Assembly: GCF_025231485.1 (NCBI RefSeq)
Contig: NZ_CP104003.1
Span: 2,542,001 to 2,606,000 of the forward strand
From: Salinirubellus salinus
Lineage (GTDB): Archaea > Halobacteriota > Halobacteria > Halobacteriales > Haloarculaceae
Reading direction: 5' to 3'
Length of the DNA stretch: 64,000 nt
Shown here in pieces: positions 1 through 64,000 of the stretch. The notes beneath the pieces are model-generated. The model did no database searches. It worked only from the letters and a program-made list of their open reading frames with translations, and was not told the origin of the DNA. Position 1 is the stretch's first letter. The number at the start of each line of letters is the position of its first letter. The position numbers and the translations under genes were made by a program.

Positions 1-26
1 AGGCGCCCGACGTGGTCTGAGCGCGG

Positions 27-443
27 TCAGTCCTCGTCCTCGCCGGTGTACCACCACGCCCACGCGATCAGAACGGCCTGTAGCGGTAGCCGCGCCCAGA
101 GCGCCGCGTCGGGGGCCTCGCGCAGGAACTCGGGCGCCCCCGAGAGGTCCGGGTCGCCGACGGCCATGTAGACGTTCGCGGGGAAGACGGCCAGCAGGGT
201 CACCACCAGCCCCCACGCCGAGACCCGACGGGTCCGCTCGAACAGCACACCGAGCCCGAAGCCCGCCTCCATCACGCCCGTGAGGTAGACGAGCGTGCGC
301 TTCGCCGGGAGCTGTGGTGGGACGACGCGTTCGTAGGCGTCCGGCACGACGAAGTGGAGGACGCCGGCGACGACGTAGGTGAGTCCCATCGCGTACCGGA
401 GCGGGGAACGGAGGCGTGCGAGCGGACCGGGGGAGTCTCCCAT
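27..443 (-). CDS. DoxX-family membrane protein
   Basis: A 138-residue membrane protein with four hydrophobic segments at about residues 16-33, 50-66, 75-95 and 117-132, and an acidic C-terminus. The conserved-looking stretch LTGVMEAGFGLGVLFERTRR between the second and third segments fits the DoxX/DoxD-like small quinone-oxidoreductase-type membrane family. The reading frame stays open further upstream to 608, but that extension is Arg/Pro-rich and shadow-like, so I start at the ATG at 443, just before the first membrane segment. The exact redox role is unknown. It is divergent from the sugar ABC operon. Confidence 0.75.
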   Translation of the reverse strand: MGDSPGPLARLRSPLRYAMGLTYVVAGVLHFVVPDAYERVVPPQLPAKRTLVYLTGVMEAGFGLGVLFERTRRVSAWGLVVTLLAVFPANVYMAVGDPDLSGAPEFLREAPDAALWARLPLQAVLIAWAWWYTGEDED

Positions 444-648
444 CGAGCGGGGAGTCGCCCGGTGGCGCAAAGAGCGTTGTCCCGGCCATCGCCGGCGGCT
501 CGTCGGGAGCCCGGACGAGCCGCGTGCGGGACCGGCCGAGACCGGCGCGACGCGACGTGAGCACGGACACTTCCGGTCGTACGGTGTCGAACGACACTGG
601 CGAAACAACGGTAGCCGGGGCCGCAGAACCGCTTTACGGTGGTAAGCA

Positions 649-701
649 GACTATCGCGTTATTAAAACACTATGGCATACATTTATGACGCTCCGATAGT
701 C
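649..701 (+). promoter_or_regulatory. Inverted repeat flanking TATA box of the sugar ABC operon
   Basis: Perfect 8-base arms GACTATCG (649-656) and CGATAGTC (694-701) enclose an AT-rich stretch. A TATA-like CATTTATG lies at 680-687, about 30 bases before the start of the solute-binding protein gene. The right arm falls between the TATA box and the expected transcription start, where a repressor would block the polymerase. A sugar-responsive regulator is an inference. Confidence 0.55.
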
Positions 702-714
702 AGTACGGGTGACA

Positions 715-2256
715 ATGGTTGACAACCAGCAAGACGTGGTGCCGGACGACATCGACGACGAGTGGTCGCTGAGCAGACGGCGGGCACTGGCTACGGCAGC
801 GGCACTCGGTGTGTCCGGGCTCGCGGGCTGTACTGGCGGCAACGACGACGGTGGTGGCGGCGGCGATAACGACGGTGACGGTGGCGGTGACGACGGTGGC
901 GGTGGCGGTGACGACGGTGACGGCGACGGCGGTGACACGGAGGCGCCCGGTGGTGAGTTCCTCTTCCTCACGGACTACAACAACGAGGCGTGGCAGGCGA
1001 AGTGGGAGGACAACCTCGTCCCCGCGTTCGAGGACCAGTCGAACTACGAGGTACGGATGGAGTACTCGGGGTTCTCCGGCAGTCAGGAGAACCGGCTGGC
1101 GAACCTCGTCCAGTCGGGTGACCCGCCCGCACTCCAGTCCTCGACGTTCGAGCAGGTCGGTGACCTGTGGGCCTCGGGCCAGCTCTCGAACGTCGGCGAC
1201 GTGGTGGCGGCCGCCGAGGAGACCAGCGGCGAACTCATCGGCCGGCCGTACCACGAGGGCGAGGACTACTGGGAGTTCCCCCACGGCGCGTACGTCGGGA
1301 CGTTCATGTACCGGACCGACGTGTACGACGAACTCGGGCTAGAGGTCCCCACCTCGTTCCAGGGGGTCCTCGAGAACGCCCGCATCATCGACGAGTCCGA
1401 CCTCGACATCCGGGGGTACGGGCTGGCCGGCTCGAAGGTGGGGAAGGCCCACGACGAGTTCCAGACCTACCTCGCGAACATGGGGGTGAGCGAACTCCGG
1501 TTCGTGAACCCGGACGCGGAGAACCTCGCCGAGGCGGAGGTCGAGGTCTGGTTCCCGGAGGAGGAGATCGTCACGTTGCTGGAGTTCCAGAAGGAGCTCT
1601 CGCAGTACTCCCCGGACCCGACCGGCATCGGCTGGGGGAGCTCCATCCGGAACTACATCGGCGGGCAGTTCGCCCAGCAGTACCACCTGAACTCCTGGCC
1701 GGCGGGCGCCGCGGCCGGCGCCGGCGTCGACGCCATCGCGGAGAACACCGCCGTCGCGCCGATGCCGCTCTGGGAGGAGGGTGGCATCACCAAGGAGGAC
1801 TCGATGCTGTCGAACCCGACGATGGACGGCCACCACCTGTTCGAGGAGGCCACCGCCCGCGAGGGCGGCCGCAGGTTCCTCGAGTTCCTCTACGCCGACG
1901 ACCAGGAGCGTGGCGCCCGGATGTACGAGACCGAGCCGACCCGGTTCCTGCCCGCCTACGGCGACATCATCACCTCGGAGACGTTCGAGAGCTACCAGCT
2001 GTTCCAGGACTACCCGAACCTGCTCGAGAACCTCCAGCAGGTCTCGAACGAGATCCTGCCGGAGTACTACGGGAACAGCGACATGCCGGGCGTGCTCGCC
2101 AACAGCCCCATCGGCGTCTACTACTACCGGTTCTTCCACCAGGCGGAGATGGTGAACCAGGTCGTCACGGACACCGCGACGCCGCAGGAGGCCTACGAGT
2201 TCGGACTGAACCGCGCGGAGGAGATCGTCGCCGAGGCACGCGATCAGATGCGATGA
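715..2256 (+). CDS. Sugar ABC transporter substrate-binding Tat lipoprotein
   Basis: Extracytoplasmic binding protein of a CUT1-type carbohydrate importer. The N-terminus has a twin-arginine motif (SRRRALATAAA) followed by a lipobox ending LAGC, then a flexible Asp/Gly-only linker of about 35 residues, so it is a Tat-exported lipoprotein anchored to the outer face of the membrane. The rest, about 450 residues, resembles family 1 extracellular solute-binding proteins. Two starts are possible, GTG 709 and ATG 715; I use the ATG because a TATA box lies about 30 bases upstream. It leads a four-gene operon with two permeases and an ATPase, which supports a sugar or polyol substrate. The exact sugar cannot be told. 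Confidence 0.88.
   Translation: MVDNQQDVVPDDIDDEWSLSRRRALATAAALGVSGLAGCTGGNDDGGGGGDNDGDGGGDDGGGGGDDGDGDGGDTEAPGGEFLFLTDYNNEAWQAKWEDNLVPAFEDQSNYEVRMEYSGFSGSQENRLANLVQSGDPPALQSSTFEQVGDLWASGQLSNVGDVVAAAEETSGELIGRPYHEGEDYWEFPHGAYVGTFMYRTDVYDELGLEVPTSFQGVLENARIIDESDLDIRGYGLAGSKVGKAHDEFQTYLANMGVSELRFVNPDAENLAEAEVEVWFPEEEIVTLLEFQKELSQYSPDPTGIGWGSSIRNYIGGQFAQQYHLNSWPAGAAAGAGVDAIAENTAVAPMPLWEEGGITKEDSMLSNPTMDGHHLFEEATAREGGRRFLEFLYADDQERGARMYETEPTRFLPAYGDIITSETFESYQLFQDYPNLLENLQQVSNEILPEYYGNSDMPGVLANSPIGVYYYRFFHQAEMVNQVVTDTATPQEAYEFGLNRAEEIVAEARDQMR
838..948 (+). repeat. Low-complexity GGT/GAC codon repeat
   Basis: Short imperfect tandem units built from GGTGGCGGTGACGACGGT-like blocks encode the Asp/Gly linker behind the lipidated cysteine of the solute-binding protein. 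Such linkers are common in haloarchaeal lipoproteins, and the DNA is prone to length changes by slippage. Confidence 0.7.
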
Positions 2257-2295
2257 ACGCGATGAGCCGGGAACCAGTGACACGGAGGTGGTGCC

Positions 2296-3291
2296 GTGGC
2301 TAGCGAGACGCTGGAGGGCGGCGAGACGCCGGGGCTGTCGCTGGATCGCCTGCCCGTCTCCTCGGAGACACTGCTGGGTATCGCGACCATCCTCCCGGTC
2401 ATCCTGCTGTACCTCGTCATCTCCATCATCCCGGTCGGGTTCGCGGTGTGGGCCTCGTTCCACGAGATACCGCTGTTGAACCCGCAGTGGACGTGGGTCG
2501 GCCTCGGGAACTACGCCGAGGTGCTCGGGAGCCTGCCGGCGTTCGTCGACGCGCTCTCGACCGAGGGGCTGAGCGCACTCTCGCAGGGCGGGTTCTGGGA
2601 GTCGCTCGTCCGCGGCGTGCTGTTCATGGTCGGGAGCACGCTCGTCCAGCTCGTCGTCGGGCTGTGGATGGCGCTGACGCTCAACCGCATCGCGCACGGC
2701 CAGCGCATCATCACCGCGGTGGTGTTCACGTCGTACCTCATCCCGACCATCGTCGTGACGCTGCTCGCGCTGTTCATGTTCGACACGTTCTACGGCGTCT
2801 TCCACGTCATCGGCTCCGAGTGGCTGAGCATCTGGGGGCCCAACGACTTCGCGCTGGGACAGAAGGACCTCGCGATGCCGCTGGTCGTCCTCATCGGGTC
2901 GTGGAAGTTCTCCGTGTTCATCACCATCTTCACCCTCGCACAGCTCCGTTCCATCCCGGAGCGGTTCTACGAGGCGGCGAAGGTGTGTGGCGCGAACAAG
3001 TGGGAGATGTTCCGCGACGTGACCCTGCCCCGGATACAGGGTGTCATCCTCGTCGCCGTCCTGTTGCGGTCGATCTTCATGTTCAACAAGTTCGACCTCA
3101 TCTGGACGCTGACGCAGGGCGGTCCCGGCTACGCGACGACGACGCTACCCGTGCTCGCCTACCGTGAGGCGTTCGAGGCGAGCAACTACGGCGTCTCGAA
3201 CGCGATGGCCGTGGTCATGTTCCTGTTCCTCGCGCTGGGCGGGATCACCTACTTCAAGATGTTCAACCCGGGCGACGAGGTGGAGACGTGA
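2296..3291 (+). CDS. Sugar ABC transporter permease (MalF-like)
   Basis: Inner-membrane permease of the CUT1 importer, 331 residues, with about six hydrophobic segments. The cytoplasmic EAA coupling loop, EAAKVCGANKWEMF followed by an LP, is clear near residue 235 and would dock on the ATPase. The start is GTG 2296 with a strong ribosome site GGAGGTG just upstream at 2284-2290. It lies 39 bases after the binding-protein gene and overlaps the second permease by 4 bases, so the two permeases are translationally coupled. Confidence 0.9.
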   Translation: MASETLEGGETPGLSLDRLPVSSETLLGIATILPVILLYLVISIIPVGFAVWASFHEIPLLNPQWTWVGLGNYAEVLGSLPAFVDALSTEGLSALSQGGFWESLVRGVLFMVGSTLVQLVVGLWMALTLNRIAHGQRIITAVVFTSYLIPTIVVTLLALFMFDTFYGVFHVIGSEWLSIWGPNDFALGQKDLAMPLVVLIGSWKFSVFITIFTLAQLRSIPERFYEAAKVCGANKWEMFRDVTLPRIQGVILVAVLLRSIFMFNKFDLIWTLTQGGPGYATTTLPVLAYREAFEASNYGVSNAMAVVMFLFLALGGITYFKMFNPGDEVET

Positions 3292-4166
3292 GCACCGACA
3301 CCGACCACGACGACATCCGCGGCGTGTTCGGCGTCGACTTCCGGACCGCCGACAGACTGTATCAGGGCACGCTGGTCGCCAGCGCGGCGATGTTCTTCGT
3401 CCTGATCATGTTCCCCATCTACTGGATGCTCCAGAGTTCGCTGAAGACCCGCGAGGCACGCCGTGCCGTCTCGTGGGTCCCCAGCGCGGAGACGTTCACG
3501 CTGGAGCACTACGACGTGTTGCTGGGGACGGACGTCGGCCTCTACCTGTTCAACAGCGCGGTGGTGACACTCGGGACCATCATCTGCGTGGTCGCGGTGT
3601 CGCTCGTCGCGGGGTACGGCCTCGCCCGCCTGAACTTCGGGCACAAGGAGAACTTCGCCCGCTTCCTCCTGTTCGGGTACATGTTCAGTCCCATCGTGCT
3701 GGGGCTGCCGCTGTACCTCATCTGGAAGGAGATCGGGCTGCTGAACACGCGCGTCGGGCTCATCATCGCGCTGACGGCCATCTCGATGCCGTTCTCGGTG
3801 TGGCTGATGTGGAAGTACATCCAGACCATCCCCGAGGCGATGGAGGAGTCGGCGTGGGTCGCCGGCGCCTCGCGCTGGGAGTCGTTCCGGGACATCATCG
3901 TCCCGCAGACCCAGCCGGCCATCATCGCGGCGGCGCTGTTCGCGTTCGCGCTGGCGTGGAACGACTTCACGTTCGCGCAGATCCTCCTGCCGCGCAACGA
4001 GGCGACGACGTTCGCGCCGGGCATCTTCCGGCTCATCAACCAGGGGTACGGTGCCCCGTGGGGCGACGCACTCGCCGCGTCCATGCTGACGACGGTACCG
4101 CCCCTGCTGTTCGCGTATTTCCTGCAGAGTTACCTGCTGAAAGGCTTCCAGATTCGCTCACTATGA
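3288..4166 (+). CDS. Sugar ABC transporter permease (MalG-like)
   Basis: Second permease of the importer, 292 residues, with six hydrophobic segments typical of MalG/AraQ-type proteins and an EAA-like loop EESAWVAGASRWESF before a conserved proline. The GTG start at 3288 overlaps the upstream stop (GTGA), and its own stop overlaps the ATPase start (ATGA), so the operon is tightly coupled. It would form a heterodimer with the preceding permease. Confidence 0.9.
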   Translation: MSTDTDHDDIRGVFGVDFRTADRLYQGTLVASAAMFFVLIMFPIYWMLQSSLKTREARRAVSWVPSAETFTLEHYDVLLGTDVGLYLFNSAVVTLGTIICVVAVSLVAGYGLARLNFGHKENFARFLLFGYMFSPIVLGLPLYLIWKEIGLLNTRVGLIIALTAISMPFSVWLMWKYIQTIPEAMEESAWVAGASRWESFRDIIVPQTQPAIIAAALFAFALAWNDFTFAQILLPRNEATTFAPGIFRLINQGYGAPWGDALAASMLTTVPPLLFAYFLQSYLLKGFQIRSL

Positions 4167-5290
4167 CAGTCCAGCTAGACGACGTAACGCGGGTGTTCGG
4201 CGACGGCGGCGAGCAGGTCGTCGCCGTCGACGGTATCGACCTGACCATCGAGGACGGCGAGTTCGTCACGCTCGTCGGTCCCTCCGGCTGTGGGAAGACG
4301 ACGACGCTCCGGTGTGTGTCCGGACTCGACACCCCCACCGGCGGGACCATCACCTTCGGCGACCGGGACGTGACGGACCTCCCGCCACAGCAGCGCGACA
4401 TCGCCCTACTGTTCCAGGACATCGCGCTCTACCCGCACATGAGCGTGCGGGACAACATGGCCTACGGGCTGAAGATCGCGGGGGAGCCGAAGTCCAGGCG
4501 CTACGAGAAGGTGCAGGACGCCGCCGAGTTGCTCCAGATAACCGACCAGCTGGACAAGAGTCCCGCGAGCCTCTCGGGCGGCCAGCAACAGCGCGTGGCG
4601 CTGGGCCGTTCGCTGGTGCGTGACCCGACGGTGTTCCTCTTCGACGAGCCGATGAGCGACCTCGACGCGAAGTTGAAGCGCGAACTCCGGCCGGTCGTGG
4701 AGCAGGTGACCGAACAGATCGGCTGTCCGGTGCTGTACGTCACCCACGACCAGGAGGAGGCGATGACGCTCTCGGACCGCGTCGCGGTGATGAACGACGG
4801 GAACCTGGAGCAGGTCGGCAAGCCGAAGGCGGTGTACGACGACCCGGCGACGGAGTTCGTCGCGAGCTTCATCGGCCAGCCGACGACCCAGCTGTTCGAC
4901 GCCGAGGTGGCTGCGGGCGAGACCGACGACGAGTACGTCGTCACGGTCGGCGAGCACGCGTACACCATCGAGCGGCCGAGCGGCGAACTCGACGAGCACG
5001 TCGGCGACCCCATCCGCCTCGGCGTACGGCCCCAGTACATCGAGGTGGTCGACGCGGACAGCGGTATCCCGGCGACCCACCTGCTCGACGAGCCACTCGG
5101 GGACGCCACCCACAGTTTCTTCGAGACCGAGTTCGGCGAGGTGACCGTCGTCACCCACGCCGACTTCGAGGGCGAGAAGGCCGACTACGGCCTCGACGTC
5201 GACCCGGAGCAGGTGATGCTGTTCGACCCGGGGACCGGCCGGCAGGTCGGCTCCTCGACCGCCGTTCGGCGGAAGAAGTACGGCGGCTAG
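4163..5290 (+). CDS. Sugar ABC transporter ATPase (MalK/UgpC-like)
   Basis: 375-residue ATPase that powers the importer. Walker A GPSGCGKTTT, the signature LSGGQQQRVALGR, Walker B VFLFDEP followed by MSDLDAKLK, and the H-loop YVTHDQEEA are all intact. After about residue 235 comes a regulatory region of the TOBE/OB type, as in MalK and UgpC. The frame is open far upstream, but the ATG at 4163 overlapping the permease stop is the natural start. It ends 9 bases from the end of a convergent RDD gene. Confidence 0.92.
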   Translation: MTVQLDDVTRVFGDGGEQVVAVDGIDLTIEDGEFVTLVGPSGCGKTTTLRCVSGLDTPTGGTITFGDRDVTDLPPQQRDIALLFQDIALYPHMSVRDNMAYGLKIAGEPKSRRYEKVQDAAELLQITDQLDKSPASLSGGQQQRVALGRSLVRDPTVFLFDEPMSDLDAKLKRELRPVVEQVTEQIGCPVLYVTHDQEEAMTLSDRVAVMNDGNLEQVGKPKAVYDDPATEFVASFIGQPTTQLFDAEVAAGETDDEYVVTVGEHAYTIERPSGELDEHVGDPIRLGVRPQYIEVVDADSGIPATHLLDEPLGDATHSFFETEFGEVTVVTHADFEGEKADYGLDVDPEQVMLFDPGTGRQVGSSTAVRRKKYGG

Positions 5291-5299
5291 CGGTCGCGG

Positions 5300-5812
5300 T
5301 CACCGGATCCTGACGACGACGGTCCGGGCGACCCGGTCGCCCACCCGTCTCCCACGACTCGAGAGGAGCGCACTGGCGAGACCGACCACGAGCGGGGGTA
5401 CCCCGAGGTAGTCGACGTAGCGCAGGAGGTTCCGGGTCGCCGCTGCGAGCGCCGGGCACGGCTCACCGTCGTCGGTGACCGTGACGAGACCGCGCCACAC
5501 CTTCCCCGGCGTGCGGGCGTAGCGCCACTCGAAGGCGAACGAGTAGGTGACCACGAGGGGCCCGAGGGCGAGCAGGGTGACGGGCAGGAACAGCGGCGAC
5601 TCCCCGAACAGCCCCGCGGTGAGCGTGTCGAGGGCGAACACGAGCGGCGCCTCGACGACGAACAGACAGACGAGCAGGTCGAACAGCGCCGCGAGCCCCC
5701 GGTCCCAGAGAACGCCGCGCTCGCCGGCGGTGTCGAGGGCCGGCGCCGGCGGTTCGCTGGTCGGGTAGAGCGACAGCACCCGACTCGACCACGCCTCCGT
5801 CGTGTCCGCCAT
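5300..5812 (-). CDS. RDD-family membrane protein
   Basis: 170-residue membrane protein. It has an Arg near the start of the first hydrophobic segment (WDRGLAALFDLLVCLFVVE), a further segment around residues 78-98, the conserved-looking YARTPGKVWRGLVTV stretch and a C-terminal hydrophobic region, which is the layout of RDD domains. The true start is probably the ATG at 5812; the long upstream extension looks non-coding. Function is unknown; some RDD proteins have been linked to ion exchange. Confidence 0.75.
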   Translation of the reverse strand: MADTTEAWSSRVLSLYPTSEPPAPALDTAGERGVLWDRGLAALFDLLVCLFVVEAPLVFALDTLTAGLFGESPLFLPVTLLALGPLVVTYSFAFEWRYARTPGKVWRGLVTVTDDGEPCPALAAATRNLLRYVDYLGVPPLVVGLASALLSSRGRRVGDRVARTVVVRIR

Positions 5813-5884
5813 TGCTCCCGAGACACCCGCGCCGGTAATGAGACTGTCCCAAAACGTTACGAGGGGCGGGACGGTGGTGTGAGT

Positions 5885-6109
5885 ATGTCCAACAGTGCCA
5901 CACCCTCCTCGGCCGCGGCCGATCGGAACCCGGTCACGCGACTCGTCGCGCTCCGGTGGAAACACGCGCTCGTCACGTTCGTCGTCGGGACCACGACGTA
6001 CGCGCTGTACGAGGTGGGTGGCTGGACCGTCGACACGGCTCTGTTCGGAATCGTGACGCTGGCCATCGTCGCCTACAGCGCGGCGACGTACCGGAGCGAC
6101 GTGCGCTGA
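5885..6109 (+). CDS. Small membrane protein, unknown
   Basis: 74 residues, with a short polar N-terminus, a basic patch RLVALRWKH and then two hydrophobic segments (about 28-45 and 50-66). I do not recognise a family. Starts are possible at GTG 5879 or ATG 5885. It is divergent from the RDD gene across about 70 bases, which suggests a shared promoter region. Confidence 0.5.
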   Translation: MSNSATPSSAAADRNPVTRLVALRWKHALVTFVVGTTTYALYEVGGWTVDTALFGIVTLAIVAYSAATYRSDVR

Positions 6110-6127
6110 GTCGGACAGCAAGCGTCG

Positions 6128-6155
6128 GGGACAGCCCGATATTCAGTCGAGTGCG
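6128..6155 (-). repeat. Partial duplicate of tRNA-Phe anticodon arm
   Basis: This 28-base stretch matches 6213-6240 inside the tRNA-Phe gene with one mismatch (6142 against 6227, tRNA position 37). It covers the end of the D arm, the whole anticodon stem-loop and the variable region. It lies 35 bases beyond the tRNA 3' end in the same orientation. It has no acceptor or T arm, so it is not a working tRNA. It may be an attachment-site remnant or a local duplication. Confidence 0.75.
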
Positions 6156-6190
6156 GAAGCTCTTCGAACGAGAATCGTGTGGCAGCAGGA

Positions 6191-6264
6191 TGCCGCCTCC
6201 CCGATTTGAACGGGGGACAGCCCGATCTTCAGTCGAGTGCTCTCCCAGGCTGAGCTAAGGCGGC
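6191..6264 (-). tRNA. trnF: tRNA-Phe (GAA)
   Basis: On the minus strand the sequence folds as a full cloverleaf. The 7-base acceptor GCCGCCT pairs with AGGCGGC, followed by discriminator A. The D arm starts with TAGCTCAG, the anticodon loop is CTGAAGA with anticodon GAA, and the T arm contains GTTCAAATC closed by a CCCCG/CGGGG stem. No intron is seen and the CCA end is not encoded. A partial copy of its anticodon arm lies just past its 3' end. Confidence 0.95.
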
Positions 6265-6519
6265 GCAGCCTCAACGAGGCCGGTGACTCAAAAAAGGATT
6301 CCGGTTCGAATCGCGCGGGGGCGCGTCCCCACCTGTTCTCCTGGCCACACGCGAGTCACCACTAATCGGTTCTTAATTCCCGGTATTGCCCGAGTAACGA
6401 AGCCGCCTTCCGGACAGTGTCGTTTGTATGAACAGTCTATCGTACTGGGTCGACGAAGACCGGGGTCGGGACGGGGGGGAGTCGTGACGGGGTCACGGAC
6501 TGCGGCGGTACTCGGACTG

Positions 6520-8049
6520 ATGAAGGCGAACGCGACGAGACTCTACGTCGCGCTGTTCGTCCTGTTCGCCGGCGTGTTACCGCTCGTGTTCTTCCGGATG
6601 CCGCTGCACTTCGACGAGGCACTGTTCCTCGTCATCGGCGACCAGTGGGCCAACGGCATCCTGCCGTTCACCGGCATCGCGGACCACAAGCCGCCGGGGA
6701 TCTACTTCCTCGCGTACCTCGCGGAGTACGTCACGGAGTACCCGCACTTCCTGATGCGCATCGTCACGTTCCTCACCGTCGCGGTGACGGGCGTGCTCGT
6801 CTACCTCGTCGGTCGGAAGATCGCCACTCGCACGGTCGGGATGGTCGCGAGCCTCCTCTACCTGCTGGCGACGTACATGCCCCACTTCGACGGGTACTTC
6901 TTCATCACCGAGCCGTACTCGAACCTCACCATCGCCCTCGCGGCGCTGCTGTTGCTCTCCGACCGACGGTCGTACGATGCCGTCGCAGGCGCCTCCCTCG
7001 CGGTGGGCGTGCTGTTCAACCAGACCGTCTTCCTGTTCGGGCTGGCGTTCATCGTCTTCCGCGCGCTCCTGGTGCGTGACCCGGCCAACCGGACCCGCGA
7101 GTACCTCGTCGGGACGGCCGAGCGGTTCCTCACCATCGGCGCGGGGTTCCTCGTCCCCATCGGCGTGACCGCGGCGTACTTCTGGGTGAACGGCCTGCTC
7201 TACGAGCTGTTCTACTACTCGTTCTACCTGCCGGCCACGTCGTACAGCCCGCCGTTCCACCTCTACGGCCACATCGTCGCGGCCGTGAGCCTCGCGCCCA
7301 TCTGGCTGCTGGCCGTCGCGGTCATCGCCCAGGAGGGCTACCGGGTCCTGAAGGGGACCGTCGAGCGACACGGGAGCGCCGACGTCCTGTTCGTCGCCTG
7401 CTGGGCGCTGTTCATCGGCTACCCCGGTGCGACGAGCTTCGTGGGCGACCACAAGCTCCTGTTCAGTTTCCCCGCAGTCGGACTGCTGGCCGCCATCGGG
7501 CTCCAGCGCGCCTACGCGGCGTTCGCCACGCCCGACGGCTCGCTCTCGCTGACCTCGGCACCCCGGCGCGGGACCCCCGGCTCCGGCTCCATCTCCCTCC
7601 TGGCGGTGGTGCTGGCCGGGTTCGTGCTGCTGAGCGCGGTGAGCGCCGGCTTCAACGTCTACTACGCCAACAACCGCCTCGCCCACGACATCGACGGCGA
7701 GAAGGCGAAGGTCGACGAGGTCGCCGCGTACGTCCACGACGGCGCCGTGTTCACCTACCCGTCCCCGCAGTCGATGCTCTACTACCACAACGACAGCATC
7801 ACCCCCGTGGCCACGTTCGCCACCGTCTACGACGAGGCGACACGGAAGGAGATGGTCGCCGACGTGGACGAACAACAGGCGCCGTACCTCGTGGTCCGGA
7901 ACAACCACGTCGCCCCCGACGGCCACATCTACGGCGACAAGGACCTCTACTTCAGGGAGCAGAAGGCCATCCTCGTCGCGTACCTGAACGAGAACTACGA
8001 GCCGTTCGAGACGACCGAGACGTGGACCATCTACCGGCGGACCGGCTGA
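6520..8049 (+). CDS. Membrane glycosyltransferase, ArnT/PMT-like
   Basis: About 509 residues with many hydrophobic segments, beginning with a signal-anchor-like first helix. Just after it comes MPLHFDEALFLVIGDQWANG, where the acidic residue in a luminal/external loop matches the catalytic loop of GT-C enzymes such as ArnT and protein O-mannosyltransferases. The following DHKPPGIYFLAY is also typical (DxKPP). It would transfer a sugar from a lipid-phosphate donor to a lipid or protein at the outer face. The start is uncertain: GTG 6484 in the same frame is an alternative. Confidence 0.8.
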   Translation: MKANATRLYVALFVLFAGVLPLVFFRMPLHFDEALFLVIGDQWANGILPFTGIADHKPPGIYFLAYLAEYVTEYPHFLMRIVTFLTVAVTGVLVYLVGRKIATRTVGMVASLLYLLATYMPHFDGYFFITEPYSNLTIALAALLLLSDRRSYDAVAGASLAVGVLFNQTVFLFGLAFIVFRALLVRDPANRTREYLVGTAERFLTIGAGFLVPIGVTAAYFWVNGLLYELFYYSFYLPATSYSPPFHLYGHIVAAVSLAPIWLLAVAVIAQEGYRVLKGTVERHGSADVLFVACWALFIGYPGATSFVGDHKLLFSFPAVGLLAAIGLQRAYAAFATPDGSLSLTSAPRRGTPGSGSISLLAVVLAGFVLLSAVSAGFNVYYANNRLAHDIDGEKAKVDEVAAYVHDGAVFTYPSPQSMLYYHNDSITPVATFATVYDEATRKEMVADVDEQQAPYLVVRNNHVAPDGHIYGDKDLYFREQKAILVAYLNENYEPFETTETWTIYRRTG

Positions 8050-8067
8050 ACGCGGCTGACCGCTGGG

Positions 8068-9939
8068 CTACTGCGGTGCGACGGTGATCTGCCGACCCCG
8101 GTCGATGGCGTCCTCCAGTTCCTCGGCGATGGCCGACCCGCGCGAGACCTGGATCTCGCCGCCGCGGGAGACCGTCGCGGTGAACAGGTACTCGCCGCCG
8201 GCCCGGACCTCGACGGTCTCGCCGGAGTGGCCCTCGAACGGGACGATGACGTGTCGCGAGGTTATCTCGGGCGTGACGATCTGGCCCGACGGGGCGCTGC
8301 CACCGGACCCGCCGGCGGAGCCACCGCCCCCGCCACCCGCACGCCGGCCGGGGTGCTCGTCGAACGTCCGCACGTCGATGTCGATGCCGAGTCGGTCCTC
8401 GATGTCGGTGATGCGGCCGCCACCTTTCCCGATGACGTAGGAGATGTCACCCTCCTCGACGTAGACGACGGCGGTGTTCCCCCCTTTCAGTTCCACGTCG
8501 ACCTTGCCGCGGGCGACGGACTTGATCTCGCGCTCGATCTCGTTCTTCGCGAGGCGGTCGACGCCCGAGTCGGCCGGTCCGCCCTCGTCGTCGTGCAGCG
8601 GCACGGTGACGACCTGCCGGTTGAACGTGTATATCTCGTAGGCGGGTTCGCCGGTCTCGAACTCCGAGATGACGACGACCGGGCGCGCGAGGTCCTCCTG
8701 CATCAGCCCGTGGGGGACCTTCACCTCGGTCGTGACGTCGTAGACGGTGTGGACCTGGCCGGCCTCGATGTAGACGACGGTGTCGACGACCTGCGGGATC
8801 ATCCCGAGTTCGACCCGGCCGACGAGTCGCTGGAGGGCGTCGATGGCGCGGGTCGCGTGGACGACGCCGATCATCCCGACGCCGGCGAGGCGCATGTCGG
8901 CGAACGTTCGGAAGTCGCTGGTCTTGCGGACCTCGTCGTAGATGGTGTAGTCCGGCCGGACCATCAGCAGGGAGTCGGCGGTGTTCTCCATCGACCCGCC
9001 GAGTTCCGTGTACTGGGTGATGTTCGGGCCGACCTGCAGGTCGCGCGGTTTCTCCATCGTCTTGACCGCGTAGTCGGAGTCCGCGAGGAACTCGGCGATG
9101 GCCTGCGCGAACGTGGACTTCCCGGCGCCGGGCGCGCCGGAGATGAGGACGCCGCGCTGCTGTTCGGCCACCCGGTCGCGGAGTTCGTCGGCCATCTGGT
9201 AGTCGTCGAGGTCCGTCTTGACGATGGGCCGGACGGCCGTTATCTCGATGCCGTCCGAGAAGGGGGGCCGAGCGATGGCGATGCGCATGTCGCGGAACTG
9301 GATGATGCGCATCCCCGGCTGGTCGAGTTCGACGAACCCGTCGGGGGAGCGCCGGGTGGACTCCTCGATGTCGTGGGCCCACTCCTTCATCTCGGCCTCC
9401 GTGGCGGGTTCCTCGCGGATGGTCTCGTAGTGCATATCGCCGATGTCCCCCCGCTTCGCCATCGGGCCGACGCCGGTCTTCAGGTGGAGGCTCATCGTCG
9501 TCTCGTCGAGGAACGATTCGATGGCGAGTTCGCCGACCTCGCTCACCTCGGCCTCCACGTACTCGACGGCGATACCCTTCGCACGGGCCACCTCGGCCTG
9601 CACGGCGTCGCTGGTGAGGAGGGTGGCGTCGTACTCGGCGGCCACGTCACGGATGACGGCGTCGATGTCACCCTCGTGGGCAGCGCCGATCTCGTCGCTC
9701 GTCGGGCGTCGCCCGACGTACTCGACGGTCAGGTCGCCGGCGTCGTGGCGGTCGGCGAGCCGTCGCAGCTCCGAGAGGCCGTCCCAGCCGCTCTCGCGGC
9801 CCTCGTTGGCCTGTGACTCCAGCTCACTCACGACCGCCTCGGGGACGTAGACGGTCTCGATGGGGTCCCCGTCGCCCCGCTCGTGTCGTTCGGACACGCG
9901 GCCGTCGACGACCGCGCTCGTGTCCGGGACGATATCCAT
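8068..9939 (-). CDS. PIN domain-PilT-type ATPase-KH domain protein
   Basis: 623 residues, conserved in archaea as the PINc/VapC ATPase family. Residues 1-130 are a PIN nuclease domain with acidic residues at D6, D12 and D91. A secretion/PilT-type ATPase follows, with Walker A GAPGAGKST at about 268-276 and a Walker-B-like region around TIYDEVRKT. A KH RNA-binding motif VIGKGGGRI lies near residue 510, followed by a Gly/Ser-rich linker and a small C-terminal beta domain. The combination suggests an ATP-driven RNA-processing or ribosome-associated nuclease; the substrate is unknown. A palindromic TATA box sits 20-34 bases upstream of the ATG. Confidence 0.88.
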   Translation of the reverse strand: MDIVPDTSAVVDGRVSERHERGDGDPIETVYVPEAVVSELESQANEGRESGWDGLSELRRLADRHDAGDLTVEYVGRRPTSDEIGAAHEGDIDAVIRDVAAEYDATLLTSDAVQAEVARAKGIAVEYVEAEVSEVGELAIESFLDETTMSLHLKTGVGPMAKRGDIGDMHYETIREEPATEAEMKEWAHDIEESTRRSPDGFVELDQPGMRIIQFRDMRIAIARPPFSDGIEITAVRPIVKTDLDDYQMADELRDRVAEQQRGVLISGAPGAGKSTFAQAIAEFLADSDYAVKTMEKPRDLQVGPNITQYTELGGSMENTADSLLMVRPDYTIYDEVRKTSDFRTFADMRLAGVGMIGVVHATRAIDALQRLVGRVELGMIPQVVDTVVYIEAGQVHTVYDVTTEVKVPHGLMQEDLARPVVVISEFETGEPAYEIYTFNRQVVTVPLHDDEGGPADSGVDRLAKNEIEREIKSVARGKVDVELKGGNTAVVYVEEGDISYVIGKGGGRITDIEDRLGIDIDVRTFDEHPGRRAGGGGGGSAGGSGGSAPSGQIVTPEITSRHVIVPFEGHSGETVEVRAGGEYLFTATVSRGGEIQVSRGSAIAEELEDAIDRGRQITVAPQ

Positions 9940-9957
9940 ACCTGCGATTGGGTGGCC

Positions 9958-9973
9958 CGCCCTTTAAAGGGCG
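9958..9973 (-). promoter_or_regulatory. Palindromic TATA promoter
   Basis: CGCCCTTTAAAGGGCG is a perfect 16-base palindrome whose centre TTTAAA is a good TATA box, about 27 bases before the start of the PIN-ATPase-KH gene. The symmetric shape could serve as an operator or allow transcription both ways; the opposite gene starts about 85 bases away with its own TATA box. Confidence 0.55.
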
Positions 9974-10028
9974 TGATGGGGCGAGAGGACGGAACTCCAC
10001 CGGCCTCGCTACCGGAGCCGACGGCAGG

Positions 10029-10034
10029 CTTATA
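10029..10034 (+). promoter_or_regulatory. TATA box, leaderless promoter
   Basis: CTTATA lies about 27 bases before the ATG at 10059, the spacing expected for a leaderless haloarchaeal transcript. It would drive the two-gene unit of a 139-residue protein and the M20 peptidase. Confidence 0.5.
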
Positions 10035-10058
10035 CGCGCTCGGCGGGAGGTTCGGCCG

Positions 10059-10478
10059 ATGGACGAGACGGCCGAGGGGACGCTCACGGCGCGCTGTCGG
10101 GAGGCGTTCGGGGACGAACTCAGACTCGCGTTCTGGTACTCGACGACCGGGGGGAAGATAGACTGGGGCGTGCTCCACTTCCGCGAGGACGTCCGCGAGG
10201 CGTGGGGCGACGCCGACGAGGCACGGACGAAGGCCGCGCAGGTCATCAACGACATGAGCCTCGACCGGCCGGGTGACGCCCACTACGAGCGGGTCCACTC
10301 CGCCGGCGACCTGCTCTGTACCACCCGCGTGTTCGAGGAGGCCATCGCCATGCACGTCGGCGCCGGGGACCACGGTCTCATCGTCAGCTACGACCCCATG
10401 GCCGAGGTCGACCAGTACGGCTTCGTCACGGACGCCCACGAACTGCTCACCGGGGCCGACCGGGCGGCCCAGCCGTGA
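10059..10478 (+). CDS. Conserved-looking small protein, unknown
   Basis: 139 residues, soluble and acidic, with no membrane segment. The central part (AFWYSTTGGKIDWGVLHFRE) and the stretch LLCTTRVFEEAIAMHVG look like a compact alpha/beta domain. I think it is one of the haloarchaea-only families of unknown function but cannot name it with certainty. The ATG at 10059 is chosen because a TATA box lies 27 bases upstream. Its stop overlaps the start of the M20 peptidase by 4 bases, so the two are co-translated. Confidence 0.65.
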   Translation: MDETAEGTLTARCREAFGDELRLAFWYSTTGGKIDWGVLHFREDVREAWGDADEARTKAAQVINDMSLDRPGDAHYERVHSAGDLLCTTRVFEEAIAMHVGAGDHGLIVSYDPMAEVDQYGFVTDAHELLTGADRAAQP

Positions 10479-11608
10479 CCCGCCGAAGCGACCGGTCGGA
10501 GCGCTCGGACGCGACGCGCGAGGAGCTGGCCGACCTGACGACGGCCCTCGTCTCGGTCCCGAGCCACGAGGACGAGACGGCCGCCGGCGACGCCATCGAG
10601 TCGTGGCTCCGCGAGGAGACCGACGCCCGCGTCGAACGTGACGACGTGGGCAACGTCCTCGCCCGCACGGGGGCGGGAGACCGCTCGCTCGCGCTCGTCG
10701 GCCACCACGACGTGGTCCCCCCGGACGAGTCGCAGGTGACCGACGACGGCGGCTACGTCGTCGAGGAACGCGACGGCCGTATCTACGGCCGTGGTGCTGC
10801 GGACATGAAGGGCGCCGTTGCGGCCGCGATGCTGGCCCTGCGCGACGCCACGCCGCCAGAGGGGACGGAACTCGTCTTCGCCTCCTTCGTCGGCGAGGAG
10901 GTCGGCGGCGTCGGCGCTCGCCACGCCATCGACGAGGGGTTCGCCCCCGACCACGCCATCGTCGCCGAGGGGTCGACGAACTACTCCGCGCCGGGCGTCA
11001 CCGACGTGGTCGTCGCGCACAAGGGGCGGCGGGCCTCGACGCTCGTCGCCCACGGGAGCGCCGCCCACGCCTCGGAGCCGGAAGCCGGCGTCAACGCCGT
11101 CTACCGGGCCTGCGACGCCGTCGACCTCGTCCGTGACCTCGCACCACCCGAAGCGGAGGTGTTCGGCGAGCGCGTGGCGGGGAGCCTCGTCGTCACCGAG
11201 ATCGACGGCGGGAGCGCGTGGAACGTCGTCCCCGAGCGCTGCGAGGTGACCATCGACGAGCGGACGGTCCCCGGCGACCGGGCCGACATCGGGTCGGTCG
11301 AGGCGGCCGTCGAGGGCGTCGAGTGGGTCGTCGAGCAGGACCTCCCGCCGATGGCGTGTTCGGACGAGGCGTTCGCCGACCGCGTGCTGGACGTGGCCCG
11401 CGAGGTGCAGACCGACGCCGACGCGACCCCGCAGCACGTCCTCAAGCCGCACGCGACCGACGCGGGGTGGCTGGCGGGGGCGGGGACCGCCTGCGTCGTC
11501 TGCGGCGCCTCCGAACCCGGCGAGGCACACACGAAGACGGAGTCGGTGTCGCTCGACGTGCTGGAGCGGTGTTACCGCGTCTACCGCGGCGTCGCGGACG
11601 GCCCGTAG
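10475..11608 (+). CDS. M20 family metallopeptidase/deacylase
   Basis: 377-residue zinc-dependent amidohydrolase of the ArgE/DapE/CPG2 type. The metal ligands are visible: the first His and its Asp in LVGHHDVVP, Asp in GRGAADMKGAVAA, the catalytic Glu pair in EEVGGVG, and the last His in GEAHTKTESV near the C-terminus. The dimerisation domain lies in between. The substrate (an acylated amino acid or dipeptide) cannot be told, as no biosynthetic partners are nearby. GTG start at 10475 overlaps the upstream gene by 4 bases. Confidence 0.85.
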   Translation: MTRRSDRSERSDATREELADLTTALVSVPSHEDETAAGDAIESWLREETDARVERDDVGNVLARTGAGDRSLALVGHHDVVPPDESQVTDDGGYVVEERDGRIYGRGAADMKGAVAAAMLALRDATPPEGTELVFASFVGEEVGGVGARHAIDEGFAPDHAIVAEGSTNYSAPGVTDVVVAHKGRRASTLVAHGSAAHASEPEAGVNAVYRACDAVDLVRDLAPPEAEVFGERVAGSLVVTEIDGGSAWNVVPERCEVTIDERTVPGDRADIGSVEAAVEGVEWVVEQDLPPMACSDEAFADRVLDVAREVQTDADATPQHVLKPHATDAGWLAGAGTACVVCGASEPGEAHTKTESVSLDVLERCYRVYRGVADGP

Positions 11609-11668
11609 ACGACAGCGGTTCGCTGACCCTCCCGAAGACATACACCACGCCACCGACAGCCCTCGGCC

Positions 11669-13966
11669 ATGGCAGACGAGTCGCCCCGCACGCGACGCGC
11701 CCTCCTCCGTTCCGTGGCCGCCGTGAGCGCCGGTGTCGGGCTCGCCGGGTGTAGCGAGTCCGACGGGACGCCGACCCCCGACCTCGGCACCCCGGCGCCC
11801 GTGCCCGGCACGCCGACCGACGACCCGGTGACCCCGACCGACAGCCCCGGCGCCGGCGACCTGCTGGGGCCGTGGCCGACCGCCCGTGGCGGTCCGCGGA
11901 ACCACGGTCGCACGGTCGAACTCGGCCCCGAGGTCGACCCCACGGCCCACTGGCGTGCGACGGTCGACCTCGGGACGGCGCTCCGGGTCGCGGTGGGGCC
12001 CGACGGGCCCGTCGTCGCCCGCGAGGACGGCCTCGTCCGGGCCTACGACACCGAGGGGCGCGTCAGGTGGGAGCGTCGCCACGACGGGGGATTCGTCGCC
12101 GCCCCGGTCGTCGCCGACGACGGGACGGTGGTCCTGCCCGGCTTCGAGGGCGACGTGGTCGCCCGGAACCCGGACGGAAGCGAGCGCTGGCGGGTCGGGA
12201 CGCCCGAGAGCCTGTTCACGCCCAACCTCAACGACGCGACGCCGCTCCGCGTCGCCGGCGACACGGTCGTCCTCGCCCACCCACACGGCCGGGTGTACGC
12301 GCGCTCGCTCGACGACGGCACCGAGCGGTGGACCGCGGAGACGGTCCGGCGGCCACACCGCCCGCAGGTGGCCGACGGCGCCCTCGTCCTGACGGGGAGC
12401 CAGCGCGACCCCGAGACGCCCGTGACCGTCGCGCTGTCGCTGGCCGACGGGAGCGAACGCTGGCGCCGCGAGGAGCGCGACACGCCGAAGGTCGGCGCCG
12501 GGGTCCACGACGGGGCCGTCGTCGTCGGTGACATCTCGGGCGGTGTCGTGGCCCGAGAGGCGGCCGACGGGAGCGAACGCTGGCGTGTCACCCTCCCCGA
12601 CGAGCCGTGGGTGAGCACGATACCACGGCGTTTCGCCGGGCGCGTCTGGGTCGGTACCCTCCGGGCGGGCCTGTTCGCCACGGACGGCGAGACCGTCGAG
12701 CGGTTCGACGTCGACGTCGGGCCGACCCCGGCGGTCGGCGACGCACTCTACGTCGCTACCGACGCGGACGGCGTCGCGGGACGCTACCGGAGCGAGGTGG
12801 CCGCCCTCGACGGCGACGGCGCCGAGCGCTGGCGCCGGACGGTCCGCGGCCCGCCCGTGGGGCACCTCCGCGCCCGCGACGGCCGCGTCTGGGTCGGGAC
12901 CGGGACGGGCGTGGTGGCCTCGTTCGGGACGGGTGGTGACCGGGCGTGGCGGGCGTTCGCCCGGCGGGACACGCTCCCCGAACCCGTCGTCGGTCCCCGC
13001 GGCGTCTACTGCGGCGAGCACGCCTCGTACGTCGAGGGCTACACGCTCCAGGACGGCGCCAGCCACCGCTGGGGGCTTGGGTTCGAGGGGAACGCACCCG
13101 CATCACCCGCCGTCACCGACCGGGGGGTGCTGGCCGGGAGCCGACGCGGCGAGGCGGCGCTGATGCCACGCCTCCCCGAGGCGGTGGCCGACCCGCCGGA
13201 CGGCCGCCTCACCGTCACCCCCACGCCGGGGCCGGACACCACCCCGACCGCACACGTCGACCGGTTCCCGCCGGACCCGCGCTGGCGGCGCGACCTCGAC
13301 GGCCCAGTCGGCTCCGTCGGCTACGGCTACCGCCGGGCCTTCGTCGGCGTCGGGACGCGCGTCGTCTCGCTCTCCCCGAGCGGCGAGACGCTGTGGCGGA
13401 CCGACCTCGGTGAACCGGTCCGGGCCGTGCCCGCCGTCGACACGAGTATCTACGCGAGCACGACTGGTGGTGGACTGGTGTCGTTGAACCGCGGCCGTGG
13501 GAGCGAGCGCTGGTCGACCAGGGTGGGTGAGCGAGCGACCGCACCGGTCCTCGTCGAGCGTGGCGGGTCGGTGCTGGTCGGCACCGACCGGGGGCTCGTT
13601 TCGGTGGACAGCGGAGGGACCGTCCAGTGGCGTGTCGGGAACGGACGGGTCCACGGTGCCCCCGCGCTCGGCGGGAACGCCGTCTTCGTCGACGCTGGCG
13701 GGGTGGTTCGTTCCGTCTCGCGCACCGGCGAGGTGAACTGGCGGGCCGACCTCGGCACACCGGTCCGCGGCGCCCCCGCGCTCGGCCCCGAGCGGGTGTA
13801 CGTCGGCGCCCGCGACGGCGTCCTCTACGCCCTCTCGAAGCGGGACGGGTCGACCGACTGGACCTACGACGTGGGCGAGTGGGTCGACGGGTCGCCCGTC
13901 CTCGCCCACGGCGCCGTGTTCGTCGTCGACGCGGCCGGTGGCCTGACCTGCGTCGTCGGCGAGTGA
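11669..13966 (+). CDS. PQQ-like beta-propeller Tat lipoprotein
   Basis: 765 residues. The N-terminus has twin arginines (RTRRALLRSVAA) and a lipobox LAGC, then a Thr/Pro-rich linker to about residue 60. The rest is a run of outer-membrane BamB/PQQ-type blades marked by repeated G-S-E-R-W motifs (DGSERWRV at least five times) and G-x-V-x-A patterns, enough for one to two propellers. A Thr/Pro stretch near residue 510 may separate two propellers. It probably acts as a surface-anchored scaffold or binding protein; no enzyme residues are evident. It is a relative of the 42370-43617 protein. Confidence 0.85.
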   Translation: MADESPRTRRALLRSVAAVSAGVGLAGCSESDGTPTPDLGTPAPVPGTPTDDPVTPTDSPGAGDLLGPWPTARGGPRNHGRTVELGPEVDPTAHWRATVDLGTALRVAVGPDGPVVAREDGLVRAYDTEGRVRWERRHDGGFVAAPVVADDGTVVLPGFEGDVVARNPDGSERWRVGTPESLFTPNLNDATPLRVAGDTVVLAHPHGRVYARSLDDGTERWTAETVRRPHRPQVADGALVLTGSQRDPETPVTVALSLADGSERWRREERDTPKVGAGVHDGAVVVGDISGGVVAREAADGSERWRVTLPDEPWVSTIPRRFAGRVWVGTLRAGLFATDGETVERFDVDVGPTPAVGDALYVATDADGVAGRYRSEVAALDGDGAERWRRTVRGPPVGHLRARDGRVWVGTGTGVVASFGTGGDRAWRAFARRDTLPEPVVGPRGVYCGEHASYVEGYTLQDGASHRWGLGFEGNAPASPAVTDRGVLAGSRRGEAALMPRLPEAVADPPDGRLTVTPTPGPDTTPTAHVDRFPPDPRWRRDLDGPVGSVGYGYRRAFVGVGTRVVSLSPSGETLWRTDLGEPVRAVPAVDTSIYASTTGGGLVSLNRGRGSERWSTRVGERATAPVLVERGGSVLVGTDRGLVSVDSGGTVQWRVGNGRVHGAPALGGNAVFVDAGGVVRSVSRTGEVNWRADLGTPVRGAPALGPERVYVGARDGVLYALSKRDGSTDWTYDVGEWVDGSPVLAHGAVFVVDAAGGLTCVVGE

Positions 13967-14023
13967 CCACACGGCACCGCCGGTATCGCCACAATTCTTA
14001 CCGCTCGCGTCACAGACACCGGT

Positions 14024-15526
14024 ATGGCGACGGAACAGGGGCAACTCCCCGACGCGTACGACGAGGTCCTCGAGCAGTTCGCCCGGGTGACGTACCTGAG
14101 CGACGGCGGTAGCTACCTCAACTGGGACCAGGAGGTGATGATGCCCGACGACGGGACGCCCGCGCGGGCCAAGCAGCTCTCGACCATCTCCGGGGTCCAC
14201 CACGACCTGCTGACCGACGACGTGGTCGCCGACGGCCTCGACGAACTGGACGAGTCGGAGCTCCCCCAGCCGCAGGCCGCCGAGGTCCGGGAGGTCCGCC
14301 GGCAGTACGACCGCGCCGCGAAGGTCCCGCGTGACCTCGTCGAGCGCATCTCCGAGGAGACCTCGAACGCCCTGCCCGTCTGGAAGGAGGCGAAGGCCGA
14401 GTCCGACTGGAGCACGTTCGCGCCGAAGGTCGAGACCCTGCTCGACCTCAAGCGCGAGTACGCCGAGCACATCGACCCGGACGCCGACCCGTACGCGGTG
14501 CTGTTCGCCGACTACGAGCCGTACCTCGACCTCTCGGTCGCCGAGGACGTGCTGACGACGCTGCGTGACGAACTCGTCCCGCTGATAGACGACATCAAGG
14601 CGAGCGACACCGAACTCGCGGACCCCTTCGACGGCGCGTACAGCGACGACACGCAGATGGCGCTCTGCCGGTCGCTGCTCGACACGCTCGGCTACGACTG
14701 GGACCGCGGCCGCATCGACGTGGCACCGCACCCGTTCTCGCTCGGCACGCAGTTCGACGCCCGCGTGACGACACGGTTCGACGAGGAGGACCCGGTGGGT
14801 GCCATCGGCTCGACCATCCACGAGTTCGGGCACGCCACCTACACGCTCGGGCTGCCGCAGGAGCACTACGGCTCCCCCCTCGGCCAGCACCGCGGCCTGA
14901 CCGTCCACGAGTCGCAGTCCCGGCTGATGGAGAACCACGTCGGCCGCTCGCGGGCGTTCTGGGACCTCGTCACCGACGACGTGAACGACCACCTCGGCAC
15001 CGAGGTCACGCCGCAGGCGGGGTACGAGGCGGCGAACCAGATCTACCCGGAGAACCGCATCCGCGTGGAGGCCGACGAACTCACCTACCACATGCACATC
15101 GTCCTCCGGTTCGAGATCGAGCGTGACCTGCTAGCGGGTGACCTCGACGTCGAGGAGGTCCCCGCCGTCTGGAACGAGAAGATGGAGGAGTACCTCGGTG
15201 TCACGCCCGACGACGACGCCGAGGGCTGCCTGCAGGACATCCACTGGTCGCACGGCTCGTTCGGCTACTTCTCGACGTACTCGCTCGGGAGCGTCCTCGC
15301 GGCACAGCTGTTCGCCGCCGCCGAGGACGACATCGCCGACCTCGACGGGAAGATACGGAACGGCGAGTTCGGCCCGCTCCACGACTGGCTGACCGAGAAC
15401 GTCCACGCGCACGGCCAGCGCTACGAGACGAACGACCTCGTGAGGGAGGCGACGGGCAGCGGCTTCTCCGCCGACCCGTTCGTCGAGTACGCGACCGCGA
15501 AGTTCGGCGACCTCTACGATCTGTAG
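14024..15526 (+). CDS. M32 carboxypeptidase (Taq type), copy 1
   Basis: 500-residue metallocarboxypeptidase. The zinc motif HEFGH lies in STIHEFGHATYTLG, followed by the M32-typical ESQSR region (VHESQSRLMENHVGRS) and NRIRVEADELTYHMHI, which contains a second Glu/His cluster. The usual family length is about 500, so it appears complete. It removes C-terminal residues from peptides in the cytoplasm. A paralogue follows 50 bases downstream in the same orientation. An ATTCTTA box lies about 27 bases before the ATG. Confidence 0.93.
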   Translation: MATEQGQLPDAYDEVLEQFARVTYLSDGGSYLNWDQEVMMPDDGTPARAKQLSTISGVHHDLLTDDVVADGLDELDESELPQPQAAEVREVRRQYDRAAKVPRDLVERISEETSNALPVWKEAKAESDWSTFAPKVETLLDLKREYAEHIDPDADPYAVLFADYEPYLDLSVAEDVLTTLRDELVPLIDDIKASDTELADPFDGAYSDDTQMALCRSLLDTLGYDWDRGRIDVAPHPFSLGTQFDARVTTRFDEEDPVGAIGSTIHEFGHATYTLGLPQEHYGSPLGQHRGLTVHESQSRLMENHVGRSRAFWDLVTDDVNDHLGTEVTPQAGYEAANQIYPENRIRVEADELTYHMHIVLRFEIERDLLAGDLDVEEVPAVWNEKMEEYLGVTPDDDAEGCLQDIHWSHGSFGYFSTYSLGSVLAAQLFAAAEDDIADLDGKIRNGEFGPLHDWLTENVHAHGQRYETNDLVREATGSGFSADPFVEYATAKFGDLYDL

Positions 15527-15576
15527 CTCCCGTCCCCGGCCCGTGCTTTGATTGTCGCCCCACGCCGTCGTGAACC

Positions 15577-17073
15577 ATGGCGACAGCCGACACGGACGAC
15601 CCCTACGCCGCCCTCCGCGACCACGTCGAGCGCATCACCTACCTCCGGGACGCGACCGGTCTGCTCAACTGGGACCAGCAGGTCACGATGCCCGAGGGTG
15701 GGTCCCCCGCCCGGGCGAAGCAGCTCTCGACGCTCTCGGGGACCACCCACGACCTGCTCACCGAGGACCGGGTGGGCGAGCTCCTCGACGCCTGCGAGGC
15801 GGCCGACCTCACCGACGAACAGCGGGCGGTGTGCCGCGAGATTCGGCGGGAGCACGAGCGGGCGACGAGCGTCCCCTCCGACCTCGTCTCGCGGCACGCC
15901 GAAGCGTCGAGCGAGGCCCAGCAGGTCTGGCAGGACGCGAAGGCTGACGCCGACTTCGAGGCGTTCGCGCCCACGCTCGACCGACTGCGGGAGTTGCGCG
16001 TCGAGCGAGCCGAACACATCGACCCCAGGGCCGACACCTACCCCACGCTGTACGAGGACAACATGCCGACCCTCCCGCTGGAGACGGTCGAGCGGGTGTT
16101 CGACACCCTGCGGGAGGAACTGCCGCCGCTGGTGGCCGCGCTCCGCGAGTCCGGCACCGAACTCGCCCGCCCGTTCGAGGGCCAGACCTTCCCCGAGGCC
16201 GAGCAGGCGGCCCTGAACGAGGCCGTGGCCGACTTCCTCGGCTACGACTGGGACCGTGGGCGGCTGGACGCCTCGCCACATCCGTTCACCTCGGGCACGC
16301 AGTTCGACGCGCGCATCACCACCCGGTACAAGCCCGAGGACCCGCTGGACGCGCTGACCGCGACCATCCACGAGTTCGGCCACGCGACCTACCAGCTCGG
16401 GCTGCCACGGGACGAGTACGGCGTCCCGCTCGGGAGCGCCCGGTTCGAGGTCCACGAGTCCCAGTCGCGGTTCTGGGAGAACCACGTCGGCCGCACCCGG
16501 GCGTTCTGGGAGGCGTTCCTGCCCACGTTCCAGGAGCACCTCTCGGGTGTCGAGGACCTCACCGTCGAGACGGCCTACGAGGCGGCCAACCGCATCTACC
16601 CGGAGAACCGCATCCGCGTGGAGGCCGACGAACTCACCTACCACATGCACATCCTCCTGCGTCACGACGTGGAGCGCGAGTACCTCGACGGTGACCTCTC
16701 CGTCGACGAGGTGCCGGCCCGCTGGAACGAACTGATGGACGAGTACCTCGGCGTGACCCCGGACGACGACGCCGAGGGCTGCCTGCAGGACATCCACTGG
16801 ACGACGCGGTTCGGCGGGTTCCCGAGCTACACGGTGGGGTCGGTGCTGGCGGCACAGCTCACGGCCGCGATGCGCGAGGACCTCGACGTGGAGGGCTGCA
16901 TCAGCGACCGCGAGTTCGACCGCCTGCGCGAGTGGATGACCGACAACGTCCACCGCCACGGCCAGCGCTACGAGGCCGACGAACTGGTGGCGGTGGCGAC
17001 GGGCGAACGGCTCACGGCGGACTACTTCCTCGAGTACGCGCGGGAGAAGTTCGGCGACCTGTACGACCTCTAG
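15577..17073 (+). CDS. M32 carboxypeptidase (Taq type), copy 2
   Basis: 498-residue paralogue of the preceding gene with the same HEFGH zinc motif (TIHEFGHATYQLG), the VHESQSRFWENHVGRT region and the C-terminal FGDLYDL ending, which both copies share exactly. The two clearly arose by tandem duplication, but they differ at many positions, so the duplication is old. A weak TATA (CTTTGATTG) precedes the start, hinting at a separate promoter. The paralogues may differ in substrate preference. Confidence 0.93.
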   Translation: MATADTDDPYAALRDHVERITYLRDATGLLNWDQQVTMPEGGSPARAKQLSTLSGTTHDLLTEDRVGELLDACEAADLTDEQRAVCREIRREHERATSVPSDLVSRHAEASSEAQQVWQDAKADADFEAFAPTLDRLRELRVERAEHIDPRADTYPTLYEDNMPTLPLETVERVFDTLREELPPLVAALRESGTELARPFEGQTFPEAEQAALNEAVADFLGYDWDRGRLDASPHPFTSGTQFDARITTRYKPEDPLDALTATIHEFGHATYQLGLPRDEYGVPLGSARFEVHESQSRFWENHVGRTRAFWEAFLPTFQEHLSGVEDLTVETAYEAANRIYPENRIRVEADELTYHMHILLRHDVEREYLDGDLSVDEVPARWNELMDEYLGVTPDDDAEGCLQDIHWTTRFGGFPSYTVGSVLAAQLTAAMREDLDVEGCISDREFDRLREWMTDNVHRHGQRYEADELVAVATGERLTADYFLEYAREKFGDLYDL

Positions 17074-17137
17074 AGACGTTCACGACGGTCGATACGTCAC
17101 CCGTGCGTAACTTTCTCATGCTGCCGGGTACCACAGG

Positions 17138-17158
17138 CTTATGACAACCGCTGTCATA
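17138..17158 (+). promoter_or_regulatory. TATA box overlapped by operator-like inverted repeat
   Basis: TATGACA (17140-17146) and TGTCATA (17152-17158) form a perfect 7-base inverted repeat with 5 bases between. The left arm overlaps a TATA-like CTTATGA that sits about 28 bases before the ATG at 17170. A dimeric regulator bound here would cover the promoter of the small zinc-finger gene. Confidence 0.6.
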
Positions 17159-17169
17159 GGCCATCGTGT

Positions 17170-17337
17170 ATGGCGACCGCGAATCAAGACATCTTCGACG
17201 AGTTCCTCTCCGAGCGTGGCCACGAGACCGAATCGGCTGGCTGGGAGCGAGACTATAACAAGAAGCGCTGTCCTGAGTGCATGGGGCTCCACGGCCTCGA
17301 CGCGGTGGCCTGCACCGTCTGCGGCTGGGAACCGTAG
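17170..17337 (+). CDS. Small zinc-finger protein (HVO_0416-like)
   Basis: 55 residues, starting MATANQDIFDEFLSERGHET and ending in a four-cysteine zinc site: CPEC, a 12-residue spacer, then CTVCGWEP. The CPxC...CxxCGW arrangement and size match haloarchaeal small zinc-finger proteins of the HVO_0416 type, which I recall as a named family without a firm molecular role. It would be cytoplasmic. The promoter carries a clear inverted repeat, so expression is probably regulated. Confidence 0.75.
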   Translation: MATANQDIFDEFLSERGHETESAGWERDYNKKRCPECMGLHGLDAVACTVCGWEP

Positions 17338-17367
17338 TCGGTCGTCACTCATCGGTTTCTCACACTC

Positions 17368-18330
17368 TCAGCCGAGCGTGACCAGCGCCGCGCCCACCAC
17401 CACGAGCGCTGCGCCCACGACGACGCCCGGCGTCACCCGCTCCACGTCCCGGAGGAGCACCGCCGCGAACAGCGCCGTGAACAGCGGCGCCGTCGCGACG
17501 AGGGGGTCCACGATGGCGACCCGACCGGCCGGGTGCGCGAGCGCCGCGAACATCGCCAGCAACGCGACGGCCGTCAGCACCCCGCTCGCCGTGAAGTACG
17601 CGTAGGTCCGCCGAGGTGCCGAGAGGAGTTCCCGGCGGTCGGCGTCGCTCACCGTCGCCGCGTACGCGAGCAGGGCCACCAGCGCGGCCGTCTCGTTCAG
17701 CGCGACTGCCTCGAGCGCCGTCGTCTCGGTGAGTTCCAGCCCGTAGCGCCGGGCGACGTTCCCCGCCGCGAAGAAGACGGCGGCGACCACCGGGTACGCG
17801 AGGTGCCTGCGCTCCCAGCCGCCGATGTCGCCGCCCCGCGAGAGCGAGAGGGCCGCGAGGCCGCCGACGAGGACGACGATGCCGGCGACGGTGCCGAGCG
17901 AGACGGCCTCGTCGAGGAGCGACACCGCGAGGAGGGTGGCGAACAGCGGCCGCGACGCGATGGCCGCGGAGTTGATGGAGGCCCCGACGCGACGGACGCC
18001 GGCGAAGACGGCGAGCCGGCCGAGCGCGGTCCCGACGAAGCCGGCCCCGAGGAAGATACCCGCCGCGAGCGGCGTGATGGCGGCGAACGGGGCCGAACCC
18101 GTGAACAGGGCGAGTCCGGCGAGCGCCAGCCAGTAGAGCGCCGAGTCGACGAGGACGACGACGAGGGACGCCTGCAGCGTCCCGCCCCCGTCGTCCATCC
18201 CCCGTTTGTCGAGGATGGGACCGAACCCCCAGAGGACGGCGGTGAGGAGACAGAGCGCGTAGACGACCGGTGGCGCCGAGAGCGGCGGGAGGGTCTGGAG
18301 CGGGAAGCCAGCGAGGTCGACGGGCGTCAC
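17368..18330 (-). CDS. EamA/DMT-family transporter
   Basis: 320 residues with about ten hydrophobic segments arranged as two EamA halves, typical of the drug/metabolite transporter superfamily (exporters of amino acids, metabolites or nucleotide sugars). The start at GTG 18330 is chosen because the upstream in-frame extension to 18495 runs through a short tandem repeat and looks non-coding. The substrate is unknown. Confidence 0.8.
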   Translation of the reverse strand: MTPVDLAGFPLQTLPPLSAPPVVYALCLLTAVLWGFGPILDKRGMDDGGGTLQASLVVVLVDSALYWLALAGLALFTGSAPFAAITPLAAGIFLGAGFVGTALGRLAVFAGVRRVGASINSAAIASRPLFATLLAVSLLDEAVSLGTVAGIVVLVGGLAALSLSRGGDIGGWERRHLAYPVVAAVFFAAGNVARRYGLELTETTALEAVALNETAALVALLAYAATVSDADRRELLSAPRRTYAYFTASGVLTAVALLAMFAALAHPAGRVAIVDPLVATAPLFTALFAAVLLRDVERVTPGVVVGAALVVVGAALVTLG

Positions 18331-18381
18331 GGCTGGCGGTTCACCCGGTCGGCGGAAAGCACTCACGGTCCGGGTCGTGGG

Positions 18382-18444
18382 CCGTCGGCGGTTGCCACGA
18401 CGTCGACCGACAGGCCCGTCGGCGGTTGCCACGACGCCGACCGG
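18382..18444. repeat. 34-bp tandem direct repeat
   Basis: Two units with a period of 34 bases, beginning CCGTCGGCGGTTGCCACGAC at 18382 and again at 18416, match over 28 bases with one mismatch. They lie in the divergent gap between the EamA gene and the helicase gene. They could be regulatory sites or slippage debris. Confidence 0.7.
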
Positions 18445-18533
18445 TGAGTCCCGGCTGAGCACCCGTTGTGGGTCCCCTCGAGGGGCGAGCGGCATCGAAC
18501 AGCGTTATGAGGGACCGGCCCTTGCACAGGACA

Positions 18534-20396
18534 ATGACCGACCCGGAAGTCACCCGCCTGTTCGGTGGTCCCGGCAGCGGGAAGACGACCGCCCTCCTCG
18601 ACCGCGTGGACGACCTGCTGGACGATGGCGTCGACGTGCGGGACATCCTCGTCGTCTCGTACACCCGTGCGGCCGCACAGGAGATCCGCGAGCGACTCGC
18701 CGAGCGACTCGACCGCTCGCCCAAGTCGTTGAAGGGCAACGTCTGTACGATGCACGCGAAGGCGTACGAACTGCTGAACCTCTCGCGTGGCGACGTCGTC
18801 GGCGAGAAACACAAGGAGGAGTTCTGCGACGACTACGGCATCGAGTTCGAGGACGAGTACGAGGGCTCGCGCCGCCGCTCCTCGCGCTCGACGACCATCG
18901 GCAACAAGATCATCGCCACCAGTCAGTGGCTCCAGCGGACCCGCCGCGACGTGGCCGACTGGTACGACGTCCCCTTCCAGTGGAACGAGGAGGAGGTCCG
19001 CCTGCCGCCGGACATCGACCCGAACGCCCAGACCGGCAACAAGTACACGCCGACGTGGCCGAGCGACGACGACCGCATCGACGTCCCCGAGGTCATCCGT
19101 GCGTGGCGGGCCTACAAGGGCGAGCAGGGGGTCGTCGGCTTCGCCGACATGCTCGAACGGGTCCAGCAGCGCTCGCTCCTGCCGAACGTGAACCACCTCG
19201 TCATCGACGAGTTCCAGGACATCACCACGCTCCAGTACGCCGTCTACGAGGAGTGGCGCCCGCACATGGACACGGTGTTCATCGCCGGCGACGACGACCA
19301 GGTCGTCTACGCGTGGCAGGGCGCCGACCCCAACCTCCTGCTGGACGAGCGGGTCGACATCGACGAGGTGCTGCCGAACTCCTACCGCCTCCCCTCGCGC
19401 ATCCTGAACGTCGTCAACCGGGAGATACGGCACATCGAGAAGCGACAGGAGAAGGACCTCAAGCCCCGGAAGGAGGGCGGGCGGGTGGAGGCCGTCCGGA
19501 GCCCGTCGATGCTCGAACTCGTCCGGAACATCCGCGCCACGGTCGAGGAAGACGAGGACGCGAGCGTGATGGTCCTGTTCCGTGCGCGGTACCAGATGTT
19601 CCAGTTCGTCGACGAGTTCGTCTCCCAGGGGATCCCGTTCGTCTCGCTGACGGACACGCGGCTCTGGACCGACCGCCTGCAGGGGTACATCAGGGCCATC
19701 GAGAAACTCGACGAGGAACAGCCGGTGACGGGACTGGAGGCCCGCCGGCTGGCCGAGATGCTCGCCGAGTCCGCGTTCGGCACGAACGAGCGCGACGACC
19801 TGTTCGACGCGCTGGACGACCTGAAGGAGGAGACGGGCATCGACGACCTCGAGGAACTCGAACTGAGCCACGACGAGGTGCGGGAGTACGCGCCGTTCGC
19901 CCCGTCGCCGGCCAGCGCCGCGGACATGCTCAGCCGCGTCTCGAACTTCCAGGAGCGCTCGGTGAAGGCGTACTTCAAGGGCGAGTACCGGGGGATGGAC
20001 CCCAACCGGGTGCGGGTGGGCACCATCCACTCGGCGAAGGGTCGCGAGGCCGACCACGTGTTCGTCGCCACCGACCTGACCGAGAAGGTGGTCGAGCAGA
20101 TGGCCGCCACCCACCCCGACCCGGAGAACGTCGCCGGCGTCACCGAGTTCACGAAGAACGCCGACCCCGTCCCCACGCTGACCGACAACGAGCGACGCGT
20201 CTTCTACGTCGGGATGTCCCGTGCCCGCGAGCGGCTCGTCCTGCTCGAGGACCTCGTCGACGGGGCGCCCACGCTCCCCATCGACGTGTTGCTGTACAAC
20301 GAACTCACCGACAAGACGCTCCAGGAGATGGTCGAGGAGTGTCAGGAGCCGATGGACGTCGAGGCGGAGGCGAAGGCGCCCGGCGCCGACGACTGA
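18534..20396 (+). CDS. UvrD/Rep-family superfamily 1 DNA helicase
   Basis: 620-residue ATP-dependent helicase. The SF1 motifs appear in order: I GGPGSGKTTALL near the N-terminus, Ia VSYTRAAAQEI, II VIDEFQDIT, III AGDDDQVVYAWQGADP, IV NSYRLPSRIL, V GTIHSAKGREADHVFV, and VI RRVFYVGMSRARERL. The 2B insertion is short, so the protein is smaller than bacterial UvrD or Rep. It would unwind DNA in repair or replication restart. Start ATG 18534 is preferred over upstream in-frame codons because the homologous part begins directly at TRLFGGPGSGKT. Confidence 0.9.
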   Translation: MTDPEVTRLFGGPGSGKTTALLDRVDDLLDDGVDVRDILVVSYTRAAAQEIRERLAERLDRSPKSLKGNVCTMHAKAYELLNLSRGDVVGEKHKEEFCDDYGIEFEDEYEGSRRRSSRSTTIGNKIIATSQWLQRTRRDVADWYDVPFQWNEEEVRLPPDIDPNAQTGNKYTPTWPSDDDRIDVPEVIRAWRAYKGEQGVVGFADMLERVQQRSLLPNVNHLVIDEFQDITTLQYAVYEEWRPHMDTVFIAGDDDQVVYAWQGADPNLLLDERVDIDEVLPNSYRLPSRILNVVNREIRHIEKRQEKDLKPRKEGGRVEAVRSPSMLELVRNIRATVEEDEDASVMVLFRARYQMFQFVDEFVSQGIPFVSLTDTRLWTDRLQGYIRAIEKLDEEQPVTGLEARRLAEMLAESAFGTNERDDLFDALDDLKEETGIDDLEELELSHDEVREYAPFAPSPASAADMLSRVSNFQERSVKAYFKGEYRGMDPNRVRVGTIHSAKGREADHVFVATDLTEKVVEQMAATHPDPENVAGVTEFTKNADPVPTLTDNERRVFYVGMSRARERLVLLEDLVDGAPTLPIDVLLYNELTDKTLQEMVEECQEPMDVEAEAKAPGADD

Positions 20397-20408
20397 GCCC
20401 GCGCTCCC

Positions 20409-20657
20409 CTACTCCTCGTCGGTCTCGGCCTCCGGGTCCTTGGCCACCGTCCCGACCACCTTCCCCGCCAGCATCCCCGGCAGGTCGCCGGGCGACGCCA
20501 CGTACTCGTTGATGAGCACCATCAGCGCCGCGATAGCGAGGAAGCCGGCGCCGACGGTCGTGTTCCCGTCGCCGAGGAACTGCAGGCCCAGCAGGGCGAC
20601 GGGGAGGGCGAACGCCAGCGTGATGGCGAGGCCGAACAGGCCCGTGATACTGCTCAC
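20409..20657 (-). CDS. Small membrane protein, unknown
   Basis: 82 residues with two hydrophobic segments (about 5-28 and 34-50), then a loop with DLPGMLAGKVVGTV and an acidic tail DPEAETDEE. It looks like a haloarchaea-only membrane protein of unknown function. It is convergent with the helicase gene and divergent from riboflavin synthase about 100 bases away. Confidence 0.65.
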   Translation of the reverse strand: MSSITGLFGLAITLAFALPVALLGLQFLGDGNTTVGAGFLAIAALMVLINEYVASPGDLPGMLAGKVVGTVAKDPEAETDEE

Positions 20658-20758
20658 GCGACGGCGTTGGCCGCCACGAGCGAAAAGCCGTGCGGTGTCC
20701 GCCTCGTTCCAGAACTGGGAACGGTAACGCTCTTGAAACCGACGGACGTAGCCGGCGT

Positions 20759-21406
20759 ATGTTCACCGGCATCGTCGAGGAGACGGGCGAGGTCGTGCGT
20801 CGCGAGGAGACCGAGGGCGGGTTGCGCCTGCGAGTGCAAGCGTCGTTCGCGGACGAACTCGAGGTCGGGCAGTCCGTGGCGGTGTCGGGGGCCTGCCTCA
20901 CGGTCGAGGACTTCGACAGCGAGACGTTCGAGCTGTTCCTCTCCCGCGAGACCGTCGAGAAGACGTATCTGGGGGAGGTGGCGGTCGGTGACGTCGTCAA
21001 CCTCGAGCGGGCGCTGCCGGCCGACGGTCGGTTCGACGGCCACTTCGTGCAGGGGCACGTCGACGGCACGGCCGAGGTGGTCGACGTGGAGCAGGTGGGG
21101 GACGTCCCCGCGAGCGAAGCGAGCGGGGGCTCGTCGTACGAGCGAAGCGAGTACGACGGTGACTGGACGTTCACCTTCTCGCTGCCCGAGTCGATGGGCC
21201 GCTACGTCGTCCCGAAGGGCTCCATCTGCGTGGACGGCATCTCGCTCACCGTCGCCGACCTCCGGGACGGGGAGTTCGACGTGGCCATCATCCCGGAGAC
21301 CTACCGGCTGACGAACCTCGCGGCGAAGGCGGCTGGCGACCCGGTCCACCTCGAGGTCGACGTGGTGGCGAAGTACGTCGAGTCGCTGACCGAGGGGTAC
21401 CGCTGA
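20759..21406 (+). CDS. ribE: Riboflavin synthase (bacterial-type, alpha chain)
   Basis: 215 residues. It starts with the hallmark MFTGIVEETG and has the two lumazine-binding barrels of the trimeric RibE type, e.g. GACLTVEDF with GHFVQGHVDGTAEV in the first half and CVDGISLTV with IPETYRLTNL in the second. It converts two 6,7-dimethyl-8-ribityllumazine molecules to riboflavin. Haloarchaea are known to use this type rather than the archaeal RibC. A segment at about residues 116-133, rich in Ser, Glu and Gly, looks like an insertion and is encoded by two strong DNA palindromes. Confidence 0.93.
   Translation: MFTGIVEETGEVVRREETEGGLRLRVQASFADELEVGQSVAVSGACLTVEDFDSETFELFLSRETVEKTYLGEVAVGDVVNLERALPADGRFDGHFVQGHVDGTAEVVDVEQVGDVPASEASGGSSYERSEYDGDWTFTFSLPESMGRYVVPKGSICVDGISLTVADLRDGEFDVAIIPETYRLTNLAAKAAGDPVHLEVDVVAKYVESLTEGYR
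21106..21158 (+). repeat. Two GAGCGAAGCGA-loop palindromes inside ribE
   Basis: Palindrome 1 has arms CCCCGC (21106-21111) and GCGGGG (21123-21128). Palindrome 2 has perfect 8-base arms CGTCGTAC (21132-21139) and GTACGACG (21151-21158). Both enclose GAGCGAAGCGA, the same core found in the intergenic palindrome at 35942-35964. They encode an inserted-looking, in-frame loop of riboflavin synthase. Confidence 0.8.
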
Positions 21407-21452
21407 GCGGGCAGGCCAAACGGTTAGGGACCCTCCACGAGTAGAGCAGGGT

Positions 21453-22478
21453 ATGGAACGCGACCCGGTCGAAGCCCGGGCCGACGACGGACTCGACCTC
21501 TACGACGTCTCGACGTGGGAGCCACGCACCACCATCGACCGCCTCTCGGTCGGCATCTACAACGGGGCGCTGACACTCGGTCGGGTCGTGTTCGTGCTGG
21601 TGGCGCTCCTCATCATCCTCGCCCAGTTCGTACTGGGTGGCATCGGCGCGCTGTTCTCCACGCAGCCCGGTGCCGTCGCACTCGTCGCACTCTCGGTGGT
21701 GCCGGCGCTGGCCCTGTTCGCGTACGTCTACAGCGCGGACGTGACCAGTTCCGAACCGCTGGAACTCGTCGTCGGCACGTTCGTGCTCGGTATCCTGTTC
21801 GCCGGCTTCGCCGCCGTCGTGAACACCACGCTGGGCGGGCTACAGGGGGTCCCCATCGTCGGCCTGTTCCTCTTCTTCTTCCTCGTCGTCGGGCCCGTCG
21901 AGGAGACGGTCAAGTTACTCGCGGTCCGCCTGCTCCCCTACCGCCACGAGAGCTTCGACGCCGTCATCGACGGTGCGGTGTACGGGGCCGCCGCCGGGCT
22001 CGGGTTCGCCACCATCGAGAACGCGCTCTACATCTCCCGTGGCCTCACCATGAGCGGGCAGGTGGTCGGCGGGGGCGGCGTCGGCGAACTCATCGGGATG
22101 GGCGCTGGCATCACGGCGCTCCGGGCGCTCGCCGGGCCGGGCCACGTCATCTACTCCGCGTTCGCTGGCTACTACCTCGGGCTCGCGAAGTTCAACCCCG
22201 ACCGCTCCGGCCCCATCGTCGTGAAGGGACTGCTCATCGCCTCGCTCATCCACGCCACGTACAACTCGCTGGTGAGCATCGTCCCCGGTGTCGCCAACGC
22301 CCTGTTCGGCGTCGCCCCCATCGTGGCGTTCTTCGGGTTCGTCGTCGTCTTCGACGGCGTGTTCGGCTACATCCTCTACCGGAAACTGAAGCGGTACGCG
22401 GCGGCCTACCACGCCAGCCGTGGCGACGAGATCGACGAGGCCACCTTCTCGCCCGAGGTGGCCGAGTTCGACGGCTGA
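21453..22478 (+). CDS. PrsW-family intramembrane metalloprotease
   Basis: 341 residues with eight or so hydrophobic segments. The family motifs are present: EETVKLLAVR (the first Glu pair), ENALYI after GLGFATI, HVIYSAFAGYYLG and IHATYNSL, whose Glu and His residues inside membrane segments would bind zinc. PrsW enzymes cut membrane-bound regulators in bacteria. The target here is unknown. Start ATG 21453 gives a short polar cytoplasmic N-terminus. Confidence 0.87.
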   Translation: MERDPVEARADDGLDLYDVSTWEPRTTIDRLSVGIYNGALTLGRVVFVLVALLIILAQFVLGGIGALFSTQPGAVALVALSVVPALALFAYVYSADVTSSEPLELVVGTFVLGILFAGFAAVVNTTLGGLQGVPIVGLFLFFFLVVGPVEETVKLLAVRLLPYRHESFDAVIDGAVYGAAAGLGFATIENALYISRGLTMSGQVVGGGGVGELIGMGAGITALRALAGPGHVIYSAFAGYYLGLAKFNPDRSGPIVVKGLLIASLIHATYNSLVSIVPGVANALFGVAPIVAFFGFVVVFDGVFGYILYRKLKRYAAAYHASRGDEIDEATFSPEVAEFDG

Positions 22479-22522
22479 ACGGGAAGAGGGGGCTTTTTCG
22501 ACGCGCCCGACGGACGGGCGGT

Positions 22523-23665
22523 ATGGAGTTCGACATCGTCGGGAGCGAGGCCATCCGCGAGGGCCGGGCGACCGACGCCTACTTCCTCCGGACGGAGGAG
22601 GCACTCGACCACGCCGGCCGGAACCCGCACGTCGTCTGCGACGTGACCGCAGACCAGTTCGGGACCGGTGACTGGGAGGTGCTCGCCGGCCTGAAGGACG
22701 CCGTGGCGCTGTTCGAGGGGCTCGACATCGACGTCCACGCGCTCCCCGAGGGGACGCTGTTCGACGGCGGACCCGTGATGCGAATCGAGGGGTCGTACCG
22801 CGAGTTCGCCCGCTACGAGACCTCCCTGCTGGGGTTCCTCTCCGGCGCCTCCGCGCAGGCCACCGCCGCACTCGAGGCGGTCACGGCCGCCGGCGACGAG
22901 GCCAGCGTCCTCAGTTTCGGCGCCCGGCACGTCCACCCGGCGGCGACGGCCGCGCTGGAGCGCTCCGCGCTCGTCGGCGGCGTGAGTGGCTTCTCACACG
23001 TCGCCGCCGGCGAGGTCATCGACCGCGAACCTGGCGGGACGATGCCCCACGCGCTGGTCATCTCCTTCGGGAACGGTCACCAGGAGGACGCGTGGCAGGC
23101 GTTCGACGAGGCCGTCGCACCCGAGGTGCCGCGGGTCGCGCTCGTCGACACCTACACCGACGAGGTCGACGAGGCCATCCGGGCCGCGGAGGCCATCGAC
23201 CTCGACAGCGTCCGGCTGGACACCACCGGGTCGCGGCGCGGCGACTTCCGCCACATCGCCCGCGAGGTCCGCTGGGAGCTCGACGTGCGAGGACACGAGG
23301 ACGTGGGCATCTTCGTCTCGGGGGGACTGGGGCCGAGCGAGATCCGTCAGCTCCGGGACGTGGTCGAGGGGTTCGGCGTCGGCTCGTACATCTCGAACGC
23401 GGACCCCGTGGACTTCTCGCTGGACATCGTCGAGGTCGAGAGCGAACCCGCCGCCAAGCGAGGGAAGCTCTCGGGGACGAAGCAGGTGTACCGGACGCCC
23501 GACGGCGGGCACGCCGTGGCGCTCGAGGGGACCGCGGTCGAGGGCGAACCCCTGCTGGAACCGGTCGTCGAGGACGGCGAGGTCGTGGGGACGTTCGACC
23601 TCGAGGCGGCCACGGAGCGGTGTGCCGCGGACGCCGCGCGGGTCGGGTTCGGCGACGGGGAGTGA
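22523..23665 (+). CDS. pncB: Nicotinate phosphoribosyltransferase
   Basis: 380 residues, the compact archaeal form. Recognisable parts are LLGFLSGASAQAT, SFGARHVHPAATAALE with GVSGFSHV (active-site His region), GTMPHALVISFG, the acidic DTYTDEVDEA, VRLDTTGSRRGDF, and SGGLGPSEI for phosphate binding. It makes nicotinate mononucleotide from nicotinate and PRPP in NAD salvage. The ATG at 22523 follows the PrsW gene by 44 bases, so the two may be co-transcribed. Confidence 0.88.
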   Translation: MEFDIVGSEAIREGRATDAYFLRTEEALDHAGRNPHVVCDVTADQFGTGDWEVLAGLKDAVALFEGLDIDVHALPEGTLFDGGPVMRIEGSYREFARYETSLLGFLSGASAQATAALEAVTAAGDEASVLSFGARHVHPAATAALERSALVGGVSGFSHVAAGEVIDREPGGTMPHALVISFGNGHQEDAWQAFDEAVAPEVPRVALVDTYTDEVDEAIRAAEAIDLDSVRLDTTGSRRGDFRHIAREVRWELDVRGHEDVGIFVSGGLGPSEIRQLRDVVEGFGVGSYISNADPVDFSLDIVEVESEPAAKRGKLSGTKQVYRTPDGGHAVALEGTAVEGEPLLEPVVEDGEVVGTFDLEAATERCAADAARVGFGDGE

Positions 23666-23751
23666 ACGGACCGAGGTGGGGGCTCGACGCCGTTCTCGGC
23701 GGGTAGGAACGACCGGCGGTGGATATCCACCTGTATCGCCTGTCGAGAGAC

Positions 23752-24621
23752 ATGAGCCCCGAGACCGGCATCGAGGGTGGAACGGTCGTCACCGACGTGC
23801 GCGAGTCGTCGGTGACGGGACACTGGCGAGTGTTCGGCGTCTTCGTCGTCGGGACGCTCGCGTTCTCGTGGGGGCTGTGGACCCTGTTACTGTTCGCGGT
23901 GGTCCCGTCGTCGGCGACGGTGCCGCTCATCATGCTCGGCGGGTTCGGCCCGTTCGTCGGCGCCCTGCTCGCCCTGCGGCTGACGGGGCGCAGCGTCCGG
24001 ACGTGGCTCCGCTCGAACCTCCACTACCGTATCCCCGTGCGCTGGTACGTCCTCGCCGTGCTCCTGCCGCCGCTGCTCATCGTCGTCTCGAGCGTCGTCT
24101 ACGTCACCGCCTTCGGTGGGACCTACGCGCTCGACGAACTCGTCCCCGTGTGGACGTTCGGTCTCGGCCTCGTACTGACGTTCTTCCTCGGTGGCGGGCA
24201 GGAGGAACTCGGGTGGCGTGGGTTCGCCCAGCCAGCCCTCCAGGACGGCGTCTCCGCGCTCGGCGCCAGCCTGCTCGTCGGCGTCGTCTGGTTCGTCTGG
24301 CACGTCCCCCTGTTCTTCGTACCGGGGAGTTCGCAGGCCGGCGTGCCGATGCTCCCGTACGCGGCCGGCGTGCTCGCCACCGCGGTGGTGCTGGGCTGGC
24401 TCTACAACGCCACCGGGAGCCTGCTGGTCCCGTGGCTCTACCACGCCAGCGTCAACCCCGCCGCCACGTACTTCCTCGCCGGCGTCGAGGTGCTGCGGAC
24501 CCCCGCCGGCTACGGTACCTACGCCGTGCTGGTCGGGCTCGTGGCCGTCGCCCTCGTCGTCCACTACGGGTCGACCGACCTCGCGGCCCGCGCCCGGGTC
24601 CGGCTCGCCGACCTGACCTGA
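23752..24621 (+). CDS. CPBP (CAAX-type) intramembrane protease
   Basis: 289 residues with about eight hydrophobic segments. The family motifs are clear: EELGWRGF (paired Glu and Arg), VWFVWHVPLFF (first His) and LYHASVNPAATYF (second His with Asn). Such proteins are Abi/CAAX-like membrane metalloproteases, often tied to peptide maturation or membrane protein processing. GTG 23719 in the same frame is an alternative start; I prefer ATG 23752. Confidence 0.87.
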   Translation: MSPETGIEGGTVVTDVRESSVTGHWRVFGVFVVGTLAFSWGLWTLLLFAVVPSSATVPLIMLGGFGPFVGALLALRLTGRSVRTWLRSNLHYRIPVRWYVLAVLLPPLLIVVSSVVYVTAFGGTYALDELVPVWTFGLGLVLTFFLGGGQEELGWRGFAQPALQDGVSALGASLLVGVVWFVWHVPLFFVPGSSQAGVPMLPYAAGVLATAVVLGWLYNATGSLLVPWLYHASVNPAATYFLAGVEVLRTPAGYGTYAVLVGLVAVALVVHYGSTDLAARARVRLADLT

Positions 24622-24678
24622 CCGGTCGGTAGCTTCCGGCTCCGATAGCCTGAAACGAGCGTCACCCGACCGTCGAGT

Positions 24679-26049
24679 ATGGATCTCGGCCGGCTCCGCG
24701 CGGTCTGGGAGCGAGTGTTCTCGCTCGCGTGGCCGGTCATGGCCGAGCAGACGTTCCGCACCGCGATGCGGACGACGGACGTGCTCGTCACCGCGCTGTT
24801 CTCGCCGGCCGCCGTCGTCGCCATCGGCCTCGCGGACCTCTACGCCCGCTTCCCCCTCCGCATCGGCCTCGGGCTGGGCGGCGGCGCCATCGCGCTCTCC
24901 TCGCAGGACACCGGGGCCGGGAGCGTCGGGAGCCGCGACGAGGCGGTCACGCAGGCCATCCTCGTCGGCTTCCTGCTCGGCCTGCCGTTCGTCGTCGTCG
25001 GCCTCCTGTTCGGCGAGACGGCCATCGAGCTGTTCGGCGCGAGCGACGAGGTGGTCGGGCTCGGTGCGACGTACCTCGCCGTCGTCTTCGCCACCGCCCC
25101 GTTCCGGCACGTCGCGCTCGTCGCCGCCCGCTCGCTCCAGGGCACCGGCGACACCCGCACCCCGATGTACGTCAACGTGTTCGCCAACTCGCTGAACATC
25201 TCCGGGAGCGTCGTCCTCGGTCTCGGCCTGTTCGGCGCGCCGCGGCTGGAGATTCTCGGTGTCGGGCTCGCCACCGCGACGGCGAACGTCGTCACCGCCA
25301 CGCTGCTCTGTGCGGCCATCGCCGGGTCGTGGAGCGAGGCGTCGTTCGTCCGACCCCGACGGCTCGTCCTCGTCCGACAGCTCCTGCAGGTGAGCGCCCC
25401 ACGCGTCGCCGAGGGGTTCGCCTCCGAGCTCGCCGAGTTCCCGTTCAACGCCCTCCTGCTCGGGTTCCCGAACGGGGAGGCGGTGAACGCGGGCTTCCAG
25501 ATCGGCCGGCGGCTCTACCAGCAGGTCACCGGCCCGCTCTCGCGGGGGTACAACGTCGCCGCGAGCGTCCTCGTGGGGCAGTCGCTCGGCGAGGGCGACC
25601 CCGCCGACGCCCGCTACGACGGCCGTGCGGTGGCGGCGCTCGGCGTCCTCACCGTCGGCACCATCGGCCTCCTCCTCGCGCTGGCCGCACCGTGGGGGGT
25701 CCGGCTGTTCGCCAGCGACCCCGCCACGGTCCGGTACGCGACCGACTTCGCCCGCGTCTACGGGCTGGCCGGCGGCGTCCTCGTCGCGTTCTCTGCGCTC
25801 TCGGGGGGCTTGCAGGGCGCGAGCGAGACGCGCATCCCGTTCGCCGCGCGGACGACCGGGATGTTCGGGTTCTTCCTCGGCCTCTCGTGGCTGCTGGGCG
25901 AGACGCTAGGCTTCGGTCCGACCGGGGCGTACGTCGGCGTCGTCGCCGCCTACGCGTGGATGGCGCTCGTCGTCACGTGGGGGTTCGAGCGCTCGGACTG
26001 GGCGGGCCGGGCGGCCGAGCTGATGGCCGAGCGTGGGAGTGCGAGCTAG
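24679..26049 (+). CDS. MATE-family efflux transporter
   Basis: 456 residues with about twelve hydrophobic segments in two halves. MATE-like features include the first-helix SLAWPVMAEQTFRTAMRTTDV, the RSLQGTGDTRTPMYVN loop in the first half and the corresponding GGLQGASETRIPF in the second. It would export drugs or metabolites using an ion gradient. It ends 41 bases before the RNase P RNA. Confidence 0.9.
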   Translation: MDLGRLRAVWERVFSLAWPVMAEQTFRTAMRTTDVLVTALFSPAAVVAIGLADLYARFPLRIGLGLGGGAIALSSQDTGAGSVGSRDEAVTQAILVGFLLGLPFVVVGLLFGETAIELFGASDEVVGLGATYLAVVFATAPFRHVALVAARSLQGTGDTRTPMYVNVFANSLNISGSVVLGLGLFGAPRLEILGVGLATATANVVTATLLCAAIAGSWSEASFVRPRRLVLVRQLLQVSAPRVAEGFASELAEFPFNALLLGFPNGEAVNAGFQIGRRLYQQVTGPLSRGYNVAASVLVGQSLGEGDPADARYDGRAVAALGVLTVGTIGLLLALAAPWGVRLFASDPATVRYATDFARVYGLAGGVLVAFSALSGGLQGASETRIPFAARTTGMFGFFLGLSWLLGETLGFGPTGAYVGVVAAYAWMALVVTWGFERSDWAGRAAELMAERGSAS

Positions 26050-26090
26050 CCACGCGAGCGAAACACGTAATCCGGCGACCGGACTAGTAC

Positions 26091-26415
26091 GGGTGGCAGA
26101 GGGAGCCCGGCCTCCGCTACACGCGTAGTGAGGAAAGTCCCCCCACCGTCCGGGCGGGCGACTGGGCGCAAGCCCAGAGCGGGAGACCGCTGGCTCTGGA
26201 ACAGAAACGAGACCCCTCGGCGCGAGCGATGAGACCTGCGAACCGAACCGCGAGGTGAGGAAGCTAACCGGTCGAGCGTCGACCGCCGAGAACGGATGGA
26301 ACGGCGAATCCTCGCCGGTGCAAGCCCGCCGCGCTATGGTAGCCCGGACGCTGCGGCGGGTGCTCAGCCGAATGCCGGGCCGAACAGAAGGGGGCTTACT
26401 CCCCTCCAGCCACCA
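26091..26415 (+). ncRNA. rnpB: RNase P RNA (archaeal type A)
   Basis: The catalytic RNA that trims tRNA 5' ends. The universal core GAGGAAAGTCC lies at 26130-26140, and its partner region ACAGAA...GGGGCTTACT at 26384-26400 forms helix P4. The ends GGTGGC (26092-26097) and GCCACC (26409-26414) pair as helix P1, which sets the boundaries. The internal GGTGCAAGCCCGCC-type region is also typical. A composite repeat begins directly after the 3' end. Confidence 0.95.
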
Positions 26416-26580
26416 TCTTTTCGAGCAGCGGGTGCGCCTGCGGCGCACCGCTCGCTCGAAAACATGGGTCAAGAAGGCCGCGAGCGCTCCGCGCTCGCGG
26501 GTTCCGACGGTGGCCCCACCGCGACCGCACCGCCGCCTCCGCGACCGTTCCGCCACCGCAGCCGCCTCCGCGACCGCAGG
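26416..26580 (+). repeat. Composite 3' repeat, copy A (after RNase P RNA)
   Basis: Order of modules: outer arms TTTTCGAGC (26418-26426) and GCTCGAAAA (26454-26462) around hairpin GGTGCGCC-TGC-GGCGCACC (26431-26449); linker AAAACATGGGTCAAGAAGG (26459-26477); second hairpin CCGCGAGCGC-TCC-GCGCTCGCGG (26478-26500); then a CACCGCGACCGCACCGCC-like tail. The same order recurs after EF-2 and after the MacB-like permease. It may also act as the RNase P RNA terminator. Confidence 0.8.
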
Positions 26581-26630
26581 ATTCGACCGGGCCACAAGGG
26601 TGATACCCCGCACGCGCGAATCCGCCGTAG

Positions 26631-27692
26631 ATGCGCCGTCTCGCGCCAGTCGTGTTGTGTGCCACTCTCGTGGTACTCGCCGGCTGTTCGACCGGCCTCC
26701 CCGGCGGGCCGACGGGACTCGCCGGAACGCCCGGCGACGACACCGACCCGGTGTCCACCCCCACGCCGCGACCGACGCTCGCGCCGGGAGAGAGTCCGTT
26801 CCCCGACCGCCCGCTCGTGGTCAGCGTCTCGAACGAGGTGAACCAGTCACGCGACTTCGAGCCGCTCGTGGCCGAGACACTCGCGTACTGGGAGGCGAAC
26901 GCGGAGCAGTACGCCGGCTACGAGGTCGACTACCGGCTCGACCCGGACGCCACGGACCCGGACTTCTCGGTCCGGTTCGTCGCGGGGATCGACGAGTGTG
27001 GCTCCGAGCGAGGCCACCCGGCCGGCTGTGCCCCGGTCGTCGAGAAACGCGGTCAGTTCGACCCGCCCCACGACGTCCGCATCCAGGGTGGGTTCTCCGA
27101 CGCCTCGACGCTGGCGGTGCTGAAACACGAGTTCGGCCACACGCTCGGCCTGCGTCACGACGACGCCCCGGCCGAGGTGATGCGAGCCGAGTCCGTCCTG
27201 ACGACGCTCCCACGGACCGACGCCGTGAACGAGTCCTACGCGTGGAACGGGTCGGAGCTCTCGGTGTACGTCGACCTCGGTGCCACCCCCCAGCGCGACC
27301 GCGACGAGTTGAACCGACAGGTCGACGAGACGCTCGCGTACTTCGAGCGCGGAGCCGGGGAGACGGTCGCGGACGACGTCTCGTTCGTCCGCACGCAGAA
27401 CCGGACCGCCGCCGACGTCGTGATACAGGTCGGTGGTGAGACCCCCTGCGAGCGCGACCGTGGCTCCTGTCGGTACGTCGGTGGCCTGGACCCGGACGGC
27501 GACGGCCGACTGGAGACGTTCGAGCGGCTAGAGGTGTACGTGCTGGGGCTGGAACCCGAGGCAGTCGGGTGGCACGTCGGCCGGCACGTGGGCTACGGAC
27601 TGTCGCTGAACACCGAGGACGAGTACCCCGAACCGCTGCAGACGGACGCCTCGTTCGGTGAGCGCCGGTCCGACTGGTGGGAGTCGGGATAG
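26631..27692 (+). CDS. Metzincin (matrixin-like) lipoprotein with duplicated domain
   Basis: 353 residues. A signal peptide ends in lipobox LAGC at residues 16-19, followed by a Thr/Pro linker. Residues about 60-190 form a zinc protease domain with HEFGHTLGLRH (H166, E167, H170, H176) and a likely Met-turn in EVMRAE. Residues about 208-330 repeat the layout: VAETLAYWE is mirrored by VDETLAYFE, a Cys-containing loop recurs, and WHVGRHVGYGLS takes the place of the zinc motif with Glu and the third His lost. So one active-looking domain is followed by a dead copy. It would act at the cell surface. Confidence 0.82.
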   Translation: MRRLAPVVLCATLVVLAGCSTGLPGGPTGLAGTPGDDTDPVSTPTPRPTLAPGESPFPDRPLVVSVSNEVNQSRDFEPLVAETLAYWEANAEQYAGYEVDYRLDPDATDPDFSVRFVAGIDECGSERGHPAGCAPVVEKRGQFDPPHDVRIQGGFSDASTLAVLKHEFGHTLGLRHDDAPAEVMRAESVLTTLPRTDAVNESYAWNGSELSVYVDLGATPQRDRDELNRQVDETLAYFERGAGETVADDVSFVRTQNRTAADVVIQVGGETPCERDRGSCRYVGGLDPDGDGRLETFERLEVYVLGLEPEAVGWHVGRHVGYGLSLNTEDEYPEPLQTDASFGERRSDWWESG

Positions 27693-27797
27693 GGGGTCGA
27701 TTTCGAGGGTGGTTCCGGAGTGGTCCGTGACAGCGAGCAAAGTAGCGAGTCGCGGTGCATCTGAGACCGCAATCGCGACCGCTCCGTAGCGCGGCCG

Positions 27798-27817
27798 GTC
27801 GTGCCTGGCGGCACGAC
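27798..27817. terminator. Hairpin between convergent genes
   Basis: GTCGTGCC and GGCACGAC form an 8-base stem closed by TGGC in the gap between the metzincin gene and the convergent aminopeptidase gene. A GC-rich hairpin here could end either transcript. The rest of the gap (27693-27889) shows no gene. Confidence 0.4.
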
Positions 27818-27889
27818 ACGGCACACCTGCCCTCCCCCGTCCCCCGACCACGCTCACGTTCGTTCGCGGGTCGGGCAAGCCACGCCCGA

Positions 27890-28993
27890 CTACCCCCCGA
27901 ACCCGTCTTCCCACCTGAAGACCCCGTCCCGCTGGACCACCTCGCCGTCCACCTCGATACGGGCGTCCTCGCTCACGTCGGTGATCATGTCGACGTGGAC
28001 GGCCGAGTCGTTCGCCTCGTCCTCGTGGCCCGGCGGGAAGTTCGAGTCGTAGGCCCGACCGACCGCGAGGTGGACGGTGTCGCCCATCTTCTCGTCGAAC
28101 AGGATGTTGTCGGTGAAGCGGTCGATGCCGCGGTTCATCCCGATGCCGAGCTCGCCCAGCCGGCGGGCGCCCTCGTCGGTGTCGAGCACGTCCGAGAGGG
28201 CGTCCTCGCCCTGGTCGGCGCTGAACTCGACGACCTCGCCGTCCTCGAACGTGAGGTGGACGTCCCGGACCCGCCGGGAGTTGATGGTCATCGGGACGTC
28301 GAAGTAGACCGTCCCCTCGGTGGCGTCGGGGGCCGTGAACACCTCGCCGGAGGGGAGGTTGTGCGAGTCGTAGTCCACGCTCGCGGCGGAGTTGACGGCG
28401 ACCCGGTCCTCGATGGACATCGTGAGGTCGGTGTCCTCCTTGACGAGGCGGACCTCGCTGCCGGCGTCGAGGATGTCCTTCATGTTCGCCATCTCGTCGG
28501 CCAGCGTCTCCCAGTCACGGAGGACGGCGTCGTAGACGAAGTCGCAGTAGGCCTCGTAGGACATGCTCGCCTGCTGGGCCGCGGCACGGGTGGGGTGGAG
28601 CGTGCTGACCCACCTCGTGTCGAGTCGGGCCTCCCGGATCTTCCGCTTGGCCTTCCCGGCCGTCTGCAGGGTCTCGCCGGGGACGTCGGCCATCGCGGTG
28701 GTGTTGCGCGACCCCGACAGCGAGAGGACGCTGTCGGCCCCCTCGTACAGTGCGAGTTCGTACTCCGGGTCGGACTCGAACTCGTCGTCGTGAGCGTTCA
28801 GGTAGGCTCGCGAGACCTCCCCGGAGCTGTACGTCGTGACGAGGTTCGCGCCCCGTTCGCCGAGTTTCTCGGCGACGGCGACCGCGAGGTCGTGGGCGCC
28901 CTCGTCGACCGAGAGGACGACGTCGTCGCCCGCCTCGATGCGTGCGCTCCAGTCGACCAGTACCTCGGCGTGCTCGTGTACGCGTGGGTCCAT
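27890..28993 (-). CDS. M29-family aminopeptidase
   Basis: 367 residues resembling thermophilic aminopeptidase T (peptidase family M29). The metal-binding end of the protein shows DNILFDEKMGDTVHLAVGRAYDSNF and HVDMITDV, whose Glu, His, Tyr and Asp match the family pattern; a further Glu cluster is EFSADQGEDAL. It removes N-terminal residues from peptides in the cytoplasm. The start at ATG 28993 is chosen over the upstream extension to 29074, which looks non-coding. Confidence 0.88.
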   Translation of the reverse strand: MDPRVHEHAEVLVDWSARIEAGDDVVLSVDEGAHDLAVAVAEKLGERGANLVTTYSSGEVSRAYLNAHDDEFESDPEYELALYEGADSVLSLSGSRNTTAMADVPGETLQTAGKAKRKIREARLDTRWVSTLHPTRAAAQQASMSYEAYCDFVYDAVLRDWETLADEMANMKDILDAGSEVRLVKEDTDLTMSIEDRVAVNSAASVDYDSHNLPSGEVFTAPDATEGTVYFDVPMTINSRRVRDVHLTFEDGEVVEFSADQGEDALSDVLDTDEGARRLGELGIGMNRGIDRFTDNILFDEKMGDTVHLAVGRAYDSNFPPGHEDEANDSAVHVDMITDVSEDARIEVDGEVVQRDGVFRWEDGFGG

Positions 28994-29272
28994 GGTGGGT
29001 CGTTGGCTGGTGAGGTGGGAAGGTCTGTCGGGTCCACCCGTCGTTCGTGATCGGGTTCTGTTAGGTGGAATCATCGGGAGCCGGTGCGTGAAGCCAGCGG
29101 TCGAGGGAGGTCCGTGAAGCGAACGAGGAGACCAGCGCGGTACGAAGGGAACCGCACAGCACGGCAGGAGGGCCGGTCCGTTCGGAGCGGCCGGCCACTG
29201 AGCGGTGCTGGGCGGTTCAGTCGTACCGTGCTAGGCACCTCGCCCGACGGCACAGACACGACCGAGAGACAC

Positions 29273-30133
29273 TCACCCCAGCCGGATCGGGTCGTCGCTC
29301 GGGCAGAACGACACCTCGACGCGGTCGCCGACCTCGAACCCGTGGTCCGGACAGACCACCTTCACGCCCGGCGAGTCGTGCGCGACGAACAGCGAGAGCC
29401 CCGTCACCCGCTCGCCGTTCGCGAGCACGTCGAACCCGTCCCACGTGACCGTCCGGTCGGTCGCGGTGCCGACCTCGTAGCCGAGCAGCGACACGGGACC
29501 GTCCCGCCCGTCGTGGAGGCCGCCGCCGGTGTAGTGCGCGAGACCGCCGTCCAGCACGCCGGCACCGTCGGCGGCGACGCCGGTCCACCCCGTGCCCGCC
29601 GCTGGCGTGTCCAGCAGCACGTACGTCTCGCCCACCTCGGCGACCCGGCCGACGCCGTCCCACGCGACCGGGTCGGGACGGACCGCGAGGGGCAGTTCGA
29701 GTCGCAGCGACCCCCCTGCCCGGAGGAGGTGCTGGTCGTGGCGGCGGAACCCGAGGTGGAGGTGGTTGTCGACCCACGGGGCGAAGAAGCCCGAGCGGAC
29801 CATCCGCCCGAGCGAGTCGCCCGGCTCGACCCGGTCGCCCGGCTCGACCACGGGGTCGACGTGGAGGACGCGGGCGACGAGGTCGCCGCAGTCGAGGAGG
29901 AGGACGTGGTCCTCGGCCTCGGCGTACTCCTTCGCGGGGACCCGGCGTGTGGTGGTCTCGAGCACCGTTCCGGCGACGGGCGAGGGAGCGTCCTCGTCGG
30001 CGCGGTCCGGGTCGCGGTAGAGGTCCACCGCACAGCCCGTGTCGTGGGCGGGGTACGGGGAGTTGTAGAGCGAGTACCGGACGAACGGGTCGAAGACGGC
30101 CGGGTCGAGCACGACCCGGTCGGCTGCTGGCAT
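29273..30133 (-). CDS. M23/LytM-like domain protein
   Basis: 286 residues. The N-terminal 150 residues have the outline of an M23 (lysostaphin/LytM) peptidase fold: HDTGCAVDLY gives the His and Asp ligands, SPVAGTVLE is the usual biotinyl-like turn, VEPGDRVEPGDSLGRM resembles the G-D-x-V-x-x-G-x-x-x-G stretch, and WVDNHLHLGFR ends with the HxH pair. The C-terminal half is beta-rich and not recognised. There is no signal peptide. Archaea lack the murein usually cut by M23 enzymes, so the substrate is open. Confidence 0.6.
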   Translation of the reverse strand: MPAADRVVLDPAVFDPFVRYSLYNSPYPAHDTGCAVDLYRDPDRADEDAPSPVAGTVLETTTRRVPAKEYAEAEDHVLLLDCGDLVARVLHVDPVVEPGDRVEPGDSLGRMVRSGFFAPWVDNHLHLGFRRHDQHLLRAGGSLRLELPLAVRPDPVAWDGVGRVAEVGETYVLLDTPAAGTGWTGVAADGAGVLDGGLAHYTGGGLHDGRDGPVSLLGYEVGTATDRTVTWDGFDVLANGERVTGLSLFVAHDSPGVKVVCPDHGFEVGDRVEVSFCPSDDPIRLG

Positions 30134-30185
30134 CACTCCGACTCCGGGCCGCGGGGCTAAAGCCGCGTCGGGACGGAGCGAGGGT

Positions 30186-30869
30186 ATGCGCGTGATCCGG
30201 GGCCGGGCGGCGAGCGTCGAGGCGGACCGTGCGGTCACCCGGGCGCTCGCCGACGACGTCCGCGAGACCGGGGAGGCCGTCGTCCGGGTCTGGACGCCCC
30301 ACCGGCAGGTGGCGTTCGGCCGGCGAGACGCCCGCGCCGAGGGGTACGAGCGAGCGAAGCGGGCCGCCGAGGCGCGCGGCTTCCCACCCTACGAGCGCTC
30401 CGTCGGGGGCAGAGCGGTCGCCTACACCGGCCACACGCTGGCGTTCGTCCGCGTCGAACCCGTCGCCGACCTCCGGAAGGGGACCGACGAGCGCTACGAC
30501 CGCATCGTCCGGGAGTTACGGGGGGCGTTCGCCCAGCTGGGGGTCGACGCCTACGAGGGCGAACCGACCGACGCGTTCTGTCCCGGCGCCCACTCGCTGT
30601 CGGTCGAGGGGGCCGGGAAGGTCGTGGGTGTCGCCCAGCGGGTGGCGAAGGGGGCCGCACAGGTGGCCGGCATCGCCGTCGTCCGCGACCACGCCGAGGT
30701 CGCCGAGGTCCTCGAGTCGGTGTACGAGGCGCTGGACGTGCCGTTCGACGCGTCGACGGTCGGGAGCGTCGCGGCGGCGGGTGGTCCCCCGGACTCGGAG
30801 ACGGTCGGACGGGCGGTGGAGTCGGCGCTCGTCGGGGACCGCGAGTCGAGCGTCGAGGAGCTGCGTTAG
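30186..30869 (+). CDS. Lipoate-protein ligase-like protein
   Basis: 227 residues of the biotin/lipoate A/B ligase fold. The segment WTPHRQVAFGRRD, then PPYERSVGGRAVAYTGHTLAF (the RRxGGG-like substrate loop) and SVEGAGKVVGVAQRV (catalytic Lys of the SVxGxKV motif) are as in LplA-like proteins. It is shorter than bacterial LplA, which has an extra accessory domain; archaeal LplA also splits this domain off. Its stop overlaps that of the convergent lipoprotein gene by 4 bases. Confidence 0.8.
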   Translation: MRVIRGRAASVEADRAVTRALADDVRETGEAVVRVWTPHRQVAFGRRDARAEGYERAKRAAEARGFPPYERSVGGRAVAYTGHTLAFVRVEPVADLRKGTDERYDRIVRELRGAFAQLGVDAYEGEPTDAFCPGAHSLSVEGAGKVVGVAQRVAKGAAQVAGIAVVRDHAEVAEVLESVYEALDVPFDASTVGSVAAAGGPPDSETVGRAVESALVGDRESSVEELR

Positions 30870-31843
30870 GCCGGCGTGTCCGTCTCGTACCGACCGGGGA
30901 CGAGCAGCGTCGTCCAGTAGACCGACCCGTCGTAGCGCACGAGGTAGGTCCCCGAGTCGCCGGTGTCGGGCGTATCCTCGCCCGGACCGCGGACCTGGCC
31001 GCGGCCGTCGAACCGGTCGGCCAGCGAGGTGAACGCGGGCGACGGTGTCTCGTCCGGACCGACGACGTACCCGGCGGCACCGTCGCTGGCCGTCGCCTCG
31101 ACCGCCCGCTCGACCAGGTCACGCTCCGCCGTCGAGAGCCCGGAGAGCGTCCACGCGTATCGGTCGCGGAGTTCGGCACCCACCTCGCTCGCCGGCCGGG
31201 ACCCGGCGACCGAGTAGCCGAACCGCTTCAGCGTCCGGTCGTAGCCGTCCTCGACGACCCACTCGGCCTCGCTGTCGTGGGTCGGCCACTCGATGATAGC
31301 GACGTCCGTCTCGGGGACGAGTATCGACTCGGCCACCTCCGCGTCGGTGTAGCGGATGGTCGTCCCGACGCCGACCGGCTCGCCGTCGGCGAACCCCTCG
31401 CGCTCGAGCACGCGGCGGTCGACCGCCGGGAGGTCGGAGAAGGCCACGGTCCGGCCGTCTCGTTCGTCACCGTCCACGATGTCGACGAGGACGGAGAAGA
31501 CGGTGGCCGGGGTCTCCTCGACCACCTCGCGGTCGAGGCGGTAGACGGTCCCGTCGTAGACGATGGGTCGGCCGGCGGGGAGCAGCGGGTCGACACGCTC
31601 GGTCGTCGCCTCGCCGTCGGTGACGACCCGGTCCATCAGCGTGGCGCGGTCGGTACCGGCATCGACCTCGCCCTGTTCGAACGAGTAGTGGACACGAGCG
31701 GCGACGTCGGCGTCCGAGACGGGAGCCATCTCGAGACGAGCGGTTGGGGCCTCCGCGGCGAGGTCCGACCGGCCGAGGCCGGCACAGCCGGCGAGTGCGG
31801 GCAGGAGTGCAGTACCACCTGCGAGGAGGGCACGGCGGCGCAT
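30866..31843 (-). CDS. Lipoprotein, unknown
   Basis: 325 residues. MRRRALLAGGTALLPALAGC is a Tat-like signal with lipobox LAGC, so the protein is lipid-anchored outside. The rest is acidic and soluble; I recognise no catalytic motif. A TTTT stretch at about 31869-31873 gives a promoter about 28 bases upstream on the minus strand. It is divergent from dihydroorotase. Confidence 0.7.
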   Translation of the reverse strand: MRRRALLAGGTALLPALAGCAGLGRSDLAAEAPTARLEMAPVSDADVAARVHYSFEQGEVDAGTDRATLMDRVVTDGEATTERVDPLLPAGRPIVYDGTVYRLDREVVEETPATVFSVLVDIVDGDERDGRTVAFSDLPAVDRRVLEREGFADGEPVGVGTTIRYTDAEVAESILVPETDVAIIEWPTHDSEAEWVVEDGYDRTLKRFGYSVAGSRPASEVGAELRDRYAWTLSGLSTAERDLVERAVEATASDGAAGYVVGPDETPSPAFTSLADRFDGRGQVRGPGEDTPDTGDSGTYLVRYDGSVYWTTLLVPGRYETDTPA

Positions 31844-31906
31844 GCGATACCGTGGACGGTGGAGCGAGGAAAAGTCTCGGGAGGGTCAAACGCACGTTTC
31901 GGGAGG

Positions 31907-31913
31907 CATAAAC
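31907..31913 (+). promoter_or_regulatory. TATA box of dihydroorotase
   Basis: CATAAAC lies about 27 bases before the ATG at 31937, consistent with a leaderless transcript. Confidence 0.45.
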
Positions 31914-31936
31914 GGCCCGCCACCGACCCACGAGCA

Positions 31937-33214
31937 ATGCTCGTCACCAACGCCGTCCTCCCGGACGGCACCGAAGCGGCCGTCCGCGTCGACGGCGAGA
32001 CCATCGCCGACGTGGGCGACCTCTCGCCGGCCGACGGCGAGGACGTCCTCGACGCCGCCGGCAAGCGCCTGGTCCCGGGGATGATAGACGTCCACGTCCA
32101 CTTCCGCGAACCCGGCTACTCCTACAAGGAGACGTGGACCTCCGGGTCGCGCAGCGCCGCCGCCGGTGGGGTCACCACCGTCGTCGACCAGCCGAACACC
32201 GACCCCGCGACGACGACGGGCGAGGCGTTCGACCTGAAGACGGAGTTCACCACCCCCTCCTGCGTCGACTGGGGCATCAACGGCGGCGTCACCGCCGACT
32301 GGGACCCAGACTCGCTGTTCGAGCGGCTCCTGTTCGCGCTGGGGGAGGTGTTCCTCGCCGACTCCACCGGCGACATGGGCATCGAGGCCGACCTGTTCGA
32401 GGACGCGCTGGCCCGGGCCACCGACGAGGGGGTCACCGTCACCGTCCACGCCGAGGACGCCGACCGGTTCGACGAGTCCGCGCTCGACCGCGCTGACGAC
32501 GACCACGACGCGTGGAGCGCCTACCGCACCGCCGAGGCCGAGATCGCCGCCGTCGAGCGGGCCTGCGAGGTGGCCGACGAGGCCGGCGCGCGTATCCACG
32601 TCGCGCACACCTCCACGCCCGAAGCGGTCGACGTCGCCGCCGACGCCGGGATGACCACGGAGGTCACCCCCCACCACCTGTTCCTCTCGCGTGACGACTA
32701 CGACCGCCTCGGTACCTACGGCCGGATGAACCCGCCGTTGCGGAGCGAGGCGCGCCGCGAGGCGCTGTTCGAGCGGCTCGTCGACGGGACCGTCGACGTG
32801 GTCGCCACGGACCACGCCCCGCACACCCGACAGGAGAAGGACGCGAGCATCTGGGACGCCCCCTCGGGCGTGCCGGGTGTGGAGACGGCGCTCCCGCTCT
32901 TGCTCGCGGCCGCGGCGGACGCCGCGAACGACCTGACCTACGAGCGGGTCCGGGACGTGACCGCCGCGAACCCGGCCGAGCGGTTCGACCTCTCGCGGAA
33001 GGGGCGCATCGAACCCGGTCGCGACGCGGACCTCGTCCTCGTCGACCCGGACTCGACGACACCCATCCACGGCCCGCGGCTCCACTCGAAGTGCGGGTGG
33101 TCACCGTTCGAGACGTTCGAGGGTGTCTTCCCGGAGTGGACGATGCTCCGCGGCGAGATGGTCTACATCGACGGGGAGTTCCGCGAGGGCGTCGGGCAGA
33201 ACGTCAGAGAGTGA
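31937..33214 (+). CDS. pyrC: Dihydroorotase
   Basis: 425 residues, amidohydrolase superfamily. DVHVHFREPG holds the first zinc His pair and the substrate Arg, VTPHHLFLS and AHTS hold further His ligands, and TDHAPHTRQEKD holds the catalytic Asp. It closes carbamoyl aspartate to dihydroorotate in pyrimidine synthesis. The form is the class I type with a post-TDHAP loop. The frame is open far upstream, but the ATG at 31937 follows a TATA box and fits the family start (first beta strands of the small domain). Confidence 0.93.
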   Translation: MLVTNAVLPDGTEAAVRVDGETIADVGDLSPADGEDVLDAAGKRLVPGMIDVHVHFREPGYSYKETWTSGSRSAAAGGVTTVVDQPNTDPATTTGEAFDLKTEFTTPSCVDWGINGGVTADWDPDSLFERLLFALGEVFLADSTGDMGIEADLFEDALARATDEGVTVTVHAEDADRFDESALDRADDDHDAWSAYRTAEAEIAAVERACEVADEAGARIHVAHTSTPEAVDVAADAGMTTEVTPHHLFLSRDDYDRLGTYGRMNPPLRSEARREALFERLVDGTVDVVATDHAPHTRQEKDASIWDAPSGVPGVETALPLLLAAAADAANDLTYERVRDVTAANPAERFDLSRKGRIEPGRDADLVLVDPDSTTPIHGPRLHSKCGWSPFETFEGVFPEWTMLRGEMVYIDGEFREGVGQNVRE

Positions 33215-33224
33215 GAGCGCGGTC

Positions 33225-33815
33225 TCAGGCGTCCGTCTCGCCGGTGAGCGCGCCGATGCCGAGGACGATCTCGTCGCGAACGACATAGACCGCACCGCCC
33301 AGCGCGACGACCCACAGGTCGTCGGCGAGACCGCTCGTGAACACGAGGTAGACACCGCCGAGCGCGAGCAGTCCCGCGACCAACTGGACCCCGAGATGGA
33401 GGACCCGCTGGGACTGCACGTCACCGACGCAGTCTTCACACAGGATACGCGCTGTCCCCTCTCGGTCGAGGACCCTGACGTTGAGCAGCGAGTCGTGCGG
33501 GCGATACCAGACGGAGAACAGCAGTGCCAGCCCGAGGACGTACCCGGAGTTGACCAGCCCCGCCTTCAGGAAGAGGCTCCGGCCGAAGAGAGCCCGCGAC
33601 CCGATCAGCACCGCGTTCGGGAAGACGACGTTGAGGAGGAGGAACGGCCCGACGAGGACCGCGACGGCGAGTGCGAGTCTGAGGCCGGCGCCGGAGGTGT
33701 ACGTCGCGAGGCGCGAGTCGCGTCGCTCTGACTGACAGGCGGTACAGAGCGGACTGCCACAGACCCCACAGACGCCCGTCGCGTCGTCACCGTCGTTGAC
33801 ACAGCGGAGGCTCAC
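33225..33815 (-). CDS. Zinc-knuckle membrane protein, unknown
   Basis: 196 residues. Cysteines at 5, 16, 19, 24 and 27 (CGVCGSPLCTAC) form a B-box/zinc-knuckle-like site before the first membrane segment. Four hydrophobic segments follow at about 43-66, 86-103, 140-160 and 165-178, with a second CEDC pair at 126-129 in the central cytoplasmic loop, partly in the manner of RDD proteins (RPHDSLLNVRVLDREG). Its start overlaps the stop of the 477-residue gene by 4 bases, so they form one operon. Confidence 0.65.
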   Translation of the reverse strand: MSLRCVNDGDDATGVCGVCGSPLCTACQSERRDSRLATYTSGAGLRLALAVAVLVGPFLLLNVVFPNAVLIGSRALFGRSLFLKAGLVNSGYVLGLALLFSVWYRPHDSLLNVRVLDREGTARILCEDCVGDVQSQRVLHLGVQLVAGLLALGGVYLVFTSGLADDLWVVALGGAVYVVRDEIVLGIGALTGETDA

Positions 33816-35245
33816 TGGCTCCCACCCCGGTTGAACGCCCCTTCGAGCGTGCCGATGAGCCGTGAGTTCAGGTCCGAGGATGCCGAGCGTGCGACCACCT
33901 CGGCGGTCGCCCGGCCGTTCTCACCGAGCGCCCCCTGGTCGGCACGGACCAGTCGGTCCTCGGAGTCACCGAACGCGGACACCTCCGACCGCTCGGACTG
34001 CGGCGTGAACACCCCCTCGACGGTTATCTCCGCGTGGACGACCCCCTCGTCGCCGTACTCGCGCTTGATGGCGAGTTCGCCACGGTTCTCGTCCTCGACC
34101 CGGAACAGCGCGTCCCGGTCGGCGGCGAGTTCGGCGTCGCCGACCGCCTTCTGTCGACGAATCTGGATCCCCTCTTGCCGGCAGATGGAGACGAGTTCCT
34201 CGTAGAGGTCGGTCGGCGTCGTCGACACCGTGATGCTGGAGCGGGTGGTCTTGGTCGCCTCGCCGCTCAGCGCCCGCGTGTCGATGTGGATGTCGTACGA
34301 GAGTTCGACCACGTGGTCCACGTCGACCCGGCCGGTATCGACGAACTGGTCGCCAGCCACGTCGTACGCACCCTCGATTCGGGTCCCGCTCAGCGTCCGG
34401 TTGCGGACCCTCCCCTCGAGGGTGGCGGTGACCTCACCGATGTCGAGTAGTTCCGTTATCGGCCCGAGGACGACGTACTGGGCGGTCTCACCCGGAGAAG
34501 CCGTCCGGTCGCGCCACTCGACGCGCTTGTTCTCCGGGTCGTACGTGGCGTCGCGCTTCGGATCGAAGTCGATCTGCGGGAACGTCCGGGACATATCGAT
34601 CTTGAGCGTCGACAGTTCGAGACGGCCGCCGTCTCGAACGTCCCGGTGTTCGATCTCGATGAGCAGCGCCGCCAACCCCTCCAGTTCCTGCCGGCGCCGG
34701 AGGTTGTCGCTCGCGTCGCCCGACCCGTCGTCGTCGCGAACCAGCTCGACCGCGTCCCGGTACAAGCGGGCGCGGACGACGATTGGGAGGCGGTCACGCG
34801 GGTACGAGGCGATGTCGTACTCGTGGGTGAACACGGTCGCGTCGTTGTCGGCGAGTACCCGCTGAGCCTCGGCCGCGTCCCAGTCCACGTCGAACTCGAC
34901 GGTGCCGTTCTCCGGGACGCCGTCGACCTCGATGCGGTCGGTCCAACTCTCGTCGGCCGGCAGCTGGTTCGACACCCCGAGGTACATCCCCGTCCCCGGA
35001 TACTCGTCGCGACCGAAGACATTTCCCCCATCCGCGTCGGCGAGACTCCGGGCCGCGTCGAGGACGTGCCGGGGCCGGCGTTCGCGGTCTCTGACGGCCC
35101 GCTTGTCCGGCTTCGCGACGACGTCGAGACTCCCACTCACGTCGAACTCACTTCGGTACTCCTCCTCGGTAATCTCGAGGTCCGAAGCGACCCGTTCCTC
35201 CACCCGTAGTTCCGAGACTGTTCGATGAACTTCCTGTTCGGACAT
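33812..35245 (-). CDS. Large soluble protein of unknown function
   Basis: 477 residues, very acidic, without a signal peptide or membrane segment. Alternating hydrophobic patterns suggest beta-rich domains, e.g. VVELSYDIHIDTRAL and VVHAEITVEGVF. A stretch near residue 350 (LYEELVSICRQEGIQIRRQK) looks helical. I find no recognisable catalytic motif. It lies first in a two-gene operon with the zinc-knuckle membrane protein, which may be its membrane partner. Its promoter region holds CGATA-n5-TATCG near 35254-35269. Confidence 0.65.
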   Translation of the reverse strand: MSEQEVHRTVSELRVEERVASDLEITEEEYRSEFDVSGSLDVVAKPDKRAVRDRERRPRHVLDAARSLADADGGNVFGRDEYPGTGMYLGVSNQLPADESWTDRIEVDGVPENGTVEFDVDWDAAEAQRVLADNDATVFTHEYDIASYPRDRLPIVVRARLYRDAVELVRDDDGSGDASDNLRRRQELEGLAALLIEIEHRDVRDGGRLELSTLKIDMSRTFPQIDFDPKRDATYDPENKRVEWRDRTASPGETAQYVVLGPITELLDIGEVTATLEGRVRNRTLSGTRIEGAYDVAGDQFVDTGRVDVDHVVELSYDIHIDTRALSGEATKTTRSSITVSTTPTDLYEELVSICRQEGIQIRRQKAVGDAELAADRDALFRVEDENRGELAIKREYGDEGVVHAEITVEGVFTPQSERSEVSAFGDSEDRLVRADQGALGENGRATAEVVARSASSDLNSRLIGTLEGAFNRGGSQ

Positions 35246-35338
35246 CCTTCCCGTCGATAGGACATATCGCTCTGTAATGAATTTGGGGGAGGACGAGAGT
35301 CGCCAAATTTGCCGGTTTCCGACCCGTCAGTGTCCCAG

Positions 35339-35346
35339 ATTTTATC
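35339..35346 (+). promoter_or_regulatory. TATA box
   Basis: ATTTTATC centred about 28 bases before the ATG at 35370 sets that start and implies a leaderless transcript. Confidence 0.5.
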
Positions 35347-35369
35347 GAGCCGGCGTCGAGTGTCGGGAC

Positions 35370-35876
35370 ATGGACGGGAATACGACGGGGGACGGTGGGG
35401 CGTCACCGCCGGACCCGGAGCGCTGGGCGCAGGTGACCACAGAACTGGAGGGCATCGCCGAGGCGTACCGTTCGAGCGGCTGGGACGCCGTGACGGCAGT
35501 CCCGGAGTCGGTCGCCACCCGGCGTCCAGAGGCCGACCCGGAGGGGAGGGGTGGGTTCGACCTCCTCCTCCGGGACGACGCCTTCGAGTCGCTGGCCGAG
35601 TTCGTCGCCGGTCGGTCGTTCGACGCCTACGAGGTGTTCCGCGGTGACGGCGAGGGTGCCACCTACCTCGTGGTCGCCGTCGAGGCCGACGAGAGCGCGC
35701 GAGCGGTGCTCTACCCCGCGTACTTCACGGACGAGAGCGTCGTCGACCTGCACGAGACGGCCGACGCCGGGCCGCTCTACACCCACCTCCGGAGCCCGGA
35801 GAGCGACGAGCGGGTGACGTTCACGCACGAGGCGCCGGCCCCCTTCTTCCCCGAGTGGGGGGAGGGAGCGGAGTAG
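35370..35876 (+). CDS. Conserved-looking protein, unknown
   Basis: 168 residues, acidic, soluble. A disordered N-terminus is followed by a compact domain with WDAVTAVPESVATRRPEAD, FDLLLRDDAFESLAEF and YLVVAVEADESARAVLYPAYFT. It may belong to a haloarchaea-only family, but I cannot name it. It is divergent from the 477-residue gene across about 125 bases. Confidence 0.6.
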   Translation: MDGNTTGDGGASPPDPERWAQVTTELEGIAEAYRSSGWDAVTAVPESVATRRPEADPEGRGGFDLLLRDDAFESLAEFVAGRSFDAYEVFRGDGEGATYLVVAVEADESARAVLYPAYFTDESVVDLHETADAGPLYTHLRSPESDERVTFTHEAPAPFFPEWGEGAE

Positions 35877-36082
35877 CGACCGGACGGGGACGGGCACGGC
35901 GACCACCCCAGCGGAGTCCACCAGCGTACGCCGAGCGGAGTCCGCACGAGCGAAGCGAGTGCGGGTCGTGCCGGAGCTTGCTCCGGCTGAGCGAGGCGGC
36001 AGGAACGAGGAGCGTTCTTCCCCACGTTCTTGCCTGAGCGCAGCGCTCGCAGAGCGCCGCGCGAAGTGCGAGAGGTGGTGGT
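35877..36082 (-). repeat. Palindrome cluster and diverged composite repeat, copy D
   Basis: Between convergent genes. On the minus strand, right after the DUF5781-like stop, lie a GC hairpin region (GAGCGCTGCGCTC at about 36036-36048) and AAGAACGTGGGGAAGAACGC (36012-36031), close to the linker of copy B after EF-2. Further on are palindromes GCCGGAGC-TT-GCTCCGGC (35970-35987 region) and CCGCAC...GTGCGG around a GAGCGAAGCGA core (35942-35964), the same core as in ribE. No gene is seen here. Confidence 0.65.
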
Positions 36083-36832
36083 TCAGGTAGCGTACTCCCG
36101 CGTCACGTCCACCAGCGCCTTCCGGTAGTCACTCGGGTCGGGGTCGTCCGCCAGCGAGCGGAAGGCGTGTTTGAACCGGTCGAAGCGGACGCCAGGGGCG
36201 TCGCTCGCGGCCGCGCGAGCGAGGTCGTAGAGCCGGTGGTCCTCGCCCACGAGTTCGTGGCGTTCGCAGAGGGCCAGCGCGAACGCCGCGTTGACCACGG
36301 TTATCTCCGGGTCGGCGGCGGGCGTGAGACGGCGCGACCCCGAGGTGGTGCTCCCGTTGGGGGCCTCACCGGGACGGTCGGCCAGCGCCGTGGCGAGCGA
36401 GGACTCGAGGAAGGAGACGAGTTTGTCCGCCGGCGCCACGTCGAGCGTGATGTCGTCGGCGTAGATGTCCTTCATGTGGTTGGCGATCTGGTAGCAGTGG
36501 GCGAGTTTCCGGCGCTCGACCGAGCGGCCCGTCAGCGCGAGGAACAGCGCCTCCTCGGTCGACTGGGTGTGTGAAGGGTGGGCCTGTTCGTAGCGGAGCA
36601 TGTGCGAGTACTCGTGGAGGGCGAGTTCGCGGGCCATCGCGCCGCGGGCGGCCTGTTCGGACATGATCAGCACGTGGTGGCTGTCGTCGTAGTGGCCCGT
36701 CAGCGTCCGTTCGTCGGGGTCCTCGCGGACCTCCACCTCGACGGGCCACGCGAGGTCGTGTTCCGTCTCGAAGAGGTCGCGGGCACTCAGGAACGGTTCG
36801 GCCGGCCCACGCCCCATCACGCGAACGTCCAT
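36083..36832 (-). CDS. HEYSH metalloprotease-like protein (DUF5781-like)
   Basis: 249 residues, soluble. RELALHEYSHMLRYEQAHPSH contains an HExxH motif, so a zinc-dependent peptidase activity is plausible. The phrase CYQIANHMKDIYADDITL is strongly worded like a haloarchaeal family I believe is DUF5781, though I cannot confirm the number. The start at ATG 36832 (MDVRVMGRGPAEPFLSARDL) is preferred over 36847. It is divergent from the J-domain gene. Confidence 0.7.
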   Translation of the reverse strand: MDVRVMGRGPAEPFLSARDLFETEHDLAWPVEVEVREDPDERTLTGHYDDSHHVLIMSEQAARGAMARELALHEYSHMLRYEQAHPSHTQSTEEALFLALTGRSVERRKLAHCYQIANHMKDIYADDITLDVAPADKLVSFLESSLATALADRPGEAPNGSTTSGSRRLTPAADPEITVVNAAFALALCERHELVGEDHRLYDLARAAASDAPGVRFDRFKHAFRSLADDPDPSDYRKALVDVTREYAT

Positions 36833-36953
36833 GTCGGTCGTTACCACGGGGCGCCGCGGTATGGCTCTTACGTCGTCGGTCGGTGCTGCCCGGAGCGGGG
36901 AGGCGAGGGGACGCCCCGCGGGACTTACAGGGGGTGACCGCCTACGCCGCCCC

Positions 36954-37778
36954 GTGTACCGTTCGTGGGCTGGGCTCGCGGCGTCGGGGCTGCTCGCCGG
37001 GGTGGCGGCCGTCGCCCTGTTCGCCGGGTTCGGGACGCCGTGGCTGCTGGCCGTGGCGGTGCTGAGCGGCGTGGGGTCGTACCTCGCCTACCGCTACGCC
37101 GCCGACCGGATGGTCCAGTCCGTGTACGCGGGCGTGGGCGACCCCGACGTGACCGACAGCGGGGCGGCGGCGGTCGACGGGCAGGTGGGGACCGCCGAGG
37201 CCGTCGACAGCACGACGGCCGCGTCCTCGCCCGGCGACGGGGAGTACGACGAGTGGACGTGGGCGGACGTGGCGGCCGACGACCCGTTCTGGAGCGACGA
37301 CGAGGACGACTGGGAGGACCCGTGGGAGGCCAACACGACGGACCCGAGCGAGGCGTCGACCGGCGACTGGCGGAAGCGCCGTGGCACCGGCGACGGGAGC
37401 GACCGAGGTCGGTGGTGGGAGGAGCGCGACGACCCGCAGGGTCGTCGAGACGGAGGCGGCGGAGCCGCCGGAGTGAGCGGTGGCGACTGGGAGCACGGTC
37501 GCTGGTGGGAGGGGATGGGAGAGGAGGGTGCGGCGGGCGACGCCGAGGAGGGACCGGGCGACCCCGAGACGGCCGCCGACCGGACCGCGGCGGCCTACGC
37601 GGTGCTCGGGCTCGAACCGGGCGCCGGCCCGGAGGCGGTGCGGGCGGCCTACCGCGAGCGGGTGAAGGAGGCCCACCCGGACACGCCGGGCGGCGGCGTC
37701 GAGGAGTTCATCCGGGTCAGGGAGGCCTACGAGTACCTCCGCGAGCGGTTGAGCGGGACCGAGCGCCACGCCGAGTGA
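36954..37778 (+). CDS. Membrane-anchored J-domain protein
   Basis: 274 residues. Two hydrophobic segments at the N-terminus (about 5-23 and 25-42) are followed by a long acidic, Trp/Asp/Gly-rich linker and a C-terminal J domain of about 60 residues: AYAVLGLEPGAGPEAVRAAY, then the HPD motif in VKEAHPDTPGG and FIRVREAYEYL. It probably recruits DnaK (Hsp70) to the membrane. The start is GTG 36954 just before the first membrane segment; the upstream in-frame part looks non-coding. Confidence 0.8.
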   Translation: MYRSWAGLAASGLLAGVAAVALFAGFGTPWLLAVAVLSGVGSYLAYRYAADRMVQSVYAGVGDPDVTDSGAAAVDGQVGTAEAVDSTTAASSPGDGEYDEWTWADVAADDPFWSDDEDDWEDPWEANTTDPSEASTGDWRKRRGTGDGSDRGRWWEERDDPQGRRDGGGGAAGVSGGDWEHGRWWEGMGEEGAAGDAEEGPGDPETAADRTAAAYAVLGLEPGAGPEAVRAAYRERVKEAHPDTPGGGVEEFIRVREAYEYLRERLSGTERHAE

Positions 37779-37870
37779 GCGCGAGCGACCCCTCCGACAC
37801 CCACCCCACGGCAACGTAGCACACGGTAGAGAGACGCGCGATACCGCACGAACGCGGGTGAATCACTATC

Positions 37871-37877
37871 CTTTTAC
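37871..37877 (+). promoter_or_regulatory. TATA box of EF-2
   Basis: CTTTTAC centred about 30 bases before the ATG at 37904. The same heptamer, with the same spacing, precedes the acyl-CoA ligase gene at 48842. Confidence 0.5.
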
Positions 37878-37903
37878 CGCTCCTGCCGAAAGCCACCTGC
37901 ATA

Positions 37904-40087
37904 ATGGGCCGACGCAAGAAAATCGTACAGGAGTGCGAGAAACTGATGGACAAGCCGGAGCAGATCCGGAACATCGCCATCGCCGCACACGTCGACCACG
38001 GCAAGACGACACTCACCGACAACCTGCTCGCTGGCGCGGGCATGATCGCCGACGAGGGCGAGGCCACGCGCCTGATGATGGACACCGAGGAGGACGAACA
38101 GGAACGTGGGATCACCATCGACGCGGCGAACGTCTCGATGACCCACGAGCACGAGGAGACCAACCACCTCATCAACCTCATCGACACGCCCGGCCACGTC
38201 GACTTCGGTGGCGACGTGACCCGCGCGATGCGTGCGGTCGACGGGGCGCTCGTCGTCGTGGACGCCGTCGAGGGCGCGATGCCGCAGACGGAGACCGTCG
38301 TCCGCCAGTCGCTCCGCGAGGGCGTCAAGCCCGCGCTGTTCATCAACAAGGTCGACCGCCTCATCTCGGAACTGCAGGAAGGCCCGCAGGAGATGCAGGA
38401 GCGTCTCCAGAAGGTCATCGCCGACGTCAACGACCTCATCCGCGGCATGACCGAGGACATGGACGTCGACTGGACCGTCAGCGTCGAGGACGGCACGGTC
38501 GCGTTCGGGTCGGCCCTCTACAAGTGGGGCGTCTCCGCCCCCTCGATGGTCGAGACGGGTATCGGCTTCCCGGAGATCATCGAGATGGAGCGCAACGACC
38601 AGCGGCTGGAGCTCCACCAGCAGACGCCGCTCTCGGACGTCGTGCTCGACATGGTCGCCGAGCACTTCCCGAACCCCGTCGAGGCCCAGCCCCGACGTAT
38701 CCCCGCCGTCTGGCGGGGCGACCCGGACTCCGACCTCGCACTCCAGATGCGTGACGTCGACGACGACGGCGAGGTCGTCTTCATGGTGACGGACATCTCC
38801 ATGGACCCGCACGCCGGCGAGATCGCCACCGGGCGACTGTTCTCCGGTACCATCAAGAAGGGCCAGGAGCTCTACGTCTCCGGGACCGCCGGCAAGAACC
38901 GCGTCCAGTCGGTTGGTATCTTCATGGGTGGCGAGCGCGAGGAACTCGACCGGGGCGTCCCGGCCGGGAACATCGCCGCTGTCACCGGCCTGCGTGACGC
39001 CATCGCCGGCTCGACCGTCTCCTCCGTCGAGATGACCCCGTTCGAGTCCATCGAGCACATCTCGGAGCCGGTCATCACGAAGTCCGTCGAGGCGAAGTCG
39101 ATGGACGACCTCCCGAAGCTCATCGAGACGCTCCGTCAGGTCTCGAAGGAGGACCCGACCATCCGCATCGAGATCAACGAGGACACCGGCGAGCACCTCA
39201 TCTCCGGGCAGGGTGAACTCCACCTGGAGGTCATCACCCAGCGTATCGAGCGCAACCAGGGTATCCCGGTCACGACCGGTGAGCCCATCGTCGTCTACCG
39301 CGAGGCCCCGACGGCCCAGAGCCGCGAGGTCGAGGGCATCTCCCCGAACCGGCACAACCGCTTCTACATGAGCGTCGAGCCGCTCGACCAGGAGATCGTC
39401 GACCTCATCAAGCTCGGCGACGCCTCGATGGACATGCCGGAGCTGGAGCGCCGCGAAGCGCTCATGGAGGCCGGCATGGACAAGGACACCGCCCAGAACG
39501 TCGAGCACATGTTCGGCACGAACATCCTCATCGACGACACGAAGGGTATCCAGCACCTCAACGAGACGATGGAGCTCGTCATCGAGGGGCTGGAGGAGGC
39601 CCTCGAGGACGGCCCGCTGGCCGGCGAGCCGGTCCAGGGTGCCCTGCTCCGCCTCCACGACGCCCGCCTCCACGAGGACGCCATCCACCGCGGTCCGGCG
39701 CAGGTCATCCCGGCGACCCGCAACGCCGTCCACCGCGCCCTGATGGACGCCGAGGTCCGTCTGCTCGAACCCATCCAGAACGTCCGCATCGACGTTCCGA
39801 ACGAGTACATGGGCAGCGCGTCCGGCGAGATCCAGGGTCGCCGTGGCCGCGTCGACGACATGTACCAGGAGGGCGACCTGATGGTCGTCGAGGGCATCGC
39901 GCCCGTCTCCGAGATGATCGGGTTCTCCTCGGACATCCGTAGCGCCACGGAGGGCCGTGCCTCGTGGAACACGGAGAACTCCGGGTTCCGCGTGCTGGCC
40001 GACAACCTCCAGCCGGAGGTCATCGCCGAGATCCGCGAGCGCAAGGGGATGAAGGCAGAGCTGCCGCAGGCCGTCGACTACTTCTAG
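37904..40087 (+). CDS. fusA: Translation elongation factor EF-2
   Basis: 727-residue ribosomal translocase. G1 is [10 protein letters not shown], the switch I region has [17 protein letters not shown]3 is [12 protein letters not shown] and G4 is NKVDRL. The C-terminal [16 protein letters not shown] contains His595, the residue matching the diphthamide site of archaeal and eukaryotic EF-2. Length is normal for the family. It has its own promoter, and a composite repeat follows its stop. Confidence 0.98.
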
Positions 40088-40243
40088 ACCACTTTTCACT
40101 CGTCGGGTGCCCGCTGCGCGGGCACCTCTCCTCGTAAAAACGTGGGGGAAAAGTGCGCTTCTCGCGCCTTCGGCGCTCGAAGCGGGTGGGTACACTAGCC
40201 ATCTACCGCACCGCGACCGCACAGCACCGCGAACGTACAGGCC
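40088..40243 (+). repeat. Composite 3' repeat, copy B (after EF-2)
   Basis: Outer arms CACTTTTC (40090-40097) and GAAAAGTG (40148-40155) enclose hairpin GGTGCCCGC-TGC-GCGGGCACC (40106-40126). The linker AAAAACGTGGGGGAAAAGTG lies at 40136-40155. The second hairpin has CGCTTC (40156-40161) pairing with GAAGCG (40179-40184) around GCGCC-TTC-GGCGC. GGGTGGGT and a CCGCACCGCGACCGCAC tail follow. The order is the same as in copies A and C. Confidence 0.85.
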
Positions 40244-41343
40244 CTATAGTCGCAACCATAGCAGCGCTACCGCGCCGAGCAACGCCACGACGACGGCGAA
40301 GCCGATGGCGATAGCCGCGGGGACGAGTCCGCTCCCCGGCGGGTCGAAACTGGGTACCGTAGTCGTCGATGGCGCGTCGGTTGGGGTGACTGTCGGACTC
40401 GGCGGGGGTGTCGGAACCGAGGTCGGGGACTGGGTGGTTCCAAGTGGTGTTCGGGTCGTGATCACCGTCCCGTCGGGGAAACGTGTCGGCGTCATCGTGG
40501 TCGGGCTGGCCGTCGGGGGGCCCGAGTTGCCGGACGGGAGGTCGCCGTCGACGTCGGTGTCGGCGGAGCGGACTCGACGACCAGCGTCGCCACGTCCGTC
40601 TCGGTCCCGTTCACGGACATGGTGAGGTCGTACTCGCCAGTCGGCAGTGTGCCGTTGTCGGGAGGACGAGTGACGTCCGCCTCGACGAGCGATAGCTCCC
40701 CGCCGACCGCGAATCCGTCGGTGCTGACGTTCCCGGTGTCGAACAGCAGGGTGCCACGGACGTCGCCGGAACCGTTCGGTGCGACGGTGACGTTCGACCG
40801 GAAGTCGGTCGCGTTCGAGCGGATGGCGACCCGGAGCGTTTCGGCGTCAGAACAGCGGTCGACCACGAGACCAATCTCGGCGAGGCCACCGGGACGGACC
40901 GATGTCACCGAGTCGGCGAACGCGTCTTTCGACTCGCCGCTCTCGAAGACGGTGATGGACGCGTTCGCGGTGGCCTCGCCGTCTCCGAGCGTGAACCGGT
41001 ACTCGCCGGAGAGACACTCGAACCGAGCCGGAAACGTGACGTTCAGGGCCCCGTCGTCAGGAACGAACACGCGGACTCCATCCGTGGTCTGCTCGCCGTC
41101 GAACAGCTCTGCGACCGTCGAGTCGTTCAGGTCCGGTGAGGTGACCGTGACGTTCGTCCCAGTCCGACCAGCGACCGAGAGCGGCACGTTCCGAGAGCCC
41201 TCGTCCAGTGTGATTGCGTCGGACTCGAACGTCGCGGTGAACTCGGGCTGAGCGGTGGCCGTCGGTCCGAGACAGACGAGGAGGGCCAGCGCGAGGAGGG
41301 CGGGGGCAGGACGCACGCCGAGGACGTGTCTGTCGAACGACAA
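40244..41343 (-). pseudogene. Surface protein with stalk and C-terminal anchor, frame-disrupted
   Basis: The first reading frame (41343, TTG, or 41316, GTG, down to 40492) encodes a signal peptide (APALLALALLVCLGPTATA) and a beta-rich ectodomain with many N-x-S/T sites, ending VVESAPPTPTSTATS before an Arg-rich tail and stop. The next frame (to 40244) reads through SGNSGPPTASPTTM into a Thr/Pro stalk, a membrane helix (PAAIAIGFAVVVALLGAVAL) and WLRL. Together they make one normal surface protein, so one frameshift is likely between about 40490 and 40580; a run of six G at 40516-40521 is a candidate. It may be a sequencing error or real loss. Confidence 0.6.
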
Positions 41344-41400
41344 TTGCCTTCCCCCCACCGCGACGGTACCCTTTAGCCCCACCCCACCGACCCGCCGTCC

Positions 41401-41868
41401 ATGGAACACGCACGCATCGAGGACATCGACTCGTGGATGGGGCCGGCGACGGGCAAGCGCTCGCTGACGAAGGCGCTCGGAGCGACGGACGTGGCGCTCA
41501 ACCACTACGTCCTCGAACCGGGCGAGTCGTTCGCGTTCGGCTACCACGAACACGAGGGACAGGAGGAGATATTCTACGTGATGACGGGTGAGGCGACGTT
41601 CGAGACCGAGGACGGAGACGTCTCCGTCGGCGCCGGCGAGGCCGTCCGGTTCGGACCCGGCGAGTTCCAGCAGGGGTGGAACCGCGGCGACGAGCAGGTG
41701 GTCGCGCTGGCCATCGGCGCCCCGCAGGAGTCCGGCGAGACGACCATCCTCCGGGAGTGCGAGGCGTGTGGCGAGCGGACCGGACAGGAGATACAACCGA
41801 CCGACGCGAAGGACGCGCTGGTGACACTGTGTCTCGAGTGCGGAGCGGAGACCGGTCGGTTCTCGTAG
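41401..41868 (+). CDS. Cupin protein with C-terminal zinc ribbon
   Basis: 155 residues. A cupin fold covers about residues 25-105, with FGYHEHEGQEEIFYVMTGEA supplying the His and Glu metal ligands and FGPGEFQQGWN the second motif. A small four-cysteine zinc ribbon follows, CEACGE and CLECGA. The cupin could bind a metal and a small ligand, and the ribbon may mediate nucleic-acid or protein contact. The function is unknown. Confidence 0.78.
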   Translation: MEHARIEDIDSWMGPATGKRSLTKALGATDVALNHYVLEPGESFAFGYHEHEGQEEIFYVMTGEATFETEDGDVSVGAGEAVRFGPGEFQQGWNRGDEQVVALAIGAPQESGETTILRECEACGERTGQEIQPTDAKDALVTLCLECGAETGRFS

Positions 41869-41906
41869 GGCGAAAGCCCCACCCGTCGGGACGACGTAGT
41901 CCGGGT

Positions 41907-42299
41907 ATGAGCGACGACGACCCCGCGACGTTCGTCTACGACGACGACTGCGGCTTCTGCACGTGGTGGGCGGAGTTCTTCGAGCGGCGTAGCGACCTCG
42001 ACGTCGTGGGGTTCTCGGCGACGACCGAGGCGGAGCGCGAGCGCCTCCCGGCCGACTGGGAGGAGTGTGCTCACCTCCTCACCCCCGGCCGGGTCTACTC
42101 CTGCGGCGAGGCCATCGAGGCCGCGCTGGAGCGGACCGGGCTCCTGCCGGGCGGCGCCCGGACGTTCCTGAACCAGTTCGCGGACTACGGCCGCCTGCGG
42201 GAGCGACTCTACCGTGAGGCCGCCGACCGACGTGACCTGTGGGGGCGGTTCGTCTCCAGCGAGCCGCCGGCCCGGCGCTCGGGCGGGTCCGGCGAGTGA
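41907..42299 (+). CDS. DCC-family thiol-disulfide protein (DUF393)
   Basis: 130 residues beginning MSDDDPATFVYDDDCGFCTWWAEFFERR. The DxxCGFC motif directly after the first strand is the hallmark of the DCC thioredoxin-like family. A further conserved-looking stretch is YSCGEAIEAALERTGL. It probably acts in thiol-disulfide exchange; the partner is unknown. Confidence 0.82.
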   Translation: MSDDDPATFVYDDDCGFCTWWAEFFERRSDLDVVGFSATTEAERERLPADWEECAHLLTPGRVYSCGEAIEAALERTGLLPGGARTFLNQFADYGRLRERLYREAADRRDLWGRFVSSEPPARRSGGSGE

Positions 42300-42369
42300 C
42301 CCGGACGAGAGTCAAACGGCTGCCGTAGCCTCCAGAAAGCCCTTTCCGAGCCACTCACTCGTCCCGAGC

Positions 42370-43617
42370 ATGGAACGCAGGCGACTCCTCCAGCGTCTCG
42401 CCGGCCTCGGCGTGGCCGCCGCAGTCGGTCTCGCCGGCTGTACACGGGGCGAGCAGCCGGGCGGCACGGGGACGCCGACGGACACGCGGACACCGACCGA
42501 CGGACCGACCGAGACCCGTCCGCCCCGCACCCCGACCGCCCCCGAGCGCTACACCCGGCGTGGGCGGGGTGACGGGGGTGCTGTCGTCGCCAGCGAGGCG
42601 TTCGACGCGACAGTCGCCTTCCACGCCGCGGGCGACACGGTCCGGGCCATCGAGAGGGACGGGGAGGGACGCTGGACCGCCGAGGGTGCCCCCGAGGATG
42701 ACGTCGAAGGAGCCACCATCGTCGGCACGGACAGCCTCGTGGTCGCGTGGACTGGCGAGACGCGGGCGTACGACCCCACCGACGGGAGCGAACGCTGGCG
42801 GGCGGCCCGTGGCTGTGTCGGGCCACCGGCCGTCGTCGACGACAGGGTCGTCCTCGTCGACCAGCAGGGGCGAGTCGTCGGGCGGGCGCTCTCACGCGAC
42901 GACGAGCGGTGGACCGGGGCCCTCGGGGGGACACCGACTGGCCTCGTGGGCGTGGGCGGGAGCGTCGCTGTCGCCACCCGTGGCCCGGGCGACTCGGCAC
43001 TGGTCCGGACGCTCGACCCCGGTGACGGGAGCGAGCGCTGGCAGGTCCACCCCGGCTACGAGGTGACGACCCCGCCGGTCGCCGTCGACGGGAGGGCAGT
43101 GGTGGGAGTACTCAACTCGGGTCACGAACTCGGTGACGCGACGGCGACGGCGTCGCCCACCGACGGGGCGGCGAGTGGTGCGGTCGTCGGCTGTGCCGAC
43201 GGGACCGAGGCGTGGACGACTGGTGTCCAGGGCCGGGTGAACAGGCTCCTCGCCGGTGGTTCCGACCGGGTGTTCGCAGCCCACGAGGCGTTCGTCTTCG
43301 AGAGACTGGAGCGGCGGCCCCACCTCTCGCTGCTCGGCCCGGACGGGACCGAGTGGACCCGGCGCCCGGCCCCGGCGAGCATCGGGCCGGTGGTGACGCA
43401 GGGGGCCGTCGCGCTGTCTGGGCGGAGTCCCGGCAGTGGCGATGCGCCTGGCGACCCCGTGACGCTCACCCGCGACCAGGTGACCGGGGACACCATCTGG
43501 CGCCAGTCGAGGGGTGCAGACGCCGTCGCGGCGGCCGGCGACGTGTTCGTCGTGGCCGACGGCCCGCGGGTCCGTGCGCTCGACGCCCCGAGCGGCCGAG
43601 AGCGCTGGACGGCCTGA
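42370..43617 (+). CDS. PQQ-like beta-propeller Tat lipoprotein, second copy
   Basis: 415 residues. RRRLLQRLAGLGVAAAVGLAGC is a twin-arginine signal with lipobox LAGC, followed by a Thr/Pro linker. Repeated blades end in GSERW or similar (DGSERWRAARG, DGSERWQVHPG, SGRERWTA), giving a single propeller. It resembles the 765-residue protein at 11669-13966 but is about half the length. A surface scaffold or ligand-binding role is likely. The gap after it (43618-43837) shows no gene. Confidence 0.83.
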   Translation: MERRRLLQRLAGLGVAAAVGLAGCTRGEQPGGTGTPTDTRTPTDGPTETRPPRTPTAPERYTRRGRGDGGAVVASEAFDATVAFHAAGDTVRAIERDGEGRWTAEGAPEDDVEGATIVGTDSLVVAWTGETRAYDPTDGSERWRAARGCVGPPAVVDDRVVLVDQQGRVVGRALSRDDERWTGALGGTPTGLVGVGGSVAVATRGPGDSALVRTLDPGDGSERWQVHPGYEVTTPPVAVDGRAVVGVLNSGHELGDATATASPTDGAASGAVVGCADGTEAWTTGVQGRVNRLLAGGSDRVFAAHEAFVFERLERRPHLSLLGPDGTEWTRRPAPASIGPVVTQGAVALSGRSPGSGDAPGDPVTLTRDQVTGDTIWRQSRGADAVAAAGDVFVVADGPRVRALDAPSGRERWTA

Positions 43618-43837
43618 GCGGGGCCGTCACGGGACCCAACCGCTCCGGAGCGGTACGGAGTGGAAAGGCCACCGTTTCGGGTGGAACAGAGAGAACGTTC
43701 AAGTACGGTGACGGAACCAGCCCCCGCCGTGACGTAGTCGTCGCGGCGGCCGGCCAGCGCGGGAGCGCGGCCCACCGGTCGTCACTCGGGGGTGTGGGCC
43801 GTCTGTCAGCCACCTATCGAGGGCCACCAGCCACTGG

Positions 43838-45514
43838 TCAGTCCGAGACGAGGACGTCGACGACGCTCGGGCCGTCCGTCGCGAGCGCACGGTCGAGCGC
43901 CGGCGCGAGGTCGGCGTTCCGCTCGACGAGTTCGGCGCTGGCGCCGTGTGCCCGCGCGGAGCCGGCGACGTCCACCGGCGGGTCGAAGTCGGTCCCGAGG
44001 AACGCGTAGTCGGACTCCTCGCCCCCCTCGAGCGCCAGCATGTTGTCCTTCAGGATGCGGTAGTTGCGGTTGTCCGAGACGACCACCGTGAGGTCGAGGT
44101 CGTACCGCGCGGCCGTGTAGACGGCGTGCGGGTAGTAGAGGTACGAGCCGTCGCCGACGAAGCCGACGACGGAGCGCGGGTCCTCGCGCATCGACGCCGC
44201 GAGCGCGGCCCCGACGCTCGCGGGGAGGCCGTAGCCGAGACCGCCACCCTTGTTCGAGAGGAACTGGCGGGGCGAGAGCGGCCAGCGCCGGAGGAGCGCG
44301 TACTTCGAGGTGACGCCCTCGTCGACGAGGAAGGCGTCGGGGGCGGCCGCCCGGAGCGCGTCGGCGAGTTCGCCCTTCGTGGGTCGGTCGTCCGCCGACC
44401 CCGTGGCCGTCTCGACCCGGGCCGCAGCCCGCCGCTCGTGGGTGCGGTCGAGTCGACGCTCGCGGCGCGAGTCGGGAACACGGTCTGCGACGAGGTCGGC
44501 CAGCTCGCCGAGGTTCGCCGCGAGGTCGCCGTACACCACCGCGTCGACGGGCTCGTTCTTCCCGAGTTGCCACGGGTCGACGCCCACGTGGACGCAGGTC
44601 GTCTCGGGGTCGAGCAGCGGTCGCTCCCGCCGCGTCAGCGTGGTGTTCGTCGAGCAGCCGACGAACACGAGCGTGTCCGCGTCGAGGGTCTCGCGGGCAG
44701 GCCCCTCGCTCGACGGGACGAACGAGACCCACTGGTCGTGGTCGCCGGGGAAGCTCATCTCGGCGGAGAGGATCTCGCCGTGGACTCGCGCCCCGGACGC
44801 CTCCGCGAGGTCGACGGCCGCCTCGATAGCGTCGAGGCCGGCTCGTGCGACGTGGTCGCCGACGACGATAGCGAGGTCGTCGGCGTCGGCGATGTAGTCT
44901 GCGGCGTGGACGACCTGTTCTGGCGCGGCCCGGCCCGGTTTCGGAATGGGGCCGAGCCGCTCCGGGCCGCGCTCGGCGGGGGCCTGCATCACGTCCAGCG
45001 GCAGCGCGAGGAACACCGGCCCGGTCGGGGGCGTGAGCGCCACCCGGAACGCCCGCCGGAGCATCGTCGGGAGCGCCCGGACGTCGAGCACCTCGTCGCT
45101 CCACTTCGTGAACGGGGCGGCCATCTCGACGAGGTCGCCCGACAGGATTGGCTCCTCGTGGCGGAAGTCACGGCTGTGGTTGCCCGCGGTGACGACAAGC
45201 GGCGCACCGGCGACCATCGCACCGTAGAGGTTCCCCAGCCCGTGGGCGAGCCCCGGCGCGACGTGGAGGTTGGCGACGCCGACCGGGTTGACGGAGGGGT
45301 CGTCGTGGGCGTGGTAGCGGCGGGTGCTGGCGTAGCCCGCCGCCGCCCCGACCGCCACGTCCTCGTGGAGGCCGAGCACGTACTCGACGTCGCTGTCCTC
45401 GAGCGCGTGCATCACGGGGAGTTCGGTCGTCCCGGGGTTGCCGAAGACGTGCTGTACGCCGTAGCGTTCGAGGGCGTCGACGAACACGTCGGCGCCGGTG
45501 TCGCTGTCGGTCAT
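43838..45514 (-). CDS. ThDP-dependent decarboxylase, benzoylformate-decarboxylase-like
   Basis: 558 residues with the three ThDP-enzyme domains. The N-terminal FGNPGTTELPVMHAL carries the cofactor-activating Glu, ANLHVAPGLAHGLGNLYGAM matches the His-containing NLH loop of benzoylformate decarboxylase, and the C-terminal GDGSYLYYPHAVYTAAR to DNRNYRIL is the Mg-ThDP site. Acetolactate synthase-like FAD motifs are not evident. The reaction is probably non-oxidative decarboxylation of a 2-oxo acid, perhaps aromatic. It follows a TRAP importer by about 55 bases in the same direction, which may supply the substrate. Confidence 0.82.
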   Translation of the reverse strand: MTDSDTGADVFVDALERYGVQHVFGNPGTTELPVMHALEDSDVEYVLGLHEDVAVGAAAGYASTRRYHAHDDPSVNPVGVANLHVAPGLAHGLGNLYGAMVAGAPLVVTAGNHSRDFRHEEPILSGDLVEMAAPFTKWSDEVLDVRALPTMLRRAFRVALTPPTGPVFLALPLDVMQAPAERGPERLGPIPKPGRAAPEQVVHAADYIADADDLAIVVGDHVARAGLDAIEAAVDLAEASGARVHGEILSAEMSFPGDHDQWVSFVPSSEGPARETLDADTLVFVGCSTNTTLTRRERPLLDPETTCVHVGVDPWQLGKNEPVDAVVYGDLAANLGELADLVADRVPDSRRERRLDRTHERRAAARVETATGSADDRPTKGELADALRAAAPDAFLVDEGVTSKYALLRRWPLSPRQFLSNKGGGLGYGLPASVGAALAASMREDPRSVVGFVGDGSYLYYPHAVYTAARYDLDLTVVVSDNRNYRILKDNMLALEGGEESDYAFLGTDFDPPVDVAGSARAHGASAELVERNADLAPALDRALATDGPSVVDVLVSD

Positions 45515-45569
45515 GGTTGGGTATCGTGGGTGAGTGGGAAAAGTCCGGACCGCGAGGCCCGAAAGCCGA

Positions 45570-47564
45570 TCACTCCTGCGAGGGGGTCACGACGGCCGGC
45601 AGGCGGTCGAGCTGGGTCAGCCCCAGCCCCGCGAGCGCGAGCGTCGCGGCGCCGACCTGGACGGCGGTCATCGGGGCGTACAGGGCCACGAGCGAGAGCC
45701 CGAGGTACGCCGACCGGTGGGGGAGGCCGAGGTCGTGGCGCCCGTCGTAGCCGGTGGTCGCCGCGACGAGCGCGACGACGCCGACGAAGACGATGCCCGC
45801 GTGGAGCAGCGTCTCCGGGAACGACCAGAAGATGAGACTCCGGTTCGAGATGAACGCGAACGGGATGAAGAAGCCCGGCGCGCCGATACGCAGGGCCTGC
45901 ATCCCGGTCTGCAGGAAGTCCGCGTCCGAGATGCGTGCTCCGACGGCGACCGCCACCGCGACCGGTGGCGTGATGGCCGAGAGCATCGCGAAGTAGAACA
46001 CGAACAGGTGCGCGGTTATCTCGGGCACGCCGACCTGGATGATACCCGGCGCGACGAGGATGACCACGAGGATGTACGCGGCGGGCGTCGGCATCCCCAG
46101 TCCGAACAGGATGCTGAGGACCATCGCCATCAGGAGGACGGCGATGAGGACCCCACCCGCCAGCCCCACCATCCGGATGGAGATTTTCTGTGCCAACCCG
46201 GTCTGCGTGAGCATGCTGATGATGACACCCATCGCGGCCAGCACGCCGACGAGCGGGGCCATGTCGACCGCGCCGTCGCGGAACCCACGGAGCGTCTGGG
46301 CGGTCGTGTCGACCAGCGTCCGGACCGACGGGCCGTCGACCGCGAGGTTGCGGACGTACATCGTCCCGACCATCGTGAGCGCGGTGTAGAGCCCGGCACT
46401 CAGCGGGGTGAGCCGGAGGATCACGAGCGTGTAGACCAGCACCACCAGCGGGACGGCGAAGTGCGCGCCCCCGCGGAGGATGCTCCGGTCGAACTCGCCG
46501 GTCTTCTCGGTCGTCCAGCCGAACTTGAGGACGACGAACTGCACGGCGATACCGACGCTGAAGTAGAACAGCAGCGCCGGGAGCAGGCCGGCCTGGATGA
46601 TGCGCACGTAGGGCACCTGCAGGATGTCGGCCATGATGAACGCGGCGACGCCCATCACCGGGGGCATCATCTGCCCGCCGGAGGAGGCGACGCTCTCGAT
46701 GGCGGCGGCGAAGTCCTCGCGGACGCCCTGCCGCTTCATCATCGGGATGGTGAAACTGCCGGTCGTCGCGGTGTTGGCGGCGGCGCTCCCGGTGATGGAA
46801 CCCATCGCCATGCTGGAGATGACCGACACCTGGACGACGCCGGAGCGGAGCTTGTTGCCGAGCTCCGTCCCCACGTCGAGGATGTAGTCGAGCGCCCCGA
46901 ACGTCTTGGCCATCCCGGCGAACATGATGAAGATGGCCACCCACGTCGTCCCGACCCCGAGGATGAAGCCGTAGGTGCCGCTGAGACCGATGGCGCCGAA
47001 GCGGGCCACGTCCTGCCACGACATCCCGGTGTGGCCGAGGAAGCCGGGGAGCCACGGGCCGGCCATCGCGTAGGCGACGGCGGCGATCACGACGGAGGTG
47101 ATGGCGAAGCCGTAGGCGCGTCTGGTCGCGTCCGAGACGAGGAGGACGATGAGCGCGCCGACGACGAAGTCGACCTCGGAGTAGCCGAGGACGGGGGCGT
47201 CGAACTGGAGTCGCTGGAAGTTCAGTTCGACGTAGGTGGCGACCCCCACCGCGAGGACCGCCGAGAGCAGCGTCACGTAGCCGTCGTACGGCCCGACGAC
47301 CGACTGGATGCGGCCCGTGATGGAGCCGTCGTACTCGATGTCGCGGTCGCGGTAGGCCTCGATATCCTCCGTGCCGAAGACGTGTTTCTTCGTCTCGTAG
47401 AGGTAGAACAGGGCCACACCGGCGCCGAGGAAGACGTTCGAGTGTCGGACCCGGACGAACGGGCGGTCGAAGGCGTAGAACAGCATGTACGCGGTCAACG
47501 CGATGCCGATGACGGTGATGAGACTCGTCAGGGCGCGCTCCCGGGTGACGGTGGGGGTGTCCAT
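45570..47564 (-). CDS. TRAP transporter permease, fused DctQM type
   Basis: 664 residues with many hydrophobic segments. The N-terminal part has DctQ-like helices and the rest is a DctM-type core, e.g. GSITGSAAANTATTGSFTIPMM, the TRAP large-subunit signature, and FGLGMPTPAAYIL. This fused form is the usual partner of TAXI-type binding proteins. It would import an organic acid using the sodium or proton gradient. It is nine bases after the binding-protein stop. Confidence 0.92.
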   Translation of the reverse strand: MDTPTVTRERALTSLITVIGIALTAYMLFYAFDRPFVRVRHSNVFLGAGVALFYLYETKKHVFGTEDIEAYRDRDIEYDGSITGRIQSVVGPYDGYVTLLSAVLAVGVATYVELNFQRLQFDAPVLGYSEVDFVVGALIVLLVSDATRRAYGFAITSVVIAAVAYAMAGPWLPGFLGHTGMSWQDVARFGAIGLSGTYGFILGVGTTWVAIFIMFAGMAKTFGALDYILDVGTELGNKLRSGVVQVSVISSMAMGSITGSAAANTATTGSFTIPMMKRQGVREDFAAAIESVASSGGQMMPPVMGVAAFIMADILQVPYVRIIQAGLLPALLFYFSVGIAVQFVVLKFGWTTEKTGEFDRSILRGGAHFAVPLVVLVYTLVILRLTPLSAGLYTALTMVGTMYVRNLAVDGPSVRTLVDTTAQTLRGFRDGAVDMAPLVGVLAAMGVIISMLTQTGLAQKISIRMVGLAGGVLIAVLLMAMVLSILFGLGMPTPAAYILVVILVAPGIIQVGVPEITAHLFVFYFAMLSAITPPVAVAVAVGARISDADFLQTGMQALRIGAPGFFIPFAFISNRSLIFWSFPETLLHAGIVFVGVVALVAATTGYDGRHDLGLPHRSAYLGLSLVALYAPMTAVQVGAATLALAGLGLTQLDRLPAVVTPSQE

Positions 47565-47573
47565 CGGAGCGGG

Positions 47574-48692
47574 TTACTCCTCGCCGCGGGTGAACTCGTC
47601 CGACCAGAGTCCCTGCTCCTCGTAGAAGTCGGCGGCCGCCGGGTGGAACGGAACGCCGTCGTAGGCGTTCTTCACCCAGAACTCGCCGTCAGCGAGGTTG
47701 TTCAGGAGGCCGTGGTACTCGCCGAGCCCCTCGCGCTGTTCCCACATCGTCGAGAGGAGGTTGTAGACGGCGTCGTAGCTGAAGTCGTTCCGGACGACGA
47801 AGTTGTACGCGAGCGACGGCAACACGACCGGGTCGGGCGTGTAGGCGTAGTTCTCGAGGTCGCCGGTGTCGACCTCGGTGAGGAGGAGCCCCGGGTCCTC
47901 CTCCATCTTCGCGACCGTCTCGTCGGACCAGCCGAGCATCCGGAGGTCCGTCGTCCCCTTCATCTCCTGGAGCCAGCCGGGTTCGATGGAGAAGTTGACC
48001 AGCGTCGAGACGCCGACGTCGAGGCGGCCCTCGCTCATCGCGCTGCCCTGGCTCCCGTAGTCGATGCTGACGCGGTTGTAGTCCGCGCCGGAGTAACCGA
48101 GTGCGGTCTCGAGCATCTCCGCGGTCCCGGCCCCACGCGGGGCGGGCGAGACGCGACTCCCGGACTCGATGTCGCCCGCCGTCTCCCAGCCGTCGTTGGC
48201 GGTCGCGAAGAACCAGCCGAGGTCGTACAGGTGGAACACCTGGTTCGGCGTGAACGAGAGGTTCCCGAACGGCTCCTCGCCGGCGTTGATCTTCGCGGCG
48301 GTCCAGTTCTGGATGTACGCGATCTGGATCTCCTCGCGGTCGAGGCGGCCGATGTTGGCGTTCGTCCCCTCGCTGGGACGGGCGTCGAGGCGGACCTCCT
48401 CGCTGTTCTCGTTGACGACCGCCGCGATACCCTGACTCATCGCGTAGGCGGCCGTCGTCTCCGTCGAGGTGGTCATGACCATGTCCGTCGGGCCGGAGCC
48501 ACCGTCGCTGCTGCCAGAGTCGGCGTCGCCGCCGCCGCTCCCCCCATCGTCACCGCTCCCGTCGCCGCTCCCGTCGCCGTTCCCCCCACCCATACAGCCG
48601 GCGAGGGCCGTGACACCGGCCGCGCCAGCGGTTCCCTTCAGGAAGGTTCTGCGGTCCACGTCGCCACTACTATTTAAATAATGCCGTGTCAT
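47574..48692 (-). CDS. TAXI-family TRAP solute-binding Tat lipoprotein
   Basis: 372 residues. DRRTFLKGTAGAAGVTALAGC is a twin-arginine signal with lipobox, followed by a Gly/Ser/Asp linker. The mature part has TAXI features, e.g. YAMSQGIAAVVNENSEEVRLD, NIGRLDREEIQIAYIQN and a C-terminal WTTx-like region. It binds an organic acid outside and hands it to the fused permease. Start ATG 48692 is supported by a TATA box about 30 bases upstream on the minus strand. Confidence 0.9.
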   Translation of the reverse strand: MTRHYLNSSGDVDRRTFLKGTAGAAGVTALAGCMGGGNGDGSGDGSGDDGGSGGGDADSGSSDGGSGPTDMVMTTSTETTAAYAMSQGIAAVVNENSEEVRLDARPSEGTNANIGRLDREEIQIAYIQNWTAAKINAGEEPFGNLSFTPNQVFHLYDLGWFFATANDGWETAGDIESGSRVSPAPRGAGTAEMLETALGYSGADYNRVSIDYGSQGSAMSEGRLDVGVSTLVNFSIEPGWLQEMKGTTDLRMLGWSDETVAKMEEDPGLLLTEVDTGDLENYAYTPDPVVLPSLAYNFVVRNDFSYDAVYNLLSTMWEQREGLGEYHGLLNNLADGEFWVKNAYDGVPFHPAAADFYEEQGLWSDEFTRGEE

Positions 48693-48716
48693 ACTGATTC
48701 GGAGTTTCGGACATAC

Positions 48717-48726
48717 GCATTAATAC
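48717..48726 (-). promoter_or_regulatory. TATA box of the TRAP operon
   Basis: On the minus strand GTATTAATG centred about 30 bases before the ATG at 48692 fits a leaderless promoter. The 180-base divergent gap around it is notably AT-rich. Confidence 0.5.
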
Positions 48727-48841
48727 CTTATGATAGATGCGGAATTTTGCTGAACATTGTAACTTGTTCTCACTCATGATTTAACAGAGTACGGAAATCC
48801 GCCGGATATGCTGAGCAGGCTCCACCCGGATTGACAAGGCT

Positions 48842-48848
48842 CTTTTAC
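48842..48848 (+). promoter_or_regulatory. TATA box of acyl-CoA ligase
   Basis: CTTTTAC about 30 bases before the ATG at 48875, identical to the EF-2 box. Confidence 0.5.
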
Positions 48849-48874
48849 TTGTTGTCCATCTCGTCCCGTACCGA

Positions 48875-50425
48875 ATGACCAATCTCGTTGCCGAGGTCGC
48901 CGCGGCCGTGGACGAGTACCCCACGGAGACCGCCATCGCCTACGACGGTACTGTCACCTCCTACGAGGAGTTCTGGGACCGAGCCGGCCGGTTCGCGGCC
49001 GCCCTCGACGAACGCGGCCTCGGGCCGGACGACCGCGTCGCCATCTACCTGCCGAACCTCCCGCAGTTCGTGACGGCGTTCTACGGGACGCTCCGCGCCG
49101 GCGGCATCGTCGTCCCGATGAACCCGCAGTACAAGGCCCGCGAGATAACGCACCTCCTCTCGGACTCGGGGACGAAGGCCGTCGTCACCCTCGCCGAGAA
49201 CGCGGGCGCCGTCGAGTCGGTCGTTCCCGAGACGGACGTCGAACACGTCGTCAGCGTCGGCGAGGACGTCGAGTCGGCGACCGAGTTCGAAGCCTTCCTC
49301 GCGGACGAGACGCTCGACGTGGTCGACCGGGCCGACGACGACGTCGCCTGCCAGCCCTACACCTCGGGGACCACCGGGAAACCGAAGGGCGTCCTCCTGA
49401 GCCACCACAACCTCGCGTGGACCGGCCGGACCAACGCCGAGCTGGTCGAGGGCGGCCTCACCACCGACGATGGCCTCGTCGGCACGCTCCCGCTGTTCCA
49501 CATCTACGGGATGTCCGTCGTGATGAACGCCGCACTCGTCAACGGCGCGGCCTACTACCCCGTCACCGAGTGGGATGCCACCGAGGTGATGACGAGCATC
49601 GAGGAGCACCGCCTCACCGTGATGTACGGCGTCCCGGCGATGTTCAACGACATGATCAACCAGCCGGACGCCACCGACTACGACCTGAGCTCGCTCCGGT
49701 TCATCAACTCCGGCGGCGACTCGCTCCCCATCGAGGTACTGGAGACGTTCGAGGAGCTGTTCGACGCCGAACTCTACGAGGGGTACGGCCTCACCGAGAC
49801 CAGCCCCACGACCCACGCGAACAAGCCCGGTGCCCGCCGCAAGGGCAGCATCGGCAAGCCCCTCCCCGGCGTCGACTCGAAGGTCGTCGGCCCGAACTTC
49901 GAGCCGATGCCCCGCGTCGAGGAAGGGCCCGTCGACGAGGACGTCGACCTCGACGCGGTCGTCGGCGAGATCGTCGTCGCCGGCCCGAACGTGATGCAGG
50001 GCTACTACGGACTCCCCGAGGCCAACGCGGCCGCGTTCACCGACGAGGACGGCACCCGCTGGTTCCACACCGGCGACCTCGGCTACTGGGACGAGGACGA
50101 CTTCTTCTACGTCGTCGACCGCGACAAGCACATGATCGTCACGGGGGGCTACAACGTCTACCCCCGCGAGATAGAGGAACTCCTCTACGAGCACCCAGAC
50201 GTCGCGGAGGCCGCCGTCGTGGGTATCCCGGACGAACGCCGTAACGAGACGGTCAAGGCGTTCGTCGTCCCCGTCCCCGACGCCGACCTCTCGGGCGAGA
50301 CCATCAAGGAGTACTGTCTCGACCGCCTCGCGGCCTACAAGCACCCCCGCGAGGTCGCCATCGTGGACGAACTCCCGCGGACGACGACCGGGAAGGTGCA
50401 GAAGTACGAGCTGGAGAACGAGTAG
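48875..50425 (+). CDS. Acyl-CoA ligase (AMP-forming)
   Basis: 516 residues of the ANL superfamily. YTSGTTGKPKGVLLSHHN is the P-loop (A3), EGYGLTETSP the A5 motif, WFHTGDLGYWDED the A7 region, DRDKHMIVTGGYNVYPREIEE the A8 hinge, and TTTGKVQKYEL carries the catalytic Lys (A10). It would activate an acid (fatty, aromatic or dicarboxylic) to its CoA thioester. It is divergent from the TRAP operon and convergent with an acyl-CoA dehydrogenase, so the region looks like a catabolic cluster. Confidence 0.9.
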   Translation: MTNLVAEVAAAVDEYPTETAIAYDGTVTSYEEFWDRAGRFAAALDERGLGPDDRVAIYLPNLPQFVTAFYGTLRAGGIVVPMNPQYKAREITHLLSDSGTKAVVTLAENAGAVESVVPETDVEHVVSVGEDVESATEFEAFLADETLDVVDRADDDVACQPYTSGTTGKPKGVLLSHHNLAWTGRTNAELVEGGLTTDDGLVGTLPLFHIYGMSVVMNAALVNGAAYYPVTEWDATEVMTSIEEHRLTVMYGVPAMFNDMINQPDATDYDLSSLRFINSGGDSLPIEVLETFEELFDAELYEGYGLTETSPTTHANKPGARRKGSIGKPLPGVDSKVVGPNFEPMPRVEEGPVDEDVDLDAVVGEIVVAGPNVMQGYYGLPEANAAAFTDEDGTRWFHTGDLGYWDEDDFFYVVDRDKHMIVTGGYNVYPREIEELLYEHPDVAEAAVVGIPDERRNETVKAFVVPVPDADLSGETIKEYCLDRLAAYKHPREVAIVDELPRTTTGKVQKYELENE

Positions 50426-50560
50426 GTGGCGCGTCTCTCGTCGTCGTCGCTGATTCGGGGAGTTTCGGAGCGGAGGGAGAGCGTTCGGTCCGGTCTCGTC
50501 TGTGTACTCGCGGACCCACGGTTCCGCGCTCGGGTCGAGAGTTCGCTGCGCTCGCGTTCC

Positions 50561-50589
50561 CGCGAAACCTAGTTTCGCTCGGTTTCGCG
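50561..50589. terminator. Hairpin between convergent genes
   Basis: CGCGAAACC (50561-50569) and GGTTTCGCG (50581-50589) form a 9-base stem with an 11-base loop just beyond the stop of the acyl-CoA dehydrogenase gene. It could end its transcript or that of the ligase. The remaining gap (50426-50560) holds further weak GC palindromes only. Confidence 0.5.
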
Positions 50590-50591
50590 CC

Positions 50592-51752
50592 TTACTCGAA
50601 CGCCGCGATACCCGTCAGGTCGTGGCCGATGATGAGCGAGTGGATGTCGTGGGTCCCCTCGTACGTGTAGACCGTCTCGAGGTTCGCCATGTGGCGCATC
50701 GGCGAGTAGTCCGCGGTGATGCCGTTGCCGCCGAGCATCTCGCGGGCGATACGCGACTGGTCGCGGGCCATCCGGACGTTGTTCCGCTTGGCCATCGATA
50801 TCTGTGCGGGCTGGAGGTCGCCGCGCTCCTTCAGGTCCGTCAGCCGGTGGGCGAGCAACTGGGCGGTCGTGATCTGGGTCGCCATCTCCGCGAGCTTCTC
50901 CTGCTGGAGCTGGAACCCCGCGATGGGCTTGCCGAACTGCTCGCGGTCCTTCCCGTACTCGAGCGCCGTCTCGAAGCAGTCACGCGCGGCACCGATTGCG
51001 CCCCACGCGATGCCGAAGCGGGCCTGCGAGAGACAGGACAGCGGCCCCTTCATCCCCTCGACACCGGGCAGGACGTTCTCTTCGGGGACGTACACGTTCG
51101 AGAGTTCGATCTGCCCCGTGATGGACGCGCGGAGCGAGAGCTTCTCGTCGATCTTCGGCGTCTCCACGCCGTCGCGGTCCGTCTCCACGAGGAAGCCCTT
51201 CACCGTGTCGTCGTCCGAGCGGTCCTTCGCCCAGACGAGCGCCACGTCGGCGATGGGGGAGTTGGTGATCCACGTCTTCGTCCCGTTGAGGACGTAGCCC
51301 TCGTCCTCGGCCTCGGCGTACGTCTCCATCGAGGACGGGTTCGAGCCGTGGTTCGGTTCGGTCAGGCCGAAACAGCCGATGGCCTCGCCGCGGCCCATCG
51401 CCTCCAGCCAGCGGTCCTTCTGCGCCTCGCTCCCGTAGCTGTGGATGGGGTACATCACGAGCGAGCCCTGGACGCTCGCCATCGAGCGCAGCCCCGAGTC
51501 GCCCGCCTCGAGTTCCTGCATCAGGATGCCGTAGGCCTTCTCCGAGAGGTTCGGCAGGCCGTAGCCCTCGAGGTTGGGCGCGAAGAACCCGAGTTCACCC
51601 ATCTCGGGGATGAGGTCGGTCGGGAACGTCCCCTCGACCCAGTGGTCGGCGACGACGGGGTCGAACTTGTCCTCGACGAACTCTCGCGCGGTCTGCTGCA
51701 CCATGCGCTCCTCCCGGCCGAGGTCCGCCTCCAAGTCCACGTAGTCTAACAT
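50592..51752 (-). CDS. Acyl-CoA dehydrogenase, glutaryl-CoA-dehydrogenase-like
   Basis: 386 residues. The sequence follows glutaryl-CoA dehydrogenase closely: RSMASVQGSLVMYPI, LTEPNHGSNPSS, WITNSPIADVALVWAK, LSLRASITGQI, ARFGIAWGAIGAARDCFE, and YEGTHDIHSLIIG near the end, with the catalytic Glu in the TYEGTHD stretch. It is FAD-dependent and would oxidise, and perhaps decarboxylate, glutaryl-CoA or a close analogue. It lies convergent with the acyl-CoA ligase. I am sure of the family but not of glutaryl-CoA as the substrate. Confidence 0.87.
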   Translation of the reverse strand: MLDYVDLEADLGREERMVQQTAREFVEDKFDPVVADHWVEGTFPTDLIPEMGELGFFAPNLEGYGLPNLSEKAYGILMQELEAGDSGLRSMASVQGSLVMYPIHSYGSEAQKDRWLEAMGRGEAIGCFGLTEPNHGSNPSSMETYAEAEDEGYVLNGTKTWITNSPIADVALVWAKDRSDDDTVKGFLVETDRDGVETPKIDEKLSLRASITGQIELSNVYVPEENVLPGVEGMKGPLSCLSQARFGIAWGAIGAARDCFETALEYGKDREQFGKPIAGFQLQQEKLAEMATQITTAQLLAHRLTDLKERGDLQPAQISMAKRNNVRMARDQSRIAREMLGGNGITADYSPMRHMANLETVYTYEGTHDIHSLIIGHDLTGIAAFE

Positions 51753-51827
51753 GGCACCACCTCAGGAGTGGAGTGGTAAAAACGCTCTTACCGCGGCACG
51801 CTGTTTATCGTCTGGTTGACGTGTCGT

Positions 51828-52307
51828 TCAGACGGAGAACCCGTACAGCTCGTCGCCGACGTGGTGGAGCGACTCCACCACCTTCCCGCTGTCGCCGACC
51901 ATCTCGCTCCCGGCGACGTCCGCGCGACCCACCGCGAGCACCTTCCCGTGAGTCTCCTCGGCGATGGCGACGAGGGCACCCGGCTCGATGGAGCCGTCGG
52001 CCGCCGTGATGCCGGGGCGCATCACGTTCGCGCCGTCGCTGACGAACGAGACGGCGCCGGCGTCGACGGTGACGACGTTGCGTTCGGGCGGGAACGCGTT
52101 GGCCCCCTTCACGGTGAGGAACGGCTCGCCGTCGAAGAACACGACGAGCGGTTCGCCGTCGACCAGCACGACCCGCTGGTCGGAGTCGACGAACTCCACG
52201 TCCTCGAACGCGTCGCCGTCTATCTCGACGCCCAGCGTCTCGCGGACCGCGTCGCGGATCTCGTCGATCTCGTCGCCCCGGAGGTGGTGGCGGGACTTGA
52301 CTTCCAT
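51828..52307 (-). CDS. PUA-domain RNA-binding protein
   Basis: 159 residues. The second half is a PUA domain: VVTVDAGAVSFVSDGANVMRPGI, then ALVAIAEETHGKVLAVGRADV and GKVVESLHHVGDELYGF. The first half, with GDEIDEIRDAVRETLGV, is a small N-terminal domain as in MCT-1/Tma20-like and archaeal PUA proteins. A translation or tRNA-modification role is likely. It is divergent from a zinc-finger gene. Confidence 0.85.
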   Translation of the reverse strand: MEVKSRHHLRGDEIDEIRDAVRETLGVEIDGDAFEDVEFVDSDQRVVLVDGEPLVVFFDGEPFLTVKGANAFPPERNVVTVDAGAVSFVSDGANVMRPGITAADGSIEPGALVAIAEETHGKVLAVGRADVAGSEMVGDSGKVVESLHHVGDELYGFSV

Positions 52308-52436
52308 GCCCCGAGGTCCGACCCGGTGGTGGATAAATCGTGTGTTGGCGAGGAACTCCGCGGCGGGGGAGACTCACGGGCCAGTGAGTGCCGCGGGACA
52401 AACGCCTAAGTGGTCGGGCGCGAACGTCGAAGCGAG

Positions 52437-52742
52437 ATGTGGGGCAGCCGGGACCGGCGTCGCAGTCGGGTCACCTGTATCGCCTGCGGCGAGGACGTCC
52501 CCCGGGCGGACGCCCGCGAGTACGACAAGTACGGCGACCGCTTCGACCGCCGAGACAAGGAGTTCGAACACCTCTGCAAGGACTGCTACCGCGAGCAGAG
52601 TCACCAGCCACGCGGCGGGCTGGAGGACCTGCTCGTCGAGAGCGGCGCGGGCGAGACGGACCGGGACGGGTTCCTCGAGACGTACACCGACCTCGTCCGC
52701 GAGGAGTTCGAGACGCGGCGCTCGGAGTCACGCGAGGACTGA
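52437..52742 (+). CDS. Small zinc-finger protein, unknown
   Basis: 101 residues. A four-cysteine zinc site is formed by CIACGEDVPRADAREYDKY and CKDCYREQ, followed by an acidic helical C-terminus. It may belong to a haloarchaea-only family. It lies 94 bases before the RNB nuclease in the same direction. Confidence 0.6.
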   Translation: MWGSRDRRRSRVTCIACGEDVPRADAREYDKYGDRFDRRDKEFEHLCKDCYREQSHQPRGGLEDLLVESGAGETDRDGFLETYTDLVREEFETRRSESRED

Positions 52743-52836
52743 GGCGGTCACGGCGCGCCCCAGCCACCTCGTGGCGCACCCCGTTCGACCCTCGCCACCC
52801 GCCAACTATTCAAGTACAATCCCCGTAGCGCGTCCC

Positions 52837-54198
52837 ATGAGCGACGAGCGCGACGAACAGGCCTACGCGGGGACGGCGGAGGGGCAGGGCCCGGTCCAGA
52901 TCGATGAGGAACTGGCCCGCCACCTCGCCAACAAGCGCGAGGAGCTGTTCGAGGAGTTCGAGATACTGGACGAGTTCCCGCGGGAGGTCGTCCGCGAGGC
53001 CGAGGAGCGGACCACCGACATCGAGAGCGAGATACAGTCGGAACTGGACGAGGACTACCGCACCGACCACCGCGACCTGACGACCTGCACCATCGACCCG
53101 GCCGACGCGCAGGACTTCGACGACGCCATCTCCATCGCCAAGGAGGACGGCTACTACCGCCTCTGGGTCCACATCGCCGACGTCACCCACTACGTCCACC
53201 CCGGCAGCGCGATGTGGGAGGAGGCGGTCAAGCGCGCGAACACGGTCTACCTCCCGGCGTACACGATGCACATGCTCCCGCCGGTGCTCGCCGAGACGGT
53301 CTGTTCGCTCGTCCCGAACGAGGACCGGCTGGCCCACACCGTCGAGATGCTCGTCGACGAGGAGACGCTCTCCTACGAGGAGATAGACATCTACAAGAGC
53401 GTCATCCACTCCGACGAGCGGCTCACCTACAACCAGGCCGAGGCCCGACTCGACGAACCCGACGCGGACCTCCACGAGGAACTCGTGCTGGTCCACGAGC
53501 TCGCGGACGCGCTCCACGAACAGCGCAAGGAGGACGGCTCGCTCGTCCTCAACCCCGGCCGTGACCGCGCCCACACCATCATCGAGGAGTGCATGCTGAA
53601 GGCGAACAAGGCCGTCACGCACGAACTCCAGTGGGTCCGCGGCCTCGAGGCGATGTTCCGGGTCCACCCCCAGCCGAGTCCGCAGGAGTGGGACAAGGCT
53701 CTGCAGGAGATCCAGGAACTCGACGGCGTCTCCATCCCCGGCGAGGCGTGGGACGACCCCCGGAAGGCCGTCAACGCGACGCTGGAGCAGGCGCCCGGCC
53801 GACAACTGGACAAGATCCAGTGGGCTGTGATGAAGGTGATGCCCCGCGCGAAGTACATGAACGACCCGTTCGGCGGGCACCACGCGCTGAACTTCGAGGT
53901 GTACGGCCACTTCACCTCGCCCATCCGCCGACTCTCGGACCTCGTCAACCACTGGATCATCTACCAGGACGAGACGCCCGCCGACCACGACCTCGCGGCG
54001 CTCTGTGACCACGCGAGTTCGAAACAGAAGGACGGCGAGACGGTCGAGCGGCTCTACAAGCAGTTCCTCCAGGAGGTCGGGCTGGACCCGCACGCGGTGA
54101 ACAACCGCGGGCTGGAGGTCGTGAAGGATCCCGAAGACGAGGACGAGGAGAGCGAGGCCGAGGCCGCCGAGGAGGAGGCCGAAGCCGGGATGGACTGA
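52837..54198 (+). CDS. Stand-alone RNB-domain exoribonuclease
   Basis: 453 residues. The RNB catalytic centre is complete: CTIDPADAQDFDDAISI with the Asp cluster, WVHIADVTHYV, NPGRDRAHTIIEECMLKANKAV, and FTSPIRRLSDLVNHW with the conserved Arg. It lacks the cold-shock and S1 domains of bacterial RNase R, so it is a single-domain 3'-5' exonuclease with a helical N-terminus and an acidic tail. The frame is open far upstream, but the ATG at 52837 has a TATA-like CTATTCAA about 30 bases before it. Confidence 0.9.
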   Translation: MSDERDEQAYAGTAEGQGPVQIDEELARHLANKREELFEEFEILDEFPREVVREAEERTTDIESEIQSELDEDYRTDHRDLTTCTIDPADAQDFDDAISIAKEDGYYRLWVHIADVTHYVHPGSAMWEEAVKRANTVYLPAYTMHMLPPVLAETVCSLVPNEDRLAHTVEMLVDEETLSYEEIDIYKSVIHSDERLTYNQAEARLDEPDADLHEELVLVHELADALHEQRKEDGSLVLNPGRDRAHTIIEECMLKANKAVTHELQWVRGLEAMFRVHPQPSPQEWDKALQEIQELDGVSIPGEAWDDPRKAVNATLEQAPGRQLDKIQWAVMKVMPRAKYMNDPFGGHHALNFEVYGHFTSPIRRLSDLVNHWIIYQDETPADHDLAALCDHASSKQKDGETVERLYKQFLQEVGLDPHAVNNRGLEVVKDPEDEDEESEAEAAEEEAEAGMD

Positions 54199-54273
54199 GC
54201 CGGCGGCCGGCCGCCGTTCGCCCCCCGCGACACGAACCCTTTTGCGCGCTGACCACCTATTCTAGTCAAGCGA

Positions 54274-56264
54274 ATGCGACGCCTCCTCGCCGTCCTGATG
54301 GTGCTGTTCCTGCTCACACCGACGGCCGCAGTCGCGGCCGTCCCCGACGCCCGCATCACGGTCTCGGACGTGACTGTCGCACCCGACGGTCCCGTGACGG
54401 GTGAACCAGTCACCGTCACCGCGACGGTCCAGAACTCCGGCGGCTCGCCCGAACCCGTCGAGATAGACCGGGTCGTCCTCCGTCGCGCCGACGGGGGCGA
54501 GCGACTCGCCACCGCCGACGAACCCGGGGCGCTCTCGCAGGGTGGCGCCCTGACCGTCGACCTCGTCACCGAGTTCGAGGCGGCGGGCCGGGTGGACCTC
54601 GAGGTCGTCGCCGTCGGGACGGACACGAACGGGAACGAGACCCGCGCGGTCCGACCGTTCACCGTCGTCGTGGAGCGGGCCCCGCCGACGATGGACGTGG
54701 TCGTCGCCGACCCCGTCGTCGGCGTCGAGAGCGACGTGGCGGTGACGGTCTCGAACCCGTCGGCGACCGAGCGGCGGAACCTCGAACTCACGCTCTCGGG
54801 GCCGGACGGCGAGCGGACCCGGGCGACCGTCCCGGCGCTCGCGGCCGGCGCGAGCACGACGGTGAACCTCTCCCTTCGACCGAACGAGGCGGGACCACGC
54901 GAGGGGGAGCTCTCGCTCGCGTACACCACCTCGACGGGCGACCGGGCGAGGACGACGCAGTCGCTCGCCTACGAGGTGACGCCGTTCCGTGAGGACCTCG
55001 GGGTGAGCGTCTCGCGGACCCCGCCGGCCGACGGTGGTGACGGCGGTGACGGCGCCGGCCTCGGTGGTGCCGTCGCAGGTGGGGGCGGCGGTGGCGGGGG
55101 CGACGGCACGCCCGACGACACCGGCCCGGCCGAGTCGGTCACCGTCGAGGTGACGAACTTCGGGAACACCGCGGCCAGCGGCGTCGTCGTCCGTCCCGTC
55201 CTGACGAGCGACGCGGCGGCCGACCGGACGCTCCCGCGCGAACCCGTGGGCGACCTCGCGCCGGGCGAGTCCGCCACGGTGCAGGTCGACCTCGGGGGCC
55301 GCCCCATCGGCGTCGCCCAGACGCTGAACGTCACGCTCGCGTACACCGCCGCGACGGACCGGAACCGCGTGGTCACGGGCGCGACGTACGACCTCACCAC
55401 GCTCCGGCAGGACGTCGGCGTGGCCGTCCGCCGGGCACCCGAGCAGATGCAACAGCAACAGGCAGGTGGGCAGCTGGGCGCGTTGCTCGGGGCGGCCGGT
55501 GGCGGCGCGGCGGGCGGTGGCGGCGGGACCCTCCAGTCGCAGGACGCGGGCGACGAGCCCCGCGAGGCCGCCGAGGTCGAGGTGACGAACTTCGGCAACG
55601 TCCCGGTCAGCGAGGTCGTGGTCCGCCCGGTCGCGGGCGAGACGGAGCTCCCGCGCCGGTCCGTCGGCTCGCTCGAACCCGGGGAGTCCGACACCGTCAC
55701 GGTCGACCTCTCCGGGCTGGAGGGCGCGACGCTGACCGCCACCGTGGAGTACCGCTACGGGGCCGGTGCCGTCGGCACCGTCACCGGGACGTACGACTAC
55801 GCGCCGGCCAGCGGCGAGGTGCGCCTGACCGACGTGAACCTCGAGTTCACCGAGGACGGCCGCCTGCTCGTCACCGGGAACACCGGCAACGTCGGCGACA
55901 GCGAGGTGACGGCGGTCGTCGTCAGCGTGGGCGAGAGCGAGCACGTCTCGCCGGCGTACCCGCAGCGGGACTACTTCGTCGGGAGCGTCGAGTCGAGCGA
56001 GTTCGCGCCGTTCGAGTTGACCGCCGACGTGGACGCCGAGAACGCCACCGAGATCCCCGTCCAGATCACCTACCGCACCGGTGGCGAGGAGCGGACCGAG
56101 ACGGTGACGCTCCCGTACGACTCGGCGCTGGCCCCCGAGGACCAACAGCGCGGGCTGAGCCTCGGCGGTGTCGGCATCGGTGTCGACGCCACGGGCGCGC
56201 TCGCGGGCGTCCTCCTCGCGCTGATCGTGCTCGTCCCCACCGCGTACCTCGCCCGGAGACGGTG

Positions 56265-56265
<1 letters not shown>
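54274..56265 (+). CDS. CARDB-repeat surface protein (COG1361-like)
   Basis: 663 residues. A signal peptide (LLAVLMVLFLLTPTAAVAA) is followed by four or more CARDB/NPCBM-type beta repeats marked by VTVTATVQNSGG, VTVEVTNFGNTAASGVVV and AEVEVTNFGNVPVSEVVV, each ending L-x-P-G-E-S-x-T-V-x-V-x-L. Two Gly-rich insertions interrupt equal points of the repeats. The C-terminus has a membrane helix (ALAGVLLALIVLVPTAYLA) and RRR, so it is anchored in the membrane. Its stop overlaps the ABC ATPase start by 1 base. Confidence 0.82.
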
Positions 56266-56992
<727 letters not shown>

Positions 56993-56996
<4 letters not shown>

Positions 56997-58129
56997 CGGT
57001 GCTCGAGCGGTTCCCGGCGGTGCTGATGGCGTTCCGGAACCTCGACCGCAACCGCCTGCGTTCGGCGCTCGCGGCGCTCGGCATCGTCATCGGCGTCGTC
57101 GCCATCGCCACGCTCGGCATCTTCGGCAACGTCCTCCAGCTCTCGGCGACGAACGAACTCGGCGGCATCGGCGACCAGGTCATCGTCTCGCCGAACACCG
57201 ACACCGGCGAGAGCACGCTCTCGCCACGCGACGTGGCGACCGTCCAGCGCGTCGCCGAGGGCCGCGGGGAGGCCGTCCCGCTCGTCACCAGCGGCGCCGT
57301 CGTCACCGGTTCGGGCGGCCAGTCTTTCGCCCAGCTCTACGGGCTGTCCGACCCAGCCGCGCTGTTCGAAGCCGAGGCGGGGACCCTCCCCAGACAGCAC
57401 AGACAGGGCGCCATCGTCGGCCAGTCGCTCGCGGCCGAACTCGACCTGCAGGTCGGGAGCGCCATCGAGATAGAGGGGAACCGCTACCGGGTCGTCGCGG
57501 TGCTCGCCGAGGGGGAGGACATCACGCCCATCCGGCCCGACAACGCCGTCGTCCTCCCCGAGGACGAGTTCGTGCAGGACGGCTACAACCAGGTCGTCGT
57601 GCAGGCCAACTCCGGCGAGGACGCCCGGTTCGTCGCGGCGACGGTCCGCGAGCGACTGAACGCCCGCGAACAGCGCGTCTCCGTCTTCGAACTCGGGAGC
57701 ATCCTCGACCAGATACGCGAGTTCTTCACCCTCCTGAACGGCTTCCTCATCGCGCTGGGGACGGTGTCGCTCGTCGTCGCCGGCGTCGCCATCTTCAACG
57801 TGATGCTGATGAGCACGCGCGAGCGCCGCGGCGAGATCGGCGTGCTGCGCGCCGTCGGGGTCCAGAAGGGCGACGTGCTCCGGACGCTCGTGGTGGAGTC
57901 GGCGCTCCTCGGGGTGCTCGGCGGGTTCGTCGGCATCGTCGTCTCGTCGCTGGCCGTCGGCGCCCTCTACCAGTTCAGCCCCATCGGACTGGACGTGGTG
58001 CTCGCCCCCTCGAACGGGTTCTACCTGCTGCTCGCGTTCGGGTTCGGCGTGCTCATCGCGCTGCTGTCGGGGCTGTACCCGGCGTGGAAGGCGGCGAACG
58101 AGCACCCGGTGGACGCGCTGCGGGACTGA
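56993..58129 (+). CDS. ABC transporter permease, MacB/FtsX-like
   Basis: 378 residues. One N-terminal membrane helix (LAALGIVIGVVAIATLGIFG), a large external domain of about 200 residues with an MacB-PCD-like fold, then three C-terminal helices around LIALGTVSLVVAGVAIFNVML and LLGVLGGFVGIVVSS, ending GLYPAWKAANEHPVDALRD, the usual MacB ending. Such proteins are mechanotransmitters or exporters. GTG start 56993 overlaps the ATPase stop. A composite repeat follows its stop. Confidence 0.9.
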
Positions 58130-58285
58130 CGACCAAACTTTTGCACGCTCGTGGGGCGCGACGGAGTCGCGCCCGACTCGCGGCAAAACTTTGGATTCGA
58201 AAGGGCGCGCCATCGGGGCCTTCGGCCCCTCCGGCGCGGGTGGGTGTGCTGGCGGTCCCGCACCGCCTCCGCCATCGCTACCGCC
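58130..58285 (+). repeat. Composite 3' repeat, copy C (after MacB-like permease)
   Basis: Outer arms CCAAACTTTTGC (58133-58144) and GCAAAACTTTGG (58183-58194) pair at 11 of 12 positions around hairpin GGGCGCGAC-GGA-GTCGCGCCC (58154-58174). A second hairpin GCGCC...GGCGC (58208-58238) encloses GGGGCC-TTC-GGCCCC. GCGGGTGGGT and a CCGCACCGCC tail follow. The architecture matches copies A and B although most arm sequences differ. Confidence 0.85.
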
Positions 58286-58495
58286 CTACGCCTTGTCTAT
58301 CATCACTTCGCTGGCCTTGACGACGGCGCTCACGTCGTCGCCCTCCTCGAGACCGAGTCGCTCGACGGAGCCACGGGTGATGGTCGAGGTGACGGTCTGC
58401 CCGTCGCCGAGTTCCACCACGACCTCGGCCATCACGCCGTCCGTCGTCACCGCGGTCACCGTCCCGTCGAGTCTGTTGCGGGCACTGAGTACCAT
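58286..58495 (-). CDS. TOBE/Mop-domain molybdate-binding-like protein
   Basis: 69 residues beginning MVLSARNRLDGTVTAVTTDG and including VVVELGDGQTVTSTITRGSVERLGL and VSAVVKASEVMI. This is a single Mop/TOBE domain (molbindin), which binds oxyanions such as molybdate in oligomers. The frame is open upstream to 58927, but the ATG at 58495 is the standard start of this family (SARN near residue 4). Confidence 0.88.
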   Translation of the reverse strand: MVLSARNRLDGTVTAVTTDGVMAEVVVELGDGQTVTSTITRGSVERLGLEEGDDVSAVVKASEVMIDKA

Positions 58496-58724
58496 GGGCC
58501 GTGGAGGGGTCCGGAGCGGCAAGAGGTGTGGCTTGGCCGACACCAACGTGGCGCGGGAGTGACACGCCATCCGGCGACACCCGTGTCGAGTGGGTGCACG
58601 ATGAGTCGAGCGGTGGCCCGGGGCCGGTCTTGGGACGCCAGCGGACGACTGTCCCTCGGTTCCGGGAGTTCGACCAATATAGATGACTCTCTGACGTGTC
58701 CCAGAGCCCTGGATAGCCCCAAAG

Positions 58725-58733
58725 AGATAGATA
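58725..58733 (+). promoter_or_regulatory. TATA-like box of sensor kinase
   Basis: AGATAGATA centred about 26 bases before the ATG at 58755. A second AT-rich spot CAATATAGATG lies at about 58675. The gap 58496-58724 shows no gene. Confidence 0.4.
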
Positions 58734-58754
58734 CGGGCGCCGACACTGTCGTGC

Positions 58755-60533
58755 ATGGACGCTGCGGAACTCGGGGGCGGCCGTGGGGAGCGTGACCGGA
58801 GCGAGCGACTGCTCGACCTGGTCCTCGAGACGGGAGCTGTCGTGGCGGCGGGGCTCGATACGGACCTGCGACACGAGTGGGTCCACAACCCGAACCCGGA
58901 CCCGCCCGAGGCGGAGATACTCGGCAAGCGCGACGACGAACTCTACCCGCCGTCGGACGCCGACCCAACGATGGCGCTGAAGCGGGTGGCGCTGGAGGAG
59001 GACCGGCGCGTCGACCGGGAGTTCGTCTTCCAGAAGCCGTGGGGCCCCGTCGCCTACCGGGCGGCCGCCGAACCGACCCACGACGAGGCGGGCGAGCAGA
59101 CCGGGGTGCTGTTCGCCGCGTTCGACCGCACCGAGCAGTACCAGTTGCTGGACCGGACCACCGACGGCGTCTACACGGTCGATCCGGACTGGCGGGTCAC
59201 CTTCTGGAACGACACGATGGCCGAGCGGACGGGCGTCGAGGCGGAGACGGTGGTCGGCGAGCGGCTCTGGGACCAGTTCGGCGACACCATCCCGGCGACG
59301 CTGGCGGAGGCGTACCGCGGGGCGATGGCCACGGGCGAGCCGGTGGAACTGGAACAGTACGTCCCCGAGCCGTTCGACTACTGGGTCGAGGTGCGGGCGT
59401 TCCCCGGCGACGGAGGGATGACCGTGTTCTCGCGGGACGTGACCGAGACGGTCGAACGGACCCGCGAGCTGGAGCGACGGGAGTACCTGTTCGACGAGAT
59501 GCAGGAGATCGCCGAGCTGGGCGTCTGGGAGTACGACCCCATCTCCGAGACGCTCTGGTGGTCCGACGGGATGTACCGGGTCCACGGGCTGGAGTCGACG
59601 GACGACCCACCGACCATCGAGGGGGCCATCGAGTGCTACCACCCGGACGACCGGCCCCGCGTCGAGGCAGCGTTCGAACGGGCCCTCGAGGACGGGACGG
59701 GCTACAGCCTCGACCTGCGGCTGGCGAACCCCGACGGCGGCGTGCGGGACGTCCGGAACCGGGCGGAGGCCGTCACCGAGCACGGTGAGGTCGTGCTCGT
59801 CCGGGGGACGATACAGGACATCACGGCGGTGAAGCGGACCGAGCGGAGCCTCCGCCAGCAGAACGAGCGGCTCGACGACTTCGTCGACCTCGTCGCCCAC
59901 GACCTGCGGAACCCGCTGTCGGTCGCGACCGCGTTCACCGATATCGCCATCGAGGACGACAGCGTCGACGACCTCGACCGGGTCCAGGCCGCACTCGGCC
60001 GGATGGAGGACCTGCTGGAGGACGTGCTCACGGCTGCGCACGCCGGCCAGTCGCTCACCGAGACGGCGCCGATCGACGTCGCCGGGCTCGCCCGGTCGGC
60101 ATGGGAGAACGTCGACACCAGCGACGCCGAGCTCCACGTCGAGGAGGGTATCGGCCAGGTCCAGGGAGAGTACGGCCGACTGCTCCGGCTGTTCGAGAAC
60201 CTCGTCCGGAACGCCGTCGAACACGGCGCGACGAGCCCCGACGCGTCTGCGAGTCGGGACGCCGTCGAACACGGCGGGGGGGGTGTCACCGTGACGGTCG
60301 GCCCGCTCGCCGACGCGGTGGGGTTCTACGTCGCCGACGACGGCGTCGGTATCCCACCGAGTGAACGCGACCGGGTGTTCGAACGCGGCTACTCGACGAA
60401 CCGCGAGGGGACGGGGTTCGGCCTCGCCATCGTCGCCGACGTGGTCGCGGTCCACGGCTGGACCGTCGAGGTGGCCGAGTCGGCCGACGGTGGCGCCCGA
60501 TTCGAGATCACCGTCACGAACGGTCCGAGCTGA
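58755..60533 (+). CDS. PAS-domain sensor histidine kinase
   Basis: 592 residues, no membrane segments, so cytoplasmic. PAS-like domains lie at about 20-130, 135-235 (YTVDPDWRVTFWNDTMAERTG) and 245-365 (a PAS with PAC ending). The kinase core has the H-box FVDLVAHDLRNPLSVATAFT, N-box LFENLVRNAVEHGA, G1 FYVADDGVGIPPSERDRVFE, and G2 GTGFGLAIVADVV. It would phosphorylate a response regulator that is not in this window. Its 3' end overlaps the RidA gene by 20 bases. Confidence 0.9.
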   Translation: MDAAELGGGRGERDRSERLLDLVLETGAVVAAGLDTDLRHEWVHNPNPDPPEAEILGKRDDELYPPSDADPTMALKRVALEEDRRVDREFVFQKPWGPVAYRAAAEPTHDEAGEQTGVLFAAFDRTEQYQLLDRTTDGVYTVDPDWRVTFWNDTMAERTGVEAETVVGERLWDQFGDTIPATLAEAYRGAMATGEPVELEQYVPEPFDYWVEVRAFPGDGGMTVFSRDVTETVERTRELERREYLFDEMQEIAELGVWEYDPISETLWWSDGMYRVHGLESTDDPPTIEGAIECYHPDDRPRVEAAFERALEDGTGYSLDLRLANPDGGVRDVRNRAEAVTEHGEVVLVRGTIQDITAVKRTERSLRQQNERLDDFVDLVAHDLRNPLSVATAFTDIAIEDDSVDDLDRVQAALGRMEDLLEDVLTAAHAGQSLTETAPIDVAGLARSAWENVDTSDAELHVEEGIGQVQGEYGRLLRLFENLVRNAVEHGATSPDASASRDAVEHGGGGVTVTVGPLADAVGFYVADDGVGIPPSERDRVFERGYSTNREGTGFGLAIVADVVAVHGWTVEVAESADGGARFEITVTNGPS

Positions 60534-60918
60534 GCCCCTCGACGAGAGCCTCGCACTCCACCTCCACGCACAGTTCCGGGTCCACGAGCGCCGACACCTC
60601 CACCATCGTCGCGGCCGGGCGGGCCTCGCCGAAGAACTCCCCGTGGACCTCGCCGATGGCTTCCCAGTCCTCGATGTCGGTGACGTAGAGGCGGGTCCGG
60701 ACCACGTCCTCGAGGCTCGCCCCGGCCGCCTCCAGCGCCCGCCCCACGTTCGAGAGCGCCCGTCTGGTCTGCTCGGCCGGCGTGCCGCCCACGACGTCGC
60801 CGTCCGCGTCCGTGGCGGTGGTCCCCGAGACGAGCACCCGGTCGCCGACGCGGACCGCCCGCGAGTAGCCGACCCGCGACTCCCACTCCGTGCCGGACGC
60901 GATGCGTGTCCGTTCCAT
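60514..60918 (-). CDS. RidA-family protein
   Basis: 134 residues of the YjgF/RidA fold. VLVSGTTATDADGDVVGGT near the N-terminus, LSNVGRALEAAGASLEDVVRTRLYVTDIEDW and RPAATMVEVSALVDPELCVEVECEA at the end are typical. RidA proteins hydrolyse reactive enamine/imine intermediates; the conserved Arg-to-Glu region (PAATMVEV) is present. The start at ATG 60918 is normal for the family. Confidence 0.88.
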   Translation of the reverse strand: MERTRIASGTEWESRVGYSRAVRVGDRVLVSGTTATDADGDVVGGTPAEQTRRALSNVGRALEAAGASLEDVVRTRLYVTDIEDWEAIGEVHGEFFGEARPAATMVEVSALVDPELCVEVECEALVEGLSSDRS

Positions 60919-61004
60919 ACCCCGCCCGCGTCGGCCGTCGCCTTCCCCGTTGTGCCCCGACGCGAACTGAAGCACTTAACCCACCCCCGGCGGAACGCGG
61001 GGAC

Positions 61005-61091
61005 ATGAGCGACGCAACGAAGGTCGTACTCGGCACCGTCGGGGTGGCGGCGCTACTGGTACTCGTCATCGTACTCTCGCTGGCGCTGTAA
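61005..61091 (+). CDS. 28-residue single-helix membrane microprotein
   Basis: MSDATKVVLGTVGVAALLVL, then VIVLSLAL: a short polar start and one membrane helix. A CTTAAC box about 30 bases upstream (60974-60979) supports a leaderless start at 61005, and the stop lies 2 bases before the next start, so it may be translationally coupled. It is too short for homology by eye. Confidence 0.5.
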   Translation: MSDATKVVLGTVGVAALLVLVIVLSLAL

Positions 61092-61093
61092 TC

Positions 61094-61879
61094 GTGTTCG
61101 AGCAGCGGGACCTCTCGCCGGCCCTGGAGGCGGTCCGCGAGCGGCACGCACCCGGCGCCCTCGTCCTCGACACGAAGGGCGACTTCGAGACGCTCCCGCC
61201 GGCGGTGGCCGAGAACCTCGGCCCGCTGGTGGAGGCGTTCGAACCGGTCGACTACGACCCCGTGTGGGTCCCCGAGTCGGCACCGGAACAGCTCCACCGC
61301 CTCGCCGGCGGCGAGTTCACGCTGGGCGCCCCGGGGGACGGCGGCGTCGCGTGGACCCGACAGACCCGCCCGCCCACCGTCTTCGTCAAGCCGCGGCTGG
61401 AGGGCTCGCCCGACGAGTTCGTCGAGTTCCTCGTCGCGGAGGCGCTCGTCGAGGCGGGCACCGACCTCCCCGAACAGTTCCTCGGGTTCTTCCGCGAGCG
61501 CTACCCGCCCCTCTGCGAGACGGGGCTCTCACCGGCGGACAGCTACCAGCTGGCGAACGCGCTGTACGACGCCTACGTCGGCCTCCACACCGTCGAGGTG
61601 TTCCGCGCGTGGGGGAGCGAGGACCCGGCGCTCACCTCGCTCCACGACGCGTGGCTGGACGCCGGCACGCGGCTCGAACCCCGGCTGGAGGGGCTGGCCG
61701 GCGAGGTGGCCCGCGGCGAGACGAGTTTCGCCGAGGCCGCCGAGCTGGCCTGTTCCGCGGTCAAACACGGCATCGAGCCGCCGACGCCGTTCGGCGCGCT
61801 GGCGACCGAGACGTACCGTGAACACGGGGCGGCGTTCGCACTCCGGTGGGCGGAGAAGACGCTCGACGCGCTCGCCTGA
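61094..61879 (+). CDS. Conserved-looking soluble protein, unknown
   Basis: 261 residues, acidic and largely helical. It begins FEQRDLSPALEAVRERHAPG and contains VFVKPRLEGSPDEFVEFLVAEALVEAG and SYQLANALYDAYVGLHTVEVFRAWG. It looks like a haloarchaea-only family of unknown function (possibly one of the DUF70xx groups). It starts at GTG 61094, 2 bases after the microprotein. Confidence 0.65.
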   Translation: MFEQRDLSPALEAVRERHAPGALVLDTKGDFETLPPAVAENLGPLVEAFEPVDYDPVWVPESAPEQLHRLAGGEFTLGAPGDGGVAWTRQTRPPTVFVKPRLEGSPDEFVEFLVAEALVEAGTDLPEQFLGFFRERYPPLCETGLSPADSYQLANALYDAYVGLHTVEVFRAWGSEDPALTSLHDAWLDAGTRLEPRLEGLAGEVARGETSFAEAAELACSAVKHGIEPPTPFGALATETYREHGAAFALRWAEKTLDALA

Positions 61880-61919
61880 GCACCGGAAACTACTCGACGC
61901 CGGGGCCGCCGATACGGAC

Positions 61920-62300
61920 GTGTCCCGCCCGTTCCGGCCACTCCTCGTGACCGTCCCGAGCGCCACCGCACAGACCACCTCGCCGACGGCCGTCCCGACG
62001 ACCCCTCCCCCGGGTGACGACCCGTTCTCCGTCTCGTTCGTCGCCTCCCTCGTCGGCCTCTTCTTCGGCGGCGGACTCCTGCTCGCCGCCGGCAGTGGCC
62101 TCGTCTCGCTCGCGCTCGTCGAGCTGCTCGGACCGTTCGGCGACTGGACCCACCTCGCACTCCCGCTCCTGATCGTCGCGCCCCCGATAGCGGTGCTGGT
62201 GACCACCGCGTTCGCGAATCTCTTCATCAATTTCACCTACGCCGGGGCCGTCGTGGGTGCCGTGGTCGCGGGAATCCTGCTCCGACGGCGCTACCGGTGA
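61920..62300 (+). CDS. Small membrane protein, unknown
   Basis: 126 residues from GTG 61920. A Thr/Pro-rich N-terminus (SATAQTTSPTAVPTT) comes before three hydrophobic segments (about 38-60, 72-92 and 100-120), ending LLRRRYR. The N-terminal stretch looks like a signal-less external stalk. The family is not recognised. Confidence 0.5.
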   Translation: MSRPFRPLLVTVPSATAQTTSPTAVPTTPPPGDDPFSVSFVASLVGLFFGGGLLLAAGSGLVSLALVELLGPFGDWTHLALPLLIVAPPIAVLVTTAFANLFINFTYAGAVVGAVVAGILLRRRYR

Positions 62301-62334
62301 GAGTGCCGGCTCCGTGGTCGGCCCCCCGGACCGC

Positions 62335-62913
62335 TCAGAACTCGCCGGTGACGGTCCCGTCGGCGTCGAGCGTGACGATCCCCTCGAACAGGTCGCGATA
62401 CCCCTCCAGTACCTCGGGTTCGTGGACCTCCTCGGCGAGGTGGAAGAGGCCGACGGCGTCGTGGTCTCGCAGGAGGTCGAGGATGCGCTCGACGGCCTCG
62501 CGGGCGCGGTCCTCGTCGGCGTAGTAGGCCATCTCGGTGATGGAGTCGACGCTCACGCGGAGCTTGCCGTCGTGCGTCTCGAGGAACTGTCGTACCTGGT
62601 CGACGATGCCGTCGAGGTCGTCCGGGGCGGCGACGTAGTGGACGCGGTCCGACGAGCGCCGGGAGTAGCCCCGTTCGACCGAGAGCGTGTCGAGGATGAC
62701 CGCGCGGTCCTCGTCGACGCCGTAGTGTTCGAGTTTCTGCTGGACCTCGCGGGCGGTGGTGCGCGTCGAGACGACCAGCAGGTGGTCGGTGTCCGTCTTG
62801 AGGAAGTCCGTGTCGATGCGGTCGGTCTCGCCGGTGCTCGGATGGACGAGCAGGATGCCCGTCCCGCCCGGGATGGTGTCCGGCGTGTTCTCAATGGCGA
62901 GTTCGTAGTCCAT
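62335..62913 (-). CDS. RecA-like protein with degenerate Walker A
   Basis: 192 residues resembling a compact RecA/KaiC-type ATPase. The N-terminal IPGGTGILLVHPSTGETDRI takes the P-loop place, but the GKT/GKS lysine is Glu (GET). LRVSVDSITEMAYY could be the Walker-B-like strand, and HLAEEVHEPEVLEGYRDLFEGIVTLD resembles the C-terminal end of such domains. It is likely a non-hydrolysing relative that binds a partner or nucleotide; the role is unknown. Confidence 0.65.
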   Translation of the reverse strand: MDYELAIENTPDTIPGGTGILLVHPSTGETDRIDTDFLKTDTDHLLVVSTRTTAREVQQKLEHYGVDEDRAVILDTLSVERGYSRRSSDRVHYVAAPDDLDGIVDQVRQFLETHDGKLRVSVDSITEMAYYADEDRAREAVERILDLLRDHDAVGLFHLAEEVHEPEVLEGYRDLFEGIVTLDADGTVTGEF

Positions 62914-62969
62914 ACCGGGACGGGGAGTGCGAGCGTCTTAAATTCCACACCCAGCGGGCGGCCGTCGGG

Positions 62970-63398
62970 TCAAAAGACGCTGTCGGCGGTGGCCGCGCCG
63001 ACGACGGAGAAGATGGCGCCCACCGAGACGGCCTTTGCGGTGACGAGGACCTGATCGCGAGGGGCGACGTCGAAGTCGGCGAAGAACGTCGCCGGGGCAT
63101 CGAACACCAGCGCGAGGACGAGGACGGAGCCGAACGAGACCACCATCAGCGAGAGGAACCGCAGGGGGATACCCGCTAGGTCGGTCTCCCGGTCCGGGTC
63201 GCGTTCGTCGGCCTTGTAGAGCGCGCCGTAGCCGATGCCGAAGACGATGGCCACGGCGAGGAGCAACTGCACCTCGTTCATGTTCGTCGCCAGCTGCCAC
63301 ACCTCCGCGGTCACGACGAACGGGCCGGCCAGCAGGAACCCACCGACCATCTGCTGGGCCACGTCGGCGGTCTTGAATCGGCGTGCCGGTCCGACCAT
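62970..63398 (-). CDS. Integral membrane protein (DUF2391-like)
   Basis: 142 residues with four hydrophobic segments, starting MVGPARRFKTADVAQQMVGGFLLAGPFVV. The layout resembles the DUF2391 family of integral membrane proteins, though I cannot confirm it. It lies 31 bases from the GIY-YIG gene in the same orientation. Confidence 0.65.
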   Translation of the reverse strand: MVGPARRFKTADVAQQMVGGFLLAGPFVVTAEVWQLATNMNEVQLLLAVAIVFGIGYGALYKADERDPDRETDLAGIPLRFLSLMVVSFGSVLVLALVFDAPATFFADFDVAPRDQVLVTAKAVSVGAIFSVVGAATADSVF

Positions 63399-63440
63399 AC
63401 GGGCCGAGTCGGCGGGCAGGCCGTATAACGCTCCCGGCTG

Positions 63441-63740
63441 TCAGTCGAGCACCTCGGCCGGGAGGAGTCGTCGACCCGCGGCCACCCGGGCGCCCGTCAC
63501 GAGCGACTCCTTCTCGGAGCGCGACAGCTGTTTCACCGCGTACTCGCGGGACATCGCCCCCGATTTCGTGTCGAACCGCTCGACGTGGACCAGTTCGACC
63601 GGGGTGCGCCCGCGGGTGTACTTCGCGCCCTCGCCCGTGTCGTGTTCGGCGACACGCCGGGCCGGGTCGGTGGTGTAGCCGGTGTAGAGCGTGTCGTCGG
63701 CACAGCGCAGCACGTAGACGTAGTGGTCGGCGTCGGACAT
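63441..63740 (-). CDS. GIY-YIG nuclease domain protein (YhbQ-like)
   Basis: 99 residues. HYVYVLRCADDTLYTGYTTD is the GIY-YIG motif (YVY...YTGYT), followed by the catalytic Arg in DPARRVAEHD, the Tyr/Arg in KYTRGRTP, and Glu in SREYAVKQLSR. Such small domains are found in DNA repair or uncharacterised nucleases. Confidence 0.88.
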   Translation of the reverse strand: MSDADHYVYVLRCADDTLYTGYTTDPARRVAEHDTGEGAKYTRGRTPVELVHVERFDTKSGAMSREYAVKQLSRSEKESLVTGARVAAGRRLLPAEVLD

Positions 63741-63809
63741 CGCGGTCGCTCACCCCTTCGCGCGCCGTCAATAAGAGGGCACCCTGTGATTTAGACCCGA
63801 TACCACGGT

Positions 63810-63965
63810 CTACGACCGTGTCTCGGACGCACGTTCCCTCGAGACCTCGGCGATCCCAGCGTTCGCAGAGCAGTTCGGACAGGCGTGAATCTGTCCCATT
63901 TCATCCGCGAACACCCGGGCGAAGCGGTCCGAGACGTGCGCCTCACAGTGATCACACCTGGGCAT
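63810..63965 (-). CDS. 51-residue zinc-finger protein (DUF7563-like)
   Basis: MPRCDHCEAHVSDRFARVFA is followed by an insert and CPNCSANAGIAEVSRER. Two CxxC pairs make a treble-clef-like zinc site. I recall a haloarchaeal family of this size and start (DUF7563) but cannot confirm it. It ends about 70 bases before the GIY-YIG start. Confidence 0.65.
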   Translation of the reverse strand: MPRCDHCEAHVSDRFARVFADEMGQIHACPNCSANAGIAEVSRERASETRS

Positions 63966-64000
63966 TCTAGCTGCCGACTCGGCGGTGCCTCGCCGGCACG

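Follow-up and report, generated by a model that had tools for sequence, protein, structure and literature searches.

A two-hairpin palindromic insert in the riboflavin synthase gene of Salinirubellus salinus is probably a copy of a small dispersed haloarchaeal element that enters protein genes in frame

The window, a 64,000-nucleotide stretch of the Salinirubellus salinus genome, contains ribE (20759–21406, + strand), which codes for a riboflavin synthase with two lumazine-binding domains (PF00677, E 2e-47). This gene is the host of a two-hairpin element of 57 bp and 19 codons (21104–21160, +; residues 116–134, VPASEASGGSSYERSEYDG) that is missing in most orthologs and has similar copies elsewhere. 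The full insert reads GTCCCCGC-GAGCGAAGCGA-GCGGGGGC-T-CGTCGTAC-GAGCGAAGCGA-GTACGACG-GT. Hairpin 1 (GTCCCCGC / GAGCGAAGCGA / GCGGGGGC; 21104–21130, +) contains the inner palindrome CCCCGC-GAGCGAAGCGA-GCGGGG at 21106–21128, and hairpin 2 (CGTCGTAC / GAGCGAAGCGA / GTACGACG) spans 21132–21158 (+). Each is capped by the mini-hairpin loop GA-GC-GAA-GC-GA (21112–21122 and 21140–21150, both +), recognized in both cases by the occurrence of the core and in loop 1 also by the loop rule given below. An earlier note, made from the sequence of this stretch, had reported two in-frame palindromes in ribE at 21106–21158, and both were found there. Its starting residue (116) also stands, but the insert is one residue longer than the approximately 18 residues (116–133) it proposed. 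The predicted fold consists of exactly the two hairpins, with an energy of −17.4 kcal/mol for DNA and −35.2 kcal/mol (z −4.7) for RNA. An Rfam scan found no family at the two-hairpin element. An archaeal RNase P RNA (RF00373, 173 bits) is located elsewhere in the window, at 26095–26411 (+).

Solved riboflavin synthases align over the whole of RibE with a single gap, which falls at the insert. In an AlphaFold model of RibE (mean pLDDT 87), the insert lies between the strands formed by residues 103–113 and 135–141 and has a pLDDT of about 54–71. Residues 115–134 form a low-confidence loop in RibE, the one host examined, as expected of the exposed and tolerant positions occupied by Rickettsia palindromic elements (RPEs), and in this model the insert has the look of a flexible linker at the surface. 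The intact reading frames suggest that it is translated. Most of the 85 ribE genes compared have an insert-free, 31-residue segment (VGDDWTF type) at this position; the earlier note had expected only a short loop in other riboflavin synthases, and most related RibE proteins indeed lack the insert entirely. Homologous inserts occur at the same place in nine of the 85 rows and in L034. The ribE gene of Natrialba taiwanensis (L078) has a 17-residue insert at the same site without hairpin DNA (SEAPRASDEPTDDESGG), which is either a wholly decayed copy of the element or an unrelated insertion.

The GAGCGAAGCGA core occurs three times in the window, compared with 0.17 expected, and none of 100 shuffles reached three. 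It was found 47 times in the 4.38 Mb genome. One window copy is a single intergenic hairpin between converging genes (CCGCAC / GAGCGAAGCGA / GTGCGG; 35942–35964, +). The earlier note took this copy to have the same core and form as the ribE palindromes; the loop is the same, but the arms differ and there is only one hairpin, so it is a member of a wider class and not a second two-hairpin copy. Hairpins of this class follow the rule arm-GA-NC-GNA-GN'-GA-arm'. In an unbiased 464 kb loop sample from the same genome, complementary arms of at least 3 bp flanked 14 of the 24 loops in which bases 3 and 9 can pair and none of the 17 in which they cannot (p about 6e-5), so the hairpin form is not due to chance. 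Among 20 stretches taken from as many other genomes, pairing loops had arms of 4 bp or more in 12 cases, and non-pairing loops in none. The arms vary between loci, yet are complementary within each locus, and some stems extend past a further GA/GA step.

The N-C-GNA-G-N' part of this rule, with pairing at positions 3 and 9, gives a GNA triloop closed by at least two base pairs with a closing C-G, which is the form of a GNA mini-hairpin. GNA loops on at least two G-C pairs melt near 78°C and resist nucleases, with GCGAAGC as the prototype (PMC4686876); the stability quoted here is the literature value for GCGAAGC. The loop core of the element includes GC-GAA-GC, as in d(GCGAAGC), but that mini-hairpin is known as a chemical motif, whereas here it forms the tip of a genome-wide repeat. 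The pattern GAACGGAGTGA occurs 1–37 times per haloarchaeal genome and its reversed control 0–2 times; counts in non-haloarchaeal members of the phylum are close to the control. Both these counts and the window count place the motif far above chance, an outcome on which the earlier note had made its reading depend. Single hairpins were intergenic in 10 of 14 cases in the own-genome sample (84% coding), in 17 of 17 in other genomes, and in 14 of 14 in Haloarcula-like stretches. Of the archaea tested, only those of the haloarchaeal order have the hairpin family, and its members lie mostly between genes.

When 392 genomes of the order were searched with the insert, similar sequence turned up far outside ribE, and the two-hairpin element is present in most haloarchaeal genera searched. 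Using a query from a coding copy and two scored hits per genome, 80 copies were classified, with 52 genic and 28 intergenic; genes were called by codon usage. All 52 genic copies share the same strand and the same phase, and they occur in about 29 different hosts. These include RibE, UvrA, UvrC, MutS, Kae1-Bud32, alanyl-tRNA synthetase (AlaRS), TrpG, GlmM, V-type ATPase subunit I, urocanase, HemG, an acyl-CoA ligase, an acyl-CoA dehydrogenase, adenine deaminase, a Hel308-like helicase, MaoC, PilB3, and a PAS-domain protein; family searches of 31 hosts matched a known family in 26. Two TrpG paralogs carry the element in the same loop. The adenine deaminase gene of L294 has two element copies in different places. 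The consensus is stop-free in all six frames, of which the acidic one is in use, so the constant frame cannot be put down to a lack of stops. Selection on the peptide, or insertion in one direction, is the probable cause of the constant frame and strand. A census based on searches and sampled stretches gave 0–3 two-hairpin copies per genome (control 0), unlike a vigorous mobile element. A phage search and an exact scan of viral contigs found no element, and scanning the own genome with a loose pattern returned mostly chance matches. Two-hairpin copies in L338, L343, L350, and L370 are near tRNA-Phe genes, beside an apparent repeat of the tRNA 3' end (GTTCAAATCCGGGAGG), and may be integration remnants.

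Both hairpins show strong compensatory change. Among 36 genic copies, 92.9% of cells are paired compared with 81.5% after shuffling and 33%–41% in slid controls. Pairs with change on both sides number 17 out of 20 (nine of 10 in hairpin 1, eight of 10 in hairpin 2), double-change cells number 73 compared with 17.5 in shuffles, and none of 500 shuffles reached the observed values. We consider it probable that the insert in ribE is one copy of a small palindromic element that is dispersed among haloarchaea and enters protein genes in frame.

Between close relatives, the insert is cleanly present or absent and is the one difference. In ribE there is a 54 bp difference between G092 and Halosimplex carlsbadense, with flanks that are 90%–96% identical, and a 57 bp difference between L046 and L237. 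In uvrA, G612 and G590 differ by 57 bp with 94% identity either side, and 5 out of 100 genomes of that family are carriers; glmM has insert differences of 57 and 48 bp between relatives. In a ribE tree constructed with the insert columns left out, the ten long rows (including L078, whose unlike insert was dropped from the one-clade test) need ten changes of state, and a single clade of the other nine carriers is rejected (p 2e-65). Five uvrA rows need five state changes on a weakly supported tree. An old insertion in an early haloarchaeal ancestor, lost many times with the hairpin easing precise loss by slippage, would be in keeping with the tendency of palindromes to be deleted, with the loss or shortening of the second hairpin in some copies, and with the per-gene subtypes (uvrA inserts are 0.94–1.0 alike over the first 33 bases). 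Within-gene likeness averages 0.88 compared with 0.75 between genes, a difference due mostly to uvrA. Common descent thus accounts for some of the sharing and probably contributes within a gene, above all in uvrA. Ancestral insertion as the source of the inserts is nonetheless improbable, as they are far more alike than their surroundings: ribE inserts are 0.85 identical compared with 0.74 for the 60 bp flanks and 0.68 further away, and the uvrC insert is 0.93 identical between two families compared with 0.67 and 0.73. When the first 33 bases are compared, a ribE insert usually has its closest match in an insert of another gene (kae1, 33 of 33; trpG and maoC, 0.97; uvrA, 0.94). Most of the 85 ribE genes would also need a loss that leaves them with the same length, without the single-D product expected from slippage between GAC codons. 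Haloarchaea swap genes across species, and spread of ribE or uvrA alleles by interspecies homologous recombination would suit the patchy distribution of carriers, but we regard it as highly improbable given that carriers are scattered on a protein tree built without the insert and that the same element is found in about 29 unrelated genes. Carrier flanks of 30–60 bp have no excess likeness over expectation (p 0.17–0.22), and no shared flanking or recombination tract was seen. Because carriers are scattered on the RibE tree and their inserts mostly resemble those of other genes, the same site appears to have been entered repeatedly. The comparison of sequences shows several separate arrivals at the same ribE codon, with the same probably true of the uvrA codon, and in our reading the inserts came repeatedly out of a shared pool to a few tolerated sites.

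Three further explanations concern the structure and the peptide. The strong covariation, the very stable predicted RNA fold (z −4.7), and the many single hairpins in spacers of converging genes could point to a structured RNA or DNA element kept for a function such as mRNA stability, 3' ends, or protein binding, also in genes. This is unlikely in view of single hairpins that are found between diverging genes as well and on no fixed strand, an insert that is missing in most orthologs, and degenerate hairpins in several genic copies. In both the own-genome and other-genome samples, intergenic hairpins have no fixed gene arrangement and lie between converging, diverging, and co-directed genes alike; a terminator-only role was rejected on this basis. 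Alternatively, a self-priming GCGAAGC tip could allow fold-back copying or template switching to generate the arms on site, giving perfect, variable arms without selection. Arms that differ between loci and are complementary within each would fit this process, and Pol theta is known to carry out snap-back synthesis from short stems (PMC11292364). We think it rather improbable as the origin of the insert, and it cannot alone explain the coding element because ribE, uvrA, and glmM inserts arrive as whole two-hairpin units including both arms, although it may explain arm upkeep. Convergent acidic Ser/Gly linkers combined with codon bias, with no element involved, would draw on high G+C and on the acidic linkers that are common in halophiles; DNA-level identity between unrelated genes, intergenic copies, and reversed-pattern controls near zero leave this with almost no probability, and the pair covariation refutes it. 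Chance and codon bias are ruled out by the pair covariation, the core shuffles, the loop-pairing test, and the reversed-pattern controls.

For the dispersed element that we favor, a more specific model is conceivable and is put forward tentatively: a transposase-free, 57 bp, two-mini-hairpin element that has precisely and repeatedly re-entered the same codon of ribE, and of uvrA, in separate lineages of haloarchaea, and that travels in the form of single-stranded DNA resistant to nucleases. As to the way of movement, we favor the following: the element would spread as folded DNA, with GNA mini-hairpin tips that would resist melting and nucleases, and the folded strand would be captured into GAC/GACGG-rich places by some enzyme or by short-homology repair. 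Survival in genes would be limited to copies that keep the reading frame, use the single acidic forward frame, and fall in a surface loop, where the insert would serve as a near-neutral flexible linker. GACGGC is preferred in the left flank, and GACGGY forms the end of the element; two acidic codons (GAC/GAC) enclose the insert in ribE and glmM. Together, the left GACGGC and right GACGGY mimic a target site duplication, but a copy-by-copy test gave no significant support for one (p 0.08–0.25), and in glmM and ribE the right GACGG is part of the element. A Y1 transposase was rejected as the mobilizer, as its genes do not correlate with carriage: carriers G015 and G612 have no Y1_Tnp match and non-carrier G436 has one. 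If the tentative model is true, a site-preferring, translation-compatible mobile hairpin seeds protein linkers throughout an archaeal class.

Palindromic elements of Rickettsia and Wolbachia are found in frame in many housekeeping genes, in solvent-exposed regions, and also between genes (PMC10969869, PMC3767692, PMC2229807). The likeness to RPEs proposed in the earlier note holds as a likeness of behavior, with the haloarchaeal repeat in frame in unrelated protein genes (52 of 52 genic copies, about 28 host genes in addition to ribE) and polymorphic among close relatives. RPEs are described as about 100–150 bp long with one long stem and 44 integrations in one genome (PMC10969869), and their inserts as occupying the same locus in all Rickettsia orthologs (PMC3767692). 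The haloarchaeal element, in contrast, is 54–57 bp long, has two short hairpins with GNA tips, and occurs at 0–3 two-hairpin copies per genome with scattered presence in archaeal hosts. It works like RPEs and is not itself one, differing in sequence, size, architecture, and copy number from RPEs as they are described.

RAYT-associated REPs are short, mostly intergenic palindromes, some of which are intragenic and in frame, even in uvrA, and REP dimers and grouped repeats encode 20–30 residues (PMC3733652). GTAG/CGTC REPs thus resemble the element in being short palindromes that are sometimes in frame inside genes, including uvrA. The haloarchaeal consensus, however, is without GTAG, has its CGTC in stem 2 paired with GACG, and consists of two same-orientation hairpins with tandem GA and a GNA tip in archaea; its carriage does not follow the presence of Y1 (RAYT/TnpA) transposase genes. 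Unlike MITEs, it shows no significant copy-specific target duplication and no common terminal inverted repeat, its hairpins being internal pairs. PATEs, SMRs, and MITEs of Haloquadratum are also transposase-free small repeats in haloarchaea, according to the text available (PMC3119063). PATEs are described there as IS605-derived units with defined ends, palindromes near the ends, and 52 bp terminal-only forms, and not as in-frame coding inserts (PMC3119063); they are set apart here by description and not base by base. A literature search with the core DNA and the encoded peptide returned no description of the element and only unrelated matches (a mouse protein for the peptide). In the portions of the literature consulted, in-frame coding palindromes are so far mainly from Rickettsia, Wolbachia, and a few REP-rich bacteria, with none described in archaea. 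Because the inserts are polymorphic in close relatives, occur in many essential genes, and appear to have arrived repeatedly at the same site, their gain, loss, and fitness cost should be directly measurable, and haloarchaea are tractable hosts for doing so. The element would also give a concrete handle on how proteins acquire ready-made linkers, and it represents a laboratory DNA motif, the GNA mini-hairpin, employed genome-wide in nature.

Related hairpins also occur in other arrangements. In the own genome, about a dozen core copies (L001, L005, L007, L010, L011, L015, L016, L022, and L026) are in a longer intergenic block with the order CACCCACC, hairpin, CCTTTTTCAYCRACGTTTTTGCGCGAG, and a second hairpin with arms GGTTCGC or GGTGCGC. 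With its T tracts, this block has the appearance of a repeat family of its own. Haloarcula-like genomes L231–L249 have an ~63 bp repeat unit in the spacer after a GTPase gene, with two hairpins, one of which has a GACCANCGGGA loop, and tandem copy number differs among close species. At L173 11130–11210 (own genome C1 2511135–2511203), the GAACGGAGTGA loop is present twice between outer arms CGTGGTC / GACCACG, and a further hairpin separates the two copies, as if an insertion of DNA into the loop had duplicated it.

Follow-up and report, generated by a model that had tools for sequence, protein, structure and literature searches.

A conserved gene cluster around a haloarchaeal TAXI-TRAP importer, possibly for uptake and breakdown of a dicarboxylate

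In a 64,000-nucleotide stretch of the Salinirubellus salinus genome (the window), the genes for a TAXI-TRAP importer, a ThDP-dependent enzyme, an AMP-forming acyl-CoA ligase and a glutaryl-CoA-dehydrogenase-like (GCDH) enzyme stand together, and by surveying their neighbourhoods in relatives we find that this linkage is conserved and not a matter of chance. We propose, with a probability of about 0.4, that the cluster serves the uptake and breakdown of an organic acid. The acid would most probably be glutarate or something closely related to it, a C5-type dicarboxylate lacking an amino group.

Results

The cluster is laid out in the window as follows.

43838-45514, minus strand: ThDP-dependent 2-oxo acid decarboxylase-like enzyme, 558 aa; encoded at the end of the TAXI-TRAP operon; Pfam TPP_enzyme_N/M/C
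45570-47564, minus strand: TRAP transporter fused permease, 664 aa; TIGR02123 and Pfam DctM
47574-48692, minus strand: TAXI-family solute-binding protein, 372 aa; TIGR02122, Pfam NMT1_3 and TAT_signal; lipobox-like Cys
48693-48874, no strand: divergent promoter region between binding protein and ligase, a gap of 182 bases
48875-50425, plus strand: AMP-forming acyl-CoA ligase, 516 aa; Pfam AMP-binding and AMP-binding_C
50592-51752, minus strand: GCDH-like acyl-CoA dehydrogenase, 386 aa; Pfam acyl-CoA-dehydrogenase domains and PDB matches

All five genes carry Pfam domains over cut-off, and the open reading frame coordinates bear out what a preliminary description of this DNA had given: the placement of the genes, the gaps of 9 and 55 bases within the minus-strand operon and the divergence of the ligase from that operon. 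Genes of the cluster are presumably co-transcribed. Among three aligned sequences of the divergent gap no convincing regulatory motif was found, with mere short stretches alignable between the window, L033 and L189. The surrounding genome (4.38 Mb, 2 contigs) holds one match over the family cut-off for the TAXI binding protein and two copies of the ThDP enzyme, the second being 60% identical and located elsewhere, without an importer. Also elsewhere in this genome are homologues of the L033 thiolase and acyl-CoA dehydrogenase (77% and 79% identical, respectively), and its best 3-hydroxyacyl-CoA dehydrogenases are 44-46% identical to that of L188.

Within the window's family we surveyed 146 genomes, taking as neighbours the genes within 15 kb of the binding protein and counting binding proteins without weaker second places (30-36% identical) and without the second piece of a broken gene in G123. 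The binding protein occurs in 26 of the 146 genomes and the ThDP enzyme in 59; under strict thresholds GCDH occurs in 104 and the ligase in 39. Near the binding protein lie the ThDP gene in 21 of the 26 genomes, GCDH in 10 and the ligase in 9, where random placement would give 0.25, 0.34 and 0.20, respectively; ThDP and/or GCDH are found there in 25 of the 26, and both in 6. Even unlinked, the ligase accompanies the importer, being present in 24/26 genomes with the binding protein versus 15/120 without it, a comparison that ignores kinship. The pairing of TAXI and ThDP genes, which the preliminary description thought unusual, is thus common among haloarchaea with this importer (those 21 of 26 family genomes). 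We recognised no published description of the pairing or of the cluster in a search conducted mostly at the level of abstracts and passages, beyond which one may exist.

Viewed instead from the ThDP enzyme, in 69 regions around its matches with genes called by a simple composition-based caller, the order binding protein, permease, ThDP gene recurs in 21 loci, window included, and all three genes share a strand in each of the 20 loci with an intact called binding protein. That of L053 is broken, and in L051, L058 and L062 the permease and the ThDP gene are set farther apart or separated by further genes. In L036, L037, L038 and L044 the ligase follows 42-84 bases downstream of the ThDP gene on the same strand. 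The usual surroundings of ThDP loci comprise an SDR, an F420-dependent luciferase-like enzyme (TIGR04024), MBL-fold and HAD hydrolases and a GlcD-like FAD oxidase. On the ThDP tree, built without fragments shorter than 500 aa, the TAXI label needs 10 changes, of which starred branches enforce 7, compared with 18.3 when the labels are shuffled. The ThDP and TAXI trees looked different; since AU tests (p 0.19, 0.26 and 0.50) do not reject a shared history, we make no claim of separate ones.

Linkage extends beyond the family. A survey of 392 genomes of the taxonomic order found the binding protein in 64, 17 of them in the window's family; 49 regions outside the family were fetched and 48 analysed, with a neighbourhood of 10 kb (L218 is absent from the 48, its binding protein having been missed by the gene caller, and L210 and L211 are identical copies from one genome). 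Neighbours in these 48 loci include the ligase in 36, GCDH in 31 and ThDP in 6, with none of these three in 7, as well as a second acyl-CoA dehydrogenase (40), a thiolase (34), an IclR gene (30) and a 3-hydroxyacyl-CoA dehydrogenase (28). The recurrent layout, of which a Natronorubrum aibiense plasmid provides an annotated example, consists of IclR, GCDH, binding protein, permease, ligase, acyl-CoA dehydrogenase, thiolase and 3-hydroxyacyl-CoA dehydrogenase. The five enzymes of this layout stand together in many relatives, whereas the acyl-CoA module of the window has just the ligase and GCDH adjacent. Loci L212-L217 combine binding protein, permease and ThDP, together with the ligase in L212 and L217 and with GCDH in L212. 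The cluster on Halalkalicoccus jeotgali plasmid 1 retains the remnant of a ThDP gene, interrupted by stops and lacking a proper start; it also contains PaaI- and MaoC-type genes and fits other acyl-CoA routes as well. Using a profile set that included neither family, we recognised no aldehyde dehydrogenase among the scanned neighbours and no hydratase in the core Natrialbaceae-like layout. Taken inside and outside the family, synteny in relatives, whose absence would have counted against the cluster, is strong, and it upholds the earlier suggestion of one functional cluster.

Bacterial homologues of the ThDP enzyme are 32-40% identical to it, and a profile search of L149-L185 (37 loci, three of them haloarchaeal) detected no TAXI importer beside the bacterial ones. 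Importers directly beside a ThDP homologue were of the DctP-TRAP (L179), TTT (L165) and ABC (L159) kinds, single cases that are too few for a rule. The Rokubacteria contig L179 resembles the window in that a homologous ThDP gene lies immediately downstream of the importer genes and differs in its DctP-type rather than TAXI-type TRAP and in a tandem second ThDP gene, all in one locus.

The importer thus keeps company with two modules. Across 67 rows of the permease tree (excluding the duplicates L190 and L211, L053 with its broken binding protein, L218 and low-scoring relatives), the importer is accompanied by ThDP alone in 18, by GCDH or ligase without ThDP in 37, by both modules in 8 and by neither in 4, and the state with both modules, to which the window belongs, requires at least 4 changes on well-supported branches, indicating that the modules met more than once or were lost repeatedly. 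After that of L033, the importers nearest to the window's are those of L189 and L203, two loci that carry some genes of the acyl-CoA module but lack ThDP. A mandelate-racemase-family gene lies near L189. It is highly improbable that the window merely juxtaposes two independent units, a TAXI-ThDP operon and an unrelated ligase/GCDH pair, even though 18 of the 26 ThDP-linked importer rows have neither ligase nor GCDH nearby and the two genes are convergent in the window, with no single operon. The same importer family adjoins ligase or GCDH without ThDP in 37 of the 67 rows, and the two modules meet in several separate clades. Given these meetings, the nearest importers in L189 and L203 and the ligase behind ThDP genes, we treat ThDP enzyme, ligase and GCDH as linked chemistry around one imported acid.

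The importer itself is of the TAXI-TRAP type. Its binding protein scores 94.0 bits against NCBIfam TIGR02122 (TRAP_TAXI), over the cut-off of 84.35, and its permease 453.5 bits against TIGR02123 (TRAP_fused), over the cut-off of 320.65, so that a TAXI-type binding protein and a single fused membrane protein are encoded side by side, 9 bases apart. The lipobox-like Cys was picked out by eye from the translation. The structures nearest to the AF2 model of the binding protein are those of TAXI proteins, with Z from 24.8 to 28.9 over six structures. According to passages of PMC11574862, the side chains of Y45, Q93 and E125 in VcGluP hold glutamate by its amino group, and S75 holds the alpha-carboxyl. 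The corresponding residues of the window protein are Ala82, Gln128, Leu158 and Thr110, mapped through an alignment of just 18-20% identity between folds that align over 288 residues (Z 24.9). Leu158 is present in 26/26 binding proteins and Ala82, Thr110 and Gln128 in 25/26 each, the exception being L191, and the same four-residue pattern is seen in importers beside the ThDP module and in those beside the GCDH module. With two of the three amine-holding side chains of VcGluP replaced and the carboxylate-side residues kept, the site is consistent with a dicarboxylate that carries no amino group. Most of the TAXI ligands mentioned in the passages of PMC11574862 are dicarboxylates (glutamate, 2-oxoglutarate, o-phthalate); for one system butyrate and acetate are also suggested there, from a cited mutant affected in their use.

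The ThDP enzyme belongs to the ThDP decarboxylase/carboligase superfamily, having TPP N, M and C domains, a catalytic Glu and a GDG...N motif; Glu51, His84 and the GDGS motif are conserved. Its closest named sequences are benzoylformate decarboxylases, and the best NCBIfam model is likewise benzoylformate decarboxylase (PRK07092), at 292.6 bits well below the cut-off of 493; acetolactate synthase models match at lower scores. Of Ser26, His70 and His281, which we take to be the active-site residues of benzoylformate decarboxylase, the His70 equivalent is invariant, Ser26 is replaced by Thr in all 20 aligned sequences and the position of His281 is not His. With the model below cut-off and two of three active-site positions changed, we rejected benzoylformate decarboxylase as the identity of this enzyme. 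It shares with MdlC the three ThDP domains, the catalytic Glu and the His70 equivalent, at 26-28% identity in structure alignment, and departs from it in the model score and in the Thr and missing His.

The AF2 model of the ThDP enzyme (pLDDT 86.6) matches ThDP decarboxylase and carboligase structures alike at Z 41-43.5. The top match, a ThDP-dependent HKA synthase (Z 43.5), shares its rank with acetohydroxyacid synthase and benzoylformate decarboxylase, and such ties place the fold while leaving decarboxylase and carboligase unseparated. One could therefore suppose that the enzyme is a carboligase of the acetolactate or acyloin type and no decarboxylase feeding breakdown, as the HKA synthase match and the weaker acetolactate synthase hits would allow. 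We regard this as distinctly unlikely, as sequence matches favour benzoylformate decarboxylases and organic-acid importers are the recurrent company of the ThDP gene.

The decarboxylase affinity leads to another alternative, in which an aromatic or bulky acid is imported, the ThDP enzyme is of the benzoylformate type, the ligase, acyl-CoA dehydrogenase and thiolase degrade an aromatic or alicyclic acid and GCDH handles glutaryl-CoA from ring cleavage. Besides the named sequence neighbours, it can call on the o-phthalate TAXI system cited in the passages of PMC11574862, on the PaaI- and MaoC-type genes of the H. jeotgali cluster and on the mandelate-racemase-family gene near L189. Against it stand the low benzoylformate decarboxylase score, the Thr for Ser26 and loss of His281, and the neighbourhoods, in which, as far as they were scanned, no ring-cleavage, ring-oxygenase or ring-reductase gene was recognised; we consider it distinctly unlikely as well. 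The preliminary description had guessed at an aromatic 2-oxo acid or a dicarboxylate, and it is the dicarboxylate half of that guess that we favour, the aromatic half being disfavoured by the same model score and by His281.

The GCDH-like protein is closest, over its full length, to named glutaryl-CoA dehydrogenases. Ten PDB sequences match it at E <= 1e-115, nine of them named glutaryl-CoA dehydrogenase (one 'putative') and one acyl-CoA dehydrogenase, while other acyl-CoA dehydrogenases in the PDB are much farther away (E 1e-81 and weaker). Alignment with the human enzyme (1siq) shows that Arg94 and Glu87, presumably the carboxylate-site residues of glutaryl-CoA dehydrogenase, are both conserved. 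The NCBIfam model GlutCoADH_Des, which we assume to represent the Desulfococcus-type, non-decarboxylating enzyme, gives 230.1 bits, below its cut-off of 470. The YEG motif is also kept in the alignment with 1siq, including the catalytic Glu, which is Glu370 in the human enzyme according to a passage of PMC8360864.

For the ligase, none of the NCBIfam models considered here reaches its cut-off, dicarboxylate ligases included: the best, long-chain-fatty-acid CoA ligase, gives 441.4 bits against 476, the malonyl-CoA synthase model 371.7 against 558 and PimA (TIGR03205) 309.9 against 705.6. The near miss of the first would suit a general importer of short/medium fatty or branched-chain acids coupled to ordinary beta-oxidation, with the GCDH-like enzyme an acyl-CoA dehydrogenase of other specificity and the ThDP enzyme acting on branched-chain 2-oxo acids. 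The second acyl-CoA dehydrogenase, 3-hydroxyacyl-CoA dehydrogenase and thiolase added in relatives would agree with such a system, as would the TAXI mutant with altered butyrate and acetate use cited in the passages of PMC11574862. We judge it unlikely, however, since the GCDH-like gene is far nearer to named glutaryl-CoA dehydrogenases (PDB E ~1e-116 and below versus 1e-81 and weaker, with one exception).

Discussion

Our surveys establish the identities of these genes at family level and the conserved linkage of the importer with ThDP enzyme, ligase and GCDH; the ligand, the substrate of each enzyme and the order of steps are inferred. We favour a dicarboxylate because the importer's recurrent neighbours include GCDH, the ligase, a thiolase, a 3-hydroxyacyl-CoA dehydrogenase and a further acyl-CoA dehydrogenase, and because the TAXI ligands named in passages of PMC11574862 are mostly dicarboxylates. 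In the route that we propose, a Tat-exported, lipid-anchored TAXI protein would bind the acid and the fused TRAP permease would import it, after which the ligase would form its CoA ester. The GCDH-like enzyme would then oxidise and decarboxylate glutaryl-CoA to crotonyl-CoA, and a hydratase, a 3-hydroxyacyl-CoA dehydrogenase and a thiolase would carry this on to acetyl-CoA; in relatives the latter two sit near the importer, and the window genome encodes homologues of both at other places. The ThDP enzyme may decarboxylate a 2-oxo acid, giving an aldehyde that joins the same route after oxidation, the most economical guess being 2-oxoadipate to glutarate semialdehyde. Glutarate and 2-oxoadipate are our candidate substrates.

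A further reading, which we think unlikely, is a 2-oxodicarboxylate route (for example from 2-oxoadipate), in which a TAXI-TRAP importer with one conserved binding site would serve interchangeable ThDP and ligase/GCDH modules that were joined, split and rejoined around it in evolution.

Bacterial clusters for glutarate or pimelate catabolism contain a CoA ligase, an acyl-CoA dehydrogenase, a thiolase and GCDH. The same kinds of enzyme, together with a regulator, are gathered in relatives of the window; in contrast to the bacterial clusters, the haloarchaeal one is archaeal, has a TAXI-TRAP importer, a ligase outside the PimA model and an added ThDP enzyme. The glutamate TAXI-TRAP systems VcGluP and TtGluBP share with the window importer the binding-protein fold, the fused permease and a Gln and a hydroxyl at the ligand site. 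The window importer differs from them in being archaeal and only ~20% identical, in the replacement of two amine-binding residues and in the linkage of its genes to acyl-CoA and ThDP enzymes. A further TAXI-TRAP system, for 2-oxoglutarate in Proteus mirabilis, is cited in the passages of PMC11574862.

The neighbourhood described here ties an archaeal TAXI importer to glutaryl-CoA chemistry and so yields a short list of ligands, and it hints at what ThDP and ligase genes with just generic RefSeq labels may do. If the 2-oxodicarboxylate route is true, an archaeal TAXI-TRAP system would gain a defined substrate, and a benzoylformate-decarboxylase-like enzyme would be put to a new use.

The most constant neighbours of the gene for the ThDP-dependent 2-oxo acid decarboxylase-like enzyme are a short-chain dehydrogenase (SDR) and a TIGR04024-family F420-dependent luciferase-like enzyme, seen at L068:3924-5701 and at many other loci that carry relatives of this gene. 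Near the importer cluster itself, two loci (L187 and L188) hold a gene for a methyl-accepting chemotaxis transducer, which may sense the compound that the importer takes up. Divergent pairs of TAXI binding protein and permease lie close to ThDP homologues in two further loci (L128 and L130), and these pairs apparently belong to a TAXI type other than that of the window. Broken genes also occur: on plasmid 1 of Halalkalicoccus jeotgali B3, only a remnant of the ThDP gene follows the TAXI permease, interrupted by in-frame stops and lacking a proper start (L252:12902-14547), and in one genome of the family a stop splits the binding-protein gene while the rest of the operon is intact (G123:C1:508556-509575).

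Among the loci around more distant, mostly bacterial homologues, the ThDP homologue of both L176 and L185 is accompanied by genes for a luciferase-like and an aconitase-like protein, together with a PrpF gene in the former and citrate-synthase-like and SDR genes in the latter, a methylcitrate-like arrangement that includes a ThDP enzyme. On a Rokubacteria contig, the homologue lies directly downstream of DctP, DctQ and DctM genes, and another ThDP gene, unlike the first, comes after it (L179:5193-11278).

On a Natrononativus plasmid (L105:8570-18365), the ThDP homologue lies next to genes for an ABC importer of the PotD type, for aminotransferases and for a histone-deacetylase-like protein, and this company suggests that another branch of the homologues serves a route for polyamines or arginine.
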